DNA of 64,000 nt from Curtobacterium flaccumfaciens UCD-AKU (GTDB taxonomy: Bacteria > Actinomycetota > Actinomycetes > Actinomycetales > Microbacteriaceae), in the NCBI RefSeq assembly GCF_000349565.1, contig NZ_APJN01000047.1, forward strand, positions 1-64,000, in the 5' to 3' direction. The translations under genes were made by a program, and so were the position numbers. The notes beneath the pieces are model-generated. The model ran no database searches and was not told the origin of the DNA. It saw only the letters and a list, made by a program, of their open reading frames with translations. Numbering within the stretch: position 1 is the stretch's first letter; the number at the start of each line of letters is the position of its first letter. Shown here piece after piece: positions 1-64,000 of this stretch.

Positions 1-732
1 GGCGGCGAAGTAGCCGACGAGCAGCAGGGCGAGGACGACCCAACCGGCGCGGAACGTCGCCCTGTCCGTGATCGCGGCGGTGGGGCTGGTGAGGGCGAGG
101 ACGTCGTACCGCTTCGGGATGCTCTTGCCGAAGTAGGTCAGCAGCATGCCGAGGGAGGCGAGGACGGAGACGATGCCGACGGGGATCATGACGGTGGCGT
201 ACTCGGCGAAGCCGAGGTGGAAGTAGTCGGCGGAGACGATGTTGACCAGGTTCGATACCACGAGCGGCAGGCTGCCGGTGTCGGCGATGAACCCGGTGGC
301 GAGGATGAACCCGAGCGCTGCCTTTTGCGGCATGTTCAGTGCTCGGAGCATCCCGACGACGATCGGGGTGAGGATCAGCGCGGCTCCGTCGTTGGCGAAC
401 ACCGCGGCGATGACGGCACCAAGGCCGACGATGAGGACGAACAGCAGCCGCCCGTTGCCGCGGCCCCAGCGGGCGACGTGGAGGGCTGCCCACTCGAAGA
501 ACCCGGCCTCGTCGAGGATCAACGAGATCAGCACCACCGCGACGAACGTCAGTGTCGCGTTCCAGACAATCCCGACAACGGTCGGGATGTCGGAGAGGCC
601 GACGACGGTGGTGGCGAGGGCGATGACGGCGCCGATGAGCGCGGTGTAGCCGATCGGGAAGCCCTTGGGCTGCCAGATCACCACCACGAGCGTCGCAACG
701 AAGATCGCCGCAGCGACCACAGCCATCACCAT
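1..732 (-). CDS. arsB: Arsenite efflux permease ArsB (3' end outside window)
   Basis: Integral membrane carrier that exports arsenite (and antimonite). Only the N-terminal 244 residues are present and the frame is open to base 1. The visible part follows ArsB closely: the opening segment ends in WQPKG, then come [30 protein letters not shown] and [15 protein letters not shown], with several hydrophobic segments. The ATG at 732 overlaps the TGA of the upstream oxidoreductase (TGATG), so translation is probably coupled; a second ATG lies at 726. It would be co-transcribed with the oxidoreductase and repressed by the divergent ArsR. Confidence is high because the motifs are family-specific. Confidence 0.95.
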
Positions 733-2132
733 CAGCCGATCACCGCGGCCTGGTTCACTGCAGCCTGGTTCGCGGCGGCGGCGCGTTCCCAGCCCTGCGC
801 GGCGACCTGCACAGCGTCCCACGGGGACCCGAGCGGCGGCGTGTAGCTGAGGTCGAGATCGATGACGTCGTCCACGGTGAGCTCCGCGTGGAGGGCGGTG
901 GCGAACGTGTCGATGCGCTTGCTGATCTCCGCCGTCCGCTGCCCGACGATCTGCGCACCGAGGAGCCGACCGGTGGACTGGTCGCCGGTGACGCTGATGG
1001 TCAGCGGGACGGCGCCCGGGTAGTACCGCTTGTGGTCATCCGCCACCGTCACCCGCGTCAGCGGAGACGCATCCAGTGGGCCGGTCTCGTGCTGGCGAAG
1101 GCCGCTGCGGGCGGCGACCAGGTCGAACACCTTCACCACCTGCGTCCCCACCGAACCGGCGAACGTCTTCGAGCCGCCGAGCATGTTCTCTCCAGCGACA
1201 CGACCCTGCTTGTGCGCCGTCGTCCCGAGCGGCAGCCACGTCGTGCCGAGTAGGCGGTGGTGCGTCACGACGCAGTCACCGGCAGCCCACACGTGCGGCA
1301 CCCCGGTGCGCATGCTCTCGTCGACGACGATCGCGCCGGCCTGCCCGAGCTGCGCGCCGGCGGCGACCGCGAGGTCCGTGACCGGACGGACGCCGACACA
1401 GACGACGACGAGCGCGAACGTGCCCTCGGCGATGCCGGACGCGGAGCTGGTGGCGACGCGCCACTGCCCGCCGGCGGCCGGGGTGATCCCGGTGACGGTG
1501 GCGCCGGTGAGGACCGTCGCGCCGTGGCGGCGGACCTCGGTGGTGACGAGGGAGCCGAGCTCGGGGTCGAGGGTGGAGAGCACTTCCGGGCCGCGCTGGA
1601 TCAGTGTCGTGTCGAACCTGCGGGCAACGAGCCCTTCGGTCATCTCCAGGCCGATGTAGCCAGCACCGACGACCGCGACGCGGCTGCCCGCGGGCAGCAG
1701 CTCGAGGGCGTCGACGACCTGCTCGGCATCAGTCATCGAGTGCAGCAGGTGGATCCCGGGCTCACCGAACGGAACCCCAGCCGGACGGACCGGCTCAGCG
1801 CCAGTCCCGATCAGCAGCTCGTCATAGGAGATCTCCTCCTCGCCGGCGGGACCGGTGACGGTCAGTCGTCGACGGTCGACGTCGACGGCCGAGGCCAACG
1901 TCGAAGAACGCACAGTCATGCCGGCGGCCTCGAGGTCGGCGCGAGTGCGGTGCGCGAGTGACGCTTCCGTCGTGACGTCGCCGGAGACCCAGTACGGGAT
2001 GCCGCAGATGGAGAAGTTCGGGAACTCGTCCGCGAGGACCACGGTCACGTCGGTGGTCGGGTCGAGTTCGCGGGCGCGGAGCGCTGCGGCGATGCCGGCG
2101 TCGCTGCCGCCGACGGCGAGGAGGTGAGTCAT
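732..2132 (-). CDS. FAD/NAD(P)-dependent oxidoreductase of the ars operon (CoA-disulfide reductase-like)
   Basis: Flavoprotein of 466 residues. It has an N-terminal FAD-binding Rossmann motif (GGSDAGIAA, residues 8-16), a single conserved Cys at about 43 in SICGIPYW (the redox-active Cys of the CoA-disulfide reductase/NADH oxidase group), a second dinucleotide fold with GAGYIGLEM near 156, and the AAGDC motif that closes the FAD site. The C-terminal dimerisation domain is complete. Its place directly upstream of arsB and divergent from arsR suggests a role in arsenic or thiol redox chemistry. The substrate cannot be read from sequence. The ATG at 2132 opens the divergent ars intergenic region. 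Confidence 0.85.
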
Positions 2133-2180
2133 CAGGCTGGTCCTTCACGGATCGAGCGGGAGCCGGAACCCGGCGAGTAC

Positions 2181-2203
2181 ATCGAAACACGTCGATATCG
2201 ACG
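2181..2203. promoter_or_regulatory. Probable ArsR operator in the divergent ars promoter region
   Basis: A perfect 14-bp palindrome, CGTCGATATCGACG (2190-2203), overlaps a second inverted pair ATCGA (2181-2185) / TCGAT (2192-2196). It sits between the divergent oxidoreductase and arsR genes, where ArsR repressors bind. Assignment to ArsR is inference from position and symmetry. Confidence 0.6.
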
Positions 2204-2248
2204 AACGCAAATATAGACGCGTGTCGAAGTCCGTGGGATGATGAGCCC

Positions 2249-2602
2249 ATGACGATCGAGCTGCTTCCCATTCAGGACGTCACCGCGTGCTGCTCGCCCG
2301 TCACCACCGAGGCGATGGACCAGGCATCCGCCGAGGTCCTCGCGAAGTCGCTCAAGGCGATCGCCGACCCGGCACGGCTCCGGCTGATCTCGATGGTCGC
2401 TGCGCACGAGGGCGCCGAGGCCTGCGTGTGTGACCTGCAGGAACCGCTCGGCCTGTCGCAGCCGACCGTGTCACACCATCTGAAGGTCCTCGTTGACGCC
2501 GGGATCCTGCACCGCGAGAAGCGCGGCACCTGGGCGTACTTCTCCCTCGTCCCCGGTGCGCTCGACACCCTCGCCGGCCTCATCACCGCGCCGGCGAAGT
2601 AG
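2249..2602 (+). CDS. arsR: ArsR family metalloregulator
   Basis: Winged-helix repressor of 117 residues that releases DNA on binding arsenite. The recognition helix region LGLSQPTVSHHLKVL (about 68-82) is typical of the family. Possible ligands are an N-terminal Cys-Cys pair (C14, C15) and a CVC pair (C59, C61) just before the recognition helix, so the protein carries both the corynebacterial-type N-terminal pair and the Escherichia-type CxC pair. It is divergent from the oxidoreductase-arsB operon and probably autoregulated through the palindrome upstream. Confidence 0.95.
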   Translation: MTIELLPIQDVTACCSPVTTEAMDQASAEVLAKSLKAIADPARLRLISMVAAHEGAEACVCDLQEPLGLSQPTVSHHLKVLVDAGILHREKRGTWAYFSLVPGALDTLAGLITAPAK

Positions 2603-2686
2603 CCACCGCGATCTGGTGGCACGAAGTGCTTGCCGAATGTCCGCCGGTCGTGTCAGAATCCTCCTGCGTTCATAGTGCGCGCCTAC

Positions 2687-2713
2687 GGCCGGTCTTCTGG
2701 ATCGGCTTTTTTC
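2687..2713 (+). terminator. Intrinsic terminator after arsR
   Basis: Stem GCCGGTC / GGATCGGC (one mismatch) with a TTCT loop, followed by TTTTTT. It lies about 85 bases downstream of arsR. Confidence 0.65.
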
Positions 2714-2825
2714 ATGCCCGCTTGCTCCGCTACCCTGAGGTTGCTCGGCACGCGTCTGCCCGGAATCTCGCGGGTGTCGCATAGGCGCTTTACGCTGACG
2801 CTCAAGACGGCACCATGCTGTCTCC

Positions 2826-2853
2826 GGCCGGCCCTCTCGGGACCGGCCTTTTT
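2826..2853 (+). terminator. Second intrinsic terminator
   Basis: Stem GGCCGG / CCGGCC around CCCTCTCGGGA, followed by TTTTT. The sequence after the stem repeats that of the first terminator. Confidence 0.65.
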
Positions 2854-3002
2854 CATGCCCTGATCTGACTCGGGCATCCGCAGGAAGCTCTCGCCGTTCC
2901 TGCCGTCCGCCGAGCGCGCTTCGACGCGCGCCGGCGCCCCCGTACCCCCACCCGAGGACGGGTGGGTTCTGGCCACACCTGGCCAACCCCGAAGGTGGCA
3001 TC

Positions 3003-3230
3003 ATGCCCATCACCGACACGGTGGACATGCTGACGGCCTCCGGTGGTACTGCTGCCCTGACTGGCGTCATCGCCGTCGTCGGCGGCGTGCTCAGCGCGTT
3101 CCTGTCCAAGCAGGTCGTCGCGCTGATCCAGCACGTCATCGACGTCATCGACGATCGCACGCTGGCCAAGGATCCCGAGCGCGCTCGCGTCGTCGCAGAA
3201 CTGCGTCGAGCCCGCCGCGGGCAGCAGTAA
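3003..3230 (+). CDS. Small membrane-associated protein (75 aa), unknown
   Basis: Seventy-five residues with one hydrophobic stretch (about residues 18-36, GTAALTGVIAVVGGVLSAFL), an amphipathic continuation rich in V/I, and a basic arginine-rich tail ending RRARRGQQ. A good ribosome-binding site, GAAGGTGG, precedes the ATG. No family is recognised; the profile resembles small phage or plasmid holin-like or anchor proteins, but this is only a resemblance. It stands alone between arsR and the converging YhcG-type gene. Confidence 0.55.
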   Translation: MPITDTVDMLTASGGTAALTGVIAVVGGVLSAFLSKQVVALIQHVIDVIDDRTLAKDPERARVVAELRRARRGQQ

Positions 3231-3324
3231 CCACCGGTTAAGAAAGCCGCCCCTCATTCGGTCAGGAGAGCTCTGTCTGCTTGTTGTAGCGAAAACGAAG
3301 GTTTCTGGTGGCACGTCATCCTGA

Positions 3325-4356
3325 TCAGGACTCGAGTCTGTCGGTCTCTGTCGCCAGTGCGGCTGCGAGGTCGGCCTCTGAAGGCAGAGCTGCGCGGACC
3401 GCGGGTGGGAGGAGGTCGTAGCTGGCAACACCGATCGGGTTCTGCTGTCCCGCGAGGGAGTAGCGGACGACGGCGTCGTTCTTGTCGGCGACCAGCAGCA
3501 GGCCGACGGTGTCCGCGTGCTGGGGTCGGCGGAGCTTGTCGTCGACGAGTGCGACGTAGAAGCCGAGCTGGCCGAGGTACTCCGGCTTGAACTTCCCGGT
3601 CTTGAGCTCGATGACGACGTACCGGAGCTGCTCGACGTGGAAGAAGAGTAGGTCAACGTAGAAGTCGTCGCCGTCGACGTCGAAGTGCATCTGCCGGCCG
3701 ACGAACGCGAAGCCCTCGCCGAGCTCGCGGAGGGTGTCGATGATCCGGTCCACGAGTGCCTGCTCGAGGTGGCGTTCCTTCGCGTCCCCGTCGAGGGCGA
3801 GGAAGTCCAGCACGTACGGGTCCTTCGTGATCTGCTGCGCCAGATCCGAGTCGCCCGGTGGAAGGATCTCGGCGAAGTTCGTCGGTGCCGCCTGCAGGCG
3901 GGTGTGCGCTGCGGTACGGATCTGGTGCTCGAGGACGTTCCGTGACCACCCGTTCGCGGCCGCCTGGGCGGCGTACCAGTCGCGGAGCTCGTGGTCATCG
4001 AGCCGGTCGAGGAGGACAGTGATGTGCCCCCAGGGCAGTTGTCCAACAGCCTGTTGGACAACTGCATCCGCCGACCACTCCCCCGCGAACCGGCGCATGT
4101 AGAACAGATTCGCCCGCGAGAAGCCCTTCATCTCCGGGAACTCAGCACGCAGATCCGTCGCGAGCCGGCCGATGACGTTGCTCCCCCACCCCTCGTCGCC
4201 CTGGCGCTGCAGGATCGTTGCACCGATCCCCCAGTACAGACGGATGAGTTCCGTATTCACGCGGCGCTGCGCAGTGAACCGGGCAGCGCGCACTTGCTGC
4301 TTCAGCTCGGCAAGAGCAGCGGCATACCCGGATACGGCTGGCGACGAATCAGACAT
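3325..4356 (-). CDS. PDDEXK nuclease-family protein (DUF1016, YhcG type)
   Basis: About 343 residues. The N-terminal DUF1016 region (LYWGIGATI, GFSRANLFYMRRF, VGQLPWGHITVLLDRL) is followed by a C-terminal PD-(D/E)xK nuclease fold with DFYVDLLFFH and YVVIELKTGKF, which carry the expected acidic and E-x-K residues. Family members are thought to be DNA nucleases linked to mobile elements or defence; the precise target is unknown. The ATG at 4356 is preferred over a GTG one codon earlier. No partner gene is adjacent. A 31-bp perfect palindrome lies inside the coding sequence (4035-4065). Confidence 0.85.
   Translation of the reverse strand: MSDSSPAVSGYAAALAELKQQVRAARFTAQRRVNTELIRLYWGIGATILQRQGDEGWGSNVIGRLATDLRAEFPEMKGFSRANLFYMRRFAGEWSADAVVQQAVGQLPWGHITVLLDRLDDHELRDWYAAQAAANGWSRNVLEHQIRTAAHTRLQAAPTNFAEILPPGDSDLAQQITKDPYVLDFLALDGDAKERHLEQALVDRIIDTLRELGEGFAFVGRQMHFDVDGDDFYVDLLFFHVEQLRYVVIELKTGKFKPEYLGQLGFYVALVDDKLRRPQHADTVGLLLVADKNDAVVRYSLAGQQNPIGVASYDLLPPAVRAALPSEADLAAALATETDRLES
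4035..4065. repeat. 31-bp perfect palindrome inside the YhcG-type gene
   Basis: Two 15-base arms (GCAGTTGTCCAACAG and its reverse complement) around a single C at 4050. It encodes the VVQQAVGQL segment. The core CAACAGCCTGTTG recurs at 12744-12756. Confidence 0.9.
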
Positions 4357-4463
4357 CACGCTCAGTCTGCCCGACCAGCCGATCGGGAGAAGAACAATCG
4401 CAGCGTTCTAGGGGATCAGCTATGACAGGGTGGAGAGGATCCCCGAGCGAAAGGCGACCTCCC

Positions 4464-4808
4464 ATGGCGCAGAAAGTCACCACGCACCTCGTCGACGACC
4501 TCACCGGCGACACCATCGAAGACGGCAAAGGCCGCACCGTCACGTTCGGCTTCGACGGCAGCAACTACGAGATTGACCTCACCGACGACAACGCCGACGC
4601 GCTCCGCGAAGCGTTCTCCGACTACATCGCCGCCGCCCGCAAGGTCACCAGCCGCGCCGGCCGCACCAGTGCCGGCAGCGCGCCGAAGCGCGGCAACTCG
4701 GAAGAGCTCGCGAAGATCCGCGAATGGGCCAACGCGAACGGCCACGAAGTCTCCTCCCGCGGCCGCATCAGCCAGGCCGTCCGCGACGCATACGACGCCG
4801 CACACTGA
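4464..4808 (+). CDS. lsr2: Lsr2-family nucleoid-associated protein
   Basis: DNA-bridging xenogeneic silencer of actinobacteria, 114 residues from the ATG at 4464 (upstream AAAGGCGACC). The N-terminal dimerisation domain starts MAQKVTTHLVDDLTG. The C-terminal AT-hook-like DNA-binding domain contains WANANGHEVSSRGRI, with the RGR minor-groove motif, and ends QAVRDAYDAAH. Plasmid copies of Lsr2 commonly dampen expression of transferred AT-richer genes; the adjacent low-GC parA/PIN block would be a natural target, but that is inference. A strong hairpin follows the stop codon. Confidence 0.95.
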   Translation: MAQKVTTHLVDDLTGDTIEDGKGRTVTFGFDGSNYEIDLTDDNADALREAFSDYIAAARKVTSRAGRTSAGSAPKRGNSEELAKIREWANANGHEVSSRGRISQAVRDAYDAAH

Positions 4809-4826
4809 CGCCACTCCCCCACGAAA

Positions 4827-4861
4827 AGAGCCGGGCGCCCTCGAGGGCGGCCGGCTCTTCT
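4827..4861 (+). terminator. Terminator after lsr2
   Basis: Stem AGAGCCGG / CCGGCTCT enclosing a second palindrome (GCCCTCGAGGGC), then TTCTC. It sits between converging lsr2 and the PIN gene and may work in both directions. Confidence 0.6.
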
Positions 4862-4926
4862 CATTGGCACCGATACGGCGCTCTAATGTCAGTTGCGCCG
4901 ACTTACTGGAAGCTGCGCCACTCTAC

Positions 4927-5871
4927 CTACGCCCCCGCTACCGCGGGGGTTTCGAACCTGAAGTTCAGATTGAGATCGTCGACCTCACTCGGTTCCACTT
5001 CCTGCGTATTTGCATTGAAGGAAAGCCAACCGGTAAACTTTCCACTCGCCCAGACCGCTCCACCAACAGTATCTACAAGCGTTACGTCCGCCGATACTAA
5101 CATTAACCCACCTGCGTCGATGACGTAAGCAGGCCCAAACCCGGCTTTATCCACTGCAACACTCGACGAGAGCGCTTTCTCCACCGTGTAATCTGCGGAT
5201 TCAACCTCCTCTAGAAGCGCAATGCACTGACCTCGAATTGAATCAGCGAACGCCTCCTTCAGATCATCTGAAGAGATCGGCGGGGATGCGACTTTTGCCG
5301 CGATCGTCGACAGATACTCGTTAGCACTGTGGTAATAATGAATTTGCCCAGCTGCATCCAATAACTCAACCTCAAGATCAGGATGAAGTCCGTTTTTTCC
5401 GAAGTCTTTCGTGTTGTTAGTAACAAAATGAACCTCGTGTCCATCCTTGACAAGCGAAGCAATCGTCAACCAGATCGCACTATCGCGACCCCCCACGCCA
5501 TTGCGTGCTGGTGTAATCCTCAAAGCCTCGCGGCGAAAAGCTTCCACGGCATGCGAGCCCTCAAGCGGAAGGATTTTCAGCCTCGACCTCAAAGCCTTCT
5601 CGTAGCTTTTGGCTACTTCCTCTGCTGTTGGCACATAGGAGAGCGCTAGGGTAGTGAAATTCGAAAGACGAGAGTGAGCGGCAAATAGATCCGCAACGGC
5701 TTCCCCTGCTGTCTCTCGGCGAAGATTCACCGCCTCGTCGACCGAAACTTCACTTGCTACCGCCTCGACGCCGGTCGTGCGACACAGGTGGAACAAGGCG
5801 GCCCAAAACGAGCTTTCGAAATTGCCTTTCACCGGAAGGGCGTTGGTGTCGAAGACTAGGTATGACGTCAT
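4927..5871 (-). CDS. PIN-domain protein (putative ribonuclease) paired with a ParA-like ATPase
   Basis: Protein of 314 residues. The N-terminal PIN fold (residues 1-165) shows DTN at 8-10, a second acidic stretch (SEVSVDEA), GGRDSAIW near 129 and FVTNNTKDFG near 150, which supply the usual metal-binding acidic residues. The C-terminal half (about 165-314) is not recognised and resembles a beta-rich sensing or binding domain. The gene starts 8 bases after the ParA-like ATPase and is clearly lower in GC than its flanks, so the two genes probably arrived together. Cleavage of RNA is known for PIN families; the target and the role of the ATPase are unknown. A defence or toxin function is plausible. 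Confidence 0.75.
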   Translation of the reverse strand: MTSYLVFDTNALPVKGNFESSFWAALFHLCRTTGVEAVASEVSVDEAVNLRRETAGEAVADLFAAHSRLSNFTTLALSYVPTAEEVAKSYEKALRSRLKILPLEGSHAVEAFRREALRITPARNGVGGRDSAIWLTIASLVKDGHEVHFVTNNTKDFGKNGLHPDLEVELLDAAGQIHYYHSANEYLSTIAAKVASPPISSDDLKEAFADSIRGQCIALLEEVESADYTVEKALSSSVAVDKAGFGPAYVIDAGGLMLVSADVTLVDTVGGAVWASGKFTGWLSFNANTQEVEPSEVDDLNLNFRFETPAVAGA

Positions 5872-5879
5872 CGGTACAC

Positions 5880-6887
5880 CTATGCCAAGTCCTCCATGGT
5901 CACGCTGTTGAGGCGCTCCACGATCGTCAATGCCAGTCGCTCAAAGTCTATCTGCGTGTCCTTGGCGCGAGTATATTGGGACCCGCGAGCTTCAGTCCCG
6001 CTGAGCTCGAAGATGGCTGAATTAGACTCCTGAGCTAGCGGAACAAGGCTGGATAAGTTTCTTACTCGTCCAATTTGCCCCGGCCCATGCGGCGTCGCAA
6101 TCCCGGCCTCTTTCAAGCGGGCCACGATCTCTTCCTCGTAAGCACTAGGGATCTGGTCGAGCCATCGCTTGAAGGCAGCAGCTGGGGCACTTCTATAAGA
6201 AGCGAACTGCTGGCTGATATAGCCCAGTGGCACTGGCACGCCTGGGAAAAATCCTTCAGGGAGCTGCGAGCGCACATCGGAGCGCTCAGCGGATTTGACA
6301 GCTACGCGCCAGTCCTCAACCCAGTTAGCAAGGCTGTTGCCGACGCTGGGCAGAGCGGTGAGAGAGAACAAGTCCGGGGCAAGCGGAACTACGAACCCGT
6401 CGGAACCGAGCAAGACCACCCTATTTAAGGCACCGACGCTCGGACCCAAATCGATGAAGACGAAGTCAGCCTGAATGCTTCTGGCTGCATCTTTAACGAG
6501 GCGGAAAAGAGCCGACGATCGCTGGAACCCCTGATACCGTCCAGCCAAACTATCCACCCAAGCGTCCGGGAGAATCTCCTCGTATTCACTTAGGCGAATA
6601 TTCCCAGGAATAAGCCAGGCATTATCGCGGATTCGCACAGGGTCGATGTTCAGCGGCTCTCCAACCGCCCGAATAACAGGGACCAACGCGTCATAGATCG
6701 TCGCTTTTGCTTCGATCGCCTCTTGAAAGCGATCAGCGTCGAGCGCCGTTCCGGTGAGATTTGCTTGCGCATCAGCATCAACAAAGAGCACTCGTCTCCC
6801 AGTCTCCGCCAGAGCGAGGCCGACATTGAATACGAGAGTCGTCTTTCCGACTCCACCCTTGTGGTTGAAAAACGAGACGATCTTCAT
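5880..6887 (-). CDS. ParA/MinD-like ATPase, first gene of the ParA + PIN pair
   Basis: P-loop ATPase of 335 residues with a canonical deviant Walker A, KGGVGKTT at 10-17, Walker A' FVDADAQAN at 35-43, and VFIDLGPSVG as switch II. It is longer than plasmid ParA proteins and has a distinctive C-terminal part with a conserved-looking SYRSAPAAAFKRWLDQIP region. No ParB or centromere repeats lie nearby, and the partner gene encodes a PIN domain, so a partition role is unlikely. It begins with ATG preceded by GAAAGGT. Low GC compared with neighbours suggests recent transfer. Confidence 0.8.
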   Translation of the reverse strand: MKIVSFFNHKGGVGKTTLVFNVGLALAETGRRVLFVDADAQANLTGTALDADRFQEAIEAKATIYDALVPVIRAVGEPLNIDPVRIRDNAWLIPGNIRLSEYEEILPDAWVDSLAGRYQGFQRSSALFRLVKDAARSIQADFVFIDLGPSVGALNRVVLLGSDGFVVPLAPDLFSLTALPSVGNSLANWVEDWRVAVKSAERSDVRSQLPEGFFPGVPVPLGYISQQFASYRSAPAAAFKRWLDQIPSAYEEEIVARLKEAGIATPHGPGQIGRVRNLSSLVPLAQESNSAIFELSGTEARGSQYTRAKDTQIDFERLALTIVERLNSVTMEDLA

Positions 6888-7370
6888 GCGTACCTTTCAG
6901 CTCGACTCGCGCAAGCCTACAGATCGAGGTCGCCGCGTAACAGAGCAAGCGGCTCGTAGGGGTCTCTTCAAGCGCCACCACGACTCCGGGGGGATTGGTC
7001 GTCCCGCAGCTTCCCGCGCCATCAGGCTCACCCCGAAGCGGTCTTGGAAACCGGGACGGCGCGGAGACCCCAAGGCGGTAGGCCTCGCCCCTCGATGCAC
7101 AGAACCCACGAGCGGACCCAGCGCCGTCCTGATGGGCAATGAAGGGTTTCTGCCGTGTTGCTTTGCGGTATACCCCGTCGCGTCACCGCCGACGAGCGAC
7201 GACCCCGTGGTTCTGAACCGCCGTGTCCGCTTTGTGCCACAGGTGCGCACGGGGGTCTAGAGGTGGTGCAGCATCTGACCGAGGGCAGCGCACACGTCTG
7301 CGTGACTTCGAGCTGGACAAGGCCCGGGCCCGGGCCGTTGGTGCACTCAGCGAGACTCCGGCTGGATCGA
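6888..7370. other. Gap without recognisable genes
   Basis: About 480 bases upstream of the ParA + PIN pair. Open frames here have no start signals or recognisable composition. No clear repeat or RNA was seen; it may hold the promoter of the ParA + PIN pair and the 3' untranslated part of the small membrane gene. Confidence 0.4.
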
Positions 7371-7550
7371 TCAGAGCGCTCGGCGGAGGGCCTGCAGGAA
7401 CGTCCGGATGCTGTCCCCCAGGTTGTCGTCGCCGATGGCGACTAAGGCTACGCCGGCGACGATGCAGGTGATGAGCAGCAGGACTGCCCCGTACCGTAAG
7501 ACCCACGGCCGGCTGGTGACCGCCCGGTCGAGGCGAGATCGCCGACGCAC
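7371..7550 (-). CDS. Small single-pass membrane protein, unknown
   Basis: Fifty-nine residues from a GTG at 7550, just 7 bases after the stop of the DUF1266 gene. An arginine-rich start (RRRSRLDRAV) is followed by a clear transmembrane segment (about residues 18-38, rich in L, I, V and A) and a short tail ending LQALRRAL. No family is recognised. The positive-inside charge pattern and the close spacing to the upstream gene support a real gene. Confidence 0.5.
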   Translation of the reverse strand: MRRRSRLDRAVTSRPWVLRYGAVLLLITCIVAGVALVAIGDDNLGDSIRTFLQALRRAL

Positions 7551-7557
7551 AACACCG

Positions 7558-8319
7558 CTACCAGGCGGTTGCGTGCCAGGGAGAGTCCTCCGCGGACAGT
7601 AGGGAGTCTCGGGCGCTGGTGAACTTGTCGAGTTCCTGATCAACCGGGTTCCGGACGTCGGTGGCGCTCCAGAACGCTCGGCCGGTGACGAATGCGTCAC
7701 CGAACTCTGCCCAGGAGTGGTGGTGCTCCCGGGAGATGGCGACGAAGTCCCCCAGCAGAGCGAATGCCTCCGAGTCGTTGGTGAAGCCAGCGTCGACGGC
7801 GAGACGTGACAGTTGAACCGCGCGTGCGCAGTCCCACGCGGCAATCGAGGTCGGCAGCGGTTCTGGCAGCGCCGCGTGACCGCCGAGCATCGCGGAATTG
7901 AACCATCCTTCGCACAGCAGCGCCGCCTGCGGTGGGTCGAGTTCCAGCCGTTGCGCGTCAGCAGCCGCCTTCGCTGTCAGTCCGCGCGTTTCTTTGCGAT
8001 TCATGCGTTGCGCGAACGCGGACTCGACCAGCGGCGCGATGACTGGGTACATGCTCCGGTGGCCGCTCTCACGCAACCACGTCATCGTCGACAGGTAGGA
8101 GTCGTTGTCGTGGACGTCCCATGCGCTCGCGAGGAGCTTCGCGGCAGTGCGGGCGTCTGCTTCCATCGTCAGCGCGTTGATCGGCAGGCTCCCCTCTGCC
8201 GCGTAAACGTGCCCCATCGCAAGAGCGCGCTGTTCGCGGGGCGTCAGCGCACGAGCACCCTCGAGGACGTTGAAGACGGAACCGCTGAACATGGCCTTGA
8301 ACACGGAGAAGAGTCCCAC
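7558..8319 (-). CDS. DUF1266 domain-containing protein
   Basis: Protein of 253 residues that matches the DUF1266 pattern: AWDVHDNDSYLSTMTWLRESGHR near residue 65 (a repeated AWD plus W-L motif), then AWDCARAVQLSRLAVDAG, and a C-terminal HHSWAEFGDAFVTGRAFW. The domain occurs in proteins of unknown function, often beside DUF4190-like and other small membrane proteins, as here. The GTG at 8319 is preceded by GAAAGGCATC. No enzymatic residues can be assigned. Confidence 0.75.
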   Translation of the reverse strand: MGLFSVFKAMFSGSVFNVLEGARALTPREQRALAMGHVYAAEGSLPINALTMEADARTAAKLLASAWDVHDNDSYLSTMTWLRESGHRSMYPVIAPLVESAFAQRMNRKETRGLTAKAAADAQRLELDPPQAALLCEGWFNSAMLGGHAALPEPLPTSIAAWDCARAVQLSRLAVDAGFTNDSEAFALLGDFVAISREHHHSWAEFGDAFVTGRAFWSATDVRNPVDQELDKFTSARDSLLSAEDSPWHATAW

Positions 8320-8531
8320 GAGATGCCTTTCGTGTCGTTGCGAGTTGCGACGAACTCGCCGCGCGGATGACCGTAGCGGCGCAGCATTTCTGTGTGGAAG
8401 CGCTTACAAAAAGGAGCTCGCAGCAGCCTGCCGTCGGTCCGCTCCCCATGACCGGCTTCTCACGACCCAGCGGACAAGCGATTTTTGAGACAGTTCTCGC
8501 AATAAATAGATGTGAGATACGGTCCTCCACC

Positions 8532-8816
8532 GTGACTTCTCAGCAGCCCAACGCCCCATACCCCTCCAGCGCCCCCCACTCTCCGGCGAAGCGGACCAAC
8601 ACCCTGGCGGTCGTGTCGCTCGTGCTGGCTTTCGTCGCTCCGCTGATCGGGTTCATCCTCGGGTTTGTCGCACTGTCACAGGTGAAGTCCCGTGGGGAAA
8701 ACGGCCGGGGGCTCGCGTTGAGCGCGGTGATTGTGGGAGGCGCCATCACCGCGCTGTACGTGGTCCTGATCATCGCCGTCGCCGTGGCCGGTTCCTCGAC
8801 GTCAACCACGTACTGA
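8532..8816 (+). CDS. DUF4190 small membrane protein
   Basis: Ninety-four residues from the GTG at 8532. A short Pro/Ser-rich N-terminus is followed by the DUF4190 double-helix hairpin: a first membrane segment with LAVVSLVLAFVAPLIGFILG, a polar turn SQVKSRGENGRG, and a second segment with ALSAVIVGGAITALYVVLII. Function unknown in the family. It lies 9 bases upstream of the DUF3592-like gene, so the two may be co-transcribed. Confidence 0.75.
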   Translation: MTSQQPNAPYPSSAPHSPAKRTNTLAVVSLVLAFVAPLIGFILGFVALSQVKSRGENGRGLALSAVIVGGAITALYVVLIIAVAVAGSSTSTTY

Positions 8817-8825
8817 TCACCGACG

Positions 8826-9689
8826 ATGAGCACGACTGATCCGTCCGCGGCACGACGCGACCGCGCTGCACACTTGCAAGGCAGCAGCAGTGCCCTGGTG
8901 ATGACACTGGTGGGTGCGGTCCTCGTCGTCGTGGCGGGGTCAGTTTCCGGTTACGCGATCGGATCGTTCACGGGGGTGTTCCGGGAGATGAACCTCAATA
9001 GCGTCTTCTCGCACTCCTCCGACCCTGACCATCCGTGGTGGGCGCCACCGACGGCCATCTTCGGATCCCTGGCCGCCACCGGGGTGTACTCGAGATGGAA
9101 CCACCACTTCACGGGCAGGTCGGCGGACTTCGCCGGTATCGGGCCAGGGAGCCTGTGGCTGATTGGCGCGGCTGCTGGCCTGTGGTGGACGACCGCCGCC
9201 CTATGGCCCGCCCCCGATAAGGTCGGTACCGCCGTCGACCCGGTATTCGGCCGCGACACGGCGTGGGGGCTCGGCGACTGGGTCTGGTACGCATCGGCGT
9301 GGTGGCTTCCAGGCCTGTTCACCGTGCTGGCACTCGTCGCTGTGCTTTTGGGTGTCATCGGCCGGCGCGGCCGGCGTGACCGTCGCGGCCGCATCAGCGA
9401 GCTCCTCTCGACCGGACACCGGGTGCAGGGAACTGTGACGGCTGTGAGCGGTGCAACGAGCCCGGACGCAGCCCTCACGCTGTTGCGGTGGACTTTCACC
9501 TTCAACGACATCAACGGCCAAGCGCGATGGGTTGAGCGCACCAATGGGTTCCGGCACGGAGCAGCGCCAACGATCGGCGCGACCATCACCGTCCTCTACG
9601 ACCCCGCACGCCCGGCGGACAAACGGTCGATCTTCGCGGCAGTCACTGGCGGCGACTCCCCCGAGGACTACATCCGGCCCGGGATGTAG
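8826..9689 (+). CDS. DUF3592-like membrane protein
   Basis: Protein of 287 residues with membrane segments near residues 22-45, 110-130 and 155-178, then a soluble C-terminal domain that follows the DUF3592 pattern: RVQGTVTAVSG, WTFTFNDINGQAR, GATITVLYDPARPADKRSIF. The domain is usually extracytoplasmic or membrane-proximal with no known catalysis. It starts 9 bases after the DUF4190 gene and is followed 10 bases later by an SH3-like gene, consistent with one operon. Confidence 0.65.
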   Translation: MSTTDPSAARRDRAAHLQGSSSALVMTLVGAVLVVVAGSVSGYAIGSFTGVFREMNLNSVFSHSSDPDHPWWAPPTAIFGSLAATGVYSRWNHHFTGRSADFAGIGPGSLWLIGAAAGLWWTTAALWPAPDKVGTAVDPVFGRDTAWGLGDWVWYASAWWLPGLFTVLALVAVLLGVIGRRGRRDRRGRISELLSTGHRVQGTVTAVSGATSPDAALTLLRWTFTFNDINGQARWVERTNGFRHGAAPTIGATITVLYDPARPADKRSIFAAVTGGDSPEDYIRPGM

Positions 9690-9699
9690 CCAGACGAGC

Positions 9700-10065
9700 A
9701 TGCACCGCGTAGTGATTGCCGATCATCAGATTCCGAAACGAGCCCCGCTCAAGCTCACCGCCGGCGACATTGTCACGGTGGGCGAGAGAGATACCGAATG
9801 GCCCGCGTTCGTGTTCGTGACCGCCCTCCACGGAACCGGGTGGGTACCATCACGCCATATCGACATGGCCGAAGCGACGGCCACCATGCGAACCGCGTAC
9901 GACACCCGCGAGTTGCCTGCATCCAGAGGGGAAACCGTCGAGCTGATCCGAGACGATCCGGAGAGTGGTTGGTCATGGTGTCGGAACGCTGACGGTCGCG
10001 AGGGCTGGATCCCCCACCGGTCCCTCGAACCCAGTAACCCATCTGCCCGCGATGATCTCCGCTGA
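9700..10065 (+). CDS. SH3-domain protein
   Basis: Protein of 121 residues built of two SH3-like repeats: VIADHQIPK..PLKLTAGDIVTVGE with DTEWPAFVFVTALHGTGWVPS, and YDTRELPASRGETVELI with DDPESGWSWCRNADGREGWIP. The paired GWVPS / GWIPH motifs are the usual ends of bacterial SH3 folds. It has no signal peptide, so a cytoplasmic binding role is likely. It begins 10 bases after the DUF3592-like gene. Confidence 0.75.
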   Translation: MHRVVIADHQIPKRAPLKLTAGDIVTVGERDTEWPAFVFVTALHGTGWVPSRHIDMAEATATMRTAYDTRELPASRGETVELIRDDPESGWSWCRNADGREGWIPHRSLEPSNPSARDDLR

Positions 10066-10222
10066 GCGAGCATCCCTGCGTGTGCGGCCGACCAATGGCA
10101 CCTCGTAGCGAACCAGATGGTCCGTACCACCGCCGCACCGACAACCTGCAGCATCGAACCTTGATTCCGCCAGAGCGGATGCTGCGAGGAACCGAAACGC
10201 TCAGGGGCGGTGAGAAGCTGCC

Positions 10223-10726
10223 ATGGTGAACACTGCCGATTCTATCTTCTCCCCAGTGGTCCAAGGCACGTTCTACCGCGCGATCGACCCCCGTTTTCAC
10301 CAGTTCGCGATCGCCGGCTCGCGCACAGCGGGACGCTATTCACGGGCACACGAACCCACGCTGTATCTGAGCTCTTCAGTCGAAGGAGTGGAAGCAGCGT
10401 TACTTGCCCACAGGGGCGCGAGGTCGCGCGTCCTCGAGGTCATCGAGATTGACGTCGAAGCCTCCGGCATCGTTGACCTCCGCGATCCGGGCACGGTCGC
10501 GAAGGTCGGGATCGAAATCGCTGATGCAGCCTCGGCATGGCAGGAGATTGCTGCCTCCGGTGGCACGCCACCATCTTGGTCGGTTCGGGACCGTCTTCTC
10601 GAAGTCGGCGCGAGCGGTCTGATCGACCCCTCGCGGAAACGTCCCGGTCTCTGGCACCTCGTGCTCTTCCACTGGAACGAGCCCGGCGCCCCCTCTGCGC
10701 GCCTTCGAGAGTCCCCTCGCTCCTAA
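10223..10726 (+). CDS. RES-domain protein (NAD+-degrading family)
   Basis: Protein of 167 residues with the RES-domain layout: FYRAID near residue 17, AGRYSRAHEPTLYLSSS (the R-x-S/Y active-site region) near 36, a central ELIEIDVE-like strand and a C-terminal PSRKRPGLWHLVLFHWN. RES proteins degrade or phosphorolyse NAD+, and many are toxins with an Xre-type antitoxin. No antitoxin gene is adjacent, so this may be an orphan or a non-toxic relative. The ATG at 10223 is preceded by GGTGAGAAG. Some RES residues are not obvious, which leaves moderate doubt. Confidence 0.65.
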   Translation: MVNTADSIFSPVVQGTFYRAIDPRFHQFAIAGSRTAGRYSRAHEPTLYLSSSVEGVEAALLAHRGARSRVLEVIEIDVEASGIVDLRDPGTVAKVGIEIADAASAWQEIAASGGTPPSWSVRDRLLEVGASGLIDPSRKRPGLWHLVLFHWNEPGAPSARLRESPRS

Positions 10727-11104
10727 CCCGCTCCTTCCGAGATCTAGATGTACCCAGCCGACTGTCACGCCGACTTCCGCGGCACGTTCCGCGCTGCGCA
10801 GACTCTGATCACTCGAGGACCTTCCGAGCCCGTGCTCGATGCTCGACGAGCTCCGGCACCCGCGTGCGAATTGTCCGCACTCAGCGAGCTGTGCTGTCTC
10901 AGTTGTCGACTCCGAGGGCGCAGTCGAGCCGGCTCTCATGTCGAGAAACAGCTAGCGAGCGGCCCGGCCCGGCCCGTAACGAGACTGGCTCGGAACCCGC
11001 GACCGCCGCGAAGCCCGACAGAGAGCCGAGCACCACAGGCCCATCGAAATGAGGCCACGTGCGACGCTTGACCTCAACTCTTGTTGAGATTTTAGTGTGG
11101 CGCC
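10727..11104. other. Gap before the broken MFS gene
   Basis: No supported gene between 10727 and about 11060. The last 40 bases hold a promoter-like sequence with an embedded inverted repeat for the MFS gene (listed separately). Confidence 0.4.
11068..11104 (+). promoter_or_regulatory. Promoter with operator-like repeat, probably giving a leaderless mRNA
   Basis: TTGACC (11068-11073) and TTTAGT (11091-11096) are 17 bases apart. The spacer region holds CTCAAC tctt GTTGAG (11073-11088), a perfect inverted repeat that could bind a TetR-type repressor. The ATG at 11105 lies about 9 bases after the -10, and no ribosome-binding site precedes it, so transcription may start at or next to the ATG. 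Confidence 0.45.
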
Positions 11105-11785
11105 ATGACCACGCCCCACTGCCATGAGAGCGCCACATCTGACCTGACACCATCGGTTTCCGACGGGCATCGGCGGGACGCGGGGGTGCTCAGCCCACGG
11201 TATCGATGGGTAACCATGGGCATATTCTTGCTGGTGATGCTTGACGCCTTCGTGGCGTTAGCTGTATCGACAATCATGCCGCCGATCAGCGCGGAGCTGC
11301 ACGGCGCCGGACTGTACGCGTTCGCGTTCGCCGGCCCCGTGGCGGTGAGCGTGATCGGGATGGCCCTCGCCGGTATTTGGTCCGATCGGGGCAACCCGCG
11401 TAGTGCGCTCTTCGTCTCGGTGGTCGTGTTCGCGTCGGGACTCATCGTTGTGGCATTGGCACCCAGCATGGTTGCCTTTGTCAGCGGGAGGTTGGTGCAT
11501 GGCTTGGCGGGCGGGGCGATCACCGTGGCCCTGTACGTTATCGTGGCCCGCGTCTACCCGCAGGCGCTGCACGCGAGAGTCTTTGCGGCATTCGCAACCG
11601 CCTGGGTCATCCCTTCGCTCGTCGGTCCGGCCATCGCTGGTGTGCTTGCCGAGACGGTTGGATGGCGTTGGGTCTTTATCGGGGTGGTGGCGTTTGTGTC
11701 GCTGGCGACCCCGATGGTCGTCCCGGCGATGCGCGACCTCCACGCGCCCGCGGATCCGACTGCGCTCGGGTTGTCCAGGCGCGTA
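11105..11785 (+). pseudogene. MFS transporter, truncated after about 225 residues
   Basis: The N-terminal half of a 14-TM-type MFS drug exporter: the first segment is LDAFVALAVSTIMPPISAEL (D and P conserved), then RSALFVSVVVFASG, GRLVHGLAGGAITVALYVI (motif C region) and WVIPSLVGPAIAGVLAE. After about residue 225 the frame leaves family-like sequence and continues as an antisense reading of the oppositely oriented HTH operon, to a stop at 12154. The transporter therefore lost its C-terminal half in a recombination event around 11765-11790 and is probably non-functional. Confidence 0.75.
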
Positions 11786-11914
11786 GCCGACGACGATCCC
11801 GACGACCACGAAACTGATCTTCCCGATCACGGTTGTGATGCGCATACGCCTGGCCCTATCGGCCGGGCTAACGTCGCCTCGTTCGCCGGTCGTCCGGCGA
11901 GACGTCCTCGTCAA
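11775..11914 (-). pseudogene. 5' fragment of an unknown membrane gene, cut at the same junction
   Basis: A TTG start at 11914 overlaps the TGA of the HTH gene (TTGA), and about 45 codons read into ARRMRITTVIGKISFVV, a start of a membrane protein, before the sequence merges with antisense of the MFS gene. It was probably the third gene of the membrane protein + HTH operon. Family not recognisable from the remnant. Confidence 0.4.
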
Positions 11915-12117
11915 GCCTGGCCGTTCTGTTCGGGAAAGAACAGGTCCTCGATCGGCAGTCCGAACACCGACGCGAGACGAAACGCCAAGGGCAGCGAGGG
12001 GTCAAACCTGCCTCTCTCGATTGAGATGACCGTCTGCCGCGAGACACCGAGCTCGTCCGCGAGCCGCTGCTGCGACCATTCGAGAGACTTGCGCGTGTCC
12101 GCGATGATGTTCCGCAC
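11911..12117 (-). CDS. Small Xre-family HTH regulator
   Basis: Sixty-eight residues from a GTG at 12117, one base after the stop of the upstream membrane gene. It is almost entirely a helix-turn-helix: SQQRLADELGVSRQTVISIERG, followed by DPSLPLAFRLASVFGLPIEDLFF. This is the short YozG/HipB-like class that usually controls its own operon with a small membrane protein, exactly as here. A perfect inverted repeat around the -35 box upstream of the operon is the probable binding site. Confidence 0.85.
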   Translation of the reverse strand: MRNIIADTRKSLEWSQQRLADELGVSRQTVISIERGRFDPSLPLAFRLASVFGLPIEDLFFPEQNGQA

Positions 12118-12118
12118 C

Positions 12119-12586
12119 TCACCCCCTCCGACGAAGGACCTGGTACCGGAGTGAGAAGCTGAGGAATGACGCGGCGACCACCCCGAGGAGCGCCAGCCGT
12201 GCATCGATCACCTCACCTCCGGGGATCAGGGTGAGGACCAGAGCGCTGACGGACGCGACGAAGATGACGTCGGTCTGCGCGCCCGCGGCAGCACGTGCGT
12301 ACCAACGCGCTTCGATTGACTCCTCCGACCGTTCGGCCGCTCCCTGCAGCGTCGACCGGTCAACGACCAGGACCCACACGAGCATCACGACCGGCATCGC
12401 CAGGCAGACCGCCAACGCTGCGACACCCAGCAGCGACACTGGCTCGGCCAGTCCGCTCCACACGCCGGCAACCCCCACCGCGACGCCCACCAGCAACCCG
12501 CTGGGGATGGCTACTGCCATCGCTGCCAATCGGCCCGACCCGAACTTCACACGCCCCCACTTGGTGCGTTCGGTGCTGTCGCTCAT
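12119..12586 (-). CDS. Membrane protein paired with the HTH regulator
   Basis: About 155 residues from the ATG at 12586, preceded by GGGGAGTTGGGA. Four predicted membrane segments in two hairpins (about residues 24-48, 53-75, 105-122 and 127-145) are separated by a polar loop that contains STLQGAAERSEESIEARW. It belongs to the broad group of small membrane proteins that accompany short Xre-type regulators; function unknown. It is the first gene of the operon. Confidence 0.65.
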   Translation of the reverse strand: MSDSTERTKWGRVKFGSGRLAAMAVAIPSGLLVGVAVGVAGVWSGLAEPVSLLGVAALAVCLAMPVVMLVWVLVVDRSTLQGAAERSEESIEARWYARAAAGAQTDVIFVASVSALVLTLIPGGEVIDARLALLGVVAASFLSFSLRYQVLRRRG

Positions 12587-12902
12587 TCCCAACTCCCCTA
12601 CGTACAGTCCGCTTTACATGTCAAGGAGACTGTACACCGACCGTTCGCGAGCGGATAGCGTCCGGGGACTGCTTTGACCAATTCGTATCCCTGACGTCGG
12701 TCCAAGCCGACCGCGTCACAGGCCGCCGTGCGGCCAAGTTGCGCAACAGCCTGTTGCAGAATCCGCTCGTCCTGTCAGGCCGTCTGCCACGCAGCAGGCT
12801 GACGTCACTCACGACGAAAACAGCCGGCAACACTTCCTCGGCAACGCTTGATGTAGCCAGCACGATCTGCCAGGTTGAGTGCACGTTTCAAAGGAGATAC
12901 GT
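12587..12902. other. Gap with operator and a possible nuclease-gene remnant
   Basis: Besides the operator at 12602-12635, a short minus-strand stretch near 12725-12775 reads RILQQAVAQLG, like the QQAVGQLPWG segment of the YhcG-type protein, and repeats the CAACAGCCTGTTG core of that gene's palindrome (12744-12756). It may be a gene remnant or a copied target site. Nothing else is supported. Confidence 0.35.
12602..12635 (-). promoter_or_regulatory. Operator/promoter of the membrane protein + HTH operon
   Basis: The perfect inverted repeat GTACAGTC (12602-12609) / GACTGTAC (12628-12635) flanks a minus-strand TTGACA (12624-12619), a consensus -35 box. Placement fits autorepression by the small HTH protein. 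Confidence 0.6.
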
Positions 12903-13352
12903 ATGCAGTACAAAATCGTCCTCGCGCTGAGCGCTTTGACCGTCGTCGGGTTTGCCGCCGTCTCAGGAGTCCAGGCTGCGCCAGCACAAGCGCTGACCAC
13001 CATCAATCCAGCTTGTCTGTCTGTGCCGAAGACTTCGACAGAGACAGATGGCGCCCCGGGTCCGATCTTCTACAAGCGTCTGCAGTGCCTGGGCAGCATG
13101 GCTGGCTACTACGGCTACCACGGACCGATCGATGGGGTGATGGGGCCAAACTCCTGGCGAGGAGTTTCGGAGCAACTCGCCAAGGGCGGCTACTACCAGT
13201 CAGGCGACCTGGCAACTTCGGAGAGTCCCGAGGTCGTGAAGGCGTTGCAGCGCTGGGCTGCGGACCATCAGCAGTACGGCGGACTCATCGACGGCGAGTG
13301 GGGTCCGAACAGCTACCGCGGAGCGGCCTGGGCCCTGAACCGAGCCTTCTGA
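12903..13352 (+). CDS. Secreted protein with two peptidoglycan-binding-like repeats
   Basis: Protein of 149 residues from the ATG at 12903 behind AAGGAGATACGT, a near-ideal ribosome-binding site. A signal peptide spans about residues 1-31 (hydrophobic core with ALSALTVVGFAAVSG, then AQAL). Two repeats follow: GPIDGVMGPNSWRG near residue 75 and GLIDGEWGPNSYRG near 128, each after a Tyr-rich stretch, like the DG-x-x-GP core of peptidoglycan-binding domain 1. It is likely exported and cell-wall associated. It stands alone with no obvious partner. Confidence 0.7.
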   Translation: MQYKIVLALSALTVVGFAAVSGVQAAPAQALTTINPACLSVPKTSTETDGAPGPIFYKRLQCLGSMAGYYGYHGPIDGVMGPNSWRGVSEQLAKGGYYQSGDLATSESPEVVKALQRWAADHQQYGGLIDGEWGPNSYRGAAWALNRAF

Positions 13353-13694
13353 CGCCGCTGCGCACAGGAGCTGAGGAACACGCCGCAGCAGTGAGCGGAG
13401 CCCCGAAGAGCGAGGCACAAGATCGGCCGCTCCGCTCACTGCTGTGGACTGCTCACTGACGCCGGGCGCCGGGCGCCGGTAGGCGAGGAAGCGAATCCGA
13501 CGGCTCCGACGGCTCCGACGGCTCCGAACCAGTCTTGATCGCCGATACCCATCAAGGACGCCGCCGAAACACGTGGTAGTCGAGGCGGCTACTCAACCGA
13601 CCGCACCTGTCGGCGGCTTCGACGGTTCGGTTCTCGTAGGCTGCTGCCGTCGGAGCTCAGCGATCAGCAGCTCCTGCTCCCCTCTGTGTGAAGG
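13353..13694. other. Gap with a long hairpin and a tandem repeat
   Basis: A perfect 16-bp hairpin (13386-13401 / 13429-13444, arm CAGCAGTGAGCGGAGC) follows the secreted-protein gene and may end its transcription, though no T-run follows. A short tandem repeat of CCGACGGCT lies near 13497-13527. No gene is supported. Confidence 0.5.
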
Positions 13695-14480
13695 ATGACC
13701 GCGAACGTGTCTGCCCTGGTCATCATCCCGACCTACGACGAAGCCGAGAACGTCCGGCCCATCGTCGAACGCACGCTGGCCGCGACGGACGACTCCGTGC
13801 ACGTGCTCGTCGTCGACGACAACTCACCCGACGGCACCGGCGACATCGCGGACGCCATCGCGACCGAGACCGACCGTGTGCACGTGCTGCACCGCACCGT
13901 CAAGGACGGCCTGGGCGGGGCGTACCTGTCCGGCTTCGCGTGGGGCCTGGAACACGGCTACGCCAAGCTCGTCGAGATGGACGCCGACGGCTCCCACCAC
14001 CCCGAGTACCTGCCGTGGATGCTCGAGCTCGCGGACTCCAACGACCTGGTGCTCGGCTCCCGCTGGGTCAAGGGCGGCAAGGTCGAGAACTGGCCCTGGT
14101 ACCGGCTCCTGCTGTCCCGCGGCGGCAACCTGTACACCCGCCTCGCACTCGGCATCGCGGTGCGCGACGCGACCGGCGGCTTCCGGGTGTTCACCTCGAA
14201 GGCGTTCGAGCGGATCGACCTCGCCGGCGTCGCGTCGAAGGGGTACTGCTTCCAGGTGGACCTCTGTTGGCGCGCCCTCGAGGCTGGTCTGCGGGTCGTG
14301 GAGACCCCGATCACGTTCACCGAGCGGGAGTTCGGTGTCTCGAAGATGAGCGGCAACATCGTCCGCGAGAGCCTGGCGCTCGTGACGAAGTGGGGCATCG
14401 ACCGTCGCATCCGTGAGACCCGCTCCCTGGTCAAGGACCACCGCAAGCTGCCCTCCGTGCGGAACAACACCCGCTCGTAG
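13695..14480 (+). CDS. Polyprenol-phosphate mannosyltransferase (dolichol-phosphate-mannose synthase type)
   Basis: GT2-family enzyme of 261 residues that transfers mannose from GDP-mannose to polyprenyl phosphate, giving a membrane-bound mannose donor. Motifs: IIPTYDEAENV near residue 10, VVDDNSPDGTGD near 37, MDADGSHHPEYLP near 95 (metal-binding DAD), GSRWVKGG near 120, and a TGGFRVF acceptor motif. No C-terminal membrane domain is present, as in actinobacterial Ppm1 catalytic parts. The next gene encodes a GT-C membrane mannosyltransferase-like protein that could use this donor. Confidence 0.9.
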   Translation: MTANVSALVIIPTYDEAENVRPIVERTLAATDDSVHVLVVDDNSPDGTGDIADAIATETDRVHVLHRTVKDGLGGAYLSGFAWGLEHGYAKLVEMDADGSHHPEYLPWMLELADSNDLVLGSRWVKGGKVENWPWYRLLLSRGGNLYTRLALGIAVRDATGGFRVFTSKAFERIDLAGVASKGYCFQVDLCWRALEAGLRVVETPITFTEREFGVSKMSGNIVRESLALVTKWGIDRRIRETRSLVKDHRKLPSVRNNTRS

Positions 14481-14573
14481 CCGGCGACGTGCGGCAGGCC
14501 CACGGCTGGGCGCTCGACCACTCGCCGACATCAGAGTCGGGGCTCGAGTGCGCCTGCCCATACGCTGGGACGT

Positions 14574-16106
14574 GTGCATGCTGACGTGAAGCGGGACACC
14601 CGCAGGAACGCCCGATGGGTCATCGCCGGCGGAGCCACCCTCTTCGGCACCCTCATCACCCTGATCGCGATCACCCACCGGACGATCTGGCTCGACGAGA
14701 CCGCGACCATCGCAGCGTCAACCCGGTCCTGGGACGCACTGCAGGACCTGATCGGCCGGATCGACCTGGTGCACGCGGCGTACTACGTCGGCATGCACCT
14801 CTGGTTCGACCTCGTCGGCTACAGCCCCTTCACGCTCCGGTTCCCGTCCGCCGTCGCGATCGGACTGGCAGGCGGGCTCGTCGTCCTCCTCGCCGAGCGA
14901 CTGTTCTCCCTCGCCACGGCGACGATCTCCGCGATCATCCTGCCCCTACTACCCGTCGTCGCATCGGCCGGCACATCCGGACGGTCCCCGGCGTTCGAGC
15001 TCCTGCTAGCGGTACTCACAACGGTGCTGCTCGTCCACGCTTTGGACGCCACCGACAGCCGGAAACCGCCACTGCTGATCACCCTGTGGTGGCTGCTGTA
15101 CGCGGTCTTCGCCTACGTGTCGGTGCTGGTGTTCCTGTGGGCGGCACTCATCGTCGCCGCGCACGCCCTGACGGTGTTCCTCCGCTTCCTCTTCGCACCG
15201 AAGCAGCGCTGGATTGGTCTCGCGGCCGCAGCGTGGACGATCGCCATCCTCGGCGTCGCCGTCGTGCCGTTCGTTCGCGCAACGATCCCGCAGTCCCGAC
15301 AGATCGGATGGCTGCAGGCACCCACCTGGCACAGCGCCATCGAAAACGGATGGCGGCTGCAGTTCTTCGACTTCGCGCTCGTCACCACCACCAGGTCCTT
15401 CGTGACCGCAGTCGCCGTCGTGTCCTGGTTGCTGGTCCTCGTCGGTGTCGCGTTCGCGCTCCGAAAGCGCAGGGAAGCGCTGGTGGTGATGCTGCCGTGG
15501 CTGATCGTGCCCACCGTGGCGCTGCTCGCCGCATCGCACTTCTACAAGCCCGTCTACAACGCCCGCTACGTCACGTACTCCGCGCCGGCACTCGCGATCC
15601 TCATCGCCACCGGCATCGTCGCCCTCCTCCCCTACGCGAAGGGCATCATCAGTGGCCTGCTCCTCATCGCGTTCCTCATCCCCGCCGGACAGGTGTGGTG
15701 GAGCATCCGGTACGCATCACCGAAGAGCACCGATCTCGCCACCGCCGCACGGGAGCTCACCGAGGCACGCCAGGACGAGCGGGGCCCCGCCGGACTCATC
15801 CTCGGCAAGATGCACCGGCCAGCCGACCAACTGACCATCGCCTACCCGTCATCCGTCGAGGGGTTGAAGGACCTCTGGACGAAGACGAGCGCGGCGGACA
15901 TGAACTACTTCTTCGCGCGCATGCACGGCGCCGTCAACGCAGCGAACGACACCAACGGTCTCCGCACTGTCTGGTACATCGGCGACAACCCAGCCGAACT
16001 TGACCAAGTCAGCACCATCCTCCGCGGCGACGGCTTCCAGGAGCACGCACCGCTCACTTACAGCGGCGCCGGCGAACGCAACTTCATCATTGAGTTCACG
16101 CGCTAG
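14574..16106 (+). CDS. GT-C membrane glycosyltransferase (GT39/mannosyltransferase-like)
   Basis: Multi-pass membrane protein of 510 residues from a GTG start. After the first membrane segment it carries the acidic WLDETAT motif near residue 40, the catalytic-type DE of lipid-phosphate-sugar-dependent GT-C enzymes, then HAAYYVGMHLWFDLVG and roughly ten hydrophobic segments, ending in an extracytoplasmic domain of about 130 residues. The neighbouring polyprenol-phosphate-mannose synthase suggests that mannose is transferred to an exported protein or cell-wall polymer. The acceptor is unknown; the secreted proteins on either side are candidates only by position. Confidence 0.75.
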   Translation: MHADVKRDTRRNARWVIAGGATLFGTLITLIAITHRTIWLDETATIAASTRSWDALQDLIGRIDLVHAAYYVGMHLWFDLVGYSPFTLRFPSAVAIGLAGGLVVLLAERLFSLATATISAIILPLLPVVASAGTSGRSPAFELLLAVLTTVLLVHALDATDSRKPPLLITLWWLLYAVFAYVSVLVFLWAALIVAAHALTVFLRFLFAPKQRWIGLAAAAWTIAILGVAVVPFVRATIPQSRQIGWLQAPTWHSAIENGWRLQFFDFALVTTTRSFVTAVAVVSWLLVLVGVAFALRKRREALVVMLPWLIVPTVALLAASHFYKPVYNARYVTYSAPALAILIATGIVALLPYAKGIISGLLLIAFLIPAGQVWWSIRYASPKSTDLATAARELTEARQDERGPAGLILGKMHRPADQLTIAYPSSVEGLKDLWTKTSAADMNYFFARMHGAVNAANDTNGLRTVWYIGDNPAELDQVSTILRGDGFQEHAPLTYSGAGERNFIIEFTR

Positions 16107-16240
16107 CAACTAGACCGGTCCGCGGACTCGAACGCAGATCCTTGGGGGCGCCGCCTTGAGAGTCATGACCATTGATTGAGGGCGCGCCAGCATTCCCCAC
16201 GCAATTGCCCCCGCATGGGATGCACGAGGAGAGGAAAAAA

Positions 16241-16276
16241 TTTGCCCTTCCCGCTGCAAATTGCGGGAAGGGCAAA
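16241..16276 (-). terminator. Intrinsic terminator (minus-strand genes)
   Basis: A perfect 14-bp stem (TTTGCCCTTCCCGC / reverse complement) with an 8-base loop. Read on the minus strand it is followed by TTTTTTCC. It ends the small membrane gene and probably the surface-protein operon. Confidence 0.85.
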
Positions 16277-16297
16277 CCTAATGCTTGGGTCGAGCTA

Positions 16298-16534
16298 TTA
16301 GCTCAACACAGGATCGAGCAGTGCACTCACGAAGCTAAATGCGATGAGAGCAGTGAAGATGATGCCGATCCACAACCCCCATGTCGCAAGAGTGAAGCCG
16401 CGCGTGTTTGATCGGCGCGCATCGTTCCGACCCAATGCACTGACGACGATGCCTGCGACTGGTACCACGAAGGCGAGTACGAAGCCGACGATGCTGAGCG
16501 TGCTGTACGGGCGCGTTTGCTGATTGTTCGTCAT
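16298..16534 (-). CDS. Small DUF4190-like membrane protein
   Basis: Seventy-eight residues with two membrane segments: YSTLSIVGFVLAFVVPVAGI, a polar turn with LGRNDARRSNTRG, and a second segment WGLWIGIIFTALIAFSF. The layout matches the DUF4190 hairpin found at 8532. It lies 12 bases downstream of the large surface protein and just before a strong terminator, so the two are probably co-transcribed. Function unknown. Confidence 0.6.
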   Translation of the reverse strand: MTNNQQTRPYSTLSIVGFVLAFVVPVAGIVVSALGRNDARRSNTRGFTLATWGLWIGIIFTALIAFSFVSALLDPVLS

Positions 16535-16546
16535 GAGAATGATGCC

Positions 16547-18958
16547 CTATCTGTAGTACTGGCGGTAAGTGATTTTGCCGTTTTTGGCCATGCCCATCGA
16601 ATGCCCCTTAGTACCCTGGGAAACCAGGACACCCATGACGTAGTTGGTGACCACGAAACGCTCGCCCTCCGCGACGCCGGCACCGTACTTGTACTCGTCA
16701 CATTCCGACGGGTCGATCGTTGCCTGGATGGTCGACCGATTAACACCGCAGTGGTGATATCCGGTCTTGCCGCGATGCTTCTTCCCGACCCAAGCGTTCT
16801 TACCATCCCAATACATACGGCCGGCGTGACCCTCCTTCCAGTGCCAATCCCAGGCGTGCGAAGATTGGTAGAACTCCTTGGTGTGGATCTTCCTGGCCGC
16901 GGCACGCGAGACAGCAAGGGGCGTGGTCGAGTCAGCATCGACCTCTTCCTCTTCGCTTACCGTAGTGGTCGTGGTCATGGAACAGCCATTCACGATGTCA
17001 TCGCGCGTCTGGGTGCCGCCTTGTTCGGCGTTGACTGCGGTCCGGTCCGCGATGCACTGCTGATCGGTCGAGTCGACGCTGGTGTCCTCACTACCAGTAA
17101 GGGCGTTAGACGCGGTGAACTTCCAGTCCGCGGAAGTCCGCGTTTCGGTGGTCGTTCCGAGTTCGTTCTCGCCGGTGACCGTCATTCGCCACGTATAAGT
17201 CGTTCCGTCAGCGAGCAGCCCCTCCGGGATTGTCCACTGGGTGCCGGTGTCACCCGAAGTAGCAACCACGGCACCATCGGGACCGTTCACCGTGAAGGTG
17301 GCGGTTGCATCGTCGGGGAAGTCTTCTGATTCGGGGACGGCGCCGAGCTCGGGAGCGAGGCTCACCTGCGCTTCCGTGGGTGGCGTTGGGCTCCAGGAGT
17401 CATCTGCCCAGGACCCAAGGGTGAATTCGTAAGCCGTTCGCAGCGGAGTAGCCCCGCCATCGATAGTGGCAACGATGGCGTGTGTGCCACCGAAGGCAGA
17501 AACGTCTACCGGGATGTTCGAGGCAGTTGCCGCCTGAGTGCCGGACTCAACTTCATCGTCATCAACGAGGACGCTGAAAGTGCGACCCGACGCATCAGCA
17601 GCCGGAATGACCGCGTTGCAGGAAATATCGTCTGCAGGCACGGCCTTTACCCAAGTACCGGCCGAGTAGGGAGCGGCACATGTAATACGAGGGCTGAGCT
17701 GTGATGAATACCAACCCTGAACATCGATGACGTAGTTGGTGGCGTCAGCGACGTTGTTGAGGTTGATTTTTCCATTTGCGCCGAGGGCAACAGTGACGGT
17801 GTTGGTGCGGATCTCGTCGGTCTGGAAGTTGAGCGACGTTGTGTCAGGCTGCGCCGTTCCGTTCGCCCACACGGACGCGCGGCCGGCACTGCCGCCGTGA
17901 ACGGCGGTAAGAGTGAGGACGACTGCACTGATGCCGGATCCCATGACGGGTATGCCGGCCTGGCCTGCGACCGGGATCGCCCGGGTCTCGTTCTTCGCGA
18001 GGATCGTGTTTGCCGCCGCACGGGAGTCGAAGACACGACCGACCCCGGGGGTGAAGGTCGCGCCAGCGGTGCCTGCGGCGGTGAAGTAGCCCTGCAAGTC
18101 GATGACGAGGCTGATGGTCGACGAGCCGTTGTAGATCGTCATCTTGCCGCCCGAGGACAGCCGAACCTGCGCCTGGATCGACGTGTTCACCGACGGCGCG
18201 TAGTGCAGCGCGTTGTCGGGACGAGCCGCGCCCGTGGCGTAAGGGGTGAGGAACCCGTCCGACGCCGTGGTGTTGATCGGCAGCAGGTTCACCACCGCGC
18301 CCGAAGCGTCGGCCGGAACGCCATTGGTGCCAGCGACCTGGATGTCGACAGTCTTTCCCGGCGCCAGGAGCGCCTTCGGAGCGCCGAGCCCGGAGCGGGT
18401 GTCGACGATGCGCTTGCCAGCCACGGAGACAAATCCACCGGCCGCGGTGCCGTCAGTGTTGGCGGTGTAATACCCCTGTACGTCAAGGATCAACCGTGCA
18501 GCCGTCTCGGTTGAGACCTGGATGGTGCCGGCTGCGCTGACAGCGACGATCGCGGTGTTGGAGACGTATTCACCCGCGTTGGCGTTGTAGACCAGCATCG
18601 TCGTGCGAGAGGTGTTCGCATCAGGGCGACCGAAGAGGGTGCCGTTGTCTGCCGAGCCGCTAACCGTCGCGTTCAGGGACACGGCGCCAACAGTGCCGTC
18701 ATCGGGGATACCCCCGACGCCGGCGATCTTGATAGTGCGGTACTTCCCTGCCTCCATCGGCGTACTGAACCCGCCCGTACCAACCTTCGTGTCCAGGACA
18801 CGGCCAGATGCGGGTACGAACACGCCACCGGTGCCGGTGTCGTTGATTGCCTGCGCCGGCGTAGCCACAAGCAGTGATCCAACAAGTGCGAGCGCACCGA
18901 AGGTAGCGGCAGCGATGCTGCGCCTCCTCGTGCGCGGAGCGTGCAGCAATGAGCGCAC
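16547..18958 (-). CDS. Large secreted surface protein with three actinobacterial repeats
   Basis: Protein of 803 residues from a GTG preceded by AGGGGG. A signal peptide spans about residues 1-37. Three repeats of about 125 residues follow, each with a GR..DT/DSR start, an internal V.G..G.P motif, and a closing DVQGYY / DLQGYF / DVQGWY; these repeats are typical of actinobacterial secreted proteins. Residues 420-620 look like Ig-like or fibronectin-like strands, and the C-terminal 150 residues, rich in His, Trp, Lys and Tyr (SSHAWDWHWKEGHAGRMYW), form an unrecognised domain that is lower in GC than the repeats. Probable adhesin or surface factor; ligand unknown. Confidence 0.7.
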   Translation of the reverse strand: MRSLLHAPRTRRRSIAAATFGALALVGSLLVATPAQAINDTGTGGVFVPASGRVLDTKVGTGGFSTPMEAGKYRTIKIAGVGGIPDDGTVGAVSLNATVSGSADNGTLFGRPDANTSRTTMLVYNANAGEYVSNTAIVAVSAAGTIQVSTETAARLILDVQGYYTANTDGTAAGGFVSVAGKRIVDTRSGLGAPKALLAPGKTVDIQVAGTNGVPADASGAVVNLLPINTTASDGFLTPYATGAARPDNALHYAPSVNTSIQAQVRLSSGGKMTIYNGSSTISLVIDLQGYFTAAGTAGATFTPGVGRVFDSRAAANTILAKNETRAIPVAGQAGIPVMGSGISAVVLTLTAVHGGSAGRASVWANGTAQPDTTSLNFQTDEIRTNTVTVALGANGKINLNNVADATNYVIDVQGWYSSQLSPRITCAAPYSAGTWVKAVPADDISCNAVIPAADASGRTFSVLVDDDEVESGTQAATASNIPVDVSAFGGTHAIVATIDGGATPLRTAYEFTLGSWADDSWSPTPPTEAQVSLAPELGAVPESEDFPDDATATFTVNGPDGAVVATSGDTGTQWTIPEGLLADGTTYTWRMTVTGENELGTTTETRTSADWKFTASNALTGSEDTSVDSTDQQCIADRTAVNAEQGGTQTRDDIVNGCSMTTTTTVSEEEEVDADSTTPLAVSRAAARKIHTKEFYQSSHAWDWHWKEGHAGRMYWDGKNAWVGKKHRGKTGYHHCGVNRSTIQATIDPSECDEYKYGAGVAEGERFVVTNYVMGVLVSQGTKGHSMGMAKNGKITYRQYYR

Positions 18959-19255
18959 GAAACCCCCTAGTTCAGAGTGACGGCACCAATTGCTGTCAGC
19001 GCCCGAAGCATATGAGGAAGCTGAACGCGTGTACCCCCCACCCGTTTGGGGGTGTCATGAAAAATCCCAGATGAGAAGGGGTAGTACCGCATCGGTCTTA
19101 ACGTATCTTCAGCCAATGAGGGGGATGAGCATCCGGACTCGTTCGGCGCGTAGCAGGGCTTAGTCGTACGACACTGTCACCTCGGCGGCCGAAGTTGATG
19201 CCCAATCAGGATGGCCGCGCAGCGCGCCGGCGTACGGGGACCCGTGTCGAAACCG
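18959..19255. other. Upstream region of the surface-protein gene
   Basis: About 300 bases. It holds a small ACCCCC / GGGGGT inverted repeat near 19035-19055 and AT-richer stretches that could form the promoter of the minus-strand surface-protein gene. No gene is supported. Confidence 0.35.
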
Positions 19256-19378
19256 TCACCAGCCGTCCTCATCGTCGTCGTCGGGCATCGGCAGCAACAG
19301 GTCGTCGATCGCCAGGCCGAGCCTGTGGGCTTCTGCGAGCACTTCAGTGGATCGTGCGAACGCTGCGGCTGCTCGCAC
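19256..19378 (-). CDS. Short acidic-tailed ORF, probably a gene remnant
   Basis: About 40 codons from a possible GTG at 19378. The protein-like sequence continues upstream in frame (AAETYKEAGELEVRAAA) to a stop codon without a good start, so this may be the end of a decayed gene. The C-terminus is strongly acidic (MPDDDDEDGW). AAGGAGG lies 14 bases before the GTG. No family recognised. Confidence 0.3.
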   Translation of the reverse strand: MRAAAAFARSTEVLAEAHRLGLAIDDLLLPMPDDDDEDGW

Positions 19379-19580
19379 CTCGAGTTCGCCGGCCTCCTTG
19401 TAGGTCTCGGCTGCGCTCAGAGCGTCTCGCCGAGCTCACCGAACTCGATCGTCACGAGTGGATCGACCAGGTGCTGACCGACGCCGCCCGGTAGTGGATC
19501 GTCAACCGGGCTCGAGGTCGGGCGGTGTCGTCGACCGAAACCGAGTGCGGTCGGGTGCATGGCGAGGATAGATTGCCGCC

Positions 19581-20102
19581 ATGAGCGAGTACCGGCAGCA
19601 CCCCAGTCGGACGGCCGAATGGGCGGGATCTTCGCTTGTGCCGACGCAATCGGCGTCCGACGCGGACACTGAAGTCTGGTTCGCGCTTCCCTCCGACTCT
19701 GGTGACGTGTTCTGGGAAGCGTTGAACGCAAAGACGATCGGGCCGGACCTGGTGCAGGTTCGTGCAGTACCCGCATGGGTGTACGGCGTGAACTACGACG
19801 ACACAGTAGCCACCGTCAGATCCGCGGAAGGATCGCTCGTGGCAACGAGCGTCAGCGAGCACGGCAACCAGGCCACCTTCCGACTCTGGCTCGGCGAAGA
19901 TCCGGACCTCGCCGCGGCGTGGCGGTCGATCGCAGGACGCTACGCCCAGCGCGGGTGTCTCGTCGACGCGATCTCGGAGAACCTCATCGCCCTGTCCTGC
20001 CCCGTCGAGAACGCGTCCCTGATCCGCGACCTGCTCATCCACGAGGAGCAGGCAACAGCACTGATGTGGGAAGACGGCACCCCTGCCAGCTCCGTCCGGT
20101 AG
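19581..20102 (+). CDS. DUF4265-like protein
   Basis: Protein of 173 residues, soluble, with the DUF4265 pattern: EVWFALPSDSGDVFWEALNAK near residue 31, VRAVPAWVYGVNYDDTVATV near 60, and a C-terminal half with LAAAWRSIAGRYAQRGC and a helix with NASLIRDLLIHEE. Function unknown. It is preceded by a clear ATG context (CCGCCATGAGC). No operon partner. Confidence 0.6.
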   Translation: MSEYRQHPSRTAEWAGSSLVPTQSASDADTEVWFALPSDSGDVFWEALNAKTIGPDLVQVRAVPAWVYGVNYDDTVATVRSAEGSLVATSVSEHGNQATFRLWLGEDPDLAAAWRSIAGRYAQRGCLVDAISENLIALSCPVENASLIRDLLIHEEQATALMWEDGTPASSVR

Positions 20103-20140
20103 CCGATCGGCTATCGAGACGCGGTTGGGGGGCGTCTGGG

Positions 20141-20293
20141 TCAGCGGAGGATGAGTGCCGCGACGGTCAGGCCGAGGGTGACAGCGACCAGCGTGCCGAG
20201 GCCTGACCATTCCCACCAGGTCATCCGCCGGGTTCCGCGCGGTGGCCGTTGCCGGCGTCGCATGCGCCGACGACGGGATCGTGCCGCTGTCAT
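20141..20293 (-). CDS. Small basic single-pass membrane protein
   Basis: Fifty residues from the ATG at 20293. An arginine-rich half (ARSRRRRMRRRQRPPRGTRR) is followed by a Trp-rich entry (MTWWEWSG) and one membrane segment of about 20 residues. The strict positive-inside pattern supports translation, but there is no ribosome-binding site and no family match. Confidence 0.4.
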   Translation of the reverse strand: MTAARSRRRRMRRRQRPPRGTRRMTWWEWSGLGTLVAVTLGLTVAALILR

Positions 20294-20365
20294 CGCCCGC
20301 ACGTTACCCGGCCTCAGACGGAGGATGCTGGAGAAAGCAGCAGGGTGGTTCCCGCTGTCAGCGGG

Positions 20366-20401
20366 GCGTGCTGCCACCTGATCGGAGCGGCACGCCCCGC
20401 G
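20366..20401 (-). terminator. Hairpin after the 81-residue gene
   Basis: Stem GCGGGGCGTGC / GCACGCCCCGC with a small internal mismatch. It lies directly downstream of the minus-strand gene at 20415. No T-run is visible, so termination is only likely. Confidence 0.4.
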
Positions 20402-20414
20402 CTTCACCGAGGGG

Positions 20415-20660
20415 TCAGGCGCGGGCAAAGGCGTGCTCGAGCACGACGCGCCAGTCCGGGTCGGACACGGCGCCAGTTGAGGTGTCGGTGGTGAAGGCGC
20501 CGTGGTCGTAGTGCAGCGCAGGGTGGCCGACGGTGACGGAGCTGAAGTGCTCGGTGATGGTCCAGGTGCGGTGCGCCGTGTTGCTCGGCACGTAGTCGAT
20601 GTGGAGCTCGTGGCGGTTCACAGTGGTTGTTGGCGGCAGCTTCGGGATGCGCGGCGTCAT
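20415..20660 (-). CDS. Hypothetical protein, 81 aa
   Basis: Soluble protein of 81 residues with alternating polar and hydrophobic residues that suggest beta strands (VNRHELHIDYVPSN, RTWTITEHFSSVTVG, PALHYDHGAFTTD) and a short final helix (RVVLEHAFARA). No family recognised. The reading frame has the codon bias of the neighbours (strong G/C at third positions), which favours it over the overlapping frame. Single gene followed by a hairpin. Confidence 0.55.
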   Translation of the reverse strand: MTPRIPKLPPTTTVNRHELHIDYVPSNTAHRTWTITEHFSSVTVGHPALHYDHGAFTTDTSTGAVSDPDWRVVLEHAFARA

Positions 20661-20821
20661 GACCCAATAGACACCGAAACGACCCTGAGTGGTACGGATT
20701 GCCCGCGCGGTTCTTGTCGAACGGACACCAGCGCGGGCTCGTCCGCTGGGCGATCGGCTACCGGACGGTCATGGCTCCGCCAGCGAGCTCGCCCCGACCG
20801 CCGCTCCGCGGCGCGGTCGTC

Positions 20822-21472
20822 CTACGACGCAGTGATCCCGAGCTGTGCGAGAACGGGTTGATCGCCGATGGTCTGCAGGTTCCACTTCGGGCGCTTGAAG
20901 GCACCGCGGGAGAGTCGCACGCGCTGTTCGTCGACCGGCTGCCCGGCCCGAGGCGATACCTGCGTGACCCCGTTTGGCTCGTAGCCGAGCTTGTACGAGA
21001 CGGTCAGCGACGGGGTATTCCAGGCCGCAGCACTTGACTCTGCCCATTCGGCACCCAGAGTGTCGAAGGCGAACAGCAGCAGGGCGGCGCGCATCTCGGT
21101 GCCGACGCCCTTGCCTTGGGCGCGTCGGGTCAGCCAGGAACCGGAGTTCACAGTCCGGCGGTCCGCGAAGTTGAACGCGGCGAGGTCCTGCGCCCCGATC
21201 ACCTCGTCGTCAAGGATGACGGCGAATTGGATCGTCCAGTTTTGCGGCGAGACCTGGCGGAGGCTCCACTGGTATGTCGCGAGGTTCCGCGGCAGCTCCT
21301 CCGGAGACGCATCGGTCCATGGGAAGCCAAACGGCATGCGGTCCGAGTTGTGGATGCCATCAAGAGCAGCCTGCGCCAGGGCAGGGAGGTCCTGGTCCCG
21401 CACCGGACGCAACACCAGCCGTGGGGTTCGGAGTTCGAGTCCGAACAACGGCCACAGCTTCTCCAGTTCCAT
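20822..21472 (-). CDS. GNAT-family N-acetyltransferase (RimJ/RimL type)
   Basis: Protein of 216 residues that transfers acetyl from acetyl-CoA. Layout: LRTPRLVLRPVRDQDLPALAQ at 14-34, FAVILDDEVIGAQDL near 85, a GSWLTRRAQGKGVGTEM motif near 112 that binds acetyl-CoA pyrophosphate (RRAQGKG), then NTPSLTVSYKLGYEPNG, where the N and Y are family-typical. The RimJ/RimL group modifies N-termini or small molecules; the substrate is unknown. Monocistronic. Confidence 0.9.
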   Translation of the reverse strand: MELEKLWPLFGLELRTPRLVLRPVRDQDLPALAQAALDGIHNSDRMPFGFPWTDASPEELPRNLATYQWSLRQVSPQNWTIQFAVILDDEVIGAQDLAAFNFADRRTVNSGSWLTRRAQGKGVGTEMRAALLLFAFDTLGAEWAESSAAAWNTPSLTVSYKLGYEPNGVTQVSPRAGQPVDEQRVRLSRGAFKRPKWNLQTIGDQPVLAQLGITAS

Positions 21473-21845
21473 ACCGGGACGCTACCTGCGCCGGTCACCG
21501 CAGCGAGGCGTGTTACGCGCCCGGCCGCTGAGTAGCGGCCCTCACATCTGTTCTCTCGCAGCGCCCGGTGATCGATCGGCTAACGAGGCAGCCACGCGTC
21601 GGCGACAAGACTCGTGAGCGGAGTGGGAGACAAGTAGCGAGCCTGTCGACAACCTCGCACGCACGCAGCACCACGCTCGCCCGAGATCCCTCCGGCGCCG
21701 GGCTACACCCCATTCACTCACGTGCGGTGTAGCCCCACCCGGCACGCGACGCTGCCATCTGCAACGCCAACAGCGAGGCCTCGCCCGCCACGCGGACGCC
21801 GGACCGGAGTCGTCCCTGAAGCGGTCGTTTGTGACCGCCGGGCGG
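21473..21845. other. Gap between the acetyltransferase and the partition operon
   Basis: About 370 bases. A hairpin GGCCGCT / AGCGGCC lies at 21523-21540 near the start of the acetyltransferase gene. No gene is supported; frames here run without starts or family-like sequence. Confidence 0.4.
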
Positions 21846-22217
21846 TTAGCTGCCGAACGGTCGGCCGGTGCGGAACCCGCCGGCGTTCGGCTCGAACGGA
21901 ACGCTCCCGTTGTGTTCGTCCGCGAGTCGTTCAAGCTCTCGCTCAAGCGCCCCGTCGACCAGCGCCGCGAAGGAGCGGTAGCCGCCGGGCAAGGCAGCTG
22001 TGTGTAGGACCGCTGTCTGGGCACGACGCTTGAGCCCTTCCCGCAGCGCCACGGTCGTGGGGATCGTCGCTTCCTTCGTTGGTTCAGCGGGCGTGGACTC
22101 CCGCCTCGGCGACTCAGGCGTAACAGGTGCCTCGACGCCCGTTCGAACCGGTTCAACGTTGGCGGTGAGTCTGATTGGGCTGTTCGCACCGGGGCGGCGG
22201 CGTTCTGGTGCACTCAT
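21846..22217 (-). CDS. parB: Small ParB-like partner of the plasmid ParA
   Basis: Protein of 123 residues from the ATG at 22217, which overlaps the ParA stop (ATGA). The N-terminal half is disordered and rich in Pro, Thr and Glu. The C-terminal half has LREGLKRRAQTAVLHTAALPG and YRSFAALVDGALERELERLAD, consistent with a compact DNA-binding fold such as ribbon-helix-helix. This is the expected place and size for the centromere-binding protein of a type Ib partition system. The function rests on gene order with ParA and on the iteron block upstream; the family is not certain. Confidence 0.7.
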   Translation of the reverse strand: MSAPERRRPGANSPIRLTANVEPVRTGVEAPVTPESPRRESTPAEPTKEATIPTTVALREGLKRRAQTAVLHTAALPGGYRSFAALVDGALERELERLADEHNGSVPFEPNAGGFRTGRPFGS

Positions 22218-23086
22218 ACGGCGTTCTTCTCCTTCTCCAGGATGCGCTGTGCGTACATCTGACCGAGTGCGTCGTAGAGCGCGACCGCCTTCCGGCCGTC
22301 CACCCCGGGCCATGCGCCGAGGGATGTTGCGGCGGCATCAGCCTCAGCGAAGCGAGACCACTCGGGAAGGTATTTCGGGTTCAAAAGGTCGGTCCCGTCG
22401 TCGAACTTGACCACTCCCCCAAGCTTCCAGACGAGCTCGCCAAAGGCGTCGACGAGGCCTTCGATCTGGAAATCATGTTCCTTGGTTCGCTTCCGCCGCG
22501 TGACGACAACGCCAGCCACACGCAGATTCGGGTTCATCAGGTCGGCGGCGTGAAGTGAGACGAAGTCTCGAACCCGGATGGCGGCTTCGACAGAGTCGTA
22601 GTTCGGGTCAGAGGGGATGAGCACGGTGTCTGCAGCGGCGAACGCCATTTGCACGAGGTGGCCAAGATCAGGCCGGGTGTCGATCAGGACAACGTCGTAC
22701 ACGTCCGTCCAACCGGACAGTGCTTTGGTGAGACGACGCACGGCGCCGACGACGCCAGCCTCGGATTCACGATTGATGAGATCAAAGCGGGCCGGCAGAA
22801 CGTCGATCCGTTCCCCTTCTGGTGCCGCTTCTGTATCCCAGCCACAGGCAACTACAGCCGCCTCCCCTGCGCCATCCTGGGCGGCCGCGATGACCTCGGA
22901 CATAGTAGGGATCGGTGCGGAAGGATCCCACTCGATCCCTAGACGTCGAGTGGCGTTCGCCTGGGGATCCATGTCGACAACAAGAACGCGGCGGCCAGCT
23001 CGCGCAAGCGCAGCAGCCAGCTGGCAAGTCACCTGCGTCTTGGAGACACCACCCTTGTTGTTGGCGATCGCTGTGATGTGCGTCAT
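22214..23086 (-). CDS. parA: Plasmid partition ATPase ParA
   Basis: Protein of 290 residues. The deviant Walker A region is NNKGGVSKTQ (residues 9-18), with Ser and Gln where most ParA proteins have Gly and Thr; both lysines are kept. Walker A' is VVDMDPQANAT near 36, and DVVLIDTRPDLG near 130 is the Walker B/switch region. It drives plasmid segregation with the downstream small partner. The 240 bases upstream contain inverted and direct repeats that fit parS, placing ParA-ParB-parS together next to the replication gene. Confidence 0.9.
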   Translation of the reverse strand: MTHITAIANNKGGVSKTQVTCQLAAALARAGRRVLVVDMDPQANATRRLGIEWDPSAPIPTMSEVIAAAQDGAGEAAVVACGWDTEAAPEGERIDVLPARFDLINRESEAGVVGAVRRLTKALSGWTDVYDVVLIDTRPDLGHLVQMAFAAADTVLIPSDPNYDSVEAAIRVRDFVSLHAADLMNPNLRVAGVVVTRRKRTKEHDFQIEGLVDAFGELVWKLGGVVKFDDGTDLLNPKYLPEWSRFAEADAAATSLGAWPGVDGRKAVALYDALGQMYAQRILEKEKNAV

Positions 23087-23126
23087 CAGCCCTCCGAGGC
23101 AATCGTTTCAAGGCTTGTTTTGGTTG

Positions 23127-23300
23127 TAAGCCATGCAATCCAATGTACCCAAGTCTTACCATAAAGGCAAGGGTTGCAAGCCACGTAACCCAATAAACCC
23201 TTGCGTTCATTGGGTTCGCTTGGCCAACTATACAAGTATTACAATCAAAGCAAGGGATGCAAGCCACGTAACCCAATAAACCCTTGCGTTACGTGGCTTG
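23127..23300. repeat. Iteron-like repeats, probable parS/ori region
   Basis: Two 41-bp direct repeats, 23167-23207 and 23250-23290, identical except at one base and 83 bases apart, plus a degenerate third copy near 23127-23157. Each contains GCAAGGG / CCCTTGC inverted ends. The second copy extends to a 12-bp inverted pair AAGCCACGTAAC / GTTACGTGGCTT. The block is far more AT-rich than its surroundings and lies between parA and the 3' end of repA. Confidence 0.85.
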
Positions 23301-23323
23301 ACGAGCGCAGAGCGCCTACCCGC

Positions 23324-25225
23324 TCAAGCTGCCAACTCAAAGTCCCGGAGCTCTTGCAGGAGCCCACGGCGTACAAACCTCATGGCCTCTTGGTGGTCTG
23401 CTCGGCCGTCGCTCGAACACGGGTATGCCGGGTATGCCTCGGGTCCGCCGTGGTCGTCGACGGATCGGAACATGACGACCTGAGTGGTGGGGGTGCGATC
23501 GCGGCCGCGTCGGCCGGCCTTGCGGATGAGGTGGTTCTGCCACCAGGCCCAGAGCTCTCGCTCGTCGACGTACTGCTGTTCGCGTCGCCGGAGGATCCCG
23601 TCGACGCCGAGCTGCTTGGCCACGTGGGTTCGGAAGTCCTGGAGCCGTCGCCGCCAGCCCGTGGGTGTGGCGATGGCGAGGGTCCAGCGGCGCATGCGTG
23701 CGAGGGCTGCGCGTGCGCGGCCGCGGGGGAGTCCTGCACGGTCAGCGATGGCTTCAAGTGCGTGCTCGTCGGTGGTCAGGCTCTCGTAGACGCGGCGCGC
23801 CGTGGGTCCCAGTCCTGCCCGGGTGAAGACGTCGTGTCGTCCGGCGTCGAGCCGGTCTTCTAGAGCATCGAGGAGGGTGACTCTCACGTCGAAGAGCTCG
23901 GCCGGGGGGCGGGCGGTCACATCGTGAAGTGGCCCGACGTGTACGGAGGGTGTGGAAAACCGGTCGGTGAGCCGCCAGACGGCTGCGTTGGGTCCGTCTG
24001 CCTGGCGCCGGCGGGTGATCCATCCGGCGGCGTGGAGGCGGCGAAGTGAGCGGTCGGCGGTGCTCGAGGGGATCCCGGTGGCGATCGCAACGGACCGGAG
24101 TGCGGCGCCTACGTCGCGGGAGCCGGAGCGCAGGGAGATCCAGGCGAGGTAGGTCAGGACGGTGCTGTCGTGCAGGTCTGCCTCGGTGCGGGTCCAGCGG
24201 CCGGGGGAGGCGGTGAACGCTTGCAGCATGGCCTCGACGACGTCGACAATGCCGATCAGCTGGGTCAGGTCGCGTTGTTGCCGTTCCTCGGGCGCGTACC
24301 GGTACAGCACCGCCCGCTCCTGCGCCTTCGCCCACTGCCGTTCAAGCCGCGCGGCTGCCTCGGCCGCGGTGCGGGGCTCGCGGCCGCCGGTGGGACGGTT
24401 GCGGGTGCGGTAGTGCTCCATGCCGGGTGCGGTCTTCGCGGCGTGCTCGACGTCGGCGAGGGTCCACCCGGACACCGCGGCCGCGAGCAGGCACAGGTAC
24501 CCGGTGCGGGACGGGTCGCGGCCGCCGGCAACGGTTCCCATGTGCGCCTCACCCCACGCCGGCAGGGACCGGTGCACCCGGTGGTGGGCGTCGACGCGGC
24601 CGGTGGGGGAGGAGTCCGCGGGATCCACGGTCGGGCGGAGCTCACGGAACGCGGCCGTGACGCGGAGGAGATCGCCGGCAGTGACGGTCGGGGTGCGGAG
24701 GACGTCGACGTCGTCGGCGCCCGCCATCACCTCGGACGCGCCACCACGTGCGTGCGGAGTCAGCGGCGGGCGAACGGCACCCGTGCGGTCGTTGCAGAGC
24801 AGCCCATGGTCAAGGGACGGCAGGACAGCGCGTGCTGCACCGGCGAGCTGGACCATCGTGGCCTTGTCGACGCCGGCGAGGGGCACCCACACATGGAACC
24901 CACCCGTGGGGCTCGAGCGGCACACTACGTGCGGCACCTGCGCGTCGCGGAGGATCCGCACCAGCACGCCGAGGTCCTCGGCCGCCTGGTCGAAGTCCTC
25001 CGGGGTCTTCGCGTCGAGGTCGAACGCGGCGAACCAGAACCGTCCGTCAAGGTCGGTGAGATCGATCGTCCACGGTGTCGACGGGGGAGTATGCCCTGCA
25101 GTCGGGAACTTCGACGGGTAGCTGTTCGACCGGATCGTCCCGTCCGCCTCCGCGATCATGCGGTTCACGTACCGACGAGGCGCGATGGCACGCGTCAAAT
25201 CCCAGGCACTATCCGAAGAGGACAC
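23324..25225 (-). CDS. repA: Plasmid replication initiator with archaeo-eukaryotic primase-like domain
   Basis: Protein of 633 residues. The N-terminal primase-polymerase-like domain has the catalytic-type DLD in AAFDLDAK (69-71), the SSPTGGFHVWVPL motif (His near 112) and NDRTGAVRPPLTPH near 145. A primase C-terminal region follows (ACLAAAVSGWTLADVE-like helix near 245, GGREPRTAAEAAARLERQW near 295), then winged-helix segments with GIPSSTADRSLRRLHAAGWI and a second with LPRGRARAALARM. This matches initiators of actinobacterial plasmids that prime their own replication. The start is a GTG at 25225. The gene sits beside parAB and the iterons. Confidence 0.85.
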   Translation of the reverse strand: MSSSDSAWDLTRAIAPRRYVNRMIAEADGTIRSNSYPSKFPTAGHTPPSTPWTIDLTDLDGRFWFAAFDLDAKTPEDFDQAAEDLGVLVRILRDAQVPHVVCRSSPTGGFHVWVPLAGVDKATMVQLAGAARAVLPSLDHGLLCNDRTGAVRPPLTPHARGGASEVMAGADDVDVLRTPTVTAGDLLRVTAAFRELRPTVDPADSSPTGRVDAHHRVHRSLPAWGEAHMGTVAGGRDPSRTGYLCLLAAAVSGWTLADVEHAAKTAPGMEHYRTRNRPTGGREPRTAAEAAARLERQWAKAQERAVLYRYAPEERQQRDLTQLIGIVDVVEAMLQAFTASPGRWTRTEADLHDSTVLTYLAWISLRSGSRDVGAALRSVAIATGIPSSTADRSLRRLHAAGWITRRRQADGPNAAVWRLTDRFSTPSVHVGPLHDVTARPPAELFDVRVTLLDALEDRLDAGRHDVFTRAGLGPTARRVYESLTTDEHALEAIADRAGLPRGRARAALARMRRWTLAIATPTGWRRRLQDFRTHVAKQLGVDGILRRREQQYVDERELWAWWQNHLIRKAGRRGRDRTPTTQVVMFRSVDDHGGPEAYPAYPCSSDGRADHQEAMRFVRRGLLQELRDFELAA

Positions 25226-25269
25226 GCCGATGAATTCACCCGTGCCGGGCGCAGCAATGTGCGTTACGA

Positions 25270-25434
25270 TGGCGACACCTCCTCCTCTCGGGGTGGTGGT
25301 ACGACGAAGGCTCCCGGCTCCAACCGGGCTTCTTCTCTCGGAAGCTCACAACCTGACCTGATTGGCGTCTGAGCAGGTAGTGAGAAACATGACTTGGGGC
25401 CTAGCCCCGAACCCCCGCCTCTGGCGGGGGTTTT
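25270..25434 (+). ncRNA. Possible counter-transcribed RNA opposite the repA leader
   Basis: The leader of repA (minus strand) contains, on the + strand, three successive hairpins: CCCGG/CCGGG near 25312, GGGGC/GCCCC at 25396-25408, and CCCCCGCC/GGCGGGGG at 25412-25430 followed by TTTT. The last is a proper terminator for + transcription, although no + gene lies here. A weak -10 (TACGAT, 25265-25270) precedes it. An antisense RNA that limits RepA is inferred. Confidence 0.4.
25412..25434 (+). terminator. Intrinsic terminator in the repA leader (+ strand)
   Basis: Perfect 8-bp stem CCCCCGCC / GGCGGGGG followed by TTTTGTC. Functional only for + strand transcription. Confidence 0.75.
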
Positions 25435-25438
25435 GTCG

Positions 25439-25678
25439 TTAAGCGGCCGGGATAGGCAACTCCACTCGGTTGAGTCGGCGCGGGTCCTCGACGAGCGGCA
25501 TCGCGCCGTTTTCGGCGACAAGCGTCCGCGCTAGCGCGTCGAGGTAGTAGGCGACTGAGACGCCGCTCTCTTCAGCGGCGTCCTTGAACGCCTGGCGGGT
25601 CTCAGGAAGCACACGGCCCTGCAGAAGGACCGTCGGGGCGTTCTGCGCTCGGCTGGCGCGTCGTCCAAAGTCGCTCAT
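25439..25678 (-). CDS. Small putative DNA-binding protein upstream of repA
   Basis: Seventy-nine residues from the ATG at 25678. The layout VLLQGRVLPETRQAFKDAAEESGVSVAYYLDAL resembles a ribbon-helix-helix: a short strand followed by two helices. It lies directly upstream of repA on the same strand, a common place for copy-number or partition regulators. No specific family is certain. Confidence 0.55.
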   Translation of the reverse strand: MSDFGRRASRAQNAPTVLLQGRVLPETRQAFKDAAEESGVSVAYYLDALARTLVAENGAMPLVEDPRRLNRVELPIPAA

Positions 25679-25850
25679 AGTCACACCATGGCGGGAACAT
25701 GCATGCGCACGGTCATCTGGGGCGGCGTGTCGCGAGACTGCATCGATGCTCCTTCTCCTTGCGGGTAGGCGACTCAAGCGACTGGCGAGCGCGACTCCGT
25801 GGTACTCGATGCCGCAGCCCGACAAAAACGCTAGACATGACCAAAGTACC

Positions 25851-26996
25851 CTATTCGTGCACCTGCGCAGCCTCGGATAGGGCCTGAGCCGAAGAGAGGA
25901 AGCGCGCAATCGAGCTGTGGAACAGCTCGGGCTCACGGTTGAGCTCCATGCCGTGGGGGCATGGCGCGATCTCCACGAGCGTTGCTGCGACGCCGGGCTT
26001 GGCGGCGAAGCGCCTGGACACCTCAAGGGGCACGTCTCGGTCACCGGAGCTGTGGACTAGGAGGATCGGCAGCCCAGCGGGCGGGGTGGGACGCATCCAC
26101 CGCCTTGGAATAGCTTTCCGGAGGCCGGCGAAGCGAGCGAGACCAGGGATCGTGAGCGTGAGGGCACCCAGGGTCCCAAGGAACCCCGGGAAACCTGCCT
26201 TGGCTGCGCCGGCGCGCAGGGCCGCGAACCAATCGAGAGCTGGGCAGACCAGGATCATCGCGTCAATCCGAGTGCGGAGGGTGGAGCGCGCGGCCGCGTG
26301 GAGAGCAATCGTCGCGCCCATCGACCAGCCGACAAGCACTAGGCGCTCTGCTCCGTGGTCGGCGGCATGGCGCATCGCTGCGTCAAGGTCGTGCCACTCG
26401 TCGGTGCCGAAGGTCGCCGGCAGGCCGCGGCCGTCTTCGACATCGCCGCGGTATCCGATGACGAGGGAACTCATTCCAGCGGAGAGGGTGTCGGGTACGG
26501 CGCGGAGGATGGCTTGCCGGCCCGAGTGAATCCCGTGCACGTGGATGGCCCAGGTGGTGGCGCCGTCGACAGGGAAGTACCACGCCTTCCGGGTATCGCC
26601 GTCTGCGGTGATCGCGACCTCTTCGAAAGATGCTGACACAGCTGCTGGTGTGTCCAGGAGGTATCCGCTCCAGACAAGCTTGTCGCCCGTTTCGGGGACG
26701 ATCGCGGGTTCGCCGAGGATCTTCCGTCGGACGTCACGGCCGTCGTCGTCGAGCACATCCCCGACGAGGATGCTGCGCTGGCCGTCGTGGAAGTAGACGC
26801 GATACTCACCGGGGCACCGTGTCTGCTCTTCCGATGGGACGGTGATGCTGACCGAGTCGACGTCAACGACGGTGACGGCTCGCTTCGGGCGCGGGTGGAT
26901 CGCCTTCTTCGCGACCACCACGCCCGCAGCGGTCGCGCCCGCGACGACGACGACCGTCAGGGCGGCTGCCCCTGCTGCTACACCGATAGCGCCCAT
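25851..26996 (-). CDS. Membrane-anchored alpha/beta hydrolase
   Basis: Protein of 381 residues with an N-terminal membrane segment (about residues 5-30, ending VVVAKKAIHP) and a C-terminal alpha/beta hydrolase domain: IHVHGIHSGR (oxyanion region), the nucleophile elbow GWSMGA near 225, an acid in HSSGDRDVPL near 325, and a His in CPHGMELN near 355. It overlaps the upstream MAB_1171c-like gene by 19 bases, which makes it the last gene of the XRE-ImmA operon. The substrate is unknown; a lipid, ester or peptide product linked to the operon is possible. Confidence 0.8.
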   Translation of the reverse strand: MGAIGVAAGAAALTVVVVAGATAAGVVVAKKAIHPRPKRAVTVVDVDSVSITVPSEEQTRCPGEYRVYFHDGQRSILVGDVLDDDGRDVRRKILGEPAIVPETGDKLVWSGYLLDTPAAVSASFEEVAITADGDTRKAWYFPVDGATTWAIHVHGIHSGRQAILRAVPDTLSAGMSSLVIGYRGDVEDGRGLPATFGTDEWHDLDAAMRHAADHGAERLVLVGWSMGATIALHAAARSTLRTRIDAMILVCPALDWFAALRAGAAKAGFPGFLGTLGALTLTIPGLARFAGLRKAIPRRWMRPTPPAGLPILLVHSSGDRDVPLEVSRRFAAKPGVAATLVEIAPCPHGMELNREPELFHSSIARFLSSAQALSEAAQVHE

Positions 26997-27895
26997 GCGG
27001 TAACTCCCTTCGCGAGCCGTTCGTCTACTCGCTGTAAATAGCGCTGCTCTTGTTGTGTGACCTCGAGGCGGCCGGCGACGATTTTGTCGCGGAGCTCGAT
27101 GTACCGCTGCGCGACAACCACCTCAGCGCTGCCATGGAGGCGCAGCGGCGGCATGCCGGCGCTCTGGTCACGGGCAGACATGACGAACAGGCGGAGCGAG
27201 ACCAGACGCCACCGGAGCACAGTGACGAGCCGGCGCAAGGTCCGCCATCCGTGTGCGACACCGATGGCGACGAGGCCGGGGTAGAAGAGACTGTTGAACA
27301 CGACGAGCATCGCCCGGGAGAAGGGGGTTTGCTGCCCGTCAATGAACACTCTGGTGATGTCGACGAGCTCAGCGATGATCGAGAGCACCACGAGCGCAAA
27401 GCCGATGATGAACAGGATGTTCACACCTCGGGGCTGCGGCAGGAGCACACCGATGGAGTCGGCGGCGAACCATCCCATAGCGACCATGTAGATGACGATG
27501 TGCACCCACGTGGCCGGGTACTGCAGGTGCTCGTGGATGTACGTCGTCGGCTCACCGTTGTGATCTGGGATCACCATGAAGGTGAACGTCTCAGCGAGGA
27601 GCACGGTGACCAAGATGGGCAGGCGCGATCGAGCGGCTGAGCCGGCGTGAGCGCGTGTGGCGTCCCGCAGAAACCAGAACGCCGCAGTAGCTGCGAGAAC
27701 CTGGATCAGATCGATCGCGTTGACGTCACCCAAGAGCGCATCGATGTGCTCGACGGGCCAGACGACGCCCACCGTGGCGATGCCGACTACCGCAAGCGCT
27801 GCGGCGAGGAAGGCAGGACGTCGCGCTGCGTTACCGATCGCATTGACCCGCAGGAGCAAGAGTCCAACGGCAGCCCAGAAGGCAGCTGGGATCAC
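26978..27895 (-). CDS. MAB_1171c-family integral membrane protein
   Basis: About 305 residues from a GTG at 27895 that overlaps the ImmA/IrrE stop (GTGA). Seven or so membrane segments span residues 1-215 (for example PAAFWAAVGLLLL, TWVHIVIYMVAMGWFAADSIG, VNILFIIGFALVVLSIIAELVD), followed by a cytoplasmic domain with a conserved-looking RLHGSAEVVVAQRYIELRDKI helix. MAB_1171c-like proteins occur next to Xre regulators and ImmA/IrrE proteases in actinobacteria. They are called putative transporters, but no substrate is known. Confidence 0.75.
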   Translation of the reverse strand: MIPAAFWAAVGLLLLRVNAIGNAARRPAFLAAALAVVGIATVGVVWPVEHIDALLGDVNAIDLIQVLAATAAFWFLRDATRAHAGSAARSRLPILVTVLLAETFTFMVIPDHNGEPTTYIHEHLQYPATWVHIVIYMVAMGWFAADSIGVLLPQPRGVNILFIIGFALVVLSIIAELVDITRVFIDGQQTPFSRAMLVVFNSLFYPGLVAIGVAHGWRTLRRLVTVLRWRLVSLRLFVMSARDQSAGMPPLRLHGSAEVVVAQRYIELRDKIVAGRLEVTQQEQRYLQRVDERLAKGVTAWALSV

Positions 27896-28410
27896 GCGAA
27901 AGCTTCCTCGCTTGCAGACAGCGTGGACTTCTGGAGGCGTTCGAGCAAGAGCATCGCTCCGCGTTCGGCCACGAGCTCTTCGACGTCGACGGCGCCAGCG
28001 TCTTCGAGCGAGGTCCGCACCGGGACGCGTGCCCGTGCCGCGGTGATCTCCGCGGTCACGCCGGCGTAGCCCCGCTCCATAACCTCGACAGGTACGTGGC
28101 ACCCTCCGTGGCCGGCGGCGATGTGCATGAACTCGTGGAGGATCACGAAAAGCTGGTAGAGGCGGGGGTCGTCAGGATGGAAGTACACCCGTCCGGCGTC
28201 TGCGGTGTCGAGGTACAGTCCCGTCACGCTCGCGGGGTGATCGCGCGGGGGGAGCGTGTTCAGCGGGTCGATGATGAGCGGCTTGCCGAGCCAGCTAGAT
28301 ACGGCCGTTCGCAGCGTCTCGAAGGTGAGAGGGCCAGCGGGCAAAGACAGCCGGGCGATGGCGTCCTCAGCAAGCTGGGTGGTGAGTCGTTGCGTTCGGA
28401 TCGTCTTCAT
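27892..28410 (-). CDS. ImmA/IrrE-family metallo-endopeptidase
   Basis: Protein of 172 residues with the zinc site HEFMH (92-96) in VILHEFMHIAAGH and downstream acidic residues (EEL, ERGAM) that can give the third ligand. ImmA-type proteases relieve repression by cleaving an Xre-type repressor; the repressor here is almost surely the upstream gene, which overlaps it by ATGA. The protein also has a DPLNTLPPRDHPASVTGLYL region typical of the family. Signal for activation unknown. Confidence 0.9.
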   Translation of the reverse strand: MKTIRTQRLTTQLAEDAIARLSLPAGPLTFETLRTAVSSWLGKPLIIDPLNTLPPRDHPASVTGLYLDTADAGRVYFHPDDPRLYQLFVILHEFMHIAAGHGGCHVPVEVMERGYAGVTAEITAARARVPVRTSLEDAGAVDVEELVAERGAMLLLERLQKSTLSASEEAFA

Positions 28411-29096
28411 TTAGTACCTCCCCGCTCATTCGGCGCTGCGGCGCGGATGGCTTCGGCGATCGCCAGGAGCTCGTCTGGGGACGCTGCGTTGACAGAGCGA
28501 GCTGCGATCCCCACACCAGTCTCCGCCAGGGCGATTTCCACTTCCAGCCGTGCGTCGACGAGGTCGACGACGCCGGGCAATGCGATGCGCAGCAGGTACT
28601 CGGACGGCACGTCGAAGAAGTCCGCGATCGCGCGGAGATCGTCGCTGGTGACATCTGTCGGCTCGCCGGCGAGGAGTCGTTCCCAGTCCGCACCGGCCAG
28701 AAGCCGTCCGCGCTTCGCCAGTGCAGCGCGGACCGCGCGGTCGACCGGGGGAGCGGGTGTGCGGGCGACATGCAGAGCGACGAGCTTCCGGAGCCGGTAA
28801 CCGAGTAGCGCGGGTTCGAGGTGTTCGTCCCGAGGCGCGTGCAGCCGTTCCATCTCGGTGATCGCTGGTGCGAGAAGCTCGCCGACCGACACGCCGAGCG
28901 CTTCTGCGATCGTCTGCACGTCGTTCGTGTTGAAGGAGGTCTCGCCGCGGGTGCGCTTGTAGTAGTAGCCGCGGCTGAATCCAGCCTGGGTGATGAGAGC
29001 AGGCGTCGTGATGCCTCTCCGAATGCGGATGTCGTCGACCGCGTCGGCGAACGCCCTAGAGAACTCGTTCGGCTCACCGCTGCCCTGTCTACCCAC
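28407..29096 (-). CDS. Xre-family regulator of the ImmA operon
   Basis: Protein of 229 residues. An N-terminal HTH (RGITTPALITQAGFSRGYYYKRTRG, about 29-53) is followed by QTIAEALGVSVGELL, a basic linker, and a C-terminal region in which DLRAIADFFDVPSEYLLR repeats a HTH-like pattern. It probably represses its own operon through the CTCTA-based repeats upstream and is the likely target of the ImmA/IrrE protease. It is the first gene of a four-gene overlapping operon. Confidence 0.85.
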   Translation of the reverse strand: MGRQGSGEPNEFSRAFADAVDDIRIRRGITTPALITQAGFSRGYYYKRTRGETSFNTNDVQTIAEALGVSVGELLAPAITEMERLHAPRDEHLEPALLGYRLRKLVALHVARTPAPPVDRAVRAALAKRGRLLAGADWERLLAGEPTDVTSDDLRAIADFFDVPSEYLLRIALPGVVDLVDARLEVEIALAETGVGIAARSVNAASPDELLAIAEAIRAAAPNERGGTK

Positions 29097-29102
29097 CCGA
29101 TG

Positions 29103-29177
29103 ACTCTATTGGCGTACTGAAAGAACTCTGTGAGCCTCATTTAGAGCACGAAGCAACACTTACGTCTCTAAATAGAG
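29103..29177. promoter_or_regulatory. Operator-like repeats between Xre operon and conjugation operon
   Basis: A perfect inverted repeat, CTCTA AA TAGAG (29166-29177), with further half-sites CTCTATT (29104-) and TTTAGAGCA (29140-). Located between the divergent Xre operon and the T4SS operon, so one regulator could act on both. Confidence 0.5.
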
Positions 29178-29266
29178 CATAGTGGTTTCAGTACTGGGAT
29201 CAGCGGAGCAGGGGCAGCACTCGACCCTGCCGAGGATCCCGCAACTTATTAAGTTGGAGGGCTCTC

Positions 29267-30637
29267 TTGGAGACTCAGCACCAGACCAGCGGGCACCACG
29301 CCCCCGATCCGGCACACACGCTGTTCCGTTCAGCGGAGGTTGAAAGGGATGCCGACGGGATCGCAAAGACCGGGCTCAGAGGTGAGCTGAACCGGCTCGG
29401 CTTCAAGCTGCAGCCAAGCGCCGCCGAGCGGCAGGCGCGGGCGCGCGACGCTGCCCTCGAGAGCGCCCGGGCGGTGATCCTGCATAGTGCGTTCACTCGA
29501 CCCGTCGGCGTCTTGATCGCGAACCCGAAGGGCACGTCCGGGAAGACGCCCGCGACCTTGGGCCTTGCATCCGCGTTCGCAGCGGTGAAGGGCAACGGGA
29601 TCTGCGCGCTCGAGGTCGCAGATGACGCCGGCACGCTTGCGCTGCGCGCGGAGGGTGTGCCGCAGCTCGATCTCGGTGACCTGGTGCGCGACATCACGTC
29701 GATCCGATCGTCCGGGCAGCTGGCCGGCTACGCCGTGCAGCAGTCCTCGTTCGTCGACGTGTTCGGTTCACGGCCGGGGGAGTCCCGCCCGGCCCTCACG
29801 GCGGATGACGTTGTGGCTGTCTCTCGGGTGATCGACGAGTACTACCGGTTCCGGTTCATGGACTCCGGCAACGTCGTCACCACGGGGCCGTTCCTCGGCG
29901 CGATCGACGTCGCGGACGTCCTGGTCGTGCCGGTGATGATGGCCCGCGACTCCGGGTTGAAGGCGATCGAGATGCTCGACGGCCTGATCACAGCCGGCGG
30001 GCACGCTGCCGAGCTCGCTCGGAACGCCGTGATCCTCCGCATGACAGACGGACGTCCCGAGAACAGCGTCGACCGCGGCGACGTCGTCCGCTACCTCGAG
30101 GAGCGCGGCGGCGCTCGCCAGTTCGACATCCCGTTCGACGCGCACATCGCGGAGCGTCGCGACATCACCTGGGCGAAGGTCTCGAAGGCGACCCAGGACG
30201 CGTTCACGTTCGCGGCCGCGGAGATCGTTCGCGTGGTTCGCGGCGAACAGCCGAGCACGACAAGCCCACGGCAGAGCGCCGCTGCGGCGCAGGACGGCGA
30301 GGACCCCGATGGGGCCGGCTCGGCTCAGGACGGCGACCCGGTCACCCCGGCGCCCGTTCCCGCCGCTGCCGCGCCGCAACCGCCGGTGGTGCCGGAGGTT
30401 GCGCCCGATCCGCGTGAGGACTGGGTGACGTGCCCGAATTGCCGCAAGCAGACCCCGCCCTTCACGTACTGCTCGTTCTGCAAGCACCAGCTGACCGACA
30501 CGGTCAACCTGCAGCGCTTCTACGGCCGTGCCCGGCGCGCGTCCGGGTACGCAGAGCCCGCGGAAGACCTCCCCGAGCAGTTGCGCGCCCTCCCCAAGCC
30601 CTCTTCCGACACCGACACCGGTCGGGCGTCGGCATAA
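29267..30637 (+). CDS. MinD/ParA-like ATPase with C-terminal zinc ribbon, start of the transfer operon
   Basis: Protein of 456 residues from a TTG at 29267 preceded by GGAGGG. A P-loop with unusual form (NPKGTSGKTPATLGLA, near residue 87), FMDSGNVVTTGPFL as switch II region and VLVVPVMMARDSGLKA are of MinD/ParA type. A disordered Pro/Ala-rich linker (about 330-390) leads to a C-terminal zinc ribbon with CPNCRK and YCSFCKH. Similar ATPases open actinobacterial T4SS and ESX-type operons and may position the machine or a substrate. Experimental role unknown. Confidence 0.75.
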   Translation: METQHQTSGHHAPDPAHTLFRSAEVERDADGIAKTGLRGELNRLGFKLQPSAAERQARARDAALESARAVILHSAFTRPVGVLIANPKGTSGKTPATLGLASAFAAVKGNGICALEVADDAGTLALRAEGVPQLDLGDLVRDITSIRSSGQLAGYAVQQSSFVDVFGSRPGESRPALTADDVVAVSRVIDEYYRFRFMDSGNVVTTGPFLGAIDVADVLVVPVMMARDSGLKAIEMLDGLITAGGHAAELARNAVILRMTDGRPENSVDRGDVVRYLEERGGARQFDIPFDAHIAERRDITWAKVSKATQDAFTFAAAEIVRVVRGEQPSTTSPRQSAAAAQDGEDPDGAGSAQDGDPVTPAPVPAAAAPQPPVVPEVAPDPREDWVTCPNCRKQTPPFTYCSFCKHQLTDTVNLQRFYGRARRASGYAEPAEDLPEQLRALPKPSSDTDTGRASA

Positions 30638-30655
30638 CTCACGAAAGGTCCACCC

Positions 30656-31009
30656 ATGTCTCTGCTGCCCATCCCCACTGCCCTGGCAACCACCGCCACG
30701 TCGGTCGTCGCGAAGGGCGACAACCCGTTCGAGGGTGTGACGCCGAACTTCGACTGGCTCGGCGACGGGTTCCGGAACGTGTGGGTTCCGGCCCTCGGCG
30801 GGTTCCTCGCGATCGCGTTGATCGTCCTGGCGTTCTTCTTCATCAAGGCCCTCATGGGCCTCCGGAAGGCGATGGACGCGAAGAAGCCCAACGACGCCGA
30901 GCACGCCCGCAACACCATGCTCGGCACCGGGATCGCGATCGCCGGTGTGATCCTCGCACCGACGCTGTTCGTCGCGATCACCACCGCCGCTCAGAACGGC
31001 GCATCATGA
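30656..31009 (+). CDS. VirB2/TrbC-like pilin or channel subunit
   Basis: Protein of 117 residues: hydrophobic start (possible leader), an extracellular-type loop with DWLGDGFRNVWVPA, a first membrane segment LGGFLAIALIVLAFFFIKAL, a short basic cytoplasmic loop with MDAKKPNDAEHARN, and a second membrane segment GTGIAIAGVILAPTLFVAI. Two-helix hairpins of this size in this operon position are the VirB2-like major subunit. Its stop overlaps the ATG of the next gene. Confidence 0.65.
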   Translation: MSLLPIPTALATTATSVVAKGDNPFEGVTPNFDWLGDGFRNVWVPALGGFLAIALIVLAFFFIKALMGLRKAMDAKKPNDAEHARNTMLGTGIAIAGVILAPTLFVAITTAAQNGAS

Positions 31010-31743
31010 CCGGCGCCGAGGAGCGGGAGGGCACCCCCCGCCCGCGGAAGCGGATCAGTGTCGGGAAGACAACCGCGATCGTCTTCGCCGCCGTGGTCGC
31101 CGCGTCTCTGGTGGTGCTGATCGTCGTGGCGTTCCTGCCGCGTGCGTCCACGTCGCCGACCGGATCGGCGACGTCGCCCGCGGCGTCGGCAACGCCGGGG
31201 TCGGCTCCGACGATCGACAGCCTGGGCGACTCGAAACGGCGCACCGTGTCCGGGTGCGTCGCGGGGGTCGGGATCACCGGGACGGATCTGCTGCAGCTGC
31301 GGCGAACGAAGGACTTCACCGTCGAGGGGGCGGCGGAGTTCCTGGGCGGGTTCTTGCAGGTCACGTCCGCCGCGGATCCGGAGTGGCGGCCGGGCATCGA
31401 CCAGGTGGTGAACATCGCGACCACCGGCACAGCCCACGATCTGCTGAAGACGCAGGTCGCCGAGGGCACCCCCTACGCCGATGCGCAGAAGCACACCGTG
31501 GACCTGTCCAAGGGTGCGTTCAAGGTCATCGACCTGACCACGCACACGGTGACGATCGATATCGCTGCCCCATCGACCACGGATGGCAAGACCGACGTCC
31601 GCGCCGGGAAGGTCAACTACACCGGCGGCGAGTTCACCCTCACCGCCACCGACGGCGGCTGGGTGATCTCCGGTGCATCCGGGGATGGTGACTGGCGTGT
31701 CAACGCCACGCAGTCCGGGACCACGTTCACGGGGGGTTGCTGA
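31006..31743 (+). CDS. Single-pass T4SS protein with extracellular domain
   Basis: Protein of 245 residues from the ATG at 31006 (ATGA overlap). A basic cytoplasmic N-terminus (EGTPRPRKRISVGK) is followed by one membrane segment (about 24-44), a Ser/Thr/Ala/Pro-rich stalk (45-65) and an exported domain of about 170 residues. This layout is shared by actinobacterial VirB8/TcpC-like proteins, but no signature motif identifies it. Its end overlaps the VirB6-like gene (TGATG). Confidence 0.65.
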   Translation: MTGAEEREGTPRPRKRISVGKTTAIVFAAVVAASLVVLIVVAFLPRASTSPTGSATSPAASATPGSAPTIDSLGDSKRRTVSGCVAGVGITGTDLLQLRRTKDFTVEGAAEFLGGFLQVTSAADPEWRPGIDQVVNIATTGTAHDLLKTQVAEGTPYADAQKHTVDLSKGAFKVIDLTTHTVTIDIAAPSTTDGKTDVRAGKVNYTGGEFTLTATDGGWVISGASGDGDWRVNATQSGTTFTGGC

Positions 31744-33152
31744 TGTCGTGGTGGCAGGACGCTGGCGCGAACGTCGCGTCGGGGCTGACCGGAATCGTTT
31801 CCGGGATCGTCGGATCCACGGCGAAGGCGGCAACCGACGTCGTGAAGGCGGTGGACTTCGCGAAGGATCCCGCCGGGTACATCACCTCGCTGCTGCAGCA
31901 GGGCGTGTACGTGGTGGCGACGAAGCTGATCCCGCCGATGATCGACGCGTTGCACCCTGACTACTCGGCGAAGTGGTGGATCGACTCGTACCGGGTGTCG
32001 TTCGCGATGGCGTTCCTGTTGGCCGCGGTGCTGCTCATCGTCGCGACCATCCAGACCCAGAAGGGGAAGAACTCCGGCAAGGAACTCGCCGAATCCCTGT
32101 TCGTCGCTCTGCCGGGGTTCGTCGTCGCAGCATCGTTCGGGCCGCTCGTGGGACAGCTGATCGGGAAGGTGTTCGTCCAGCTCGAGGAATCGCTCGCGTT
32201 GTGGTCGGTGGGCACGTCGACGAAGGACTACTTCACCCACCTCGGCGACGCCGCAGCGTCGAAGAACGCGCAGGCGTTGTGGGGCACTGCGCTGATCTCG
32301 CAGATCACCCTCGAGGGGCTGCTGCTCGGGATGATCGTCGTGGTCTTCTTGCTGCTGATCCAGCTCGCCACGATGTACCTCACCGGCGCCCTGATGGCCC
32401 TGTTCCTGGCATGGGCAGTCAACCCGAAGACCCGGCACCTGGCGAAGATCGGCCCGACGGTGTGGATCGCGTTGAACTTCGCGCAAGCGCTGCTGATCTT
32501 CCTCGTTGGGGTCGTCTTCCGCGCCGTCGGTGGCCTGCAGATGAAGGCCGTGGACGGCGACGCCGGCGACTTCGCCACGTTCGTCAACCTCGCCCTGCCC
32601 GCGGTGCTGATCTGCATGATCGTGTTCGCGCCGATGGCGCTGATGAAGATCGGCTCCCCAGCGACCGCCCCGCTCGGTGGCGGCGGGCAATCCCGGGACG
32701 GCGGACTCAACAGCCCCAATCCTGGCTCCGTCCCGCAGGTCCCAACCGGGGGAGGAGGCGGGGGTCGCTCGGGGCCGCAGAACCCCAACGAGGCCGCCGG
32801 CACCACATCCGGGTCCGGCAGCGGATCCGGGTGGACGCCATCGACGCAGCCCGTCCAGGCCGGCGGCGGTGGCAGCACCACCATCGACGCCTCCAGCACC
32901 GGAGGCGGAGGCAGCGCTGCGAACCAGGCGGCGCAGGCGGGGAGCCGGAAGACCGCACAGGCGGCCGCGCAGAAGGGTGCCACGTCCGCTGCAGGGAAGA
33001 CCGCGACCGCGGGAACCGCCGCGACCGGGGTTGGCGCACCGATCGCCGTCGGCGCATTGCTCGCGAACGCCGCGTTGAAGGCCGCCGCGTCCGCGGTTCG
33101 CGCTGGCCACCAGGCCGCCGAGCAGGCGGGCGACGCCGGCTCTCACGACTGA
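31743..33152 (+). CDS. VirB6/TrbL-like polytopic channel protein
   Basis: Protein of 469 residues from the ATG at 31743. Six or so membrane segments occupy residues 85-320 (for example VSFAMAFLLAAVLLIVATI, GLLLGMIVVVFLLLIQLATM, FAQALLIFLVGVVFRAVGGL, LALPAVLICMIVFAPMALM), preceded by an amphipathic N-terminus. The last 150 residues are a disordered Gly/Ser/Thr/Ala-rich tail. This is the expected design of the inner-membrane T4SS channel in Gram-positive systems. Very high GC. Confidence 0.75.
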   Translation: MSWWQDAGANVASGLTGIVSGIVGSTAKAATDVVKAVDFAKDPAGYITSLLQQGVYVVATKLIPPMIDALHPDYSAKWWIDSYRVSFAMAFLLAAVLLIVATIQTQKGKNSGKELAESLFVALPGFVVAASFGPLVGQLIGKVFVQLEESLALWSVGTSTKDYFTHLGDAAASKNAQALWGTALISQITLEGLLLGMIVVVFLLLIQLATMYLTGALMALFLAWAVNPKTRHLAKIGPTVWIALNFAQALLIFLVGVVFRAVGGLQMKAVDGDAGDFATFVNLALPAVLICMIVFAPMALMKIGSPATAPLGGGGQSRDGGLNSPNPGSVPQVPTGGGGGGRSGPQNPNEAAGTTSGSGSGSGWTPSTQPVQAGGGGSTTIDASSTGGGGSAANQAAQAGSRKTAQAAAQKGATSAAGKTATAGTAATGVGAPIAVGALLANAALKAAASAVRAGHQAAEQAGDAGSHD

Positions 33153-33177
33153 ACCGTCTGTCCGAAGGGGACTCAGC

Positions 33178-34794
33178 ATGCGTACGTCATTGATCGGTGG
33201 GGATGTCACTCACCGCGGCTTGTTCGGTGGCCGGATCTCGAAGGTCCGCATCTGGACGCTGTCGATCGCCCTGATTGTCGGCCTCATCGCGGCCGCGCTC
33301 TGGCAGATCACCGGGTTGGTCCTCCTCGCCGTGCTGCCCCTGGTGGCGTGGTTCGTGACCATCGACACCGTCAATAACACCGTCCTGCAGCGGAGCATCG
33401 ACAAACGCTCCTACCGGGACCGCGACAAGTGCGGCCTGACCACGTTCGTCCCGTACGACAAGGACGGCTGGGATGCGCTGACCGACGCGTGGGCGAACGC
33501 TGACGGTCGGGCCGCCCGGAAGGAAGCAGAGCGGCAGGTGCACGCGATGCGTCTCACACCTGACGGGGTTGAGGGGATGCTGTGGCTGCGGGAACGCAAC
33601 CGCACCCCGGGCATTCAGTGGCACCGTCCGTCGTTCGGGGAGGAGTACCTCGCCGTGGTGTTCAGCACCACCGGGCAGGTCGAGGGCATCGAATCCGACG
33701 CCGTCTTCGACGCCTCCGCGGCCGGGTACGAGCAGGTGCTCGCCCAGTTCGGTGCCGCGCTGACGCTCCCGAATCGGGTGCAGACGATCTCCCGGATTCT
33801 GCCCTCCGATCCGGCACCGCACGAGGCGTGGCTCGCGGAGAACGGCGACAACTCGATCCCGGATGAGATCCACGAGTCCTACCGGGAAGTCGTCGACGAC
33901 ATCTCCGCCGCGCAGCTGGTGAACCGGCCCATGTTCGTCGTCTGCTGGCCCGTCACTGACCGGTTCGTCGCCCGCGCCGAACGGGCAGGGGAAGGCATCG
34001 ACGGGTGGCTCGCGGTCATGGACCGTGAGATCCGCTCCGTCACCGCAGCGTTCACCGCGGCCAGGTTCCGGAACGTGCACGCCATGACAGCGCGGCAGAC
34101 CGCCGCCGTGCTGCGGCACCTGCAGCACCCCGGGTTCCCGATGGACCAGGCCGGAGACATCACCCCGGACCGGGCGTGGCTGCCCTCGCAAGAGGACTGG
34201 TCCTACATGACCTACGTCGGCGCCCCAGAGGGCCAGCTCTCACAGTCCCTCTCCCGCACCTGCCGGGTGACGGCGAAGGACGTGAAGATCTCACACCGGA
34301 CGTCGCTGTGGATGGCACCGATGCTCGGCGAGATGGAACACCAGGTCGTGCGAACGATCAGCTTCCACCTCGAGCTGACCCCGCAGGATCACGCCCTGTT
34401 CCTGGCGGAGAAGGACCGCGTGTCCGACATCGCCGACGCGAACCGCCGAGCCCGCGGCGGCGGCATCGAGGACACCACCCTCACCGTCGAGCAGGAAGCC
34501 GCGAAGCGGCGCATCGCCGACCTCACCCCCGGGACCGGGTACACCGGCGCGAACTGGGTCGGCTACATCACCGTCACCGCCGGAAGCCGTCAGGAGCTCT
34601 CCGACGCCGTCGAGGAGATCACCGCCGCCGCCTCGAACGCCGGGATCAGCAAGCTGACCTGGCTCGACCCGCACCAGCAGACCGCCGCCGCGTACACGTG
34701 GCCCGTTGGGCGCGGAATCGCCCCGTCGAACGGCTCGATCGGTACCCGCGTCGAGAAGCTCGCCGCGGGCAAGGAAGCGAAGGAAGCGCTGTGA
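33178..34794 (+). CDS. SCO6880-family T4SS protein (N-terminal half of a split VirB4)
   Basis: Protein of 538 residues. It begins with a PrgI-like portion: a cytoplasmic lead, then two adjacent membrane segments (about 20-65), after RTSLIGGDVTHRGLFGGRIS. The rest resembles the N-terminal domain of VirB4 ATPases, with a long alpha/beta region and no P-loop. SCO6880-type proteins are the hallmark of actinobacterial conjugation clusters and work beside a separate VirB4-type ATPase, which is two genes downstream. The stop overlaps the next gene (GTGA). Confidence 0.85.
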   Translation: MRTSLIGGDVTHRGLFGGRISKVRIWTLSIALIVGLIAAALWQITGLVLLAVLPLVAWFVTIDTVNNTVLQRSIDKRSYRDRDKCGLTTFVPYDKDGWDALTDAWANADGRAARKEAERQVHAMRLTPDGVEGMLWLRERNRTPGIQWHRPSFGEEYLAVVFSTTGQVEGIESDAVFDASAAGYEQVLAQFGAALTLPNRVQTISRILPSDPAPHEAWLAENGDNSIPDEIHESYREVVDDISAAQLVNRPMFVVCWPVTDRFVARAERAGEGIDGWLAVMDREIRSVTAAFTAARFRNVHAMTARQTAAVLRHLQHPGFPMDQAGDITPDRAWLPSQEDWSYMTYVGAPEGQLSQSLSRTCRVTAKDVKISHRTSLWMAPMLGEMEHQVVRTISFHLELTPQDHALFLAEKDRVSDIADANRRARGGGIEDTTLTVEQEAAKRRIADLTPGTGYTGANWVGYITVTAGSRQELSDAVEEITAAASNAGISKLTWLDPHQQTAAAYTWPVGRGIAPSNGSIGTRVEKLAAGKEAKEAL

Positions 34795-35075
34795 CGGTCA
34801 TCGGTTGGGCGCTGATCGTCGCCGTGCAAAGAACGTTCGCTCTCGCGATCATCACCATGTTCCGCGGCGCTGTCCGGCGCTCGAATCGGCACGCCTGGGC
34901 CGGGATCGGTTGGGGCGTGCTCGGCATCGTCGGCCTGGCACTGGGCTCCGCGATCACCCCGTTCGCAGGCCTCCTCCTGATCGCCGCGGCCGCTGTTGCT
35001 GCATGGCGGCTCCGGGACCGCATCCGCCGGCTCGACGCAGACACCACCCCCGAACAGACAGGACCGACCCGATGA
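34791..35075 (+). CDS. Small T4SS membrane protein
   Basis: Ninety-four residues from the GTG at 34791. Two or three hydrophobic segments (GWALIVAVQRTFALAIITMF, WAGIGWGVLGIVGLALGSAI, FAGLLLIAAAAVAAWRL) and a charged C-terminus with RDRIRRLDADTTP. It is wedged between the two halves of the split VirB4 with overlaps on both sides (GTGA, ATGA), so it is probably part of the same complex. No family known. Confidence 0.65.
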   Translation: MTVIGWALIVAVQRTFALAIITMFRGAVRRSNRHAWAGIGWGVLGIVGLALGSAITPFAGLLLIAAAAVAAWRLRDRIRRLDADTTPEQTGPTR

Positions 35076-36652
35076 GCGTCACCACGAACGGCCAGACCGA
35101 GACGGCCGAGCCGTACGAGCCGACCCGCAGGGCACGGCGCGCGGTCATGGTGTCGGCGAAGCAGCAGGTCAAGCGGAGCATCCGGTCCGCGCCGACTGCC
35201 GTCGACGATGTCACTGACGAGCTCGCGCCGGGCAAGGACGCGAACGGCTTCCCGGTGCCGGCGGAGGGCGGTTACCAGCCGAAGCGGCGGAAGCTGCTGA
35301 CCCGGATCGGCTACTACGGTCCGCTGGTCACGGGTGCCCCGTCGACGACGCGGCAGGTGGAGATCCTGAACCCTGCACCGATCGCGTCCCCGATGGAGTT
35401 CCAGGGGCTGCTGTCGGGCATCGAGACGCTGTCGTCGACGCCGGCGACGAACGATCAGTTCGCGGCGTTCCGTGCCGGGAAGGTGACGTCGGCGAACGTG
35501 TGCACGATCGGTGACGTCGGGGTGGGGAAGTCGACGCTGATGAAGTGCGACTACGTGCTCCGTCCGCTGGTGTTGAAGGGTCGCCGGGTCGTGGTCATCG
35601 ACATCAAGCCGTTCACCGGCGACTCGAAGTTCGGCGAGTACACGCCTGTCGCTGCTGCGATCGGGGTCGAGCCCATCCGGTTCATCATCGCCGACACGTC
35701 GACGTCGGCCGCGCGTGAGGGCGTGACGCTGAACCTCCTCGACCCGCGGCTGCTGCAGACGCAGCTCGTCCCCGGGCCGACGGGGATGGTGCAGATGGTG
35801 CAGCAGGCCGCCGCGGTCCTCAACGACAACATCGAGCTGAACCGGTTCGAGAAGAAGGCGGTCCGCGTGGCCGTCCTCCACGCACTCCGCTCGGCGGAGG
35901 ACACGGGGCGCGCGGCGAACATCCTCGACGTGCTCGATCGGATCGGGGACATGGACGTGCCCGAGTACGCGGGCCTGAGTTCGTTCGTGAAGGACCACCA
36001 GGAGCTCGCCGGCTACGGCGCCCGGATCCTGCTCGAGCGGATCCCGGAAGAGATGCCCGGCCTGTTTGACGGCGACACCTCCAAGAGCGTGGCGCTGGAT
36101 CAGAAGGCGACGTTCTTCGACTTCAGCCAGCTGCCCGAGGACGGCCCCGCTCGGTCGATCGGGATGATGCTCGCCAACGCGTGGACTATCGGCGCGATCC
36201 GCACCTCGAAGGAGCAGCAGCAGACGAACTTCTGCGTCGACGAGGGCTGGTTCCTCGTCGGCGGCCCGATGGGCGCCGTGATCCGGTCGAACTCGAAGCT
36301 GTCTCGCGCGCTGGGGCTGTCGAACGTGGTCAACATCCACCACGTCGCCGACATCCCCACGGATGACCCCGCGATCTCCTTCATCAAGGAAGCCGGCACG
36401 CTGCACCTGTTCCGGCAGGCCCGGCAGGACGACGCGCAGCAGGCGGCCGCGATCGCGGGCCTGCGGACGGGGGCGTCGGACTACCTGATGACGCTGCCGC
36501 AGGGGCACCACTTCAAGAAGGTCGGCATCGACGCCGAGACCCGGGTCGCGCACATCCGCTCGAGCTTGGAGAAGAAGATCACCGAGACGAACTACGCGAT
36601 GGGCATGCTCGAGCACGAAGACACCCAGCAGCCCGGGCTGGTGGCGGCATGA
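35072..36652 (+). CDS. VirB4/TraC-type T4SS ATPase (motor half)
   Basis: Protein of 526 residues from the ATG at 35072. The Walker A is GDVGVGKST near residue 147, a D-x-K strand VVVIDIKPFTGDS follows near 175, Walker B is NFCVDEGWFLVGG near 387, and a C-terminal QARQDDAQQAAAI/LPQGHHFKKV region completes the RecA-like fold. It energises assembly or DNA transfer and partners with the SCO6880-type protein. The stop overlaps the next ATG (ATGA). Confidence 0.85.
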   Translation: MSVTTNGQTETAEPYEPTRRARRAVMVSAKQQVKRSIRSAPTAVDDVTDELAPGKDANGFPVPAEGGYQPKRRKLLTRIGYYGPLVTGAPSTTRQVEILNPAPIASPMEFQGLLSGIETLSSTPATNDQFAAFRAGKVTSANVCTIGDVGVGKSTLMKCDYVLRPLVLKGRRVVVIDIKPFTGDSKFGEYTPVAAAIGVEPIRFIIADTSTSAAREGVTLNLLDPRLLQTQLVPGPTGMVQMVQQAAAVLNDNIELNRFEKKAVRVAVLHALRSAEDTGRAANILDVLDRIGDMDVPEYAGLSSFVKDHQELAGYGARILLERIPEEMPGLFDGDTSKSVALDQKATFFDFSQLPEDGPARSIGMMLANAWTIGAIRTSKEQQQTNFCVDEGWFLVGGPMGAVIRSNSKLSRALGLSNVVNIHHVADIPTDDPAISFIKEAGTLHLFRQARQDDAQQAAAIAGLRTGASDYLMTLPQGHHFKKVGIDAETRVAHIRSSLEKKITETNYAMGMLEHEDTQQPGLVAA

Positions 36653-37197
36653 GCGCCCGGCAGGAGCGGGGCCTTCCTCGGTGGGTGGTCTTCGCGGCAG
36701 CGTCCGGTGCCGTCGTGGTCATCCTCGGCGTAGGGCTCGCCCTCGGGCTGGCACGGCAGACGTCGCCCGCAGCACCTGAACGCGCCGCAGTGGCGCCGAC
36801 GACGTCGGAAGCGTCGGTGCCGGCTCCGACGTCGACGCCGTCGAACACGCCGGAGACAGCTGCAGCTGGGTTCGTCGCGGCGTTCACGAACCACCAGGTC
36901 CCCGTCGACGTGTGGCAGAAGACCTACAGCGGATACCTCACGAAGCAGGCGAAGACCGCCTACGCCGGCACCGACCGCGAGCAGGTCCCCGGAACCCGGG
37001 TCACCGGGAAGGCGATCGTCACCGCCGGTGCCTCCGCAGCGCCCGTGCCCGGCAGCGCGGATGACGACGGCGACACCGACCCGGTGCCGGCGATCGTCGC
37101 CGTTCCCACCGACGCCGGCCGGTACATCGTGAACCTGCAGCAGCAGGACGGTCGGTGGCTGGTGGTCTCCGCGCAGCTGCCCGGGAGCGGGCAGTGA
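36649..37197 (+). CDS. VirB8/TcpC-like T4SS protein
   Basis: Protein of 182 residues: a short cytoplasmic start (ARQERGLPR), one membrane segment (about 11-36), a Pro/Thr/Ser-rich linker, then an exported alpha/beta domain of about 110 residues with AAAGFVAAFTNHQVPVDVWQ and a final strand pair GRYIVNLQQQDGRWLVVSAQL, which resembles the NTF2-like fold of VirB8. Its stop overlaps the next GTG start (GTGA). Confidence 0.65.
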   Translation: MSARQERGLPRWVVFAAASGAVVVILGVGLALGLARQTSPAAPERAAVAPTTSEASVPAPTSTPSNTPETAAAGFVAAFTNHQVPVDVWQKTYSGYLTKQAKTAYAGTDREQVPGTRVTGKAIVTAGASAAPVPGSADDDGDTDPVPAIVAVPTDAGRYIVNLQQQDGRWLVVSAQLPGSGQ

Positions 37198-38294
37198 AGG
37201 GCTGGATCCTCGGGGTGATCGCGCTGATCCTCGCCCCGATTCTCCTGCTGGTCGGCGGGATCTACTTCGCGATCGCCGCATCATCGAACCCGCCCGCCGC
37301 GGCCGCGGCAGCGTGTGGGACCGCGTCGGGATCAACCGGGGCAGTCAGCGGGAAGGTGCCGGCGAAGGTCGGCCAGTGGGACCGCGACCAGCTGCAGGTC
37401 GCAGCCAAGCTGATCGCCGCGGCCAAGCAGATGAAGGTCAACCAGCAGGCCACGACGATTCTCGTGATGACCGCGATGGGTGAGTCGTCGCTGTCGAACC
37501 CGAACCACGGTGACGCCGTCGACAACACCACGATCGGGGTGCTGCAGCAGAACGCCGCCTACGGCAGCCGCGACCAGCGCCTCGACATCCCCACCGCAGC
37601 GAAGGCGTTCCTGACGAAGCTGCTGCAGGTCGACGGGTGGGAGTCGATGGAGCCGACCCTCGCCGCGCACGCCGTGCAGGGCAACGCCGACCCGTACCAC
37701 TACGCGAAGTACTTCACCCAGGCGCAGGAGGTCATCAAGGCCCTCACCGGGACGACGGTGACGTCCGGCTGTGACGTGTCCGGGGACCAGAAGGAGCTCG
37801 CCTCGGTCCTGGCCGCGGCGTGGAAGAAGGGCACCTTCACCGACACGTACCACCCGCAGATGGTGGAGCAGGAGATCCTCCCGATCGTCTCTGGCACCAC
37901 CAAGCCCGGCTGCCAGGTCGATACCCGCATCCTGCAGATCCTCGTCGCCGCGCTCAACAAGTACGGCTCGGTGCAGATCAGCGACATGAACCGTCCCTGC
38001 GTCGGCATCACCACACACTGCCCGGGATCGCTGCACTGCAAGAACCCGGCCGTCGCGGTCGACTTCAACGCCGTCGGTGGGAAACCGCTCCTCGGCTCGG
38101 GCCCGCAGGACATCGAGTTCCTGACCTGGCTCAACACGGTCATGCCGAAGGGCTCCCAAGTCGGGCAGGTGCAGTGCCGGCCGAACACGCCGCTGTCGAA
38201 CCTGCGCCAGTTCGAGGACCCGTGCTCGCACCAGCACGTCGACCTCGGCGCCACCACGGAGGCGTTGACCCTCCCGGCCGGGAAGGAGAAGTGA
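37194..38294 (+). CDS. VirB1-like bifunctional cell-wall hydrolase
   Basis: Protein of 366 residues from the GTG at 37194. An N-terminal membrane anchor (about 5-27) is followed by a lytic-transglycosylase-like domain with the catalytic-type Glu in MTAMGESSLSNPN near residue 97 and IGVLQQNAAYGSRD. The C-terminal domain (about 240-355) has SLHCKNPAVAVDFNAV and FEDPCSHQHVDLG, like an M15-type peptidase with H/D/H zinc ligands. It would open the peptidoglycan for the transfer channel. Six cysteines suggest disulfides outside the membrane. Confidence 0.75.
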   Translation: MKGWILGVIALILAPILLLVGGIYFAIAASSNPPAAAAAACGTASGSTGAVSGKVPAKVGQWDRDQLQVAAKLIAAAKQMKVNQQATTILVMTAMGESSLSNPNHGDAVDNTTIGVLQQNAAYGSRDQRLDIPTAAKAFLTKLLQVDGWESMEPTLAAHAVQGNADPYHYAKYFTQAQEVIKALTGTTVTSGCDVSGDQKELASVLAAAWKKGTFTDTYHPQMVEQEILPIVSGTTKPGCQVDTRILQILVAALNKYGSVQISDMNRPCVGITTHCPGSLHCKNPAVAVDFNAVGGKPLLGSGPQDIEFLTWLNTVMPKGSQVGQVQCRPNTPLSNLRQFEDPCSHQHVDLGATTEALTLPAGKEK

Positions 38295-38298
38295 CCCG

Positions 38299-38529
38299 AT
38301 GACCTCTACCACCGACCGGGGGACCGATCCGATCGACCAGGTGCGCCGCGCGGTCGAGGCATACCACCAGTCCCGACAAGAGCGGGATGACGCCATCGCG
38401 GCCGCCGCGATCACGGTCGGCCGGGAGGCCGCCGCCGAAGCGTCCGGCCTGTCTCTGTCCCGCATCCAGCAGCTCGTCGCAGACCGAAACCGGACTCCGC
38501 GTCAGACGACGTCGACGTCCATCCGCTGA
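38299..38529 (+). CDS. Small HTH-like protein of the transfer operon
   Basis: Seventy-six residues. A helix rich in Ala, Arg and Glu (DQVRRAVEAYHQSRQERDDA) is followed by AAAEASGLSLSRIQQLVADR, which has the spacing of a helix-turn-helix of the type used by sigma-like or resolvase-like regulators. It might control transfer genes. No family certain. Confidence 0.55.
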   Translation: MTSTTDRGTDPIDQVRRAVEAYHQSRQERDDAIAAAAITVGREAAAEASGLSLSRIQQLVADRNRTPRQTTSTSIR

Positions 38530-38547
38530 ACCGAAGGAGAACCCATC

Positions 38548-39051
38548 ATGGCTGTCAAGACGATCTGGCCCGTGGAGTACACGTGCGGGCATATCGAGAA
38601 CCGTGACCTGTCTGACAAGCCCGCCGGCAAGCGGGCCGGGTCCGCGAAGTGGTTCGGTGAGCACCTGGTGTGCAGCCGCTGCTTCAAGAAGCAGAGCGGG
38701 TCGGGGGAGTCCGACGCTGAGCGCGACGCCCGGCACGCCGCGGAAGCGAAGCAGATCCGCGAGGACGCCGAACGCGACGGACTGCCGATCGACCTGGTCG
38801 GCACCGAGAAGCAGGTGCCGTGGGCGCTCCGGATCCGCGCGGAGCTGATCCGCGGCGCCTACGAAGCACTCGTCGAAGGCGGGGAGCTCAGCGACGTCGA
38901 CTTCGAGGAACAGGTCCTCGTCCCTGCCCGGCCGATCGACCGGGCCCGCTGGTGGATCGACAACAAGGACGCCGCCGCCGAAGACCTCCCTGAACTTCTC
39001 GCCGACCCGGGCACCATCGACGCCGGCGCATCGACGGAGAACGTCGCATGA
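38548..39051 (+). CDS. Zinc-binding hypothetical protein of the transfer operon
   Basis: Protein of 167 residues preceded by GAAGGAGA. The N-terminal part has CGH (residues 13-15) and CSRC (about 42-45), a probable zinc knuckle. A central acidic and basic helix (DAERDARHAAEAKQIREDAE) follows, then a domain with KQVPWALRIRAELIRGAYEAL. Found in this kind of plasmid backbone, but the role is unknown; nucleic-acid binding is possible. Confidence 0.6.
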   Translation: MAVKTIWPVEYTCGHIENRDLSDKPAGKRAGSAKWFGEHLVCSRCFKKQSGSGESDAERDARHAAEAKQIREDAERDGLPIDLVGTEKQVPWALRIRAELIRGAYEALVEGGELSDVDFEEQVLVPARPIDRARWWIDNKDAAAEDLPELLADPGTIDAGASTENVA

Positions 39052-39137
39052 CCGTCCCAACCGGCTTCCAGACCAGGACTGGCAACAAGCCGGGCGCGAT
39101 CGCGTCCGGGAAGTAGGAGCAGGAAGGGACACAGATC

Positions 39138-40325
39138 ATGGCCAACGAACCGATGAACCTTGACCAGGCGCTTCGCGCCTCCTACGCCGATGCCCTCACC
39201 CTCGGGGTGCGCGGCATCGGTGCCGACGCGCTGGCACGTCGCGCGGAAGTTGCACGCGCGGTCCTCGCGGAGCAGTCCCGACGCGTCGACGCCGCCTACC
39301 GTGGAGTGGCCGGCGCGGAGCCGGACGTTCCCGCACTGTTTGGGGCAACGCTCGTGCTGCGGCACGGTGGAGATCTGAACGGAGTGCTCGGGGACCCGAT
39401 GTTCGCTGCCACGCTGCAGCAGCAGATGGGCCTCGGGTACGGGGCCGAGTACGTCAACGACGAAGACGGTGCCCGGTGGGAATCCATCGAACCGACCGCC
39501 GAGGACAACGGGCAGTCGGCCGCGGAAGTGACGCGCATCCGCTCGGCCCTGGCTGAGTTGGGCTCGCTCGACCCGGGCGCACTGCAGGCGGAGACCGCCG
39601 CTGACCGGCTGCCCCTGCAGGAGCGGATGGAGCAGGCGTTCCTCGAGGGATACGGCGCCCGACTCCAGGTCGGCCTCGCTTACGCCGCCGCGGACGACGC
39701 CGCACGTGCGGAGATCGGCTCGAGTGTCCTCGCGGACAAGGTCTCGACCTACGACGACCTCGACAGGATCACGACGACAGTGCTGCGGGAACTGCCGGAC
39801 GTGACGTTCTTCTACGAGGAACTCCTGAACGAACCGCTGTCGCAGAACATGGAGCGGGCGCTGGTGGAAGCAGCGGGGATCGCGGGTCGGTGGTCCGACC
39901 TCGATCCCGCGGTCGACCAGCAGCTCGAGGTCATCGACAGCCGGGCCAAGGAAGTGACCCGTGCGCCCTCCGTGCATGCCGGCGACCCCGCCGAGGCGGA
40001 GATGCGGTACCTCGACCCGGACCTGCAGCGCGCGACGCAGGCGCTGCCGCGGATCGAGCGGGATAACACGGTCCGCGCCGTACGGGCTCAGAGCGCCATC
40101 GCGGCAGAGTCGGGAGCGGAACGCGGCGGCGTTCGCGAACGGATCCAGGGGTGGCGGGACGCCCGCCGCGAGGAAGGCGAGCGCACTGGCGACGACGCAC
40201 AACGGCGCCGAGAGGCATGGGAGCGCGGAAACGGTCGCAGCATGCATGTGACGGGGACGCCGTCGGCCGCGGCGACTGCGGATGTGGTGCCGGCGCCTGC
40301 GCCAGAACGAGGTCTCGGCCGATGA
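39138..40325 (+). CDS. Hypothetical protein encoded next to VirD4, with relaxase-like C-terminal tail
   Basis: Protein of 395 residues, soluble, largely helical, Ala- and Glu-rich, without recognised domains. The C-terminal 45 residues contain RRREAWERGNGR and an Ala/Pro-rich end, closely matching the tail of the relaxase TraA (RRREAWERAHGR) and of the AbiEii-type protein (ARRDSWEQAHGR). It directly precedes VirD4 with an ATGA overlap. A T4SS substrate, chaperone or relaxosome component is the best guess. Confidence 0.6.
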   Translation: MANEPMNLDQALRASYADALTLGVRGIGADALARRAEVARAVLAEQSRRVDAAYRGVAGAEPDVPALFGATLVLRHGGDLNGVLGDPMFAATLQQQMGLGYGAEYVNDEDGARWESIEPTAEDNGQSAAEVTRIRSALAELGSLDPGALQAETAADRLPLQERMEQAFLEGYGARLQVGLAYAAADDAARAEIGSSVLADKVSTYDDLDRITTTVLRELPDVTFFYEELLNEPLSQNMERALVEAAGIAGRWSDLDPAVDQQLEVIDSRAKEVTRAPSVHAGDPAEAEMRYLDPDLQRATQALPRIERDNTVRAVRAQSAIAAESGAERGGVRERIQGWRDARREEGERTGDDAQRRREAWERGNGRSMHVTGTPSAAATADVVPAPAPERGLGR

Positions 40326-41962
40326 ACGAGATCCGATCGACGTTCGAAACGGCGCTGCTGTTCACCGTCGTGCTGGTCGCGGCGTACCTCAGCATCCACG
40401 TCGGCGCCGTGTTCACCCCGACGGGGACGGATTACTCCTGGAACGTCGTGCAGCTCGTCGGGCAGTTCTTCGACGGTGCGCGTGTGCCTGGAGCCGCGGT
40501 CCCGATCCTGATCGTCGGCGTCGCGGCCGTCGTGTCGGCGGCGATCGTCGTAGGACGGCTCGGCCGAATCCGCCGCGAGGAGCGGCAGACCGTCCGACGG
40601 ATGGCGCCGCCGTCCGAGTACAAGGCCCTGCTGGAGAAGGCCCGCCTTGAGCAGGCCCGCAACGACCTGCACGAGGAAGAACCAGAGATCGGTCCCGGCC
40701 TGCCGATCGGGTCGGTCGCGACGCGCGGCCGGCACAAGGTGTTCCAGTCGTGGGAGGACGCCGGCGTGCACCTGCACGGCACCCGACGGGGCAAAACCAC
40801 CTCCGAGGTCGTCCCGCACTGCGCCGTCGCCCCCGGCGGCGTCCTGGTGACCTCGAACAAGCCGGACGGCATCCGCGAGATCCTCGCCGCCCGCCACGGC
40901 GCCGGCGAGTGCTACGTCCTCGACCCGAACCAGGTCGTGCGACGCTCCTCGACCCCGGACTTCACCTTCGACCTGCTCGCGGACATCCACACCGATGACG
41001 ACGCGTACGAACTCGCCGAGATCTTCGAGGCATCGACACGGAAAGCATCCGACCGGGGCGGCGATGCCCAGTTCGACGAGTCAGGCCGGAAGATGCTCGC
41101 CGGCTGCTTCCTCGCTGCGGCCCTAGAGCGGCGGCAGCTGCGGGACGTGTACGAGTGGTTGACCCGGGAGAAGGTGACCACGGTCGCCGACATCCTCCGC
41201 AAGCACGACGTCGTCGGGCTCGCAGCGACACTCGACGGGTTCGCCGAGTGGACGGAGAAGACCCGTTCCGGCATGTACGCCACCGCGCAGCGCATGGCCG
41301 GTGCCCTGTCGAACGAAGCGATGATGGCGTGGACAGTTCCCACGCCAGGCATCCGGCAGTTCGACCCGGCCACCCTGGCGCAGGGCAAGGACACCCTGGT
41401 GCTGCTGTCGAAGAAGGGCGGATCCGCGGCCGCGTTCGTGACCGCACTCGTCCGTGCGGTCTGCAAGGCCGCCGAGCAGCAGGCGCACGCCAACGGTGGA
41501 CGGCTGCGGGTGCCGCTCGTGAACGAGCTCGACGAGTGCGCGAACGTCGTGAAGTGGCCGGAGCTGCCGGAGGTGTACTCGTACTACGGGTCCCTCGGGA
41601 TCGTGATGAACGCGTACTTCCAGTCCCCGGCACAGGCGATCGCCGCATACGGGAAGGAAGGGTGGGAGGCGATCTGGTCCGCCGCCCCGATCCGCGTCTT
41701 CGGCGGGGGAGTGGTCGACCAGCCGCGCCTGCAGGAGCTCTCCGCACTCATCGGTGAGTACGAAGAGGTCATCGACAGCACCACCGGTGCCACCCGGTTC
41801 CGGCCCATCCTCACCGCCGGCGCGCTGGGATCCCTCCGGAAGTGGCGGGCGGTGGTCTTCGCCAGCGGCGTCGACCCGATCCTGATCCGCACGAAACCGT
41901 GGTTCCGGAACCTCCGACTCCGCCGCCGCATCAACGGTGGGAAGAAGGCCCTGAATGTCTGA
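40322..41962 (+). CDS. VirD4/TraG-type coupling protein
   Basis: Protein of 546 residues from the ATG at 40322. Two N-terminal membrane segments (about 10-28 and 56-78) are followed by a FtsK/TraG-type ATPase: Walker A GTRRGKTT near 153, GGVLVTSNKPDG, GECYVLDPNQV, a Walker B strand VPLVNELDECANV near 400, and a Gln/Tyr motif NAYFQSPAQAIAAYG. It brings the relaxase-DNA complex and perhaps protein substrates to the channel. The last codons overlap the DUF4913 gene. Confidence 0.9.
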   Translation: MNEIRSTFETALLFTVVLVAAYLSIHVGAVFTPTGTDYSWNVVQLVGQFFDGARVPGAAVPILIVGVAAVVSAAIVVGRLGRIRREERQTVRRMAPPSEYKALLEKARLEQARNDLHEEEPEIGPGLPIGSVATRGRHKVFQSWEDAGVHLHGTRRGKTTSEVVPHCAVAPGGVLVTSNKPDGIREILAARHGAGECYVLDPNQVVRRSSTPDFTFDLLADIHTDDDAYELAEIFEASTRKASDRGGDAQFDESGRKMLAGCFLAAALERRQLRDVYEWLTREKVTTVADILRKHDVVGLAATLDGFAEWTEKTRSGMYATAQRMAGALSNEAMMAWTVPTPGIRQFDPATLAQGKDTLVLLSKKGGSAAAFVTALVRAVCKAAEQQAHANGGRLRVPLVNELDECANVVKWPELPEVYSYYGSLGIVMNAYFQSPAQAIAAYGKEGWEAIWSAAPIRVFGGGVVDQPRLQELSALIGEYEEVIDSTTGATRFRPILTAGALGSLRKWRAVVFASGVDPILIRTKPWFRNLRLRRRINGGKKALNV

Positions 41963-42392
41963 GATCGAGGCAGTCGACGTCGACGTCGACGGGGCGGACG
42001 ACGTCGACACCGGAGCGCCGGAAGAGGGCGGAAACCCGTTCCAGTCGATGTTCTACGACTGGGTGCAGGAACGATTCGCGCGGGTGGAAGTCACCGGGTC
42101 AGCGCAGCGGGCAACCTGGTGCCCGGAGTGGTGGAAGCACCCCGAGGTCATCGATCGGCTGCAGGCGCTGTGGACCGCGTACATCGCCGCCGAGGCGGAG
42201 CAGGAGGACGAGAACGGGAACATGGCAGCGCTCTCGGACTGGTGGATTCGGCACTGGGACCCGCACCGTGCCGTGCTGTTCGACGCGGCAACCGGACCGT
42301 TCCGGGACTGCAGCATGCAACGCGGTCACCTCTACGACGGCGACCGCGACCGGGTGAACGCGATCGCGCCGGCGAGACCGCCGGAACAGTAG
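41955..42392 (+). CDS. DUF4913 protein
   Basis: Protein of 145 residues. An acidic N-terminus (about 1-25) leads to the DUF4913 core: YDWVQERFARVE, WCPEWWKHPEVIDRLQALW, MAALSDWWIRHWDPHRAVLFD and GPFRDCS..GH. The domain occurs beside VirD4 in many actinobacterial conjugative elements; its function is unknown. It overlaps the end of the coupling-protein gene by 8 bases and closes the transfer operon before a terminator. Confidence 0.85.
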   Translation: MSEIEAVDVDVDGADDVDTGAPEEGGNPFQSMFYDWVQERFARVEVTGSAQRATWCPEWWKHPEVIDRLQALWTAYIAAEAEQEDENGNMAALSDWWIRHWDPHRAVLFDAATGPFRDCSMQRGHLYDGDRDRVNAIAPARPPEQ

Positions 42393-42399
42393 CCACACC

Positions 42400-42439
42400 A
42401 TGAGGACGGGCTCACACATCCGCGTGGGCCCGTTCTCAT
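42400..42439. terminator. Bidirectional terminator between converging genes
   Basis: Stem ATGAG.ACGGGC / GCCCGT.CTCAT with one mismatch and a loop of about 16 bases. Located between the end of the transfer operon and the end of the AbiEii-type gene. Confidence 0.65.
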
Positions 42440-42442
42440 GTG

Positions 42443-43306
42443 TCATCGGTCGCGATCGACCTCACGACCCGGGGCCGGCGACGGGGGCAGATCACGTGCC
42501 GGCGTCGACGGCCCGGTGCCGGACCGCATCGGTCGTCCGTGGGCCTGCTCCCAGGAGTCACGCCGTGCCTGCACCTCGGGCTCACGGTGGCCACGGATCG
42601 CAGCGAGCGTCGTTGTCCGCGTTGCTGCCGGCAGCGACGTCGGCGCGGGCGGCTCGCCACCCTCGGCAAGCTCTGCCGCCCACTGAGTGGTGCGTGCCCG
42701 CATGGCGGCCGCTGCGTCGCTGTCGAGGCCGTACACGGCGAACCGGTCATCCCGGATCCGGTCGACCTGCTGCAGCTGCTGGGCGAACATCGCACGGTTA
42801 AATCCGTCGTCCCGGTCGGCGACGAGTCGCAGCAGTTCCTCGTCGGAGTAACGACCGGAGGACCGGATCGCGTCGAGGTCAATGAAGTCACGCGCCTCGA
42901 GGCGCGTGTACACAGCGTTGATCTTCGACGCCACGGCGTCATCCACCGACAAGACCGGGCCCACCTGCAACCGTGCCGGTTCCGCACCGCGCCAGTCGTA
43001 CGCGAAGTCGACGTCGACCTGGCGGCCATCCGCCGCCGTGACGTTCAGATGCGCGAAGTACTCCGCCCGACGGCGCTCTTCCACCACGTAGCCGACGTCC
43101 GCGAGGACAGTGCTGGCCTCGGAGACGGCGCGGTCGAACTCGGCCGCGTCGTAGCGGTTGGTGAACAGATCAACGTCACGGGTGAGGCGGTCTACGATGC
43201 CGTGCTCACGGATCGCTCCCGACCCGGCGAGCACGAACCCGTGCTGATCGGCGCCGAGGAGGATCGTCTGCGCTACCTCAAACTGAAGATCGCGGTCGTC
43301 GCTCAC
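42443..43306 (-). CDS. Nucleotidyltransferase of the AbiEii/AbiGii toxin family with a relaxase-like tail
   Basis: Protein of 287 residues. The nucleotidyltransferase core has GSGAIREHG at 28-36 and the metal-binding DVDLF at 44-48, then VDVDFAYDWRG near 98 as the third acidic strand and DDAVASKINAVYTRLEARDFIDLDA near 120. Such enzymes add nucleotides to RNA ends and are toxins of type IV-like systems. The last 50 residues are unusual: RRDSWEQAHGRP and ARDLPPSPAPG, a tail shared with TraA. It overlaps the small upstream gene (ATGA), the probable antitoxin. Confidence 0.8.
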   Translation of the reverse strand: MSDDRDLQFEVAQTILLGADQHGFVLAGSGAIREHGIVDRLTRDVDLFTNRYDAAEFDRAVSEASTVLADVGYVVEERRRAEYFAHLNVTAADGRQVDVDFAYDWRGAEPARLQVGPVLSVDDAVASKINAVYTRLEARDFIDLDAIRSSGRYSDEELLRLVADRDDGFNRAMFAQQLQQVDRIRDDRFAVYGLDSDAAAAMRARTTQWAAELAEGGEPPAPTSLPAATRTTTLAAIRGHREPEVQARRDSWEQAHGRPMRSGTGPSTPARDLPPSPAPGREVDRDR

Positions 43307-43614
43307 GCGGTGAGCTCCGGGAACCGGGACTCCCAGAGCAACCGCACGCGAACGGGCAGGAGCAGCTCATCCCAGGTCCGCAGCAGGACGTCGCGGTTCA
43401 GCAGCGCCTCCTGCACCTCCGAAGCCCCCTCGCGGAGGATCGCCTGGTACGCCTTCGTCACGCCCGAGAGCGTGTCGAGGTCGGCGTCAGGGTCGGGACC
43501 CCAGTACACGTCCAGCGGGAGCGCCAGCATGCCGCTGGCCGGGCCGTGGAGGGCGACAAGGGAAACGGGCACGTCGTAGGGCTTGATGTCCTGGTACAGC
43601 ACGCGTGATCCCAT
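43303..43614 (-). CDS. Putative antitoxin partner of the AbiEii-type toxin
   Basis: Protein of 103 residues from the ATG at 43614 behind GGAAGGAGGAACCG. It has no winged helix and is much shorter than classical AbiEi antitoxins. Features: a beta-rich start (VLYQDIKPYDVP), GPASGMLALPLDVYWGP, and two helices (GVTKAYQAILREGASEVQEAL, LLRTWDELLLPVRVRLLWE). The role is inferred from the ATGA overlap with the toxin and the order antitoxin then toxin. Confidence 0.6.
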   Translation of the reverse strand: MGSRVLYQDIKPYDVPVSLVALHGPASGMLALPLDVYWGPDPDADLDTLSGVTKAYQAILREGASEVQEALLNRDVLLRTWDELLLPVRVRLLWESRFPELTA

Positions 43615-43711
43615 CGGTTCCTCCTTCCGATACTGCACATTGTCCCTCGCCTTCGATGAGACCGCCACGGCGGGGAAGGACCGTGTCGGTCGTCGTGTCT
43701 AACGTTCACAC

Positions 43712-44569
43712 ATGAGTTATGTAGCGACTGTCCTCACCCTGATGATCGCATCTCCCTCCGATGTGCAGGAGGATCGTGATGCCGTGGAACACGCGATCTA
43801 CAGCTGGAACGATGCGAATGCACGTCGGCGGGGCGTCGTTCTCCAACCGTGGCGTTGGGAGACCTCGGCCGTGCCGGTCCTCGGGGCTGGCCCGCAGCGG
43901 CTGATCAACGCGCAGGGAGTCGACAGGTCCGACATCGTCATCTCGATGTTCGCCGGCCGGCTCGGCTCCGCTACCCCCGATGCGATCTCCGGTACCGCCG
44001 AGGAGATCGACCGAGCACTCGAGGCAGGCAAGCCGGTTCATCTGTACTTCTCCACGGCTCCGCTCCCGGCCGACGTCAATACCGAACAGCTCGATGCCCT
44101 GCGAGCGTTCCGCGCCGACATGCAGTCCAAGGGACTGCTGGGGGAGTACAGCAACACCAGTCAGCTCGAGCACGAAGTGTGGAAGGCGATCGAACATGAC
44201 ATCGCCGAGGTGAACCCATTCGCGCAGGCCACTCCGCCAAGTCCTGAGCCGATGATTCGTTTCCACGTGCAACCGCAACGCGAACGTGAAATGACTGGCG
44301 TGGACAATAACGGAAAGCCGAAGTACACCACTCGTCGTTGGCTGGAAGTGACGAACACCGGGTCAGAGGACGCTCAAGATGTCACCTTCGAGTCGGTCGG
44401 TGAACGCTCGCCAATGCTCATCGGAGGTACCGGCGCACCAACGACGGTGCATGCGGGTCAGACCCGGATCGTGAACACCCAGTATGTGATGAGCGGGGGA
44501 GAAGGCATCCTCCGCGTCAGCTGGCGCGGGACCGGGGGCGACGAGTCGAAAGACTTTCACGTCGGTTGA
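43712..44569 (+). CDS. DUF4062/TIR-like protein
   Basis: Protein of 285 residues. The N-terminal domain (1-150) follows DUF4062: LMIASPSDVQEDRDAVEHAI, WRWETSAVPVLGAGPQ, VDRSDIVISMFAGRLGS, SGTAEEIDRALEAGKPVHLYF. This is a TIR/STING-like Rossmann fold in which the conserved Glu (in EEID) could be catalytic for NAD+ cleavage. The C-terminal domain (about 185-285) is beta-rich, a possible sensor. Such proteins often act in phage defence. It stands alone, facing a small membrane-protein gene. Confidence 0.7.
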   Translation: MSYVATVLTLMIASPSDVQEDRDAVEHAIYSWNDANARRRGVVLQPWRWETSAVPVLGAGPQRLINAQGVDRSDIVISMFAGRLGSATPDAISGTAEEIDRALEAGKPVHLYFSTAPLPADVNTEQLDALRAFRADMQSKGLLGEYSNTSQLEHEVWKAIEHDIAEVNPFAQATPPSPEPMIRFHVQPQREREMTGVDNNGKPKYTTRRWLEVTNTGSEDAQDVTFESVGERSPMLIGGTGAPTTVHAGQTRIVNTQYVMSGGEGILRVSWRGTGGDESKDFHVG

Positions 44570-44592
44570 TCTGATATCTGACATAACGGCGG

Positions 44593-45192
44593 TTATCGGC
44601 GCAGCCATCTCCGCGGAGGAGGGGGTTCGGTATGGGCCTTCTCGACTTCTAGGTACGCCTCGAGCCAAGCAGTCGCGATGGCTTGGGACGCGGCGTGATC
44701 GCGAGCGATGATCCAGGCGGTGAAGATCCCAGCGAGGACGGCTACGCCGATCTGAACAAGAAGTTCACCGCCGCTGTTCAGCAGGCCGTCCATGCCACGG
44801 AGTGCTGCACTGAGCGACGTTTTTGCTTCGTCGAGCTTGCCGGCATCGTTCAAAGCGTCGGCTCGCACCTGGGCATCGCGCGCAGCAGCAACGCCGGATT
44901 GCATGAGGAAGATCGTGTACGTGCCGATGAGACTGACGAGGGCCACAAGCGCTGCGAGTCCCGCCCCGAGGACCGCCCCCGGCAAGGAGCTGCCGTATTC
45001 CGCAGCGCGTCTCCGCAGGACCGCCCGGGCTTCGGCCCGGGCGGGCTCGCTTGCGCCTCGGTACGCCGCAAGGCGCTCCTCGAAATCCCGAAGGTTCGCG
45101 TGCACGTGAGCCGGCGTCTTTGGAAAAGCTCGACGCCACCAACCCCGCCCGTGGAACCCGGTCCCCTTCGGCTTCGAGCGCGACGCGTTCAT
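44593..45192 (-). CDS. Two-pass membrane protein, unknown
   Basis: Protein of 199 residues. A basic N-terminus and a coiled-coil-like helix (LRDFEERLAAYRGASEPARAEA) precede a membrane segment (about 72-96, GAVLGAGLAALVALVSLIGT), a helical extracytoplasmic or cytoplasmic loop of about 45 residues, a second segment (about 142-163, LLVQIGVAVLAGIFTAWII) and a basic end. It converges with the DUF4062 gene and could be a membrane partner, though they are not co-transcribed. Confidence 0.55.
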   Translation of the reverse strand: MNASRSKPKGTGFHGRGWWRRAFPKTPAHVHANLRDFEERLAAYRGASEPARAEARAVLRRRAAEYGSSLPGAVLGAGLAALVALVSLIGTYTIFLMQSGVAAARDAQVRADALNDAGKLDEAKTSLSAALRGMDGLLNSGGELLVQIGVAVLAGIFTAWIIARDHAASQAIATAWLEAYLEVEKAHTEPPPPRRWLRR

Positions 45193-45233
45193 CTGAGCAG
45201 TCCGCCTCAGGTGCTGGGTTCAGGTCTGTCGAC

Positions 45234-45440
45234 TCAGCGTTCGCGGTCGTTGTCCCGCGCCGGCGTCGGCGGCAGGTCTCGTCTGCTGCCGGCGCGCCCG
45301 TAGGCCGCACTGACCTTCTTACCGACCGCTTCTTCCACGCTCGGGACTGGCTCGACGGAGAGCGTCAGCGGGTCTTGCGCACGCCAGTCGACCGCGAGGT
45401 CCACGTCGACCGATTCGCCGGCGTCCTTCTCAATGGTCAT
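45234..45440 (-). pseudogene. Decayed second copy of the AbiEii-type toxin gene
   Basis: Sixty-eight codons join two separate parts of the toxin at 42443: the region VDVDLAVDWR...PSVEEAVGKKVSAAYGR, and the extreme C-terminal tail RRDLPPTPARDNDRER. The nucleotidyltransferase motifs before it and about 140 residues between are missing. The tail is retained, and it matches TraA (ARDLPPTPAR) even better than the intact copy does. Probable recombination remnant. Confidence 0.7.
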
Positions 45441-45535
45441 GTAGATTCCGCGGCAACATGGCAGCGCCTTCGCAACGTCCGTCCTGGGGCGCCGGGGTGT
45501 CTGCTGCTTTCCAGATTCGTGGCAGCGTTGCAGGG

Positions 45536-45838
45536 CTATTTATCCCGATCTTTATCCCACTCGATCGTCAAGTGCGAGTTTAGAATGCCGGAGTCGGAAT
45601 CGCTGCGGGACGATTCAACATATCCAGCGGTGGTGACCCGGGTTGCTTGAGCGGCGTAGGGCGGATGTTCCACGTCCTCCCAATCGACAGCGACCGTCTC
45701 TCCAATTGCAAGAACGCCGAAATCTCGTCCTTCAATAGCGCTGAAGTGCACCCAAATGCCGCCATCAATCTGGTCGACGTCAACGACGCCCCAGCCCTCG
45801 TCGGGCTTCCATATGCGGACTATCCCGTTGTCTGACAT
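45536..45838 (-). CDS. Cold-shock-domain-like protein
   Basis: One hundred residues. The core resembles an S1/CSD barrel: GIVRIWKPDEGWGVVDVD, GGIWVHFSAIEG (FVHFSAI-type RNA-binding motif), and LAIGETVAVDWEDVEHPPYAAQATRV. The classic KGFGFI is replaced by GWGVVD, so it is a divergent member. A polar tail follows. Lower GC than the flanks. It may bind RNA or single-stranded DNA. Confidence 0.6.
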   Translation of the reverse strand: MSDNGIVRIWKPDEGWGVVDVDQIDGGIWVHFSAIEGRDFGVLAIGETVAVDWEDVEHPPYAAQATRVTTAGYVESSRSDSDSGILNSHLTIEWDKDRDK

Positions 45839-45848
45839 CACGATCGCG

Positions 45849-46550
45849 TCAGCAGGAAGTTGCGGAGCCGCAGCGGTTGCCCGTTGCGGTGAAGGAGCCG
45901 TAAACCTGCAGCGTCGCGGTGCCGTCACCGGCGACGCGCCAGGTGAGGACGTCCGAGTAGGCGATGTGCGTACCGTCTGGCGAGTTGCTGTAGTTGCCGT
46001 GAAATTGGTACGAGCAGACGACGTTATGCCCGGCCTGCTTCGGCTGCGTCTTGCCGTTCCGTGCCCAAATCTGTCCTGCTTCGGTGACGTTACTCGTGGC
46101 CGCGGCGCACAGGGCCGGCGAAAGTTTGATGCCCCACGGGATGGTTTTGCCACCACACTGGTGCTGCACGGTGTAGCTGACGTTGGAGTCCGAGTACTTG
46201 TAGAACTTGTTGCACAACAGCTTCGCTCCCTTAGGCCCAGCAACAGCCGAACTGGTAACTGCCTGCGGGGATGGCGTTGCCTGCGAAGCTCCGGCATCCT
46301 CGACCTGTGCTGGCTCAGCGGAGTCGGCTGAGTCGGCGGGCGTGACGTCCTGAACTGACTGAAGGGTGCCCGTGGACGAGCTTGTCGTCGACGCGCCCTG
46401 ACTGTTCGTGATTGTCAGCGTTGACGACAGGACCGGCTGATCCGAGTCAATCGGAACTGTAGCGGCGTGAGCCGGACCGGCCATCGCAAGTGAAAGAAGG
46501 ACCGCACCAAACGGCAGGCTCCACAGCGCAGAACGCTTATTAATTTGCAT
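45849..46550 (-). CDS. Secreted protein, unknown
   Basis: Protein of 233 residues from the ATG at 46550, preceded by GGGGATATTG. A signal peptide (about 1-30, LPFGAVLLSLAMAGPAHAA) leads to a Ser/Thr/Ala-rich stretch (35-95) and a C-terminal domain with six cysteines (KLLCNKFYK, HQCGGKTIPWGI, PALCAAATSN, NVVCSYQFHGNYS, GNRCGSATSC). The disulfide-rich domain is not recognised. GC is lower than the backbone. It stands alone; an adhesin or secreted toxin is possible but unsupported. Confidence 0.55.
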   Translation of the reverse strand: MQINKRSALWSLPFGAVLLSLAMAGPAHAATVPIDSDQPVLSSTLTITNSQGASTTSSSTGTLQSVQDVTPADSADSAEPAQVEDAGASQATPSPQAVTSSAVAGPKGAKLLCNKFYKYSDSNVSYTVQHQCGGKTIPWGIKLSPALCAAATSNVTEAGQIWARNGKTQPKQAGHNVVCSYQFHGNYSNSPDGTHIAYSDVLTWRVAGDGTATLQVYGSFTATGNRCGSATSC

Positions 46551-46788
46551 CAATATCCCCTCATGCGGGCCCCTGCCGCCTGTAGGCAGGAGCAAAGCAC
46601 ACTGGGGTGGACTGCCACAAGAGAGATCCGCGCAACTTCACGCCAAAGGTGCCCCTCAAGCCCGCAATCTGAAAACGGTTTCAGGAATGCGCGAGCGGTA
46701 CTGGCCCGGTGGGCATGGCCCGCCAAACCCGTCGGTCTCGGTGGACATGTCCCGTTCCGGGACGACGAGCCATCGATGCAAGCCTGAT

Positions 46789-49700
46789 TCACAGTTCACG
46801 ATCGATACCGCGGGCCGGCGTCGGCGGCAGGTCGCGGGCGGTGCCGGCGTCCTTCGACTGTCCCGTGGACACCTGACGGCCGTGCGCACGCTCCCAAGCC
46901 TCGCGGCGTCGGCGGGTGGCGTCGGAGTCGCGGCCTCGGACCGCGGCGAGGCGGTCTTTCCGTTCTGCGGCCTGCTCACGGAGGATCTGCGACTTATGGG
47001 ACGCGACGACGCGTACCTGGAGATCCCTACCGATGCCGTCGGTGCGGCGGTCGGCCGGGATCGCGTTGATTTCTTCGACGGGTACGTTATAGCGATCGCG
47101 GAAGGTGTCGACCTCGGCCGCGAGGCGAACCCATGCGGCTCGGCGGTCCGGCTCGGTGGGGACCGAGCCGAGCTGCAGGGTCCAGGCCGGCTGCTCCGCC
47201 GCGATCGCTTCGCCGCGTTCTGTGAGGCGAGCACGGAGGTGCTCGTGGCGTTCCTGGAGCTCGTCTCGCCAAGCCGCCGGCAGGTGCCGGGACCGCAGAG
47301 GCGCGGCATCGGCGATCCACCTCGGCACCTCCGGCGCCGCTGCCGGGTGCGGATGCTCCTGCTCCCACTGTTTCGTCAGCGCGGTGATCCGCGCGCCGAG
47401 TACAGCTGGGACGTTATCGATGTCGTCGACGGGTCGTTCGGTCCATGCCCGGTAAAGCACGTCGGCGGGGTCGAGGCCGGCCCGCTCGGCACGGCGCATC
47501 GCGGCGACGGTGACACCCCAGGTGTCCTCACCGCCGAGCCTGTTGGTGACGTCGATGCCGAGGGCCTGTTCCGCGGCCGCGGTGAAGCGGATCCGGTCGG
47601 CCTGCTGGGTGAGGTCCGCGTACTGGTCTGCGAGGGTCACGATGCGGTCCGCGTCGCGCTGGGCGATGCGGAGTTGCTCGTGGGCGGTGAGGTTCGGGTC
47701 GACGTTGCCGGCGATCTTCGCCAGGACGTCGCGCATGTCCTGGCCGGGTTCGGTGATCACCGCGAACGTGTTGCGGTGACGGCCGCGGGTCCCGCCGACG
47801 TAGGCGGCGTTCCGGGACGTGGACACGTCGACCATCTGCCACATCGTGTCGCCAGTGTTGCCCTGCTCCCCGTGGGTGGTGCGGGCGTAGCCGAGCTGCG
47901 TGTGGTCCTTGACGTACTCAGCGGAGAGGCGAAGCTTGCCGCCGTGGCCGGCGTGCACGACATCGAGGGAGCCGTCGTCGTGGACACGCTTCACGGTCCA
48001 CCGGTCGCCGTTCTTCACAAACTCTCGTCCCCGGTGCATGCGCTGCTTGTAGTCGTTCTTCCGCGTCACGATCCGGTCGCCGACGTGCGCGTCAAAGCCG
48101 TCCATGAGGGCTGCGCTGCGGCGCCCGTGGACCTCACCGGTCGTGAATCGGTACGCCTGCGCGCGGGCGTTGAGTTCGGCGATCTGGGCGCGGGTGGGGG
48201 CGGCCATCAGGGCATCGAGACCTTGGTCGATGTCCTGCTGCCAGCCGTTGAAGACGTGGTCGGCCATCTTGTCCGCGTCGCCACCGACAACGCGCCCGTT
48301 GGCAAGGTGCCAGACCCACGGGTCCTGCACCGTCGGGTCGCGCAGGAGGAGGGTCGCGGCGGCTTCGTCGGGGTTGCTGAACCGGTGGAGCTCGTCGAGG
48401 TAGGTAGCCCCGACTTCGTGCTCGAGGAGGCGGAGCATGCCGCCGGAGGCGACGGCGTCGAGCTGCTTGTCGTCACCGATGAACCGCACGTGCGCGCCGG
48501 TGAGCTCCGCGATCCGGACGACCTTGGCGAGGTTCACGGTGCCGGCCATGCCGGCTTCGTCGACAACGATCACATCACCACGGCGGAGGTCGATGTCACC
48601 CGTGATCGACTTCGCCTCGAGCAGCTGTTCAAGGTCACTGCCGACGAGGAACTTGTCGAGGGTGACGGCCTTGATGCCGACGGCGTCGGACATCACCGCG
48701 GCCGCCGCAGCGGACGGGGTCAGCCCGATCATGCGCCCACCCTCCGCTTCAATCGCGCGTGCGGCGACCTTCAATGCGGTCGTCTTCCCGGTACCGGCAG
48801 GTCCGACCCCGACCATGACGCGGACCGGGTCGCACGCGAACGCCGCGGCGAGAGCAGCCTGTCCGGCGTCCAGATGCGCACCGTGCTCGGCTCGCGCGGC
48901 GGCGAACGTTTCGGCGCGGACGGGGCCGAGGGTGCGGTCTTTCGCGGCGTCGAGGATGATCCGCTCCGCGTCGAACACGGCCTGCGATGAGAACACCACG
49001 GCGCCCTTGGAGGCGTACGGGGAGGACCCGTCGCGCATCGCGACGGGCTGGAACGTGCCGTGCGCCGGCGGCGGGGTGAGGCGGATGGAGTGGCCGTCGA
49101 TGACGGTCTTCGTGATGACCGCGGCGCCGGTCTTGCTGTCCAAGCCCGGCATCCCGCGGTGCTCGTTCACCCACTGCTCCGCGGCGATCTGCACGTTGTT
49201 GACACCCCACGTGGACCGGTCCTCGGACACCTTCGCAAGGATCGTCCGTGCGGCGTCCTCCGGGTCGAACGGAGTGTCATAGTCGGAGTTGAGCCCGCGG
49301 CCGAGGAGCGCGCCGACCTCGAGGTCCTGACGCCGGGTGGTCTTCCGCGCGGCCTCGAACCAAGTCTTTGCCACCTCAGCGACGGGGCGGATGTGCTCCT
49401 TCTTCGGCCGGGTCGCGAGGACCGCCTGCTGTGCGATCTTCCGCCTCGTGGCCCGGTCCGGGGAGCGTCCGTGGTCGCGTCGGTAGTCCCGCTCGAGCTC
49501 CGCCGCGACCTTCCGGGAGTCACGGGAACGGGTCGACGATTCGGCGATCAGGTCATCGCTGACGCCAGCGAGCTCCACCACGGGCGGGTCCCCGGCACGG
49601 AGGACACGGGCGCGCGTGGTGGCGCCAGTGAGCTCGCAGACGTAGTCCATGACGGCACGGTTGTGGATCGCCGCGGCGGCCATCGCCTGCCGGTGCAGCA

Positions 49701-50574
49701 GCTTCGAATCCAGCGTCCGCCACTTCCCGTCCGAGCCCAGGACACGGTTCGCGACGACCACGTGATCGTGGAGCTGCGGATCCCCGGAGCGGGAATCGTG
49801 GTGGCGGAACTTCGTCGCGATCAACCCGCCCTCGACGTCGAGCTGACGGACACCGTTCACGCCGGCACGGGTCGCGATCGCGTTCTCCTCCAGCCACGCA
49901 ATCGAGTCCGCAATGGCACGTTCCTGCGCCTGCTCGATCAGCCGCGCGGTCACGTGATCGTCCTGCGCGATCGCCGCAGCCCACGCGATCGACACCGACT
50001 TCGGCGGGGAGAACGTCAGGTCGATACCCGACACGGTGTTCCGCTCCGAGCGGGTCGCGGCGGTGATGAACTTCCCCAGTTCCTCACCGTCCGCAGGCGG
50101 CCGGCCGTTCGCCTCACGGAACGCCTGCGACCCGACAGCGGTCCGCAGCTGCGAGCGTTCCGACGCGTCCGGCTCACGGTGGCGGGTGCGCTCGAAGCGG
50201 TCCTCAGCCTCCATGATCGCGACCGCAAGCTTCGTCGACGACGCCGACATACGGTGCGGCGCCCGACCCAGCCGGGCGTCCTTCTCCGCGTCCTCGTAGC
50301 TCTTCCCGGCCTCCATTGACGCAGCGATCATCGCCTCAGCGTCAGGGTGCAGACCCTCACCGAAGAGGGCCTTCATCTGCGCCTCGGTCACCTCACCGGC
50401 CATGCCGAGCAGGCCGATCCCACCGCCGACCCACTGCCCCGGAGGGTTCCCCTCGACCGTGTAGTAGTCGCCAATCTCGCGGCCCTGCGCACGACGCACA
50501 TCGCCCGTGGCGACCTCCGACGTGTAGTACGTGTACCCGTCACCCGTGGACAGCACATGCAAGCTCATCGTCAT
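46789..50574 (-). CDS. traA: MobF conjugative relaxase-helicase TraA
   Basis: Protein of 1261 residues. The N-terminal relaxase has candidate catalytic tyrosines at 14, 16 and 17 (GDGYTYYTSE), the conserved IDLTFSPPKSVSIAW and the metal-binding His set in KFRHHDSRSGDPQLHDHVVV. The helicase half carries Walker A GPAGTGKTT near 588, VIVVDEAGMAG and FIGDDKQLDAV, typical of RecD-like TraI/TraA helicases. It nicks oriT, unwinds DNA and pilots the strand into the recipient. The C-terminal tail (RRREAWERAHGR, ARDLPPTPAR) recurs in two other plasmid proteins. Start ATG 50574 (GGGGGT upstream); 50568 is possible. Confidence 0.95.
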   Translation of the reverse strand: MTMSLHVLSTGDGYTYYTSEVATGDVRRAQGREIGDYYTVEGNPPGQWVGGGIGLLGMAGEVTEAQMKALFGEGLHPDAEAMIAASMEAGKSYEDAEKDARLGRAPHRMSASSTKLAVAIMEAEDRFERTRHREPDASERSQLRTAVGSQAFREANGRPPADGEELGKFITAATRSERNTVSGIDLTFSPPKSVSIAWAAAIAQDDHVTARLIEQAQERAIADSIAWLEENAIATRAGVNGVRQLDVEGGLIATKFRHHDSRSGDPQLHDHVVVANRVLGSDGKWRTLDSKLLHRQAMAAAAIHNRAVMDYVCELTGATTRARVLRAGDPPVVELAGVSDDLIAESSTRSRDSRKVAAELERDYRRDHGRSPDRATRRKIAQQAVLATRPKKEHIRPVAEVAKTWFEAARKTTRRQDLEVGALLGRGLNSDYDTPFDPEDAARTILAKVSEDRSTWGVNNVQIAAEQWVNEHRGMPGLDSKTGAAVITKTVIDGHSIRLTPPPAHGTFQPVAMRDGSSPYASKGAVVFSSQAVFDAERIILDAAKDRTLGPVRAETFAAARAEHGAHLDAGQAALAAAFACDPVRVMVGVGPAGTGKTTALKVAARAIEAEGGRMIGLTPSAAAAAVMSDAVGIKAVTLDKFLVGSDLEQLLEAKSITGDIDLRRGDVIVVDEAGMAGTVNLAKVVRIAELTGAHVRFIGDDKQLDAVASGGMLRLLEHEVGATYLDELHRFSNPDEAAATLLLRDPTVQDPWVWHLANGRVVGGDADKMADHVFNGWQQDIDQGLDALMAAPTRAQIAELNARAQAYRFTTGEVHGRRSAALMDGFDAHVGDRIVTRKNDYKQRMHRGREFVKNGDRWTVKRVHDDGSLDVVHAGHGGKLRLSAEYVKDHTQLGYARTTHGEQGNTGDTMWQMVDVSTSRNAAYVGGTRGRHRNTFAVITEPGQDMRDVLAKIAGNVDPNLTAHEQLRIAQRDADRIVTLADQYADLTQQADRIRFTAAAEQALGIDVTNRLGGEDTWGVTVAAMRRAERAGLDPADVLYRAWTERPVDDIDNVPAVLGARITALTKQWEQEHPHPAAAPEVPRWIADAAPLRSRHLPAAWRDELQERHEHLRARLTERGEAIAAEQPAWTLQLGSVPTEPDRRAAWVRLAAEVDTFRDRYNVPVEEINAIPADRRTDGIGRDLQVRVVASHKSQILREQAAERKDRLAAVRGRDSDATRRRREAWERAHGRQVSTGQSKDAGTARDLPPTPARGIDREL

Positions 50575-50945
50575 CAGCAGACCCCCAGAGCGGGACGGTC
50601 AGCGGCGGCGAACATGCGGCAAGAGTACCCCACTCATTCATAATGCCAATGGTGTGACAGCTAGTGGACCGAAGGATGAGGGGAACTGGCACGCGAGCTA
50701 GAGTGAGCGCGGATGCTGGTTGAGACCACGAAGACCAGAGGCTTCGACGACTGAGGAACGAAGGATGTCGTTGCATCTGGTTGGGAGTGCGTCGAAGGCA
50801 GCATCCGCGCCAGAGCCGGACACGGCTCTGGCTCGGATAAACACGGCCCGGCTCGCCCGGTCCGTTCCCGAACCGCCCCGCCCCGCGTTCGGGGTTGTAG
50901 CCGTTAGGTCGCATGAGCGGCCAAGCACGATCGGGAGGGATCGAG
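50575..50945. other. Gap between relaxase and accessory gene, candidate oriT
   Basis: About 370 bases between divergent traA and a coiled-coil/HTH gene. It contains a perfect 10-bp hairpin, GCCAGAGCCG / CGGCTCTGGC (50809-50832), followed by TCGGATAAACAC, and AT-richer sequence near 50630-50655 where the traA promoter could lie. MobF oriT sites usually sit next to the relaxase gene; no nic site can be named from sequence. Confidence 0.4.
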
Positions 50946-51401
50946 ATGGCAGAGAACCGGAAGTCCGCAACGCAGGCCGCCGCCCGGAAGGCCGCACGTG
51001 AACGCGCCGCGGAACGAGCGGCGGAGTTCCGCCGCCGGCAGGACCAGCTCGAAGAACTCGCCGCCGAGTACTTCATCGCCATCGACGCCGTCGAGAGCAT
51101 CGAGACGGCCGCGGAAGAGCGCATCGCGGCAATCCGTTCCGAAACCGAGCGGAAGGTCGAAGCATCCCGTGCAGAGGCGGCCGGGATCGTCGGGCGGATG
51201 CTTGACACGAAGGTCAGCCGCGACGAAGTCGCGGCACGCCTCGGGATCCCACTCAAGGACGTCAAGCGTGTCAAGCGCGCCGCGGACGCCGACGCTCAGC
51301 CCACCCCGGAGGGCACCACGAGCGAACAGCGGAACGAGAACCAGTCAGGTGACATCAGCGAGCACGCTGACGCCCACTACGACGAGCACGCGGCCGCGTG
51401 A
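50946..51401 (+). CDS. Coiled-coil protein with C-terminal HTH, possible relaxosome accessory factor
   Basis: Protein of 151 residues from the ATG at 50946, preceded by AGGGATCGAG; an upstream ATG at 50913 is possible. A long basic/acidic helix (about 10-85, rich in Ala, Glu and Arg: AARERAAERAAEFRRRQDQLEE) leads to a helix-turn-helix-like KVSRDEVAARLGIPLKDVKRVKR. It is divergent from traA across the candidate oriT, the usual place of DNA-binding accessory proteins. Confidence 0.6.
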   Translation: MAENRKSATQAAARKAARERAAERAAEFRRRQDQLEELAAEYFIAIDAVESIETAAEERIAAIRSETERKVEASRAEAAGIVGRMLDTKVSRDEVAARLGIPLKDVKRVKRAADADAQPTPEGTTSEQRNENQSGDISEHADAHYDEHAAA

Positions 51402-51435
51402 TCCCGTCCCACCGCCGGGCCGCCTAGCTCCCGTC

Positions 51436-51639
51436 ATGGCCGCCCGTTCAGCGTTCATCGTCAGCTGCGATGCGTTCGGCTGTGATCGGGTCATCATCCC
51501 GGTCGCAGTCGCCGACGACAACAGCACCCGCGCCGAGGCGCGCACCTTCGCGCGCGAGCACGGGTGGACAACCGCAGACACGTCCCGCAGCTACACCGAC
51601 CTGTGTCCGGCCCACACGGAGACACCTGGCATCACCTAG
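51436..51639 (+). CDS. Small putative zinc-binding protein
   Basis: Sixty-seven residues with SCDAFGCDRVI near residue 10 and DLCPAHTE near the end, giving a C-x4-C...C-x2-H set that could bind one zinc ion. The middle has a helix with RAEARTFAREHGW. Similar short proteins are common on actinobacterial plasmids and phages, function unknown. It follows the coiled-coil gene by 34 bases. Confidence 0.55.
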   Translation: MAARSAFIVSCDAFGCDRVIIPVAVADDNSTRAEARTFAREHGWTTADTSRSYTDLCPAHTETPGIT

Positions 51640-51661
51640 CCGACGCTGTTCGGCGGGTTCC

Positions 51662-52162
51662 TCACCAGAGCGTTGGCGTGTCCGGATCGATGCCGGCCTT
51701 GTGTGCTGCGATCGCAGCGGGATCCCACCCATGATCGCGGAACACCTCCCGGAGCTCACGCGACAACCGCACACGCTCGGCACGCGCAAGCCCTGCGGTA
51801 CGAATTGCTGTCGACCCGTTCCGGTGCCGGCCACGCTGCACCCGCTCGAGCATGTTCCCCCGGTGTGACCCGGTTGCCAGATGCGACCGGGACTCGTCGA
51901 CGTCGACGTGCACACACAACGGCACATCGCACGCGTGCAGCAACAACACGTCGGGCAGGAGCGCGACACCGGTCAGGTGCTCGTACAGCCAGCGTTGCGG
52001 ACGCATCGCGCGTTGCCCACCGTCCGGCTGCGGCACCCAGAAGCGGCCGTACCCGTCGTCACCGATCGCACCCGTCCAGATCCAACAGTCCGTCAGCGCC
52101 GGTCCCTTCACGACGTGGGACCAGAAGCGCTCCGAGGCGGTCGACGTCGACGGGACGGTCAC
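51662..52162 (-). CDS. HNH endonuclease-like protein
   Basis: Protein of 166 residues from the GTG at 52162. The pattern CWIWTGAIGDDGYGRFWVP near residue 26, RPQRWLYEHLTG, LLLHACDVPLCVHVDV near 74 and GSHRGNMLERVQRGRH is that of HNH homing-type nucleases (HNH_3-like), with His, Asn and His in the finger. A C-terminal helix-rich part may bind DNA. It is probably a solitary nuclease of the plasmid and not a homing enzyme in an intron, as no intron is seen. Confidence 0.75.
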   Translation of the reverse strand: MTVPSTSTASERFWSHVVKGPALTDCWIWTGAIGDDGYGRFWVPQPDGGQRAMRPQRWLYEHLTGVALLPDVLLLHACDVPLCVHVDVDESRSHLATGSHRGNMLERVQRGRHRNGSTAIRTAGLARAERVRLSRELREVFRDHGWDPAAIAAHKAGIDPDTPTLW

Positions 52163-52191
52163 GTGTCGGTCCTTCCTGCCAGGATCAGCCC

Positions 52192-52584
52192 ATGCAATTC
52201 GTACTGGGGGCATGGATCAATCGACGGTACACACGGCTGCCGTCGAGCATCGTGCTCGGACTGCTGCCCGGCATCTTCTTCATCTACCTCGCGACCCGCG
52301 CGGCCGCCGGCGGCGACTGGTTCGCCTTCGCGGCGGCGATCGTGTTCGTGATGGTGCAGGCTCTCGCGTACCCGCTGGCACGGGAGAGTTACTTCCGAGT
52401 GACGCAGCCGATGCGTGAGGGCATGGGCGGTTGGATCCTGATGGGTCCGCTCGCACTGTTCGTGTTGCTCGTGCGGTTCAACGTGTACGTCTACCTGTGG
52501 GTGCTGTCGATCCCGATCGGCATCGCCGGGTTCTGCTACCTCGCACTCACGGAGCGTGCCGGCAACGGCTGGCGGTTGGTCTAG
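52192..52584 (+). CDS. Small polytopic membrane protein, unknown
   Basis: Protein of 130 residues with four hydrophobic segments (IVLGLLPGIFFIYLATRAA, WFAFAAAIVFVMVQALAYPL, GWILMGPLALFVLLVRFNV, YLWVLSIPIGIAGFCYLAL). No motif or family is recognised. Divergent from the HNH gene and convergent with the Fic gene. Confidence 0.55.
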   Translation: MQFVLGAWINRRYTRLPSSIVLGLLPGIFFIYLATRAAAGGDWFAFAAAIVFVMVQALAYPLARESYFRVTQPMREGMGGWILMGPLALFVLLVRFNVYVYLWVLSIPIGIAGFCYLALTERAGNGWRLV

Positions 52585-52629
52585 CCCTCTCACCGCTGGG
52601 GTCCACGCTGTGGGCCGCTACGGCCATCG

Positions 52630-53415
52630 TCAGTGCTGAACCCACCGGTACGAAACTGGTCCCGCCGGCGTGCACGTTGTTCGTCGACGCGCTGCTGCAG
52701 CCGTTCGATGCTGGAGCCCCCCCGGTCGCGCAGTCGGCCGCACGTCACGCCGAGTGACCGCCTGGTTCAGCACCTCAGCGAGACGGTCGGAGCGACCGGT
52801 GGCCTGGTTGTAGAAGCGGGCAGCGACGAACGCGTCGCGCAGCGGAGCGCCGACGTGGAATTGGCCGGCGTCGAGGCGGTAGCCGGCGTTGTCGGTGAGC
52901 TCGGAGAAGAACACGAACTGCGCCCGGGTGTTGCCCTCTCGGAACGCATGGATCGTGTTCAGCTCTCCCCAGTGCTCGGCGAGGCGTTCGACGAACTGTT
53001 CGCGCGGTAGTCCGGTGAGGTGCTGCTCTCGCTCGAGGAGCCGGTACTGGTGCTCGGCCGCCGACGTGATGCCCGGCCCCGGGTAGTAGCCGTATGCCAC
53101 GGTCGGGGCGGCCGGGTCACCGAGGGCGTAGTTGACGACGTCGGGGCCGTCCTTCGTCATCCGGGTGTCGGGGCCGACGCGCTCGTGCCCGGCCCACTCG
53201 TAGACGTCTTGGAAGATCCGCCGGTGGATCTCCTTCATGTGGTCGTAATCGAACCGGCCGTCGACGGGATCCGCGGCGAGCTCGACGAGTCGCACCTGCG
53301 CGGCGAACTCTTCCCGCGCTGCGAGGTCCGCCGCGGTGGTGGCGCCGAGCTTGTTCCGGAGAACAGTCGTGCCCGGGATGAAGTAGTCATCCCAGGCACG
53401 GAAGGTGGTTGGCAC
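52630..53415 (-). CDS. Fic/Doc-family toxin (AMP-transfer), possible frameshifted end
   Basis: Protein of 261 residues as read. The Fic core has MKEIHRRIFQDVYEWAG near residue 61 and the active-site motif HAFREGNTRAQF near 157 (H-x-F-x-E-G-N-x-R), which transfers AMP to target proteins. A VbhA-like gene lies 3 bases upstream. After about residue 232 the sequence passes a run of seven G (C7 at 52717-52723) and turns into low-quality Arg/Thr/Pro-rich sequence; a one-base shift there would give a helical end (SIERLQQRVDEQRARRRDQF) that stops at 52590. A frameshift or sequencing slip is likely. Confidence 0.85.
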   Translation of the reverse strand: MPTTFRAWDDYFIPGTTVLRNKLGATTAADLAAREEFAAQVRLVELAADPVDGRFDYDHMKEIHRRIFQDVYEWAGHERVGPDTRMTKDGPDVVNYALGDPAAPTVAYGYYPGPGITSAAEHQYRLLEREQHLTGLPREQFVERLAEHWGELNTIHAFREGNTRAQFVFFSELTDNAGYRLDAGQFHVGAPLRDAFVAARFYNQATGRSDRLAEVLNQAVTRRDVRPTARPGGLQHRTAAAARRRTTCTPAGPVSYRWVQH

Positions 53416-53418
53416 GGC

Positions 53419-53622
53419 TCAGCGTGCGTCGAGGTGCGCCATCCCGGCAGCGATCGCGTCTTCCGCGGTCATGGTGCCCTCGGCGACGCGGCGGCTGTAC
53501 TCGCGGAGGATCGGGTCGGTGACCTGGTGCCCGGCCGCGCCGAGCGCAGCGTCAGCGAAGTCCACGCGGCGGTCTGCTTCAGCCGGGGACACCTGTCCGG
53601 TGCGCGGTGTCGTGATGCTCAT
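53419..53622 (-). CDS. VbhA-like antitoxin of the Fic toxin
   Basis: Sixty-seven residues. The layout AEADRRVDFADAALGAAG, DPILREYSRRVAEGTMTAED resembles VbhA-type antitoxins (N-terminal inhibitory helix, then a Y-x-x-G-E/T-x-T/S-x-E-D helix). The usual inhibitory S/T-x-x-x-E-G/N motif is not seen, as the corresponding residues are Gly-Ala-Ala-Gly. Three bases separate it from the fic gene. Antitoxin function is inferred from position and likeness. Confidence 0.65.
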   Translation of the reverse strand: MSITTPRTGQVSPAEADRRVDFADAALGAAGHQVTDPILREYSRRVAEGTMTAEDAIAAGMAHLDAR

Positions 53623-53646
53623 AGTCGCGTTCCTCCTGGGTCAATT

Positions 53647-53898
53647 CTACCGCGGATCGGTCTGCTCAACAGGGTCTACCGATTCGTCATCGTCGGGGTC
53701 GTCCCAGTGCAGCAGCCGGGTCGACGAGCCTTGGTAGCGGCCCTTGTTCGCATGGATGGCGCAGTCGTGGTTGTCGTGGTCGTACGCAGCCCGGTAGTAC
53801 CGGTCGGCGTCGAAGTCAGCGGCGTTGTACGCGTTCCACGCCGCGTCGACCTCCGCTTGCCGCTCGGCCAAGCGCATCCGCATCCGGGAAGTGCCCAC
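53647..53898 (-). CDS. Hypothetical acidic protein with chimeric start
   Basis: Eighty-three codons from a GTG at 53898. The first 12 codons lie inside the 301-bp direct repeat, and the rest (AERQAEVDAAWNAYNAADFDADRYYRAAYD, then a very acidic tail with DDPDDDESVD) is unique. The original start was probably replaced when the repeat was joined here. Function unknown; small acidic proteins of this kind occur in transfer regions. Confidence 0.45.
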   Translation of the reverse strand: MGTSRMRMRLAERQAEVDAAWNAYNAADFDADRYYRAAYDHDNHDCAIHANKGRYQGSSTRLLHWDDPDDDESVDPVEQTDPR

Positions 53899-54161
53899 CC
53901 AACTGCTGACACTTCTCGATCATCGCCATCGCCTGCTCGACGTCAACGCCTTGCCCCTCACCGATCATCCCCTGATGCTCCCCGGTCCCGATCTGAACTC
54001 ACCGGGCGCCGGCGTACTGGGGGAACATGCGATCCATCGTCGCTTCGTGGCGGGCGGCACGGTCGTCCTCGCCGCGGGTCCGGGAGATCTCCGCGAACGT
54101 CGGACCCGATGCGGTCGGTTCGGCGGGAGCGGGTCGGCGGCACATCTCGGCGTAGTACCGG
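53861..54161. repeat. Direct repeat copy 1 (301 bp)
   Basis: Matches 57899-58199 with four base differences (about 98.7% identity), same orientation. It contains the 3' end of the gene now intact at 58037-58489 and the first part of a following short ORF. It bounds the peptide/nitroreductase/MFS cassette on the left. Confidence 0.95.
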
Positions 54162-54164
54162 GTT

Positions 54165-54470
54165 CCCCGACCACGAAAGAGCCTGACGCTGAACCGCCAC
54201 TGAGGTCGCCCCAGCCATTCCACACGGCTGCGACCAGGTCGTTCGGCGTGGTCGTGGCTCGTCCGAGGTGCTCCGTGAGTGTCGCGAGGATCGCCGAGTC
54301 GAGCTGCCCTCTTCTGGAGGACCGACAGTCCACCCGTCGTCGAGTTCGATGCCCTGAGGTGGCTCCGCTCCGGACAGACGCACCCACTGCACACGGGGGT
54401 GCACATGACGACCGTTCCGAGCTGCGAGCTCTGCCCACGCCAATCCGCTCTTGCGCCGGGACGCGGACGC
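54165..54470 (-). pseudogene. Frameshifted remnant of a conserved actinobacterial gene
   Basis: On the minus strand, LAWAELAARNGRHVHPRVQWV...GIELDDGWTVGPPEEG reads in one frame and continues in another as QLDSAILATLTEHLGRATTTP and VAAVWNGWGDL. This combination (a HP-x-x-Q-W-x-R segment, then a TTTP..A-x-W-x-G-W-G segment) resembles a common actinobacterial hypothetical protein. At least one frameshift is present, and it is cut at the edge of direct-repeat copy 1. Confidence 0.5.
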
Positions 54471-54534
54471 GCGTACGTTGTTGAATGCAATGACGCAAAT
54501 GCGCCATTCGCGAATCGATGAGATTGGGGAAATC

Positions 54535-54642
54535 ATGGAATCGACCGTCAAGGTGGCCCTGCTGCAGGAGAGCACGTGCAATCTGCAGACGCAGATGGTT
54601 CCGTCAGATCGCATCATGGTCTCGAAGCCAGTGCACATCTGA
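54535..54642 (+). CDS. 35-residue peptide, candidate precursor of a modified peptide
   Basis: A 35-codon ORF behind GGGGAAATC at the ATG. The peptide has a charged/hydrophobic N-terminal half (MESTVKVALLQEST) with a single Cys at 15, then a Gln/Thr/Met and Ser/Val-rich second half that ends SKPVHI. A hairpin terminator follows at 54656, then two nitroreductase-like genes and an MFS exporter on the same strand. The arrangement (short peptide, leaky terminator, modifying enzymes, exporter) is that of RiPP clusters. Precursor function is inference; no leader motif is recognised. Confidence 0.5.
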   Translation: MESTVKVALLQESTCNLQTQMVPSDRIMVSKPVHI

Positions 54643-54655
54643 CACCAATGTGATC

Positions 54656-54686
54656 GAGCCGGGGGGCTCCGGTCCCCCGGCTCTTC
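54656..54686 (+). terminator. Attenuator-type terminator after the peptide gene
   Basis: Perfect 10-bp stem GAGCCGGGGG / CCCCCGGCTC with an 8-base loop and a weak tail (TTCAAG). Placed between the peptide ORF and the enzyme genes; partial readthrough would give more peptide than enzyme mRNA. Confidence 0.7.
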
Positions 54687-54701
54687 AAGAATGCGAGAGC
54701 C

Positions 54702-55607
54702 GTGCATAATCCAGCAGCAATGATGATCTCCCGGGACGGCGAGGATGTCTCCCTGGAGTGGTCGACGGGGGTCGCTGCCCGCTCAATCGACAACACAGAC
54801 TCGCACCTTCGGGACGCGGCGAGGCTTCAAGCTCTGCTTGTGGCGAGCGAAGTCGAAGTACCGGCTCCCCCCGTGATTCCGCAGTCGGGGTATCACCTTG
54901 CGACGGCGGATCATCCGTTTCTTGACATGTCACGGGGTGTTGTGGCTCGAGTTGAGGATGCCCACATCATGGCTGGCTATGCGGCATCGGACGATTATCC
55001 CGCTGTTGAACTCTCGCTCGTGCATGATCGTGTCGTGGACATCGAGGATGCTGCTGACCTGACTCTTGACGAACTCCGCAACTCAGATTTATACCGTTTC
55101 TCCGCGATTGTATCGGGCACGTTTGGCGTCCGGCGCCATCAACCGGCGTACTTCGATCCAATCACGGGGTATCACCAGGTTGAGATCGTGAAGAAATCGA
55201 TCCCGTCTGGTGGTTCGCGACACCCGTCGGAGCTGTTCCTGGAAGTGCTGAGGTCGCCGAAGATGGCCACCGGCACTTGGCACTACAACGCGACCAGGCG
55301 ACAGCTGCAGCGAATCTCATCGAGCACGGCTACAGAGGAAGTGGAAAGCAGCGCCGACTGGGTGGTGCGGACGCACATCGTCTCAGTCGTGCGGCGTGCG
55401 ATGTTCCGGTATCGCGACCCCCGGAGCTTCCGCGCGATCCTCGTCGATGCAGGTCATGCGGATGCGCAGTTTGAGGCGATCGCGAAGTTCTGTAACTGGC
55501 GATATCGCTCGTCGGCGTCGATCGATTTCACGTTCGGCCCCACGGTCGGATTGGCGGGAGACGAGATCCCGCGGTTGGTCACTGGGACCTTGGAGGGGTG
55601 GGTATGA
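54702..55607 (+). CDS. SagB-like nitroreductase-family dehydrogenase, first of two
   Basis: Protein of 301 residues from a GTG at 54702 (ATG at 54720 or 54723 possible). The centre has KSIPSGGSRHPSELFLEV near residue 166, the FMN-binding motif of SagB/McbC-type dehydrogenases (S-G-G-x-R-H-P-x-E), followed by GTWHYNATRRQLQRI. The N-terminal third is specific and unrecognised (RLQALLVASEVEVPAPPVIP). Such enzymes oxidise azoline heterocycles or other peptide positions in RiPPs. The stop overlaps the next ATG (ATGA). No YcaO gene is near, which is unusual. Confidence 0.7.
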   Translation: MHNPAAMMISRDGEDVSLEWSTGVAARSIDNTDSHLRDAARLQALLVASEVEVPAPPVIPQSGYHLATADHPFLDMSRGVVARVEDAHIMAGYAASDDYPAVELSLVHDRVVDIEDAADLTLDELRNSDLYRFSAIVSGTFGVRRHQPAYFDPITGYHQVEIVKKSIPSGGSRHPSELFLEVLRSPKMATGTWHYNATRRQLQRISSSTATEEVESSADWVVRTHIVSVVRRAMFRYRDPRSFRAILVDAGHADAQFEAIAKFCNWRYRSSASIDFTFGPTVGLAGDEIPRLVTGTLEGWV

Positions 55608-56302
55608 CGACCGTCGTCGATCAGCGGGGGTGGAGCGAGGTTCCGGACTTCTGGGATGAGAAGAACTGGGCCAGGCCGTACCATTTTCTCCAGACAGTCA
55701 GCAAGGCGCAAGACGACCAGCCCGCAGTCCCAGAGGAACGCCCGTACCTCACCGATAAAGTCACGTCCGGATTTGCGTACCGTCGAGCGGTCGAGCGGTC
55801 GAGCCTCACCCGGTTAGCCGAGGGAAGCTTCGCTGGAGATGACCTGCAGGCGCTGTTGCGGTGTCTCTACCAAGCGCTCGCCGTTGAGGGGCACTTCGTC
55901 GCCGGTGTTGTCACGGACACGGTTGAAGGGTGGGCTGACGGCTACTGGACCGTCGAGCACGAGCCGCGCCACATCCGAAACTCCCTCGTCGCCGTGGATC
56001 CCGATCAGACCGCACGGATGATTCAAGGTCAGGAGTGGGCGACCGGCCCCGGCGTGATGATCGTCCTGGCGCTGGATTGGGCGCAGGTCCAATCGGCGAA
56101 CCAGGACGTCGATCAAGCGTATGCGGCTGCGCTCATCGCCTGCGGTCGCATCGGGCACGCACTGGTGTTGGAAGGTCAGCACCACGCTCTCCGAGCAAGG
56201 ATGACTCCAGCTGTCCACGAAAGTACAGCGGCCGGTTTGTTCCGTTTTCCGGAACACGTCTCGCCGCTCTACGCGATTCGCCTCGCCAAGCCGAACGGGT
56301 GA
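55604..56302 (+). CDS. Second nitroreductase-like protein of the cassette
   Basis: Protein of 232 residues with a strong ribosome-binding site (GGAGGGG) inside the previous gene. It looks like a divergent nitroreductase half: AYRRAVERSSLTRLAEGSF (R-R-S-x-x-x-F-type start), LQALLRCLYQALAVEGHF, GVMIVLALDWAQVQSANQ, YAAALIACGRIGHALVLEG and FPEHVSPLYAIRLAKPNG. The last motif resembles the end of SagB-type proteins. It probably forms a heterodimer with the previous enzyme. The stop overlaps the MFS start (GTGA). Confidence 0.6.
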   Translation: MTTVVDQRGWSEVPDFWDEKNWARPYHFLQTVSKAQDDQPAVPEERPYLTDKVTSGFAYRRAVERSSLTRLAEGSFAGDDLQALLRCLYQALAVEGHFVAGVVTDTVEGWADGYWTVEHEPRHIRNSLVAVDPDQTARMIQGQEWATGPGVMIVLALDWAQVQSANQDVDQAYAAALIACGRIGHALVLEGQHHALRARMTPAVHESTAAGLFRFPEHVSPLYAIRLAKPNG

Positions 56303-57561
56303 CAACGGCGAGGGCCGTTCCCGGCATCACGAAACTCTTCATCAACCGTTCGTTCGGGTTGCTCTGGAGTGCGCAGGCGTTCTCCTCGTTCGGCGAGTAC
56401 GTGATGGCCTCCACCGTGACGGTGTGGCTTGCGACGAGCCTTGCCGCCACGGACCCGCTGCTGCCCGTGTACATCGGCGCTGTGGTCGCTGCCGCTGCGG
56501 TTCCGCGGGTGATCCTCGCCCCGTTCGCCGGCGTTCTCGTCGACCGCTGGACGGCACGAACAGTCATGCTCACCGCTGATGTGGTCCGCGCGGCACTGTA
56601 CGTTCCGCTCCTGGCTGCGATAGCCCTGCTGGAGACCACGGCGCTGCCTGTGGCGCTCATACTCATGCAATTGCTCGTGAGCACTGTGTCGCAGTTCTTC
56701 GACCCGGCACGGAGCGCCTTGATCCAGGCTGTCGTCCCGACTGAGCAGCGGGCAGGAGCAGCCGGGCGGTCAACGTTCTCGAGCATGGGGGCTGGAATCA
56801 TCGCGACCATGGCCGGCCCGGCATTGTTCGCGGCTGTTGGCCCCCGTCCGGCACTCATCATCGATGCGTCGTCGTTCTTGGTCTCGGCCATGCTTGTCGG
56901 TCTGGTTCGAGAACGAAAAGTGCACAGCTCGATGGCGCGCACCCACTACTGGCGCGAGCTCACCGCGGGCATCCTCATCGCGTGGCGGTCCCGCAAGCTG
57001 CGGCTCCTGCTGGTCGGGATGGCTGCGTACGGAGTGTCTCTCGGCGTCAACAACTCGACGTTGTCGCTCTTCGCGCTGAAGACGGTACGTCTCTCCGCCG
57101 AGCAGTACGGAATCGTGTCAGCGATGTTCTCCGTCGGCGGGCTCCTCGGCGCGTTCGTCGCACCATCGATCGTCCGTCGCCTGCGTCCCGAGCGTGCGCT
57201 TGCCATCGCGCTCCTGCTTCTCGCCACGACCTACTTCACGTACTCGACGGTACGATCGTTCACCCCCGCGATCCTGCTCATGCTCCTCGCCGGACTGCTC
57301 TTCTCGGTCTACATCGTGGCGCAGGGGCCGATCCTGCAAGCCGAAGTGCCATCCGGGGCGATGGGGCGCGTGTCATCGCTGACCGCACCAGTCCTCGCGA
57401 TCTCGTCCCTCGTCGCCACCGCAGTAACGTCCAACACGCTCAGCGCCGTTCAGGCATCTACCGCGTCCGCTATGGGCTTCCCCGCGGCGATCGCAATAGC
57501 CGCCATCGTCATGGGGGCAGCGAGCGTTGTCCTCGTCATCGGCACGCGGCGCAGCATCTGA
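56299..57561 (+). CDS. MFS exporter of the cassette
   Basis: Protein of 420 residues from the GTG at 56299. Twelve hydrophobic segments, with RSFGLLWSAQAFSSFGEYVM at the start, AGVLVDRWTARTVML (motif A, D-R) near residue 73, and DPARSALIQAVVPTEQRAGA near 135, which is typical of the bacteriocin/macrolide-type MFS_3 exporters. Coupled translation with the nitroreductases suggests that it exports their product. An outward pump for a peptide or self-protection is likely. Confidence 0.85.
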   Translation: MTTARAVPGITKLFINRSFGLLWSAQAFSSFGEYVMASTVTVWLATSLAATDPLLPVYIGAVVAAAAVPRVILAPFAGVLVDRWTARTVMLTADVVRAALYVPLLAAIALLETTALPVALILMQLLVSTVSQFFDPARSALIQAVVPTEQRAGAAGRSTFSSMGAGIIATMAGPALFAAVGPRPALIIDASSFLVSAMLVGLVRERKVHSSMARTHYWRELTAGILIAWRSRKLRLLLVGMAAYGVSLGVNNSTLSLFALKTVRLSAEQYGIVSAMFSVGGLLGAFVAPSIVRRLRPERALAIALLLLATTYFTYSTVRSFTPAILLMLLAGLLFSVYIVAQGPILQAEVPSGAMGRVSSLTAPVLAISSLVATAVTSNTLSAVQASTASAMGFPAAIAIAAIVMGAASVVLVIGTRRSI

Positions 57562-57898
57562 TAAGCCACGTCACGATCATCGACCAAGTCTGCGCGGCGG
57601 GACCGGTTGAAAAGCTGCGACGCGTCCGCCGCGCGTCGGGCGTCACCCTCTCTAGTCGGGTGGAACGCCCCTGCTTCGTAGCTCTGGAGAGCCCCTGCCA
57701 TGACATCGAGGAGCTGGAAGCCACGGCCCCCGACCTGCTCCCCGCCAGCGGTTGATCGGATGCCGGGCCTGTTCGGTATGCAACGCTGCTGCTGTCACAT
57801 CGCGCTTCCACGCCGCAAGCTCAAGCCCTCGTGCGACTGCCAGCCACTGCTGGCCGATGTCCTCCCGAAGCTTCCTTCGTTCGAGAAACCATGCGCCT
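57562..57898 (-). pseudogene. Frameshifted fragment of an unknown gene
   Basis: On the minus strand, two frames carry protein-like sequence: LREDIGQQWLAVARGLELAAWKRD and ALHTEQARHPIN, then in another frame RGFQLLDVMAGALQSYEAGAF and ASQLFNRSRRADLVDDRDVAYQM. The pieces are probably one gene disrupted by a frameshift near 57730, cut on one side by the MFS gene and on the other by direct-repeat copy 2. No family recognised. Confidence 0.4.
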
Positions 57899-58006
57899 CG
57901 CTCGGCCAAGCGCATCCGCATCCGGGAAGTGCCCACCCAACTGCTGACACTTCTCGATCATCGCCATCGCCTGCTCGACGTCAACGCCTTGCCCCTCACC
58001 GATCAT
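57821..58006 (-). CDS. Truncated short ORF at the repeat edge
   Basis: ORF of 61 codons. Its first 36 codons (starting MIGEGQGVDVEQAMAMIEK, rich in Met and acidic residues) lie in the direct repeat and also occur at 53968 in copy 1. Beyond the repeat boundary at 57899 the sequence changes, so both copies are truncated. Probably a gene fragment. Confidence 0.35.
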   Translation of the reverse strand: MIGEGQGVDVEQAMAMIEKCQQLGGHFPDADALGRARRMVSRTKEASGGHRPAVAGSRTRA

Positions 58007-58199
58007 CCCCTGATGCTCCCCGGTCCCGATCTGAACTCACCGGGCGCCGGCGTACTGGGGGAACATGCGGTCCATCGTCGCTTCGTGGCGGGTGGCGCGG
58101 TCGTCCTCGCCGCGGGTCCGGGAGATCTCCGCGAACGTCGGACCCGATGCGGTCGGTTCGGCGGGAGCGGGTCGGCGGCTCATCTCGGCGTAGTACCGG
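57899..58199. repeat. Direct repeat copy 2 (301 bp)
   Basis: The second copy of the segment at 53861-54161, same orientation, 4038 bp apart. Here it continues without a break into the intact 58037-58489 gene, so this is probably the original copy. Confidence 0.95.
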
Positions 58200-58489
58200 T
58201 CGGCGTCGTGCTCGGCCTGCTCGAGGCGGGCGCGCAGTTCGAGGACCTCGGTCATGAGCTCCGGCGCGGCCGCGGCGAACCCGACCAGGTAGCCGGCCTC
58301 CCAGACCTGCCGCTGCTCGTCGGTGAGTTCCCACTCGCGGACGTGCTCGGTCGGGTCGGCGGTGGCGGCGTCGATGGCTCGGAACGCTGCGACGGTGTCG
58401 CCGGCGTAGAGCTCGTCGATGGCAGCGCGGGTCTCGGGCTGGATGACGTCGGGGCGGATGGTGGTCGGACGCTCGAGGGTCATCGTCAT
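58037..58489 (-). CDS. Hypothetical protein, 150 aa
   Basis: Protein of 150 residues from the ATG at 58489, which overlaps the stop of the redoxin gene (TGATG); an ATG at 58483 is also possible. N-terminus MTMTLERPTTIRPDVI, a helical centre (ELYAGDTVAAFRAIDAATAD, WEAGYLVGFAAAAPELMTEVLELRA) and a coiled-coil stretch that ends in a polar tail with RTRGEDDRATRHEATMDRMF. The last 54 codons are duplicated at 53999-54161. No family recognised. Coupled to the redoxin gene. Confidence 0.6.
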   Translation of the reverse strand: MTMTLERPTTIRPDVIQPETRAAIDELYAGDTVAAFRAIDAATADPTEHVREWELTDEQRQVWEAGYLVGFAAAAPELMTEVLELRARLEQAEHDADRYYAEMSRRPAPAEPTASGPTFAEISRTRGEDDRATRHEATMDRMFPQYAGAR

Positions 58490-58737
58490 CACGCGGCCGT
58501 GCTCGAGGCGAGTTCGCCGATCTTGTCGGGGCGGAACCCGCTCCAGGAGCCGGTCTCCGTGTCGGTGACGACGATGGGGGCGTTCATGCCGAGGGTGGTC
58601 TTCCACTCCTCGATCTGCGCCTGGTCGACGTCGTCGAGGATCGCCTCGGTGTACTCGATGCCGGCGGAGGTGAGGGCACGCTCGGTGGCGAGGCACATGC
58701 CGCAGAAACCGGACTTGGTGTAAACCGTGATGCTCAT
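58489..58737 (-). CDS. nrdH: NrdH-like glutaredoxin
   Basis: Protein of 82 residues from the ATG at 58737, preceded by CGGAAGGTGA. Thioredoxin fold: SITVYTKSGFCGMC with the redox pair C12-x-x-C15, a helix TERALTSAGIEYTEAIL, the cis-Pro motif NAPIVVTD near 52 and a C-terminal GFRPDKIGEL typical of NrdH/mycoredoxin proteins. It gives electrons to ribonucleotide reductase or another plasmid partner; no nrd genes are in the window. First gene of a short operon. Confidence 0.9.
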   Translation of the reverse strand: MSITVYTKSGFCGMCLATERALTSAGIEYTEAILDDVDQAQIEEWKTTLGMNAPIVVTDTETGSWSGFRPDKIGELASSTAA

Positions 58738-59093
58738 CGAAATCACCTTCCGAAAGATTGTGATGCGGTGGGGGCCCCTCCCCCGTTGCATGCTTCTATT
58801 CTATAGTGCGCGGGCCGATATGGGTAGCCTTTTCCGCACATTCTTTGAACCTTTTTCTGCCGGTCGGCACACCTGTTGCCGGCCTATGCATCTGCATTGT
58901 TTGGCACCAGGGCATGACGTTTACGAACGTGCGGCTGGGGCATCGATAACAGCGGGAGGGCTGGGAATCCCCAGGAGCATTAAGGCCGGGTTCCTATTGC
59001 CGTCACCCGATAGGAATAGTGGGCTGCGCATTCCTGAACTGTGTCGTCCCGGCGCTTTTGACCATGTCGGAGACAGGCGCCGCCTTCCGCGGC
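58738..59093. other. Gap upstream of the redoxin operon
   Basis: About 355 bases, AT-richer than the backbone. It has a GGGGGCCCCTCCCCC motif just upstream of the redoxin ribosome-binding site and an AT-rich TTCTATTCTATAG near 58795-58806 that could be the -10 region of a minus-strand promoter. A TGCCGGTCGGCA hairpin lies near 58858-58870. No gene supported. Confidence 0.4.
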
Positions 59094-59534
59094 TCAGCCC
59101 GTGACGGGGTGCGGGGTGCTGGTCGCGGTGGTGGCCACGGTGATGTCGTCGTGGTCGCACTCCCAGAACACGGAGCGGATCTCGTCGGCGATCGCGTCGG
59201 GCAGCTGCTCGTTCGTCCATGCCGTCGACGGGAACGACACGGTGACGGTGACCGTGGTCATGGGTGCGGTGGAAGACGGGCCGTGCCCGGCCCCGCCCCA
59301 CTCGTACTGCCAGGCGAACGCGACTTCGCCGGCGGGTCCGCCGCCGTGGACGTCGAATGCGGCGCGGTGTTCGTCGTCGGTGTGGTTCGGGCGGCGGGTG
59401 CAGTGCCACTCGAGGCCACCGACGTCGTACGTCGTCGCGGCGCACTCGGCGCCGGTCGGGTCGAGGTCCGCGGCGGGTGCTGCCGGGTCGATCTGCTCGC
59501 CAATCGTGGTCGGGCGTTCGTAGGTGATGTGCAT
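59094..59534 (-). CDS. Hypothetical protein, 146 aa
   Basis: Protein of 146 residues. It starts MHITYERPTTIGEQID, similar to the start of the 150-aa protein (LERPTTI). CAATTYDVGG, WHCTRRPNHTDDEHRAAFD resembles a small Cys/His site (C-x-n-C...H...H) used in many plasmid and phage zinc proteins. The second half is beta-rich (TTVTVTVSFP) with WECDHDDITVA. Function unknown. Confidence 0.6.
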   Translation of the reverse strand: MHITYERPTTIGEQIDPAAPAADLDPTGAECAATTYDVGGLEWHCTRRPNHTDDEHRAAFDVHGGGPAGEVAFAWQYEWGGAGHGPSSTAPMTTVTVTVSFPSTAWTNEQLPDAIADEIRSVFWECDHDDITVATTATSTPHPVTG

Positions 59535-59608
59535 GAGGGGTGCGGCTCTCTAGGCTCCGGGATGGGTGTGCCCGCTCTGGTCTGTGGTCACCCCCGTGGG
59601 TAAGGGGG

Positions 59609-59640
59609 CCGCGTCGCCGTCGCTATCGGCGGCGCGGCCT
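59609..59640. repeat. Hairpin between the 146-aa and LPD29 genes
   Basis: Stem GGCCGCG.CGCCG / CGGCG.CGCGGCC with one mismatch and a loop TCGCTAT. Directly downstream of the LPD29 stop on the minus strand, so it may end or stabilise that mRNA. Confidence 0.5.
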
Positions 59641-59645
59641 GCCCG

Positions 59646-60197
59646 CTACTGACGTGCCGGTTCCGGGGTGAGGTCGGTGTGCTGCAGCAGGAACCGGACC
59701 GCGGACCAGGCCGAGAGTTGCGGCCGGTCCCAGGCGTGCTGTCCGTCGTTGAACTCGCAGCCCTGCCCGCCTGTGATGTCGCGACCCTCGACGAGGACGC
59801 CGGCCTCGTCGCAAAGGACCAGGTGCGGCATGTTGCTGCGTTCGCGGATGATCCGCTGGGCTTCGAGGTTCCCTGCCGGGGTGAAGTCGCGGGAAGTGTT
59901 GATGCCGTCGCAGCCGTACTGCACTTCGGTCGGCATCTCCCCCGGTTTCCCGGCAACCAGGGTGGTGCCGTGGTCGGTGTAGGTGTCGGTCATGCCGTCG
60001 AACGAGCGGCCCTCGAACTGACGGCACACGTCATCGACCTGCGCGGACGTGGGGCCGTCCTCGTGGTGGACGTTGATCCACGCCGAAGCGGTCCCGGTCG
60101 AGCAGCGCACCGAGAACTTCACGCCCGGGAACCGGGTGCGGAGCTCCTTGCGGAGCAGGGCGGCCACCTGCTTGGTGGGGACAATGGTGGTAGTCAT
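59646..60197 (-). CDS. LPD29-domain protein
   Basis: Protein of 183 residues from the ATG at 60197 with GGAAGGAACC upstream. The first part is an LPD29 (large polyvalent protein-associated) domain: TKQVAALLRKELRTRFPGVKF, VRCSTGTASAWINVHHEDGP, DDVCRQFEGRSFDGMTD, YGCDGINTSRDFT. The second part is variable. Domains of this family occur in phage and plasmid polyvalent proteins that enter the recipient; function unknown. It is separated from the next upstream gene by a GC-rich hairpin. Confidence 0.75.
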   Translation of the reverse strand: MTTTIVPTKQVAALLRKELRTRFPGVKFSVRCSTGTASAWINVHHEDGPTSAQVDDVCRQFEGRSFDGMTDTYTDHGTTLVAGKPGEMPTEVQYGCDGINTSRDFTPAGNLEAQRIIRERSNMPHLVLCDEAGVLVEGRDITGGQGCEFNDGQHAWDRPQLSAWSAVRFLLQHTDLTPEPARQ

Positions 60198-60245
60198 GGC
60201 GGGGTCGGTTCCTTCCGAGGGATCGTGCGTGGGAGAGTGAGGGGG

Positions 60246-60280
60246 GCGGCCGGGACCAAATACGGATTGGTCCCGGCCGC
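60246..60280. repeat. 14-bp perfect hairpin between minus-strand genes
   Basis: GCGGCCGGGACCAA / TTGGTCCCGGCCGC with a 7-base loop. It follows the stop of the 66-aa gene on the minus strand, without a T-run in that direction. Confidence 0.65.
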
Positions 60281-60291
60281 TTCTTGTCGGG

Positions 60292-60492
60292 TTAGTCCTC
60301 GTCGCGGACGAACGTGTCCACAAACGTCGTGAACTGCGGGCCGGGGATCGTCGCCGTGTGGGTGAGGCGGTATCCCTGCTTGGTGCGCGATCGAAGGTCC
60401 GTGTCTCGTTCGCCGATCTTGCTCAACTGGCGGGGAATGTGGTCCTCGTCCACGACCGGAACAATGGTGGTGACTGTGTCGATGTGCTGCAT
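60292..60492 (-). CDS. Small hypothetical protein downstream of a structured RNA
   Basis: Sixty-six residues from the ATG at 60492; the leader has GAGAGGGAGAGGAAAA just before it. Composition suggests two strands and a helix (TVTTIVPVVDEDHIP, RQLSKIGERD, KQGYRLTHTATIPG) with an acidic end. No family recognised. The mRNA leader is one of two homologous structured RNAs of this window, and the tail of that RNA supplies the ribosome-binding site. Confidence 0.6.
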   Translation of the reverse strand: MQHIDTVTTIVPVVDEDHIPRQLSKIGERDTDLRSRTKQGYRLTHTATIPGPQFTTFVDTFVRDED

Positions 60493-60854
60493 TGGGTTTT
60501 CCTCTCCCTCTCGTTTTTTGCCGTGAAGGCGACTTGTCGCCGCTAGGACGGGAGGGTGTAGTGCAACCCGAAGGGCGGAGGGGGAGAGAATTTCGGCGCG
60601 AAATAAGGGAGCGAAGCGACCGCGTGCCGAAAATCTCGGAGGAGCCCGCGGCTTGCCGCTTGCGCGGAGCCCGGACGTCCGTACGCTGCCGAAGGCTTCA
60701 CGGCAAAGAAACGGGCCGCAGGCCCAGCAGTGCCGGCGAAGCCGGTTCCACCCGGAGCGAAGCGACTCCCGGCCTCCGGCCGGAAGCTCTGGACGCACCT
60801 GTCTCCGGCGGGTCCGGCAGGGCGGGTACCGGTGCTGCTGGCAGCATCCGGGGC
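60493..60854 (-). ncRNA. Structured RNA, copy 1 (leader of the 66-aa gene)
   Basis: Minus-strand RNA with nested pairing: closing stem TTTGCCGTGAAG (60517-60528) / CTTCACGGCAAA (60696-60707); second stem GGACG (60546-60550) / CGTCC (60676-60680); inner hairpin GAGA.TTTCGGC (60586-60597) / GCCGAAA.TCTC (60626-60637); further hairpins GGGCCgcaGGCCC and GCCGGcgaaGCCGG near 60713-60745. The same layout occurs at 63424-63720 with many compensatory changes. Exact ends are not known. Confidence 0.75.
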
Positions 60855-61205
60855 ATGAGATCTCGCCGCGGCGCCCGGAAGGGCCGGCCCAGGAACCAGG
60901 ACAACCCGATTGACGTCCTGCTCGAGCAGGACGACACCACTCCCCCGGCATCCGCACCCGCCGACGTCGACCACGTCCTGGGTCGGTCGATCGAGGTGCT
61001 GCACTCGTTCTGGGTGCAGCCGGCGGACCTGGTGCCCTGCGACGTTGCCGGGTGCACCGATCCGGCGGAACCGGAGGCGTGGGAACCGGTCGACCTCGAC
61101 ACGGGCGATGAGCTGCCCGGCCGGTTCTGCGACGAGCATCAGCTTGCCTGGATCACCCGCCCCCGTGAGACGACGTCGACCACCGGGGATCTCGTCTCCC
61201 CCTGA
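60855..61205 (+). CDS. Hypothetical zinc-finger-like protein
   Basis: Protein of 116 residues from the ATG at 60855, the only + strand gene in this part. A basic start (RSRRGARKGRPRNQ), an acidic stretch, LGRSIEVLHSFWVQPADLVPCDVAGC near residue 55 and GRFCDEHQLAW near 92 form a probable C-x4-C...C-x2-H zinc site. It starts inside or next to the 5' part of the minus-strand structured RNA, so the two may interfere. No clear ribosome-binding site. Confidence 0.5.
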   Translation: MRSRRGARKGRPRNQDNPIDVLLEQDDTTPPASAPADVDHVLGRSIEVLHSFWVQPADLVPCDVAGCTDPAEPEAWEPVDLDTGDELPGRFCDEHQLAWITRPRETTSTTGDLVSP

Positions 61206-61410
61206 GCGGCCTTGATCGCGGCGCCGCTCTGCGGTGTCGTCGCGCTGCGAGCTCCGTCGAGCAGCGCCGAGGTCGGGAGGAGGCGGAGCCTCTTGCCGCG
61301 GCGGCGGAGCCGTCGCGCAGCCCACGGACACCAGGACGGCCCGGGATGGGACACAAACCGGTGCCGGGTGGGCGTGGGGGCCGCTGGCTGCGACCCCCAC
61401 GCCGGTTCAC
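61206..61410. other. Intergenic region with a hairpin
   Basis: Between converging genes. GGCGTGGGGG (61371-61380) / CCCCCACGCC (61394-61403) pairs perfectly with a 13-base loop and lies 8 bases after the ParB-like stop on the minus strand; it may act as a terminator although no T-run follows. Confidence 0.5.
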
Positions 61411-62922
61411 CTACTCGGCAGCCGTGTCCCCTTCGGCGTCCTGGTCGGCGTTCTCGGTGGCCTCGGTGGCCTCGGTGGCCTCGGTGGCCTCGGCTACGGC
61501 CGGGGTCTCGTCGTCGGCTGATGCTGCGCCGGTGACGATCTGCTCGACATGGGAGAGCGTGTAGCCCCAAGCGACCAACTGGGTGAGGTACGGCACCGTT
61601 TCGGCGGCGGGCGTGCTCCACCCGTACCGACCCACGGCCGACTCGACTTCGGCCAAGGCGAACGCGAACGCGACGTGTCCGGCCTTCCCGGGCCGCTTCC
61701 GCGCCCACTCGGCCGCGTCGGCGTCGTCCGGGACGCCGAGCAGGTCGGCCGCGGTGAGGCGCTGGCCGTAGTAGTCCCGCATCGGCGTCAGCAGCGCCGC
61801 AGCGGTCCACCGGGCCGCGTCCTTCGGGAGCGTCTTCGACCCGACGAGTCCGGCGAGCCAGACCCGACGAACCTCCCGTGCGGCAGTCCACTCGTCCTGC
61901 AGGCGGGCGTCCCGCTCACGGCGGGCCTTCGCGGCCTCGGCCTCGGCGGCACGCTCGGCTTCTTCCTCCGGCGTCAACTCGGGTGCGGGGCGGTCGTAGA
62001 AGTGCCGCGCCGTGTGCTGCTCCGGGGTGATGCACACCGCCGTCACGGACGCTGCGCCGCCGATGGGCTGCACCAGCACCGCGTGGCCCTCGCAGGCGGT
62101 GTGGGCCTCCGGGTCGATGGGAGCGAGCATGGCTCGCGGGTCGTCCTCGGGGACCGGCTCGTCGGAGAGGCTGTCCAGCCGCTTCCACCCGAGCGCGGTG
62201 CCGTCGTCCACGACGGCGACACCCTGCTCCCGGTACTGGTCTGCCACCTTCACGGCTTCCGCTTCCGCGATCTTCCGGTTCCGGTGCTGCTGGGCGACGA
62301 ACGGCAGTTCGTCGTCGTAGCCCTCGCTGATGTACTCGTTCAGTTCCGCCGTCGCGTCCTCGTCGCCCTCGAACTCGGCCAGCAGCAGGGCCGCGTCGAA
62401 CGACACCTGCCGGTCCACCACCGCGGCGGTCGCGGCCTCCGACTTCGCCACGGTGAGGGTCGCCTGCACCTGCTCCTTGTCGGTGCCGGTTTCGCGGGCG
62501 ATCCCGGCGACGGAGAGTCCGGCGAGTTCCAACTGCCGGTAAGCGTTCAGCCGGTCCCCGTCCGTCAGCGCAGTACGGCGCTCGTTGGCGACCAACTGCT
62601 CCGCGATCCGCTGGGCGGGGGTGTCGCCACGCTCGGTGACGAACACGGGAACGGTCGTTCCCGCCTCGCGGGCGGCGAGGACGCGCATCTGCCCGTCACG
62701 GACCACCACGGCCCCGTCCGAGTTCCGGTAGCCGATGGTCGGCAGGAGCACCCCGTGGCGCTTCACGGATGCGAGGAACGCGGGGTCGAGGTCGGCCGCG
62801 GTGCGGACGTTGTCCTCGATCACGGCCTCAGCGGCCGGGATGGTGACCAGGTCCACGCCGACCGCGTCAGCGGTGTCAGCGTGGTCGGTGATGGTGGTCT
62901 GGGTGTTCTCGGTCATGGTCAT
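61411..62922 (-). CDS. ParB/Srx-fold protein (KorB-like), plasmid
   Basis: Protein of 503 residues from the ATG at 62922. The ParB N-terminal domain has VIEDNVRTAADLDPAFLASVKRHG near 35, VVVRDGQMRVLAAREAG near 73 (the G-x-R-R-like CTP/nuclease motif, here G-Q-M-R) and AEQLVANERRTALTDGDRLNAYRQL. A helix-turn-helix follows: LSVAGIARETGTDKEQVQATL near 135. The rest is helical with a long acidic/Glu-Ala stretch (about 320-345) and ends in repeated TEATEA. It is unlinked to the ParA genes, so it may be a transfer or copy regulator, not the partition protein. Confidence 0.8.
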   Translation of the reverse strand: MTMTENTQTTITDHADTADAVGVDLVTIPAAEAVIEDNVRTAADLDPAFLASVKRHGVLLPTIGYRNSDGAVVVRDGQMRVLAAREAGTTVPVFVTERGDTPAQRIAEQLVANERRTALTDGDRLNAYRQLELAGLSVAGIARETGTDKEQVQATLTVAKSEAATAAVVDRQVSFDAALLLAEFEGDEDATAELNEYISEGYDDELPFVAQQHRNRKIAEAEAVKVADQYREQGVAVVDDGTALGWKRLDSLSDEPVPEDDPRAMLAPIDPEAHTACEGHAVLVQPIGGAASVTAVCITPEQHTARHFYDRPAPELTPEEEAERAAEAEAAKARRERDARLQDEWTAAREVRRVWLAGLVGSKTLPKDAARWTAAALLTPMRDYYGQRLTAADLLGVPDDADAAEWARKRPGKAGHVAFAFALAEVESAVGRYGWSTPAAETVPYLTQLVAWGYTLSHVEQIVTGAASADDETPAVAEATEATEATEATENADQDAEGDTAAE

Positions 62923-63027
62923 GTTGTTTGCTACGCTTTCCGGTAGTGACCGGGTGCGGGTCCTGGCAATTAAGGGTTGTCGGGAACTCCGCACCCGGTC
63001 TTTCCTTATGGGTGGGACTACTGGGTG

Positions 63028-63423
63028 TTACTGCTGGCGGAACACTGCGGACAGTGCTTCCGCCCGGGTGAGCGCCGCACGGGCGTGCCGGAAGGCGCGC
63101 ATGACGGCCGTGTACTGATCCGGCGACAGCGACCGGGTGTCCCCGGCTTCGTCGTAGGTCAGGAACAGGACCGTCCCGAACAGCGGCGACGCCGCCCGGG
63201 AACGGCCGAGGGCGACCGCTGCGACGGTGGCGAGGTCGTTGCGCTCCCCCGCGTACAAGCCCTCGTCATCGATCCACGCATCGATCCGGCCGTCAAGGCG
63301 AACCACGTCCACCAGGCGGCACCCGATCTGCTCCCGCGTGCCCTGCAGGGTCGACTGCGCCGCGTTCACGACGACGCCTTCAACCGCACCGCCTGCGGTC
63401 GCTCGAATACCCATCAACTTCAT
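63028..63423 (-). CDS. DUF3846 protein
   Basis: Protein of 131 residues from the ATG at 63423 behind GGAAGAAGGAA; an ATG at codon 4 is also possible. DUF3846 pattern: QIGCRLVDVVRLDGRIDAWIDDEGLYAGERND near residue 32, then LFGTVLFLTYDEAGDTRSLSPDQ. These short proteins are frequent on actinobacterial plasmids and phages; function unknown. Its mRNA leader is the second copy of the structured RNA. Confidence 0.85.
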   Translation of the reverse strand: MKLMGIRATAGGAVEGVVVNAAQSTLQGTREQIGCRLVDVVRLDGRIDAWIDDEGLYAGERNDLATVAAVALGRSRAASPLFGTVLFLTYDEAGDTRSLSPDQYTAVMRAFRHARAALTRAEALSAVFRQQ

Positions 63424-63720
63424 TTCCTTCTTCCTCTCCCTTTCGTTGTTTGCCCGGGAAGGCACGTAGTGCCGATAGGACGAGGAGCCGGGGTGCAAGC
63501 CCAAAGCGGCGACGCTCCGAGAAGTTTCGACCGGCGCCGTCCATTGACGGAGGAGATGAGCACGACGGCGCCGGTCGAAAGTTCTCGCGTGCGGCGGTGG
63601 CGACGGCTTGCGGCCCGGAACCTCGTCCGTACAATCGCCGAAGGCTTCCCGGGCAAACAACGAACCCCTTGGGGTTCGACAAGCACTGGCCGGCTTGCCG
63701 GCTCCCCTCAGATAAGGACA
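63424..63720 (-). ncRNA. Structured RNA, copy 2 (leader of the DUF3846 gene)
   Basis: Minus-strand RNA with the same architecture as copy 1: closing stem GTTTGCCCGGGAAG (63448-63461) / its complement (63645-63658); second stem GGACGAGG (63478-63485) / CCTCGTCC (63621-63628); inner 22-bp hairpin 63519-63541 / 63564-63586 with one mismatch; apical hairpins GAACCCCttGGGGTTC (63662-63677) and GCCGGCttGCCGGC (63689-63702). The 3' end carries the ribosome-binding site of the DUF3846 gene. Confidence 0.8.
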
Positions 63721-63960
63721 GCCCGCCGAAGGCGGCCCGCCCAGACAGAACAGGCCGCCGCCGGCGGTCCGCTGAGATCTCCCGTGTTCGAGGAGCTCGC
63801 CGGCGCGCAGAGGCCAGCGAACGTGAAGCGGCCCCGGCCTGTTGGGGGGAACAGACCGGGGCCGGCTGCAGCTCGAGCGAATTGGGGGGCTGCTCGAGCT
63901 GCGGGCGCCCGAAGCCACTGGGGGGAATGGTCCGGACGCAGACCACCACGGTACGCACGG
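63721..63960 (-). ncRNA. 5' extension of structured RNA copy 2 with C6-loop hairpins
   Basis: The same non-coding stretch continues with hairpins at 63722-63742 (CCGCC...GGCGG-type) and then three stems whose loops, on the minus strand, show CCCCCC: 63830-63863 (stem about 13 bp), 63868-63902 (11 bp, GCAGCTCGAGC) and 63915-63930 (weak). No protein-like frame is present. The right limit is outside or near the window edge. Confidence 0.5.
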
Positions 63961-64000
63961 TGCGCGGACGTCGGCAACCGGCCCGGCTATGACGTCGCTG

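Follow-up and report, generated by a model that had tools for sequence, protein, structure and literature searches.

Folded single-stranded DNA that is read by an RNA polymerase, as we propose here, is known from the ssoA and ssoU single-strand origins of rolling-circle plasmids, but these serve priming and are not known to stand one per gene ahead of a start codon. The promoters of the phage N4 virion RNA polymerase are likewise small hairpins of single-stranded DNA with three-base loops, used by a phage polymerase and not known to have -35 and -10 boxes of the sigma-A type. Also close to the elements described below are the Frpo/ssi sequences: according to the available sections of two reports, single-stranded DNA (ssDNA) promoters were shown in the E. 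coli F plasmid (PMC9849209), where a folded strand in the leading region rebuilds a -35 and a -10 box ahead of genes such as ssb, and where two copies have been described (PMC9849209; PMC11541004). Thousands of conjugative elements were reported to carry Frpo-like sequences, and because the same report, in the part available, also admits candidates of merely distant similarity, we did not treat homology as required for the Frpo/ssi class (PMC11541004). The EGeRS1 elements of pLS20-family Bacillus plasmids likewise occur in several structured copies per plasmid, each just ahead of the ribosome binding site of ardC or of a different establishment operon, but differ in size (420-750 bp); in the available text, their authors found EGeRS1-B to lack a constitutive promoter, report that the strand transferred is the non-template one, and give arguments against an ssDNA promoter (PMC8708921).

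The window analyzed here is a stretch of 64,000 nucleotides of Curtobacterium flaccumfaciens UCD-AKU (contig NZ_APJN01000047.1, positions 1 to 64,000), in which a sequence-only reading had described two homologous structured elements ahead of two plasmid genes (E1 and E2; Table 1). This description was confirmed: the copies match at 81% over 57 nt (E 1.7e-5), and the strings quoted for them are present, namely the closing stems TTTGCCGTGAAG/CTTCACGGCAAA in one copy and TTTGCCCGGGAAG/CTTCCCGGGCAAA in the other, the second stems GGACG/CGTCC and GGACGAGG/CCTCGTCC, a GAGA-x-TTTCG hairpin with one non-pairing position, the shared strings GAAGCCTTCGGC and GTACGGACG, and AACGA(G/A)AGGGAGAGGAA ahead of the ATG in both copies. 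The closing stem (P1) is real but longer than first given (median 18 bp in 119 relatives), and the original outer limits also took in short plus-strand hairpins that lie outside it. We read GGGAGC-GAA-GCGACC in the apical hairpin P4 of E1 as a tandem G·A plus a GNA loop.

Table 1. Features of the two elements and their surroundings (positions in the window)
Feature	Position	Strand	Remarks
Element E1	60493..60713	+	R1 match 60491-60707; layout-scan hit; template strand of minus-strand gene 60292-60492; putative ssDNA promoter
E1 -35 box TTGCGC	60660..60665	+	non-template arm of folded strand
E1 -10 box TACGCT	60682..60687	+	16 nt past -35
E1 P1 5' arm	60512..60529	+	template arm; continues outward into gene
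E1 P1 3' arm	60696..60713	+	
E1 P2 mini-hairpin GCC-GAA-GGC	60688..60696	+	C(GAA)G loop
E1 P6 mini-hairpin	60529..60540	+	at junction
E1 P4 apical hairpin (module A)	60586..60637	+	AAATAA bulge; GGGAGC-GAA-GCGACC; conserved mismatch
E1 GTGCAA	60561..60566	+	tentative -35 duplex partner
E1 gene, ribosome binding site region AGGGAGAGGAA	60499..60509	-	
E1 gene, start codon ATG	60492-60490	-	
Extra C(GNA)G mini-hairpins outside E1 P1	60716..60745	+	loops at 60718, 60738
Element E2	63425..63662	+	second copy, ssDNA fold; R1 match 63423-63656; layout-scan hit
E2 -35 box TTGCGG	63608..63613	+	
E2 -10 box TACAAT	63630..63635	+	16 nt past -35
E2 P1 5' arm	63444..63462	+	
E2 P1 3' arm	63645..63662	+	
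E2 apical hairpin	63519..63586	+	
E2 P6 mini-hairpin GGCAC-GTA-GTGCC	63461..63473	+	C(GTA)G loop
E2 gene, ribosome binding site region AGGGAGAGGAA	63431..63441	-	
E2 gene, start codon ATG	63423-63421	-	
Similar C(GNA)G mini-hairpin outside E2	63728	+	
Gene behind E1	60292..60492	-	66 aa; unmatched in Pfam at E 0.01
Gene behind E2, DUF3846 protein	63028..63423	-	131 aa; PF12957, 42 bits
Downstream leading-type gene, LPD29 domain protein	59646..60197	-	PF18847
Downstream leading-type gene, glutaredoxin-like protein	58489..58737	-	PF00462
MobF/TrwC relaxase, same plasmid	46789..50574	-	same strand as element-led genes, which point towards it

Relatives were collected with a model of 20 pairs covering the outer stem and two hairpins (R1), which serves for finding relatives and is not a proof of structure. 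Its searches gave 94 and 100 matches, of which 131 were taken forward once antisense shadows, matches to the inner part only, contig-end cuts and repeated places had been dropped, and 125 of these parsed as distinct elements; blastn returned 89 plasmid records. Four genomes matched in one search, one of them the window's own and the other three only at inner model positions 50-153. Counts on 102 relatives refer to those scoring above 60, and counts on 83 to elements left after greedy removal of near-identical ones. Start codons were chosen by preference for ATG, for a ribosome site and for short distance, and 120 of the 125 elements received one (112 ATG); P1 and a start codon could be scored together in 119, with a median of 21 nt from P1 arm to start codon. 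The claimed covariation recurs on this wider basis, as compensatory changes in the closing stem across the 102 relatives; a mutual-information ranking of the 102 aligned elements mixes subfamilies and carries no weight in our conclusions. The family carries two alternative apical modules and clusters of GNA mini-hairpins. No Rfam family reaches its gathering score in the window, and across 60400-63900 the three matches up to E 5 fall on neither E1 nor E2. A phage-type element, as had been suggested, was rejected: a search of 50,697 phage records with E1 gave nothing at E 0.1, the module A pattern gave no match in viral contigs, and none of seven stretches found with a P2/P3 pattern matched R1 at E 0.01.

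The sequence-only reading was right in seeing a repeated, structurally conserved family placed as gene leaders and lacking an Rfam match, but it took the folded molecule to be RNA on the minus strand. Such an RNA leader, controlling how the gene behind it is transcribed or translated, would fit the immediate placement ahead of the ribosome site, the P1 covariation and the sense strand of E2, which as RNA folds 8.7 s.d. below dinucleotide shuffles; that of E1 lies only 1.5 s.d. below, with 17 of 200 shuffles equally good. The character of the fold argues otherwise. G·U pairs are the signature of RNA helices, and acceptor stems of 21 distinct tRNAs, taken as a yardstick, contain 140 Watson-Crick pairs, 6 G·U, 0 A·C and 1 other. 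A cis-regulatory RNA would tolerate G·U above A·C on the transcribed strand, and the elements do not: among 1x1 mismatches within 4+4 bp helices of the 125 elements, the sense strand has 49 A·C and 11 G·U (weighted 29.2 and 11.0, against 5.8 and 5.2 in shuffles), part of the A·C excess coming from the A/T-rich end of P1 and one inherited P4 site. In the 83 non-redundant elements, each taken with 150 nt upstream, the template strand has 154 GNA triloops and the sense strand 8, compared with 63 and 43 on the two strands of coding controls, whereas GNRA loops (11 and 7) and cUNCGg loops (0 and 3) are few on either strand. With DNA parameters, stability favours the template strand in 79 of 83 elements (46 of 80 coding controls), and even with RNA parameters the template (plus) strand folds better in 76 of 83. 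The fold is optimised on the plus (template) strand, as DNA. On this mismatch, loop and fold-strand evidence, together with the missing Rfam match, we rejected an RNA leader or riboswitch as very improbable; the proposed plasmid riboregulator is better named a plasmid single-stranded-DNA promoter. More generally, strand biases of this kind, in GNA loops and in A·C versus G·U mismatches, would provide a sequence test for folded DNA against folded RNA.

Within the plus-strand fold, both window copies contain a sigma-A-type promoter motif. The exact pattern TTGN3-N14..19-TANNNT occurs in the template-strand 3' part, directly ahead of the closing stem, in 44 of 83 elements (73/125 across all elements), compared with a mean of 0.9/83 and a maximum of 3/83 in 200 shuffles and with 0/83 in the sense 3' part; the final 75 sense-strand nucleotides are depleted of TANNNT (2 vs 44.9). 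Where the pattern is exact, the spacer is 15-16 in 43/44, and the -10 box ends 20-23 nt from the element end in 44/44. It is missing in the other 39/83, and the count rises to 51/83 if the first -10 base, at its fixed place, may be any letter. Elements of one subfamily, which have an inserted hairpin, read TACGAG or TACGAC, several divergent groups are off the pattern, and a copy on the Curtobacterium plasmid pW21, 95.7% identical to E1, reads TGCGCT without the key -10 A. P2 and P6 lie between the -10 box and P1, which counts against the promoter reading, and the proposed partner of the -35 duplex reaches a best score of 6.1/9 versus 5.8 in shuffles, its outer pair not being significant (p 0.14). 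The same boxes also read outward in double-stranded form, and could belong to an ordinary plus-strand promoter for a divergent gene or an antisense RNA, the inverted repeat next to it being unrelated. The upstream neighbour is divergent at 13 of 34 annotated elements but co-directional at 21 (a hand tally that includes partial matches), and such a promoter would leave unexplained the second P1 arm 132-178 nt off, the short distance to the led gene and the strand bias of the loops; we regard it as highly unlikely.

Scanning for the whole layout in the 64-kb window returned two hits, E1 and E2, with none on the other strand and 0.4 per strand in shuffled sequence. In 409 kb from 15 actinobacterial plasmids the scan gave 9 vs 0 hits by strand, 8 of the 9 being elements, and was silent at 9 of 15 loci despite elements there. 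In 20.5 kb of F it gave 2 vs 0 by strand, and in its strict form it missed Frpo1 and Frpo2; pLS20 had one and two hits on its two strands, so the scan is less specific in AT-rich DNA. A search of genome contigs for the promoter plus P2 found 54 loci, from which 43 distinct hits were used, 42 of them with enough flank; 40 of these 42 have a P1 partner at at least 12/18, and 38 have a start codon within 80 nt.

The genes led by these elements are of the kind found in leading regions, with relatives directly preceding genes for ArdC, glutaredoxin, ParB-like, DUF3846 and DprA proteins. Among 16 plasmids examined, mobC or the relaxase could be located in 13 (one labelled linear), and in all 13 it lies on one strand with the led genes. 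An oriT nick sought by eye upstream of mobF was not found, so we infer the transferred strand, which would be the plus strand, from the layout. TTGGCA...TACTCT upstream of mobF looks like a mobF promoter.

Both window copies resemble Frpo in that -35 and -10 boxes are rebuilt in the fold and oriented outward into the gene, and in that the structure is selected on the ssDNA of the template strand. We consider it probable that each element acts as an ssDNA promoter of the Frpo/ssi class. Conjugation would bring the plus strand, the template for the led gene, into the recipient as a single strand, which would fold so that P1 (~18 bp) closes a junction of the P2 and P6 mini-hairpins, an inner helix and the apical hairpin. 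The folded 3' side would then act as the non-template strand carrying the -35 and -10 boxes, and in our pairing the first two -10 bases stand opposite mismatches, as a possible ready-opened bubble. RNA polymerase, if it recognizes this structure, would start near P1 and exit its base along the 5' arm, and the product would be a short-leader mRNA with the ribosome site directly after P1. Second-strand synthesis would abolish the promoter, so that the led genes would be expressed early and briefly, and protective genes would be turned on upon plasmid entry into a new cell. Alternatively, the elements might be single-strand initiation sites (sso/ssi-like) that mainly prime second-strand DNA synthesis, gene placement being secondary. 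Such a role agrees with a single-stranded structure on the presumed transferred strand and with module B, in which GCGAAAGC occurs and which is found again in leading regions of proteobacteria, and the title of the Frpo paper, as given in the reference list of PMC11541004, names both transcription and primer synthesis. Priming alone, however, needs no copy per gene at a median of 21 nt from the start codon; we judge it unlikely as the main function, and as a second role it is compatible with an ssDNA promoter.

We found no ssDNA promoters in actinobacteria described in open-access PMC literature, and the principle known from the E. coli F plasmid most likely appears here as a variant. The elements differ from Frpo in phylum, in the extra P2/P6 junction hairpins, in the clusters of GNA mini-hairpins and in the two alternative apical modules; R1 reached a best E of 3.4 on the F leading region, with no overall similarity to Frpo. 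Membership in EGeRS1 was rejected on sequence similarity: on 49 kb of pLS20 the best R1 match (E 0.45) lies outside the EGeRS1 stretch, and blastn gave one 17-nt match (40024-40040). EGeRS1 also has few three-base loops. If our reading is true, conjugative plasmids of actinobacteria, among them those of the plant-associated Curtobacterium and Clavibacter and of Cutibacterium from skin, have the same early-expression switch, the genes after an element offer a route to establishment and anti-defence genes, and the transferred strand can be deduced from sequence. We further speculate, tentatively and with more doubt than confidence, that leading regions of conjugative plasmids across bacterial phyla use a modular grammar of folded ssDNA, in which a promoter base that stays constant, made up of -35, opened -10, exit stem and gene, bears exchangeable apical hairpins as caps; structured DNA, rather than RNA or protein, would then be the ancient regulator of establishment. 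The cap GGAATA...ATATGCCGCGAAAGC, which actinobacterial, burkholderial and enterobacterial plasmids share, would in that case be recognised by a host factor that is itself conserved. One apical hairpin module is also present in proteobacterial leading regions, and a hairpin module of 25-27 nt is the only piece shared with another F leader. Ahead of the F antirestriction gene, the strand opposing the genes carries TTGCAT-N15-TAAGAT with a 20-bp stem directly after it.

We found that the two elements of the window, E1 and E2, each of which leads a minus-strand gene, are confirmed as structured elements: all strings and stems of the sequence-only reading are present in the sequence, and no Rfam family reached its gathering score in the window (three Rfam matches up to an E-value of 5 were obtained, none overlapping E1 or E2). 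The element occurs at just these two sites of the 3.7-Mb genome, both on one contig (C37, 72,325 bp). The same reading had taken the elements for minus-strand RNAs. The corresponding RNA fold stands out for the second copy, at 8.7 s.d. below shuffled sequences, and less so for the first, at 1.5 s.d. We replaced the RNA reading with one of folded single-stranded DNA (ssDNA) of the plus strand, based on the strand bias of GNA loops, the excess of A·C over G·U and the fold energies. We infer that the elements probably act as plus-strand ssDNA promoters. Such promoters are already known; the elements would be an actinobacterial variant.

The putative promoter boxes are TTGCGC-N16-TACGCT in E1 and TTGCGG-N16-TACAAT in E2. 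Across the family, an exact TTGN3-N14..19-TANNNT motif lies in the 3' part of the template strand (the plus strand in the window) in 44 out of 83 elements, compared to a mean of 0.9 and a maximum of 3 of 83 in 200 shuffles, and in the 3' part of the sense strand in none of the 83. Of these 44 motifs, 36 have a spacer of 16 and 7 one of 15, and the end of the -10 box lies 20-23 nt from the element end in all 44. When any first -10 base is allowed at the fixed place, the count rises to 51 out of 83; among all elements, 73 out of 125 carry an exact motif. The most frequent -10 forms are TATGCT, TACGCT, and TACAAT, with a counter-example in the pW21 copy, which is 95.7% identical to E1 and has TGCGCT. 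The closing stem, P1, follows directly after the motif, and the median distance between the end of its far arm and the start codon is 21 nt (119 out of 125). TANNNT is scarce in the sense DNA adjoining the gene (2 vs 44.9 expected), a stretch that is also constrained by structure.

Mismatches and loops bear on which strand folds, and as which molecule. Where the sense strand has an A·C mismatch, its complement has G·T. With a pair scoring that favoured neither G·U nor A·C, P1 in 102 elements comprised 1634 Watson-Crick pairs, 43 A·C, 5 G·U, and 39 others; the inner nine pairs of this stem gave 13 A·C versus 4 G·U. Single mismatches within 4+4 bp helices of 125 elements were A·C in 49 instances and G·U in 11; weighted for relatedness, mismatches came to 29.2 and 11.0 (5.8 and 5.2 in shuffles). 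The RNA yardstick is the opposite: among 147 pairs in the acceptor stems of tRNAs (21, taken from related genomes), 6 are G·U and none is A·C. Because the A·C excess stems partly from the A/T-rich outer P1 and from one inherited site in the apical hairpin P4 (module A), we give more weight to the loops. In 83 non-redundant elements plus 150 nt upstream, perfect hairpins with three-base GNA loops number 154 on the template strand and 8 on the sense strand (71 and 1 when the upstream 150 nt are excluded; 63 and 43 in coding controls). The C-G-closed loops are GCA (55), GAA (30), GTA (28), and GGA (19), and hyper-stable DNA mini-hairpins of the C(GNA)G type are known from work on d(GCGAAGC). RNA-type loops on the two strands number 11 and 7 (GNRA) and 0 and 3 (cUNCGg). 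The template-strand P4 apex is GGGAGC-GNA-GCGACC, whose pairing reads as tandem G·A pairs, which in the sense strand would correspond to C·U. Moreover, 79 out of 83 elements fold more stably on the template strand with DNA parameters, and 76 do so with RNA parameters, compared to 46 out of 80 coding controls (DNA parameters).

In the F plasmid model, the folded incoming strand recreates a promoter that is gone once the second strand is made (PMC9849209). Likewise, the incoming strand would fold here and rebuild the promoter, which second-strand synthesis would then remove; from the pairing, the first two -10 bases would face mismatches and may offer a ready-opened start. The weakest steps of this proposal are the -35 duplex and the transferred-strand assignment. 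A survey lists 13,089 promoters homologous to the F ssDNA promoter Frpo in 6,006 conjugative elements, plus further candidates, and the string 'actino' is absent from its available main text (PMC11541004). The closest Gram-positive analogue that we encountered is EGeRS1 of Bacillus, whose mechanism is described as unknown (PMC8708921). Our searches of open-access PMC papers brought up no description of an actinobacterial ssDNA promoter. The EGeRS1 before ardC of pLS20 has C(TTTA)G loops opposite the led-gene strand. TTTA is a DNA-type loop.

A whole-layout scan picked out two places in the window, E1 and E2, each on the plus strand; the minus strand gave nothing (ten shuffles gave 0.4 per strand). 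Across 409 kb taken from 15 actinobacterial plasmids, the scan found nine places on the template strand, eight of them elements, and none on the other strand; in 9 of the 15 it found nothing, though elements are present there. F gave two places on the strand opposite the leading genes and none on the other; one of them, with an exit stem of 20 bp, precedes the antirestriction gene. The stretches before ssb (Frpo2) and before the gene at 64032 (Frpo1) were missed. Two leading-type regions, from Burkholderia and Serratia, gave one template-strand match each and none on the other strand, and pLS20 gave 1 and 2 on its two strands. On the F strand opposite the leading genes, TTGCAT-N15-TAACGT with a stem lies at a place with no listed gene directly behind.

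Searching with E1 by blastn, we found 140 places in 89 plasmid records and no match in phage records. The hosts are actinobacteria in all 60 records listed of the 89. By genus, the 89 include 25 from Clavibacter, 20 from Curtobacterium, and 8 from Microbacterium, followed by Glutamicibacter, Cutibacterium, Arthrobacter, Dietzia, and others. A covariance model (R1, 17 sequences) matched 15 out of 66 sampled genomes of the genus, 44 out of 299 of the family, 17 out of 396 of the order, and 4 out of 396 of the phylum, each count including the window's own genome and some matches being incomplete; 131 parsed matches yielded 125 distinct elements. Several elements per plasmid are common (three in Curtobacterium G07, five full-length in Arthrobacter pAD51). 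Elements also occur on contigs of several megabases, such as G1068:C1 and others of chromosome size, probably within integrated elements. A second search of the genome contig collection, with the promoter plus the junction mini-hairpin P2, gave 54 stretches, all from Actinomycetota except two MAGs labelled Planctomycetota and Deinococci. Among 42 distinct matches with enough flank, 40 have a P1 partner arm at 132-178 nt agreeing in at least 12 of 18 positions (mean 14.9 vs 10.1 shuffled), and 38 have a start codon at most 80 nt beyond it, which in 32 is an ATG accompanied by a ribosome site. There is overlap between these genomes and the R1 set, so the check provides independence from the search method but none from the family.

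The led genes are of leading-region types (ArdC-like, ParB-like, DUF3846, DprA, and glutaredoxin), with SSB and LPD29 genes farther along. F resembles the element plasmids in having antirestriction, SSB, ParB-like, and PsiB genes, then traM-traJ, in the same order. Among 16 plasmids, MOBP and MOBF, mobC/relaxase was located in 13 (not in L012, L054, and L055), always on the strand of the element-led genes, and in 12 downstream of the element-led genes, counted round the circle where needed; the remaining record is labelled linear and has mobC ahead of the element. In the window, the led genes point towards the relaxase. An ORF block flanked by a 301-bp direct repeat (98.7% identical) separates the leading-type genes from the relaxase. 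A distinct inverted repeat, GACCGGGTGCGG/CCGCACCCGGTC, precedes an ORF and has no element-model match. The actinobacterial 6C RNA (RF01066) scores 35.2 bits, below its gathering score of 47, in a match truncated where the searched stretch ends.

Module A is present in many elements, and a smaller group (Cutibacterium, Georgenia, Xylanimonas, and others) carries module B, with GGAATACC...GGATATGCCGCGAAAGC on the template strand. Module B matches F over 25/27 nt (E 7e-5, 69.5 kb searched), upstream of a DNA methylase gene and inside an annotated hypothetical gene, and Burkholderia glumae at 88% over 59 nt (E 8e-11, plasmid collection), in a leading-type region where a DNA methyltransferase gene follows after about 93 nt. 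For the Serratia match, the E-value is 2. Enterobacterial plasmid matches, among those listed, are mostly about 25 nt (E 0.1-2), so that their weight rests on position. Module B (template GGAATA...ATATGCCGCGAAAGC) occurs both in elements of actinobacteria and in proteobacterial leaders that precede DNA methyltransferase genes, and its pattern also occurs in 21 stretches of viral-collection contigs (L235-L255).

Coordinates of the elements and of other features (window positions unless a record is named)
Feature	Position	Strand	Remark
E1	60493-60713	+	element
E1 putative promoter boxes	60660-60687	+	
E2	63425-63662	+	element
E2 putative promoter boxes	63608-63635	+	
MobF/TrwC relaxase	46789-50574	-	
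Direct repeat	53861-54161 / 57899-58199		
ORF block	54702-57561		
Inverted repeat	~62950-63005		before ORF 61411-62919
RF01066	63823-63900	-	sub-threshold
Element on chromosome-size contig	G1068:C1 2805000-2811000		
F, TTGCAT-N15-TAACGT	about 52700 (L145 about 4701)		opposite leading genes
pLS20 EGeRS1	L144 45760-46613		before ardC
Module B site, F plasmid	L145 6000-6026	template	sequence match
Module B site	L256 9001-9058	template	sequence match
Module B site	L257 5001-5054	template	sequence match
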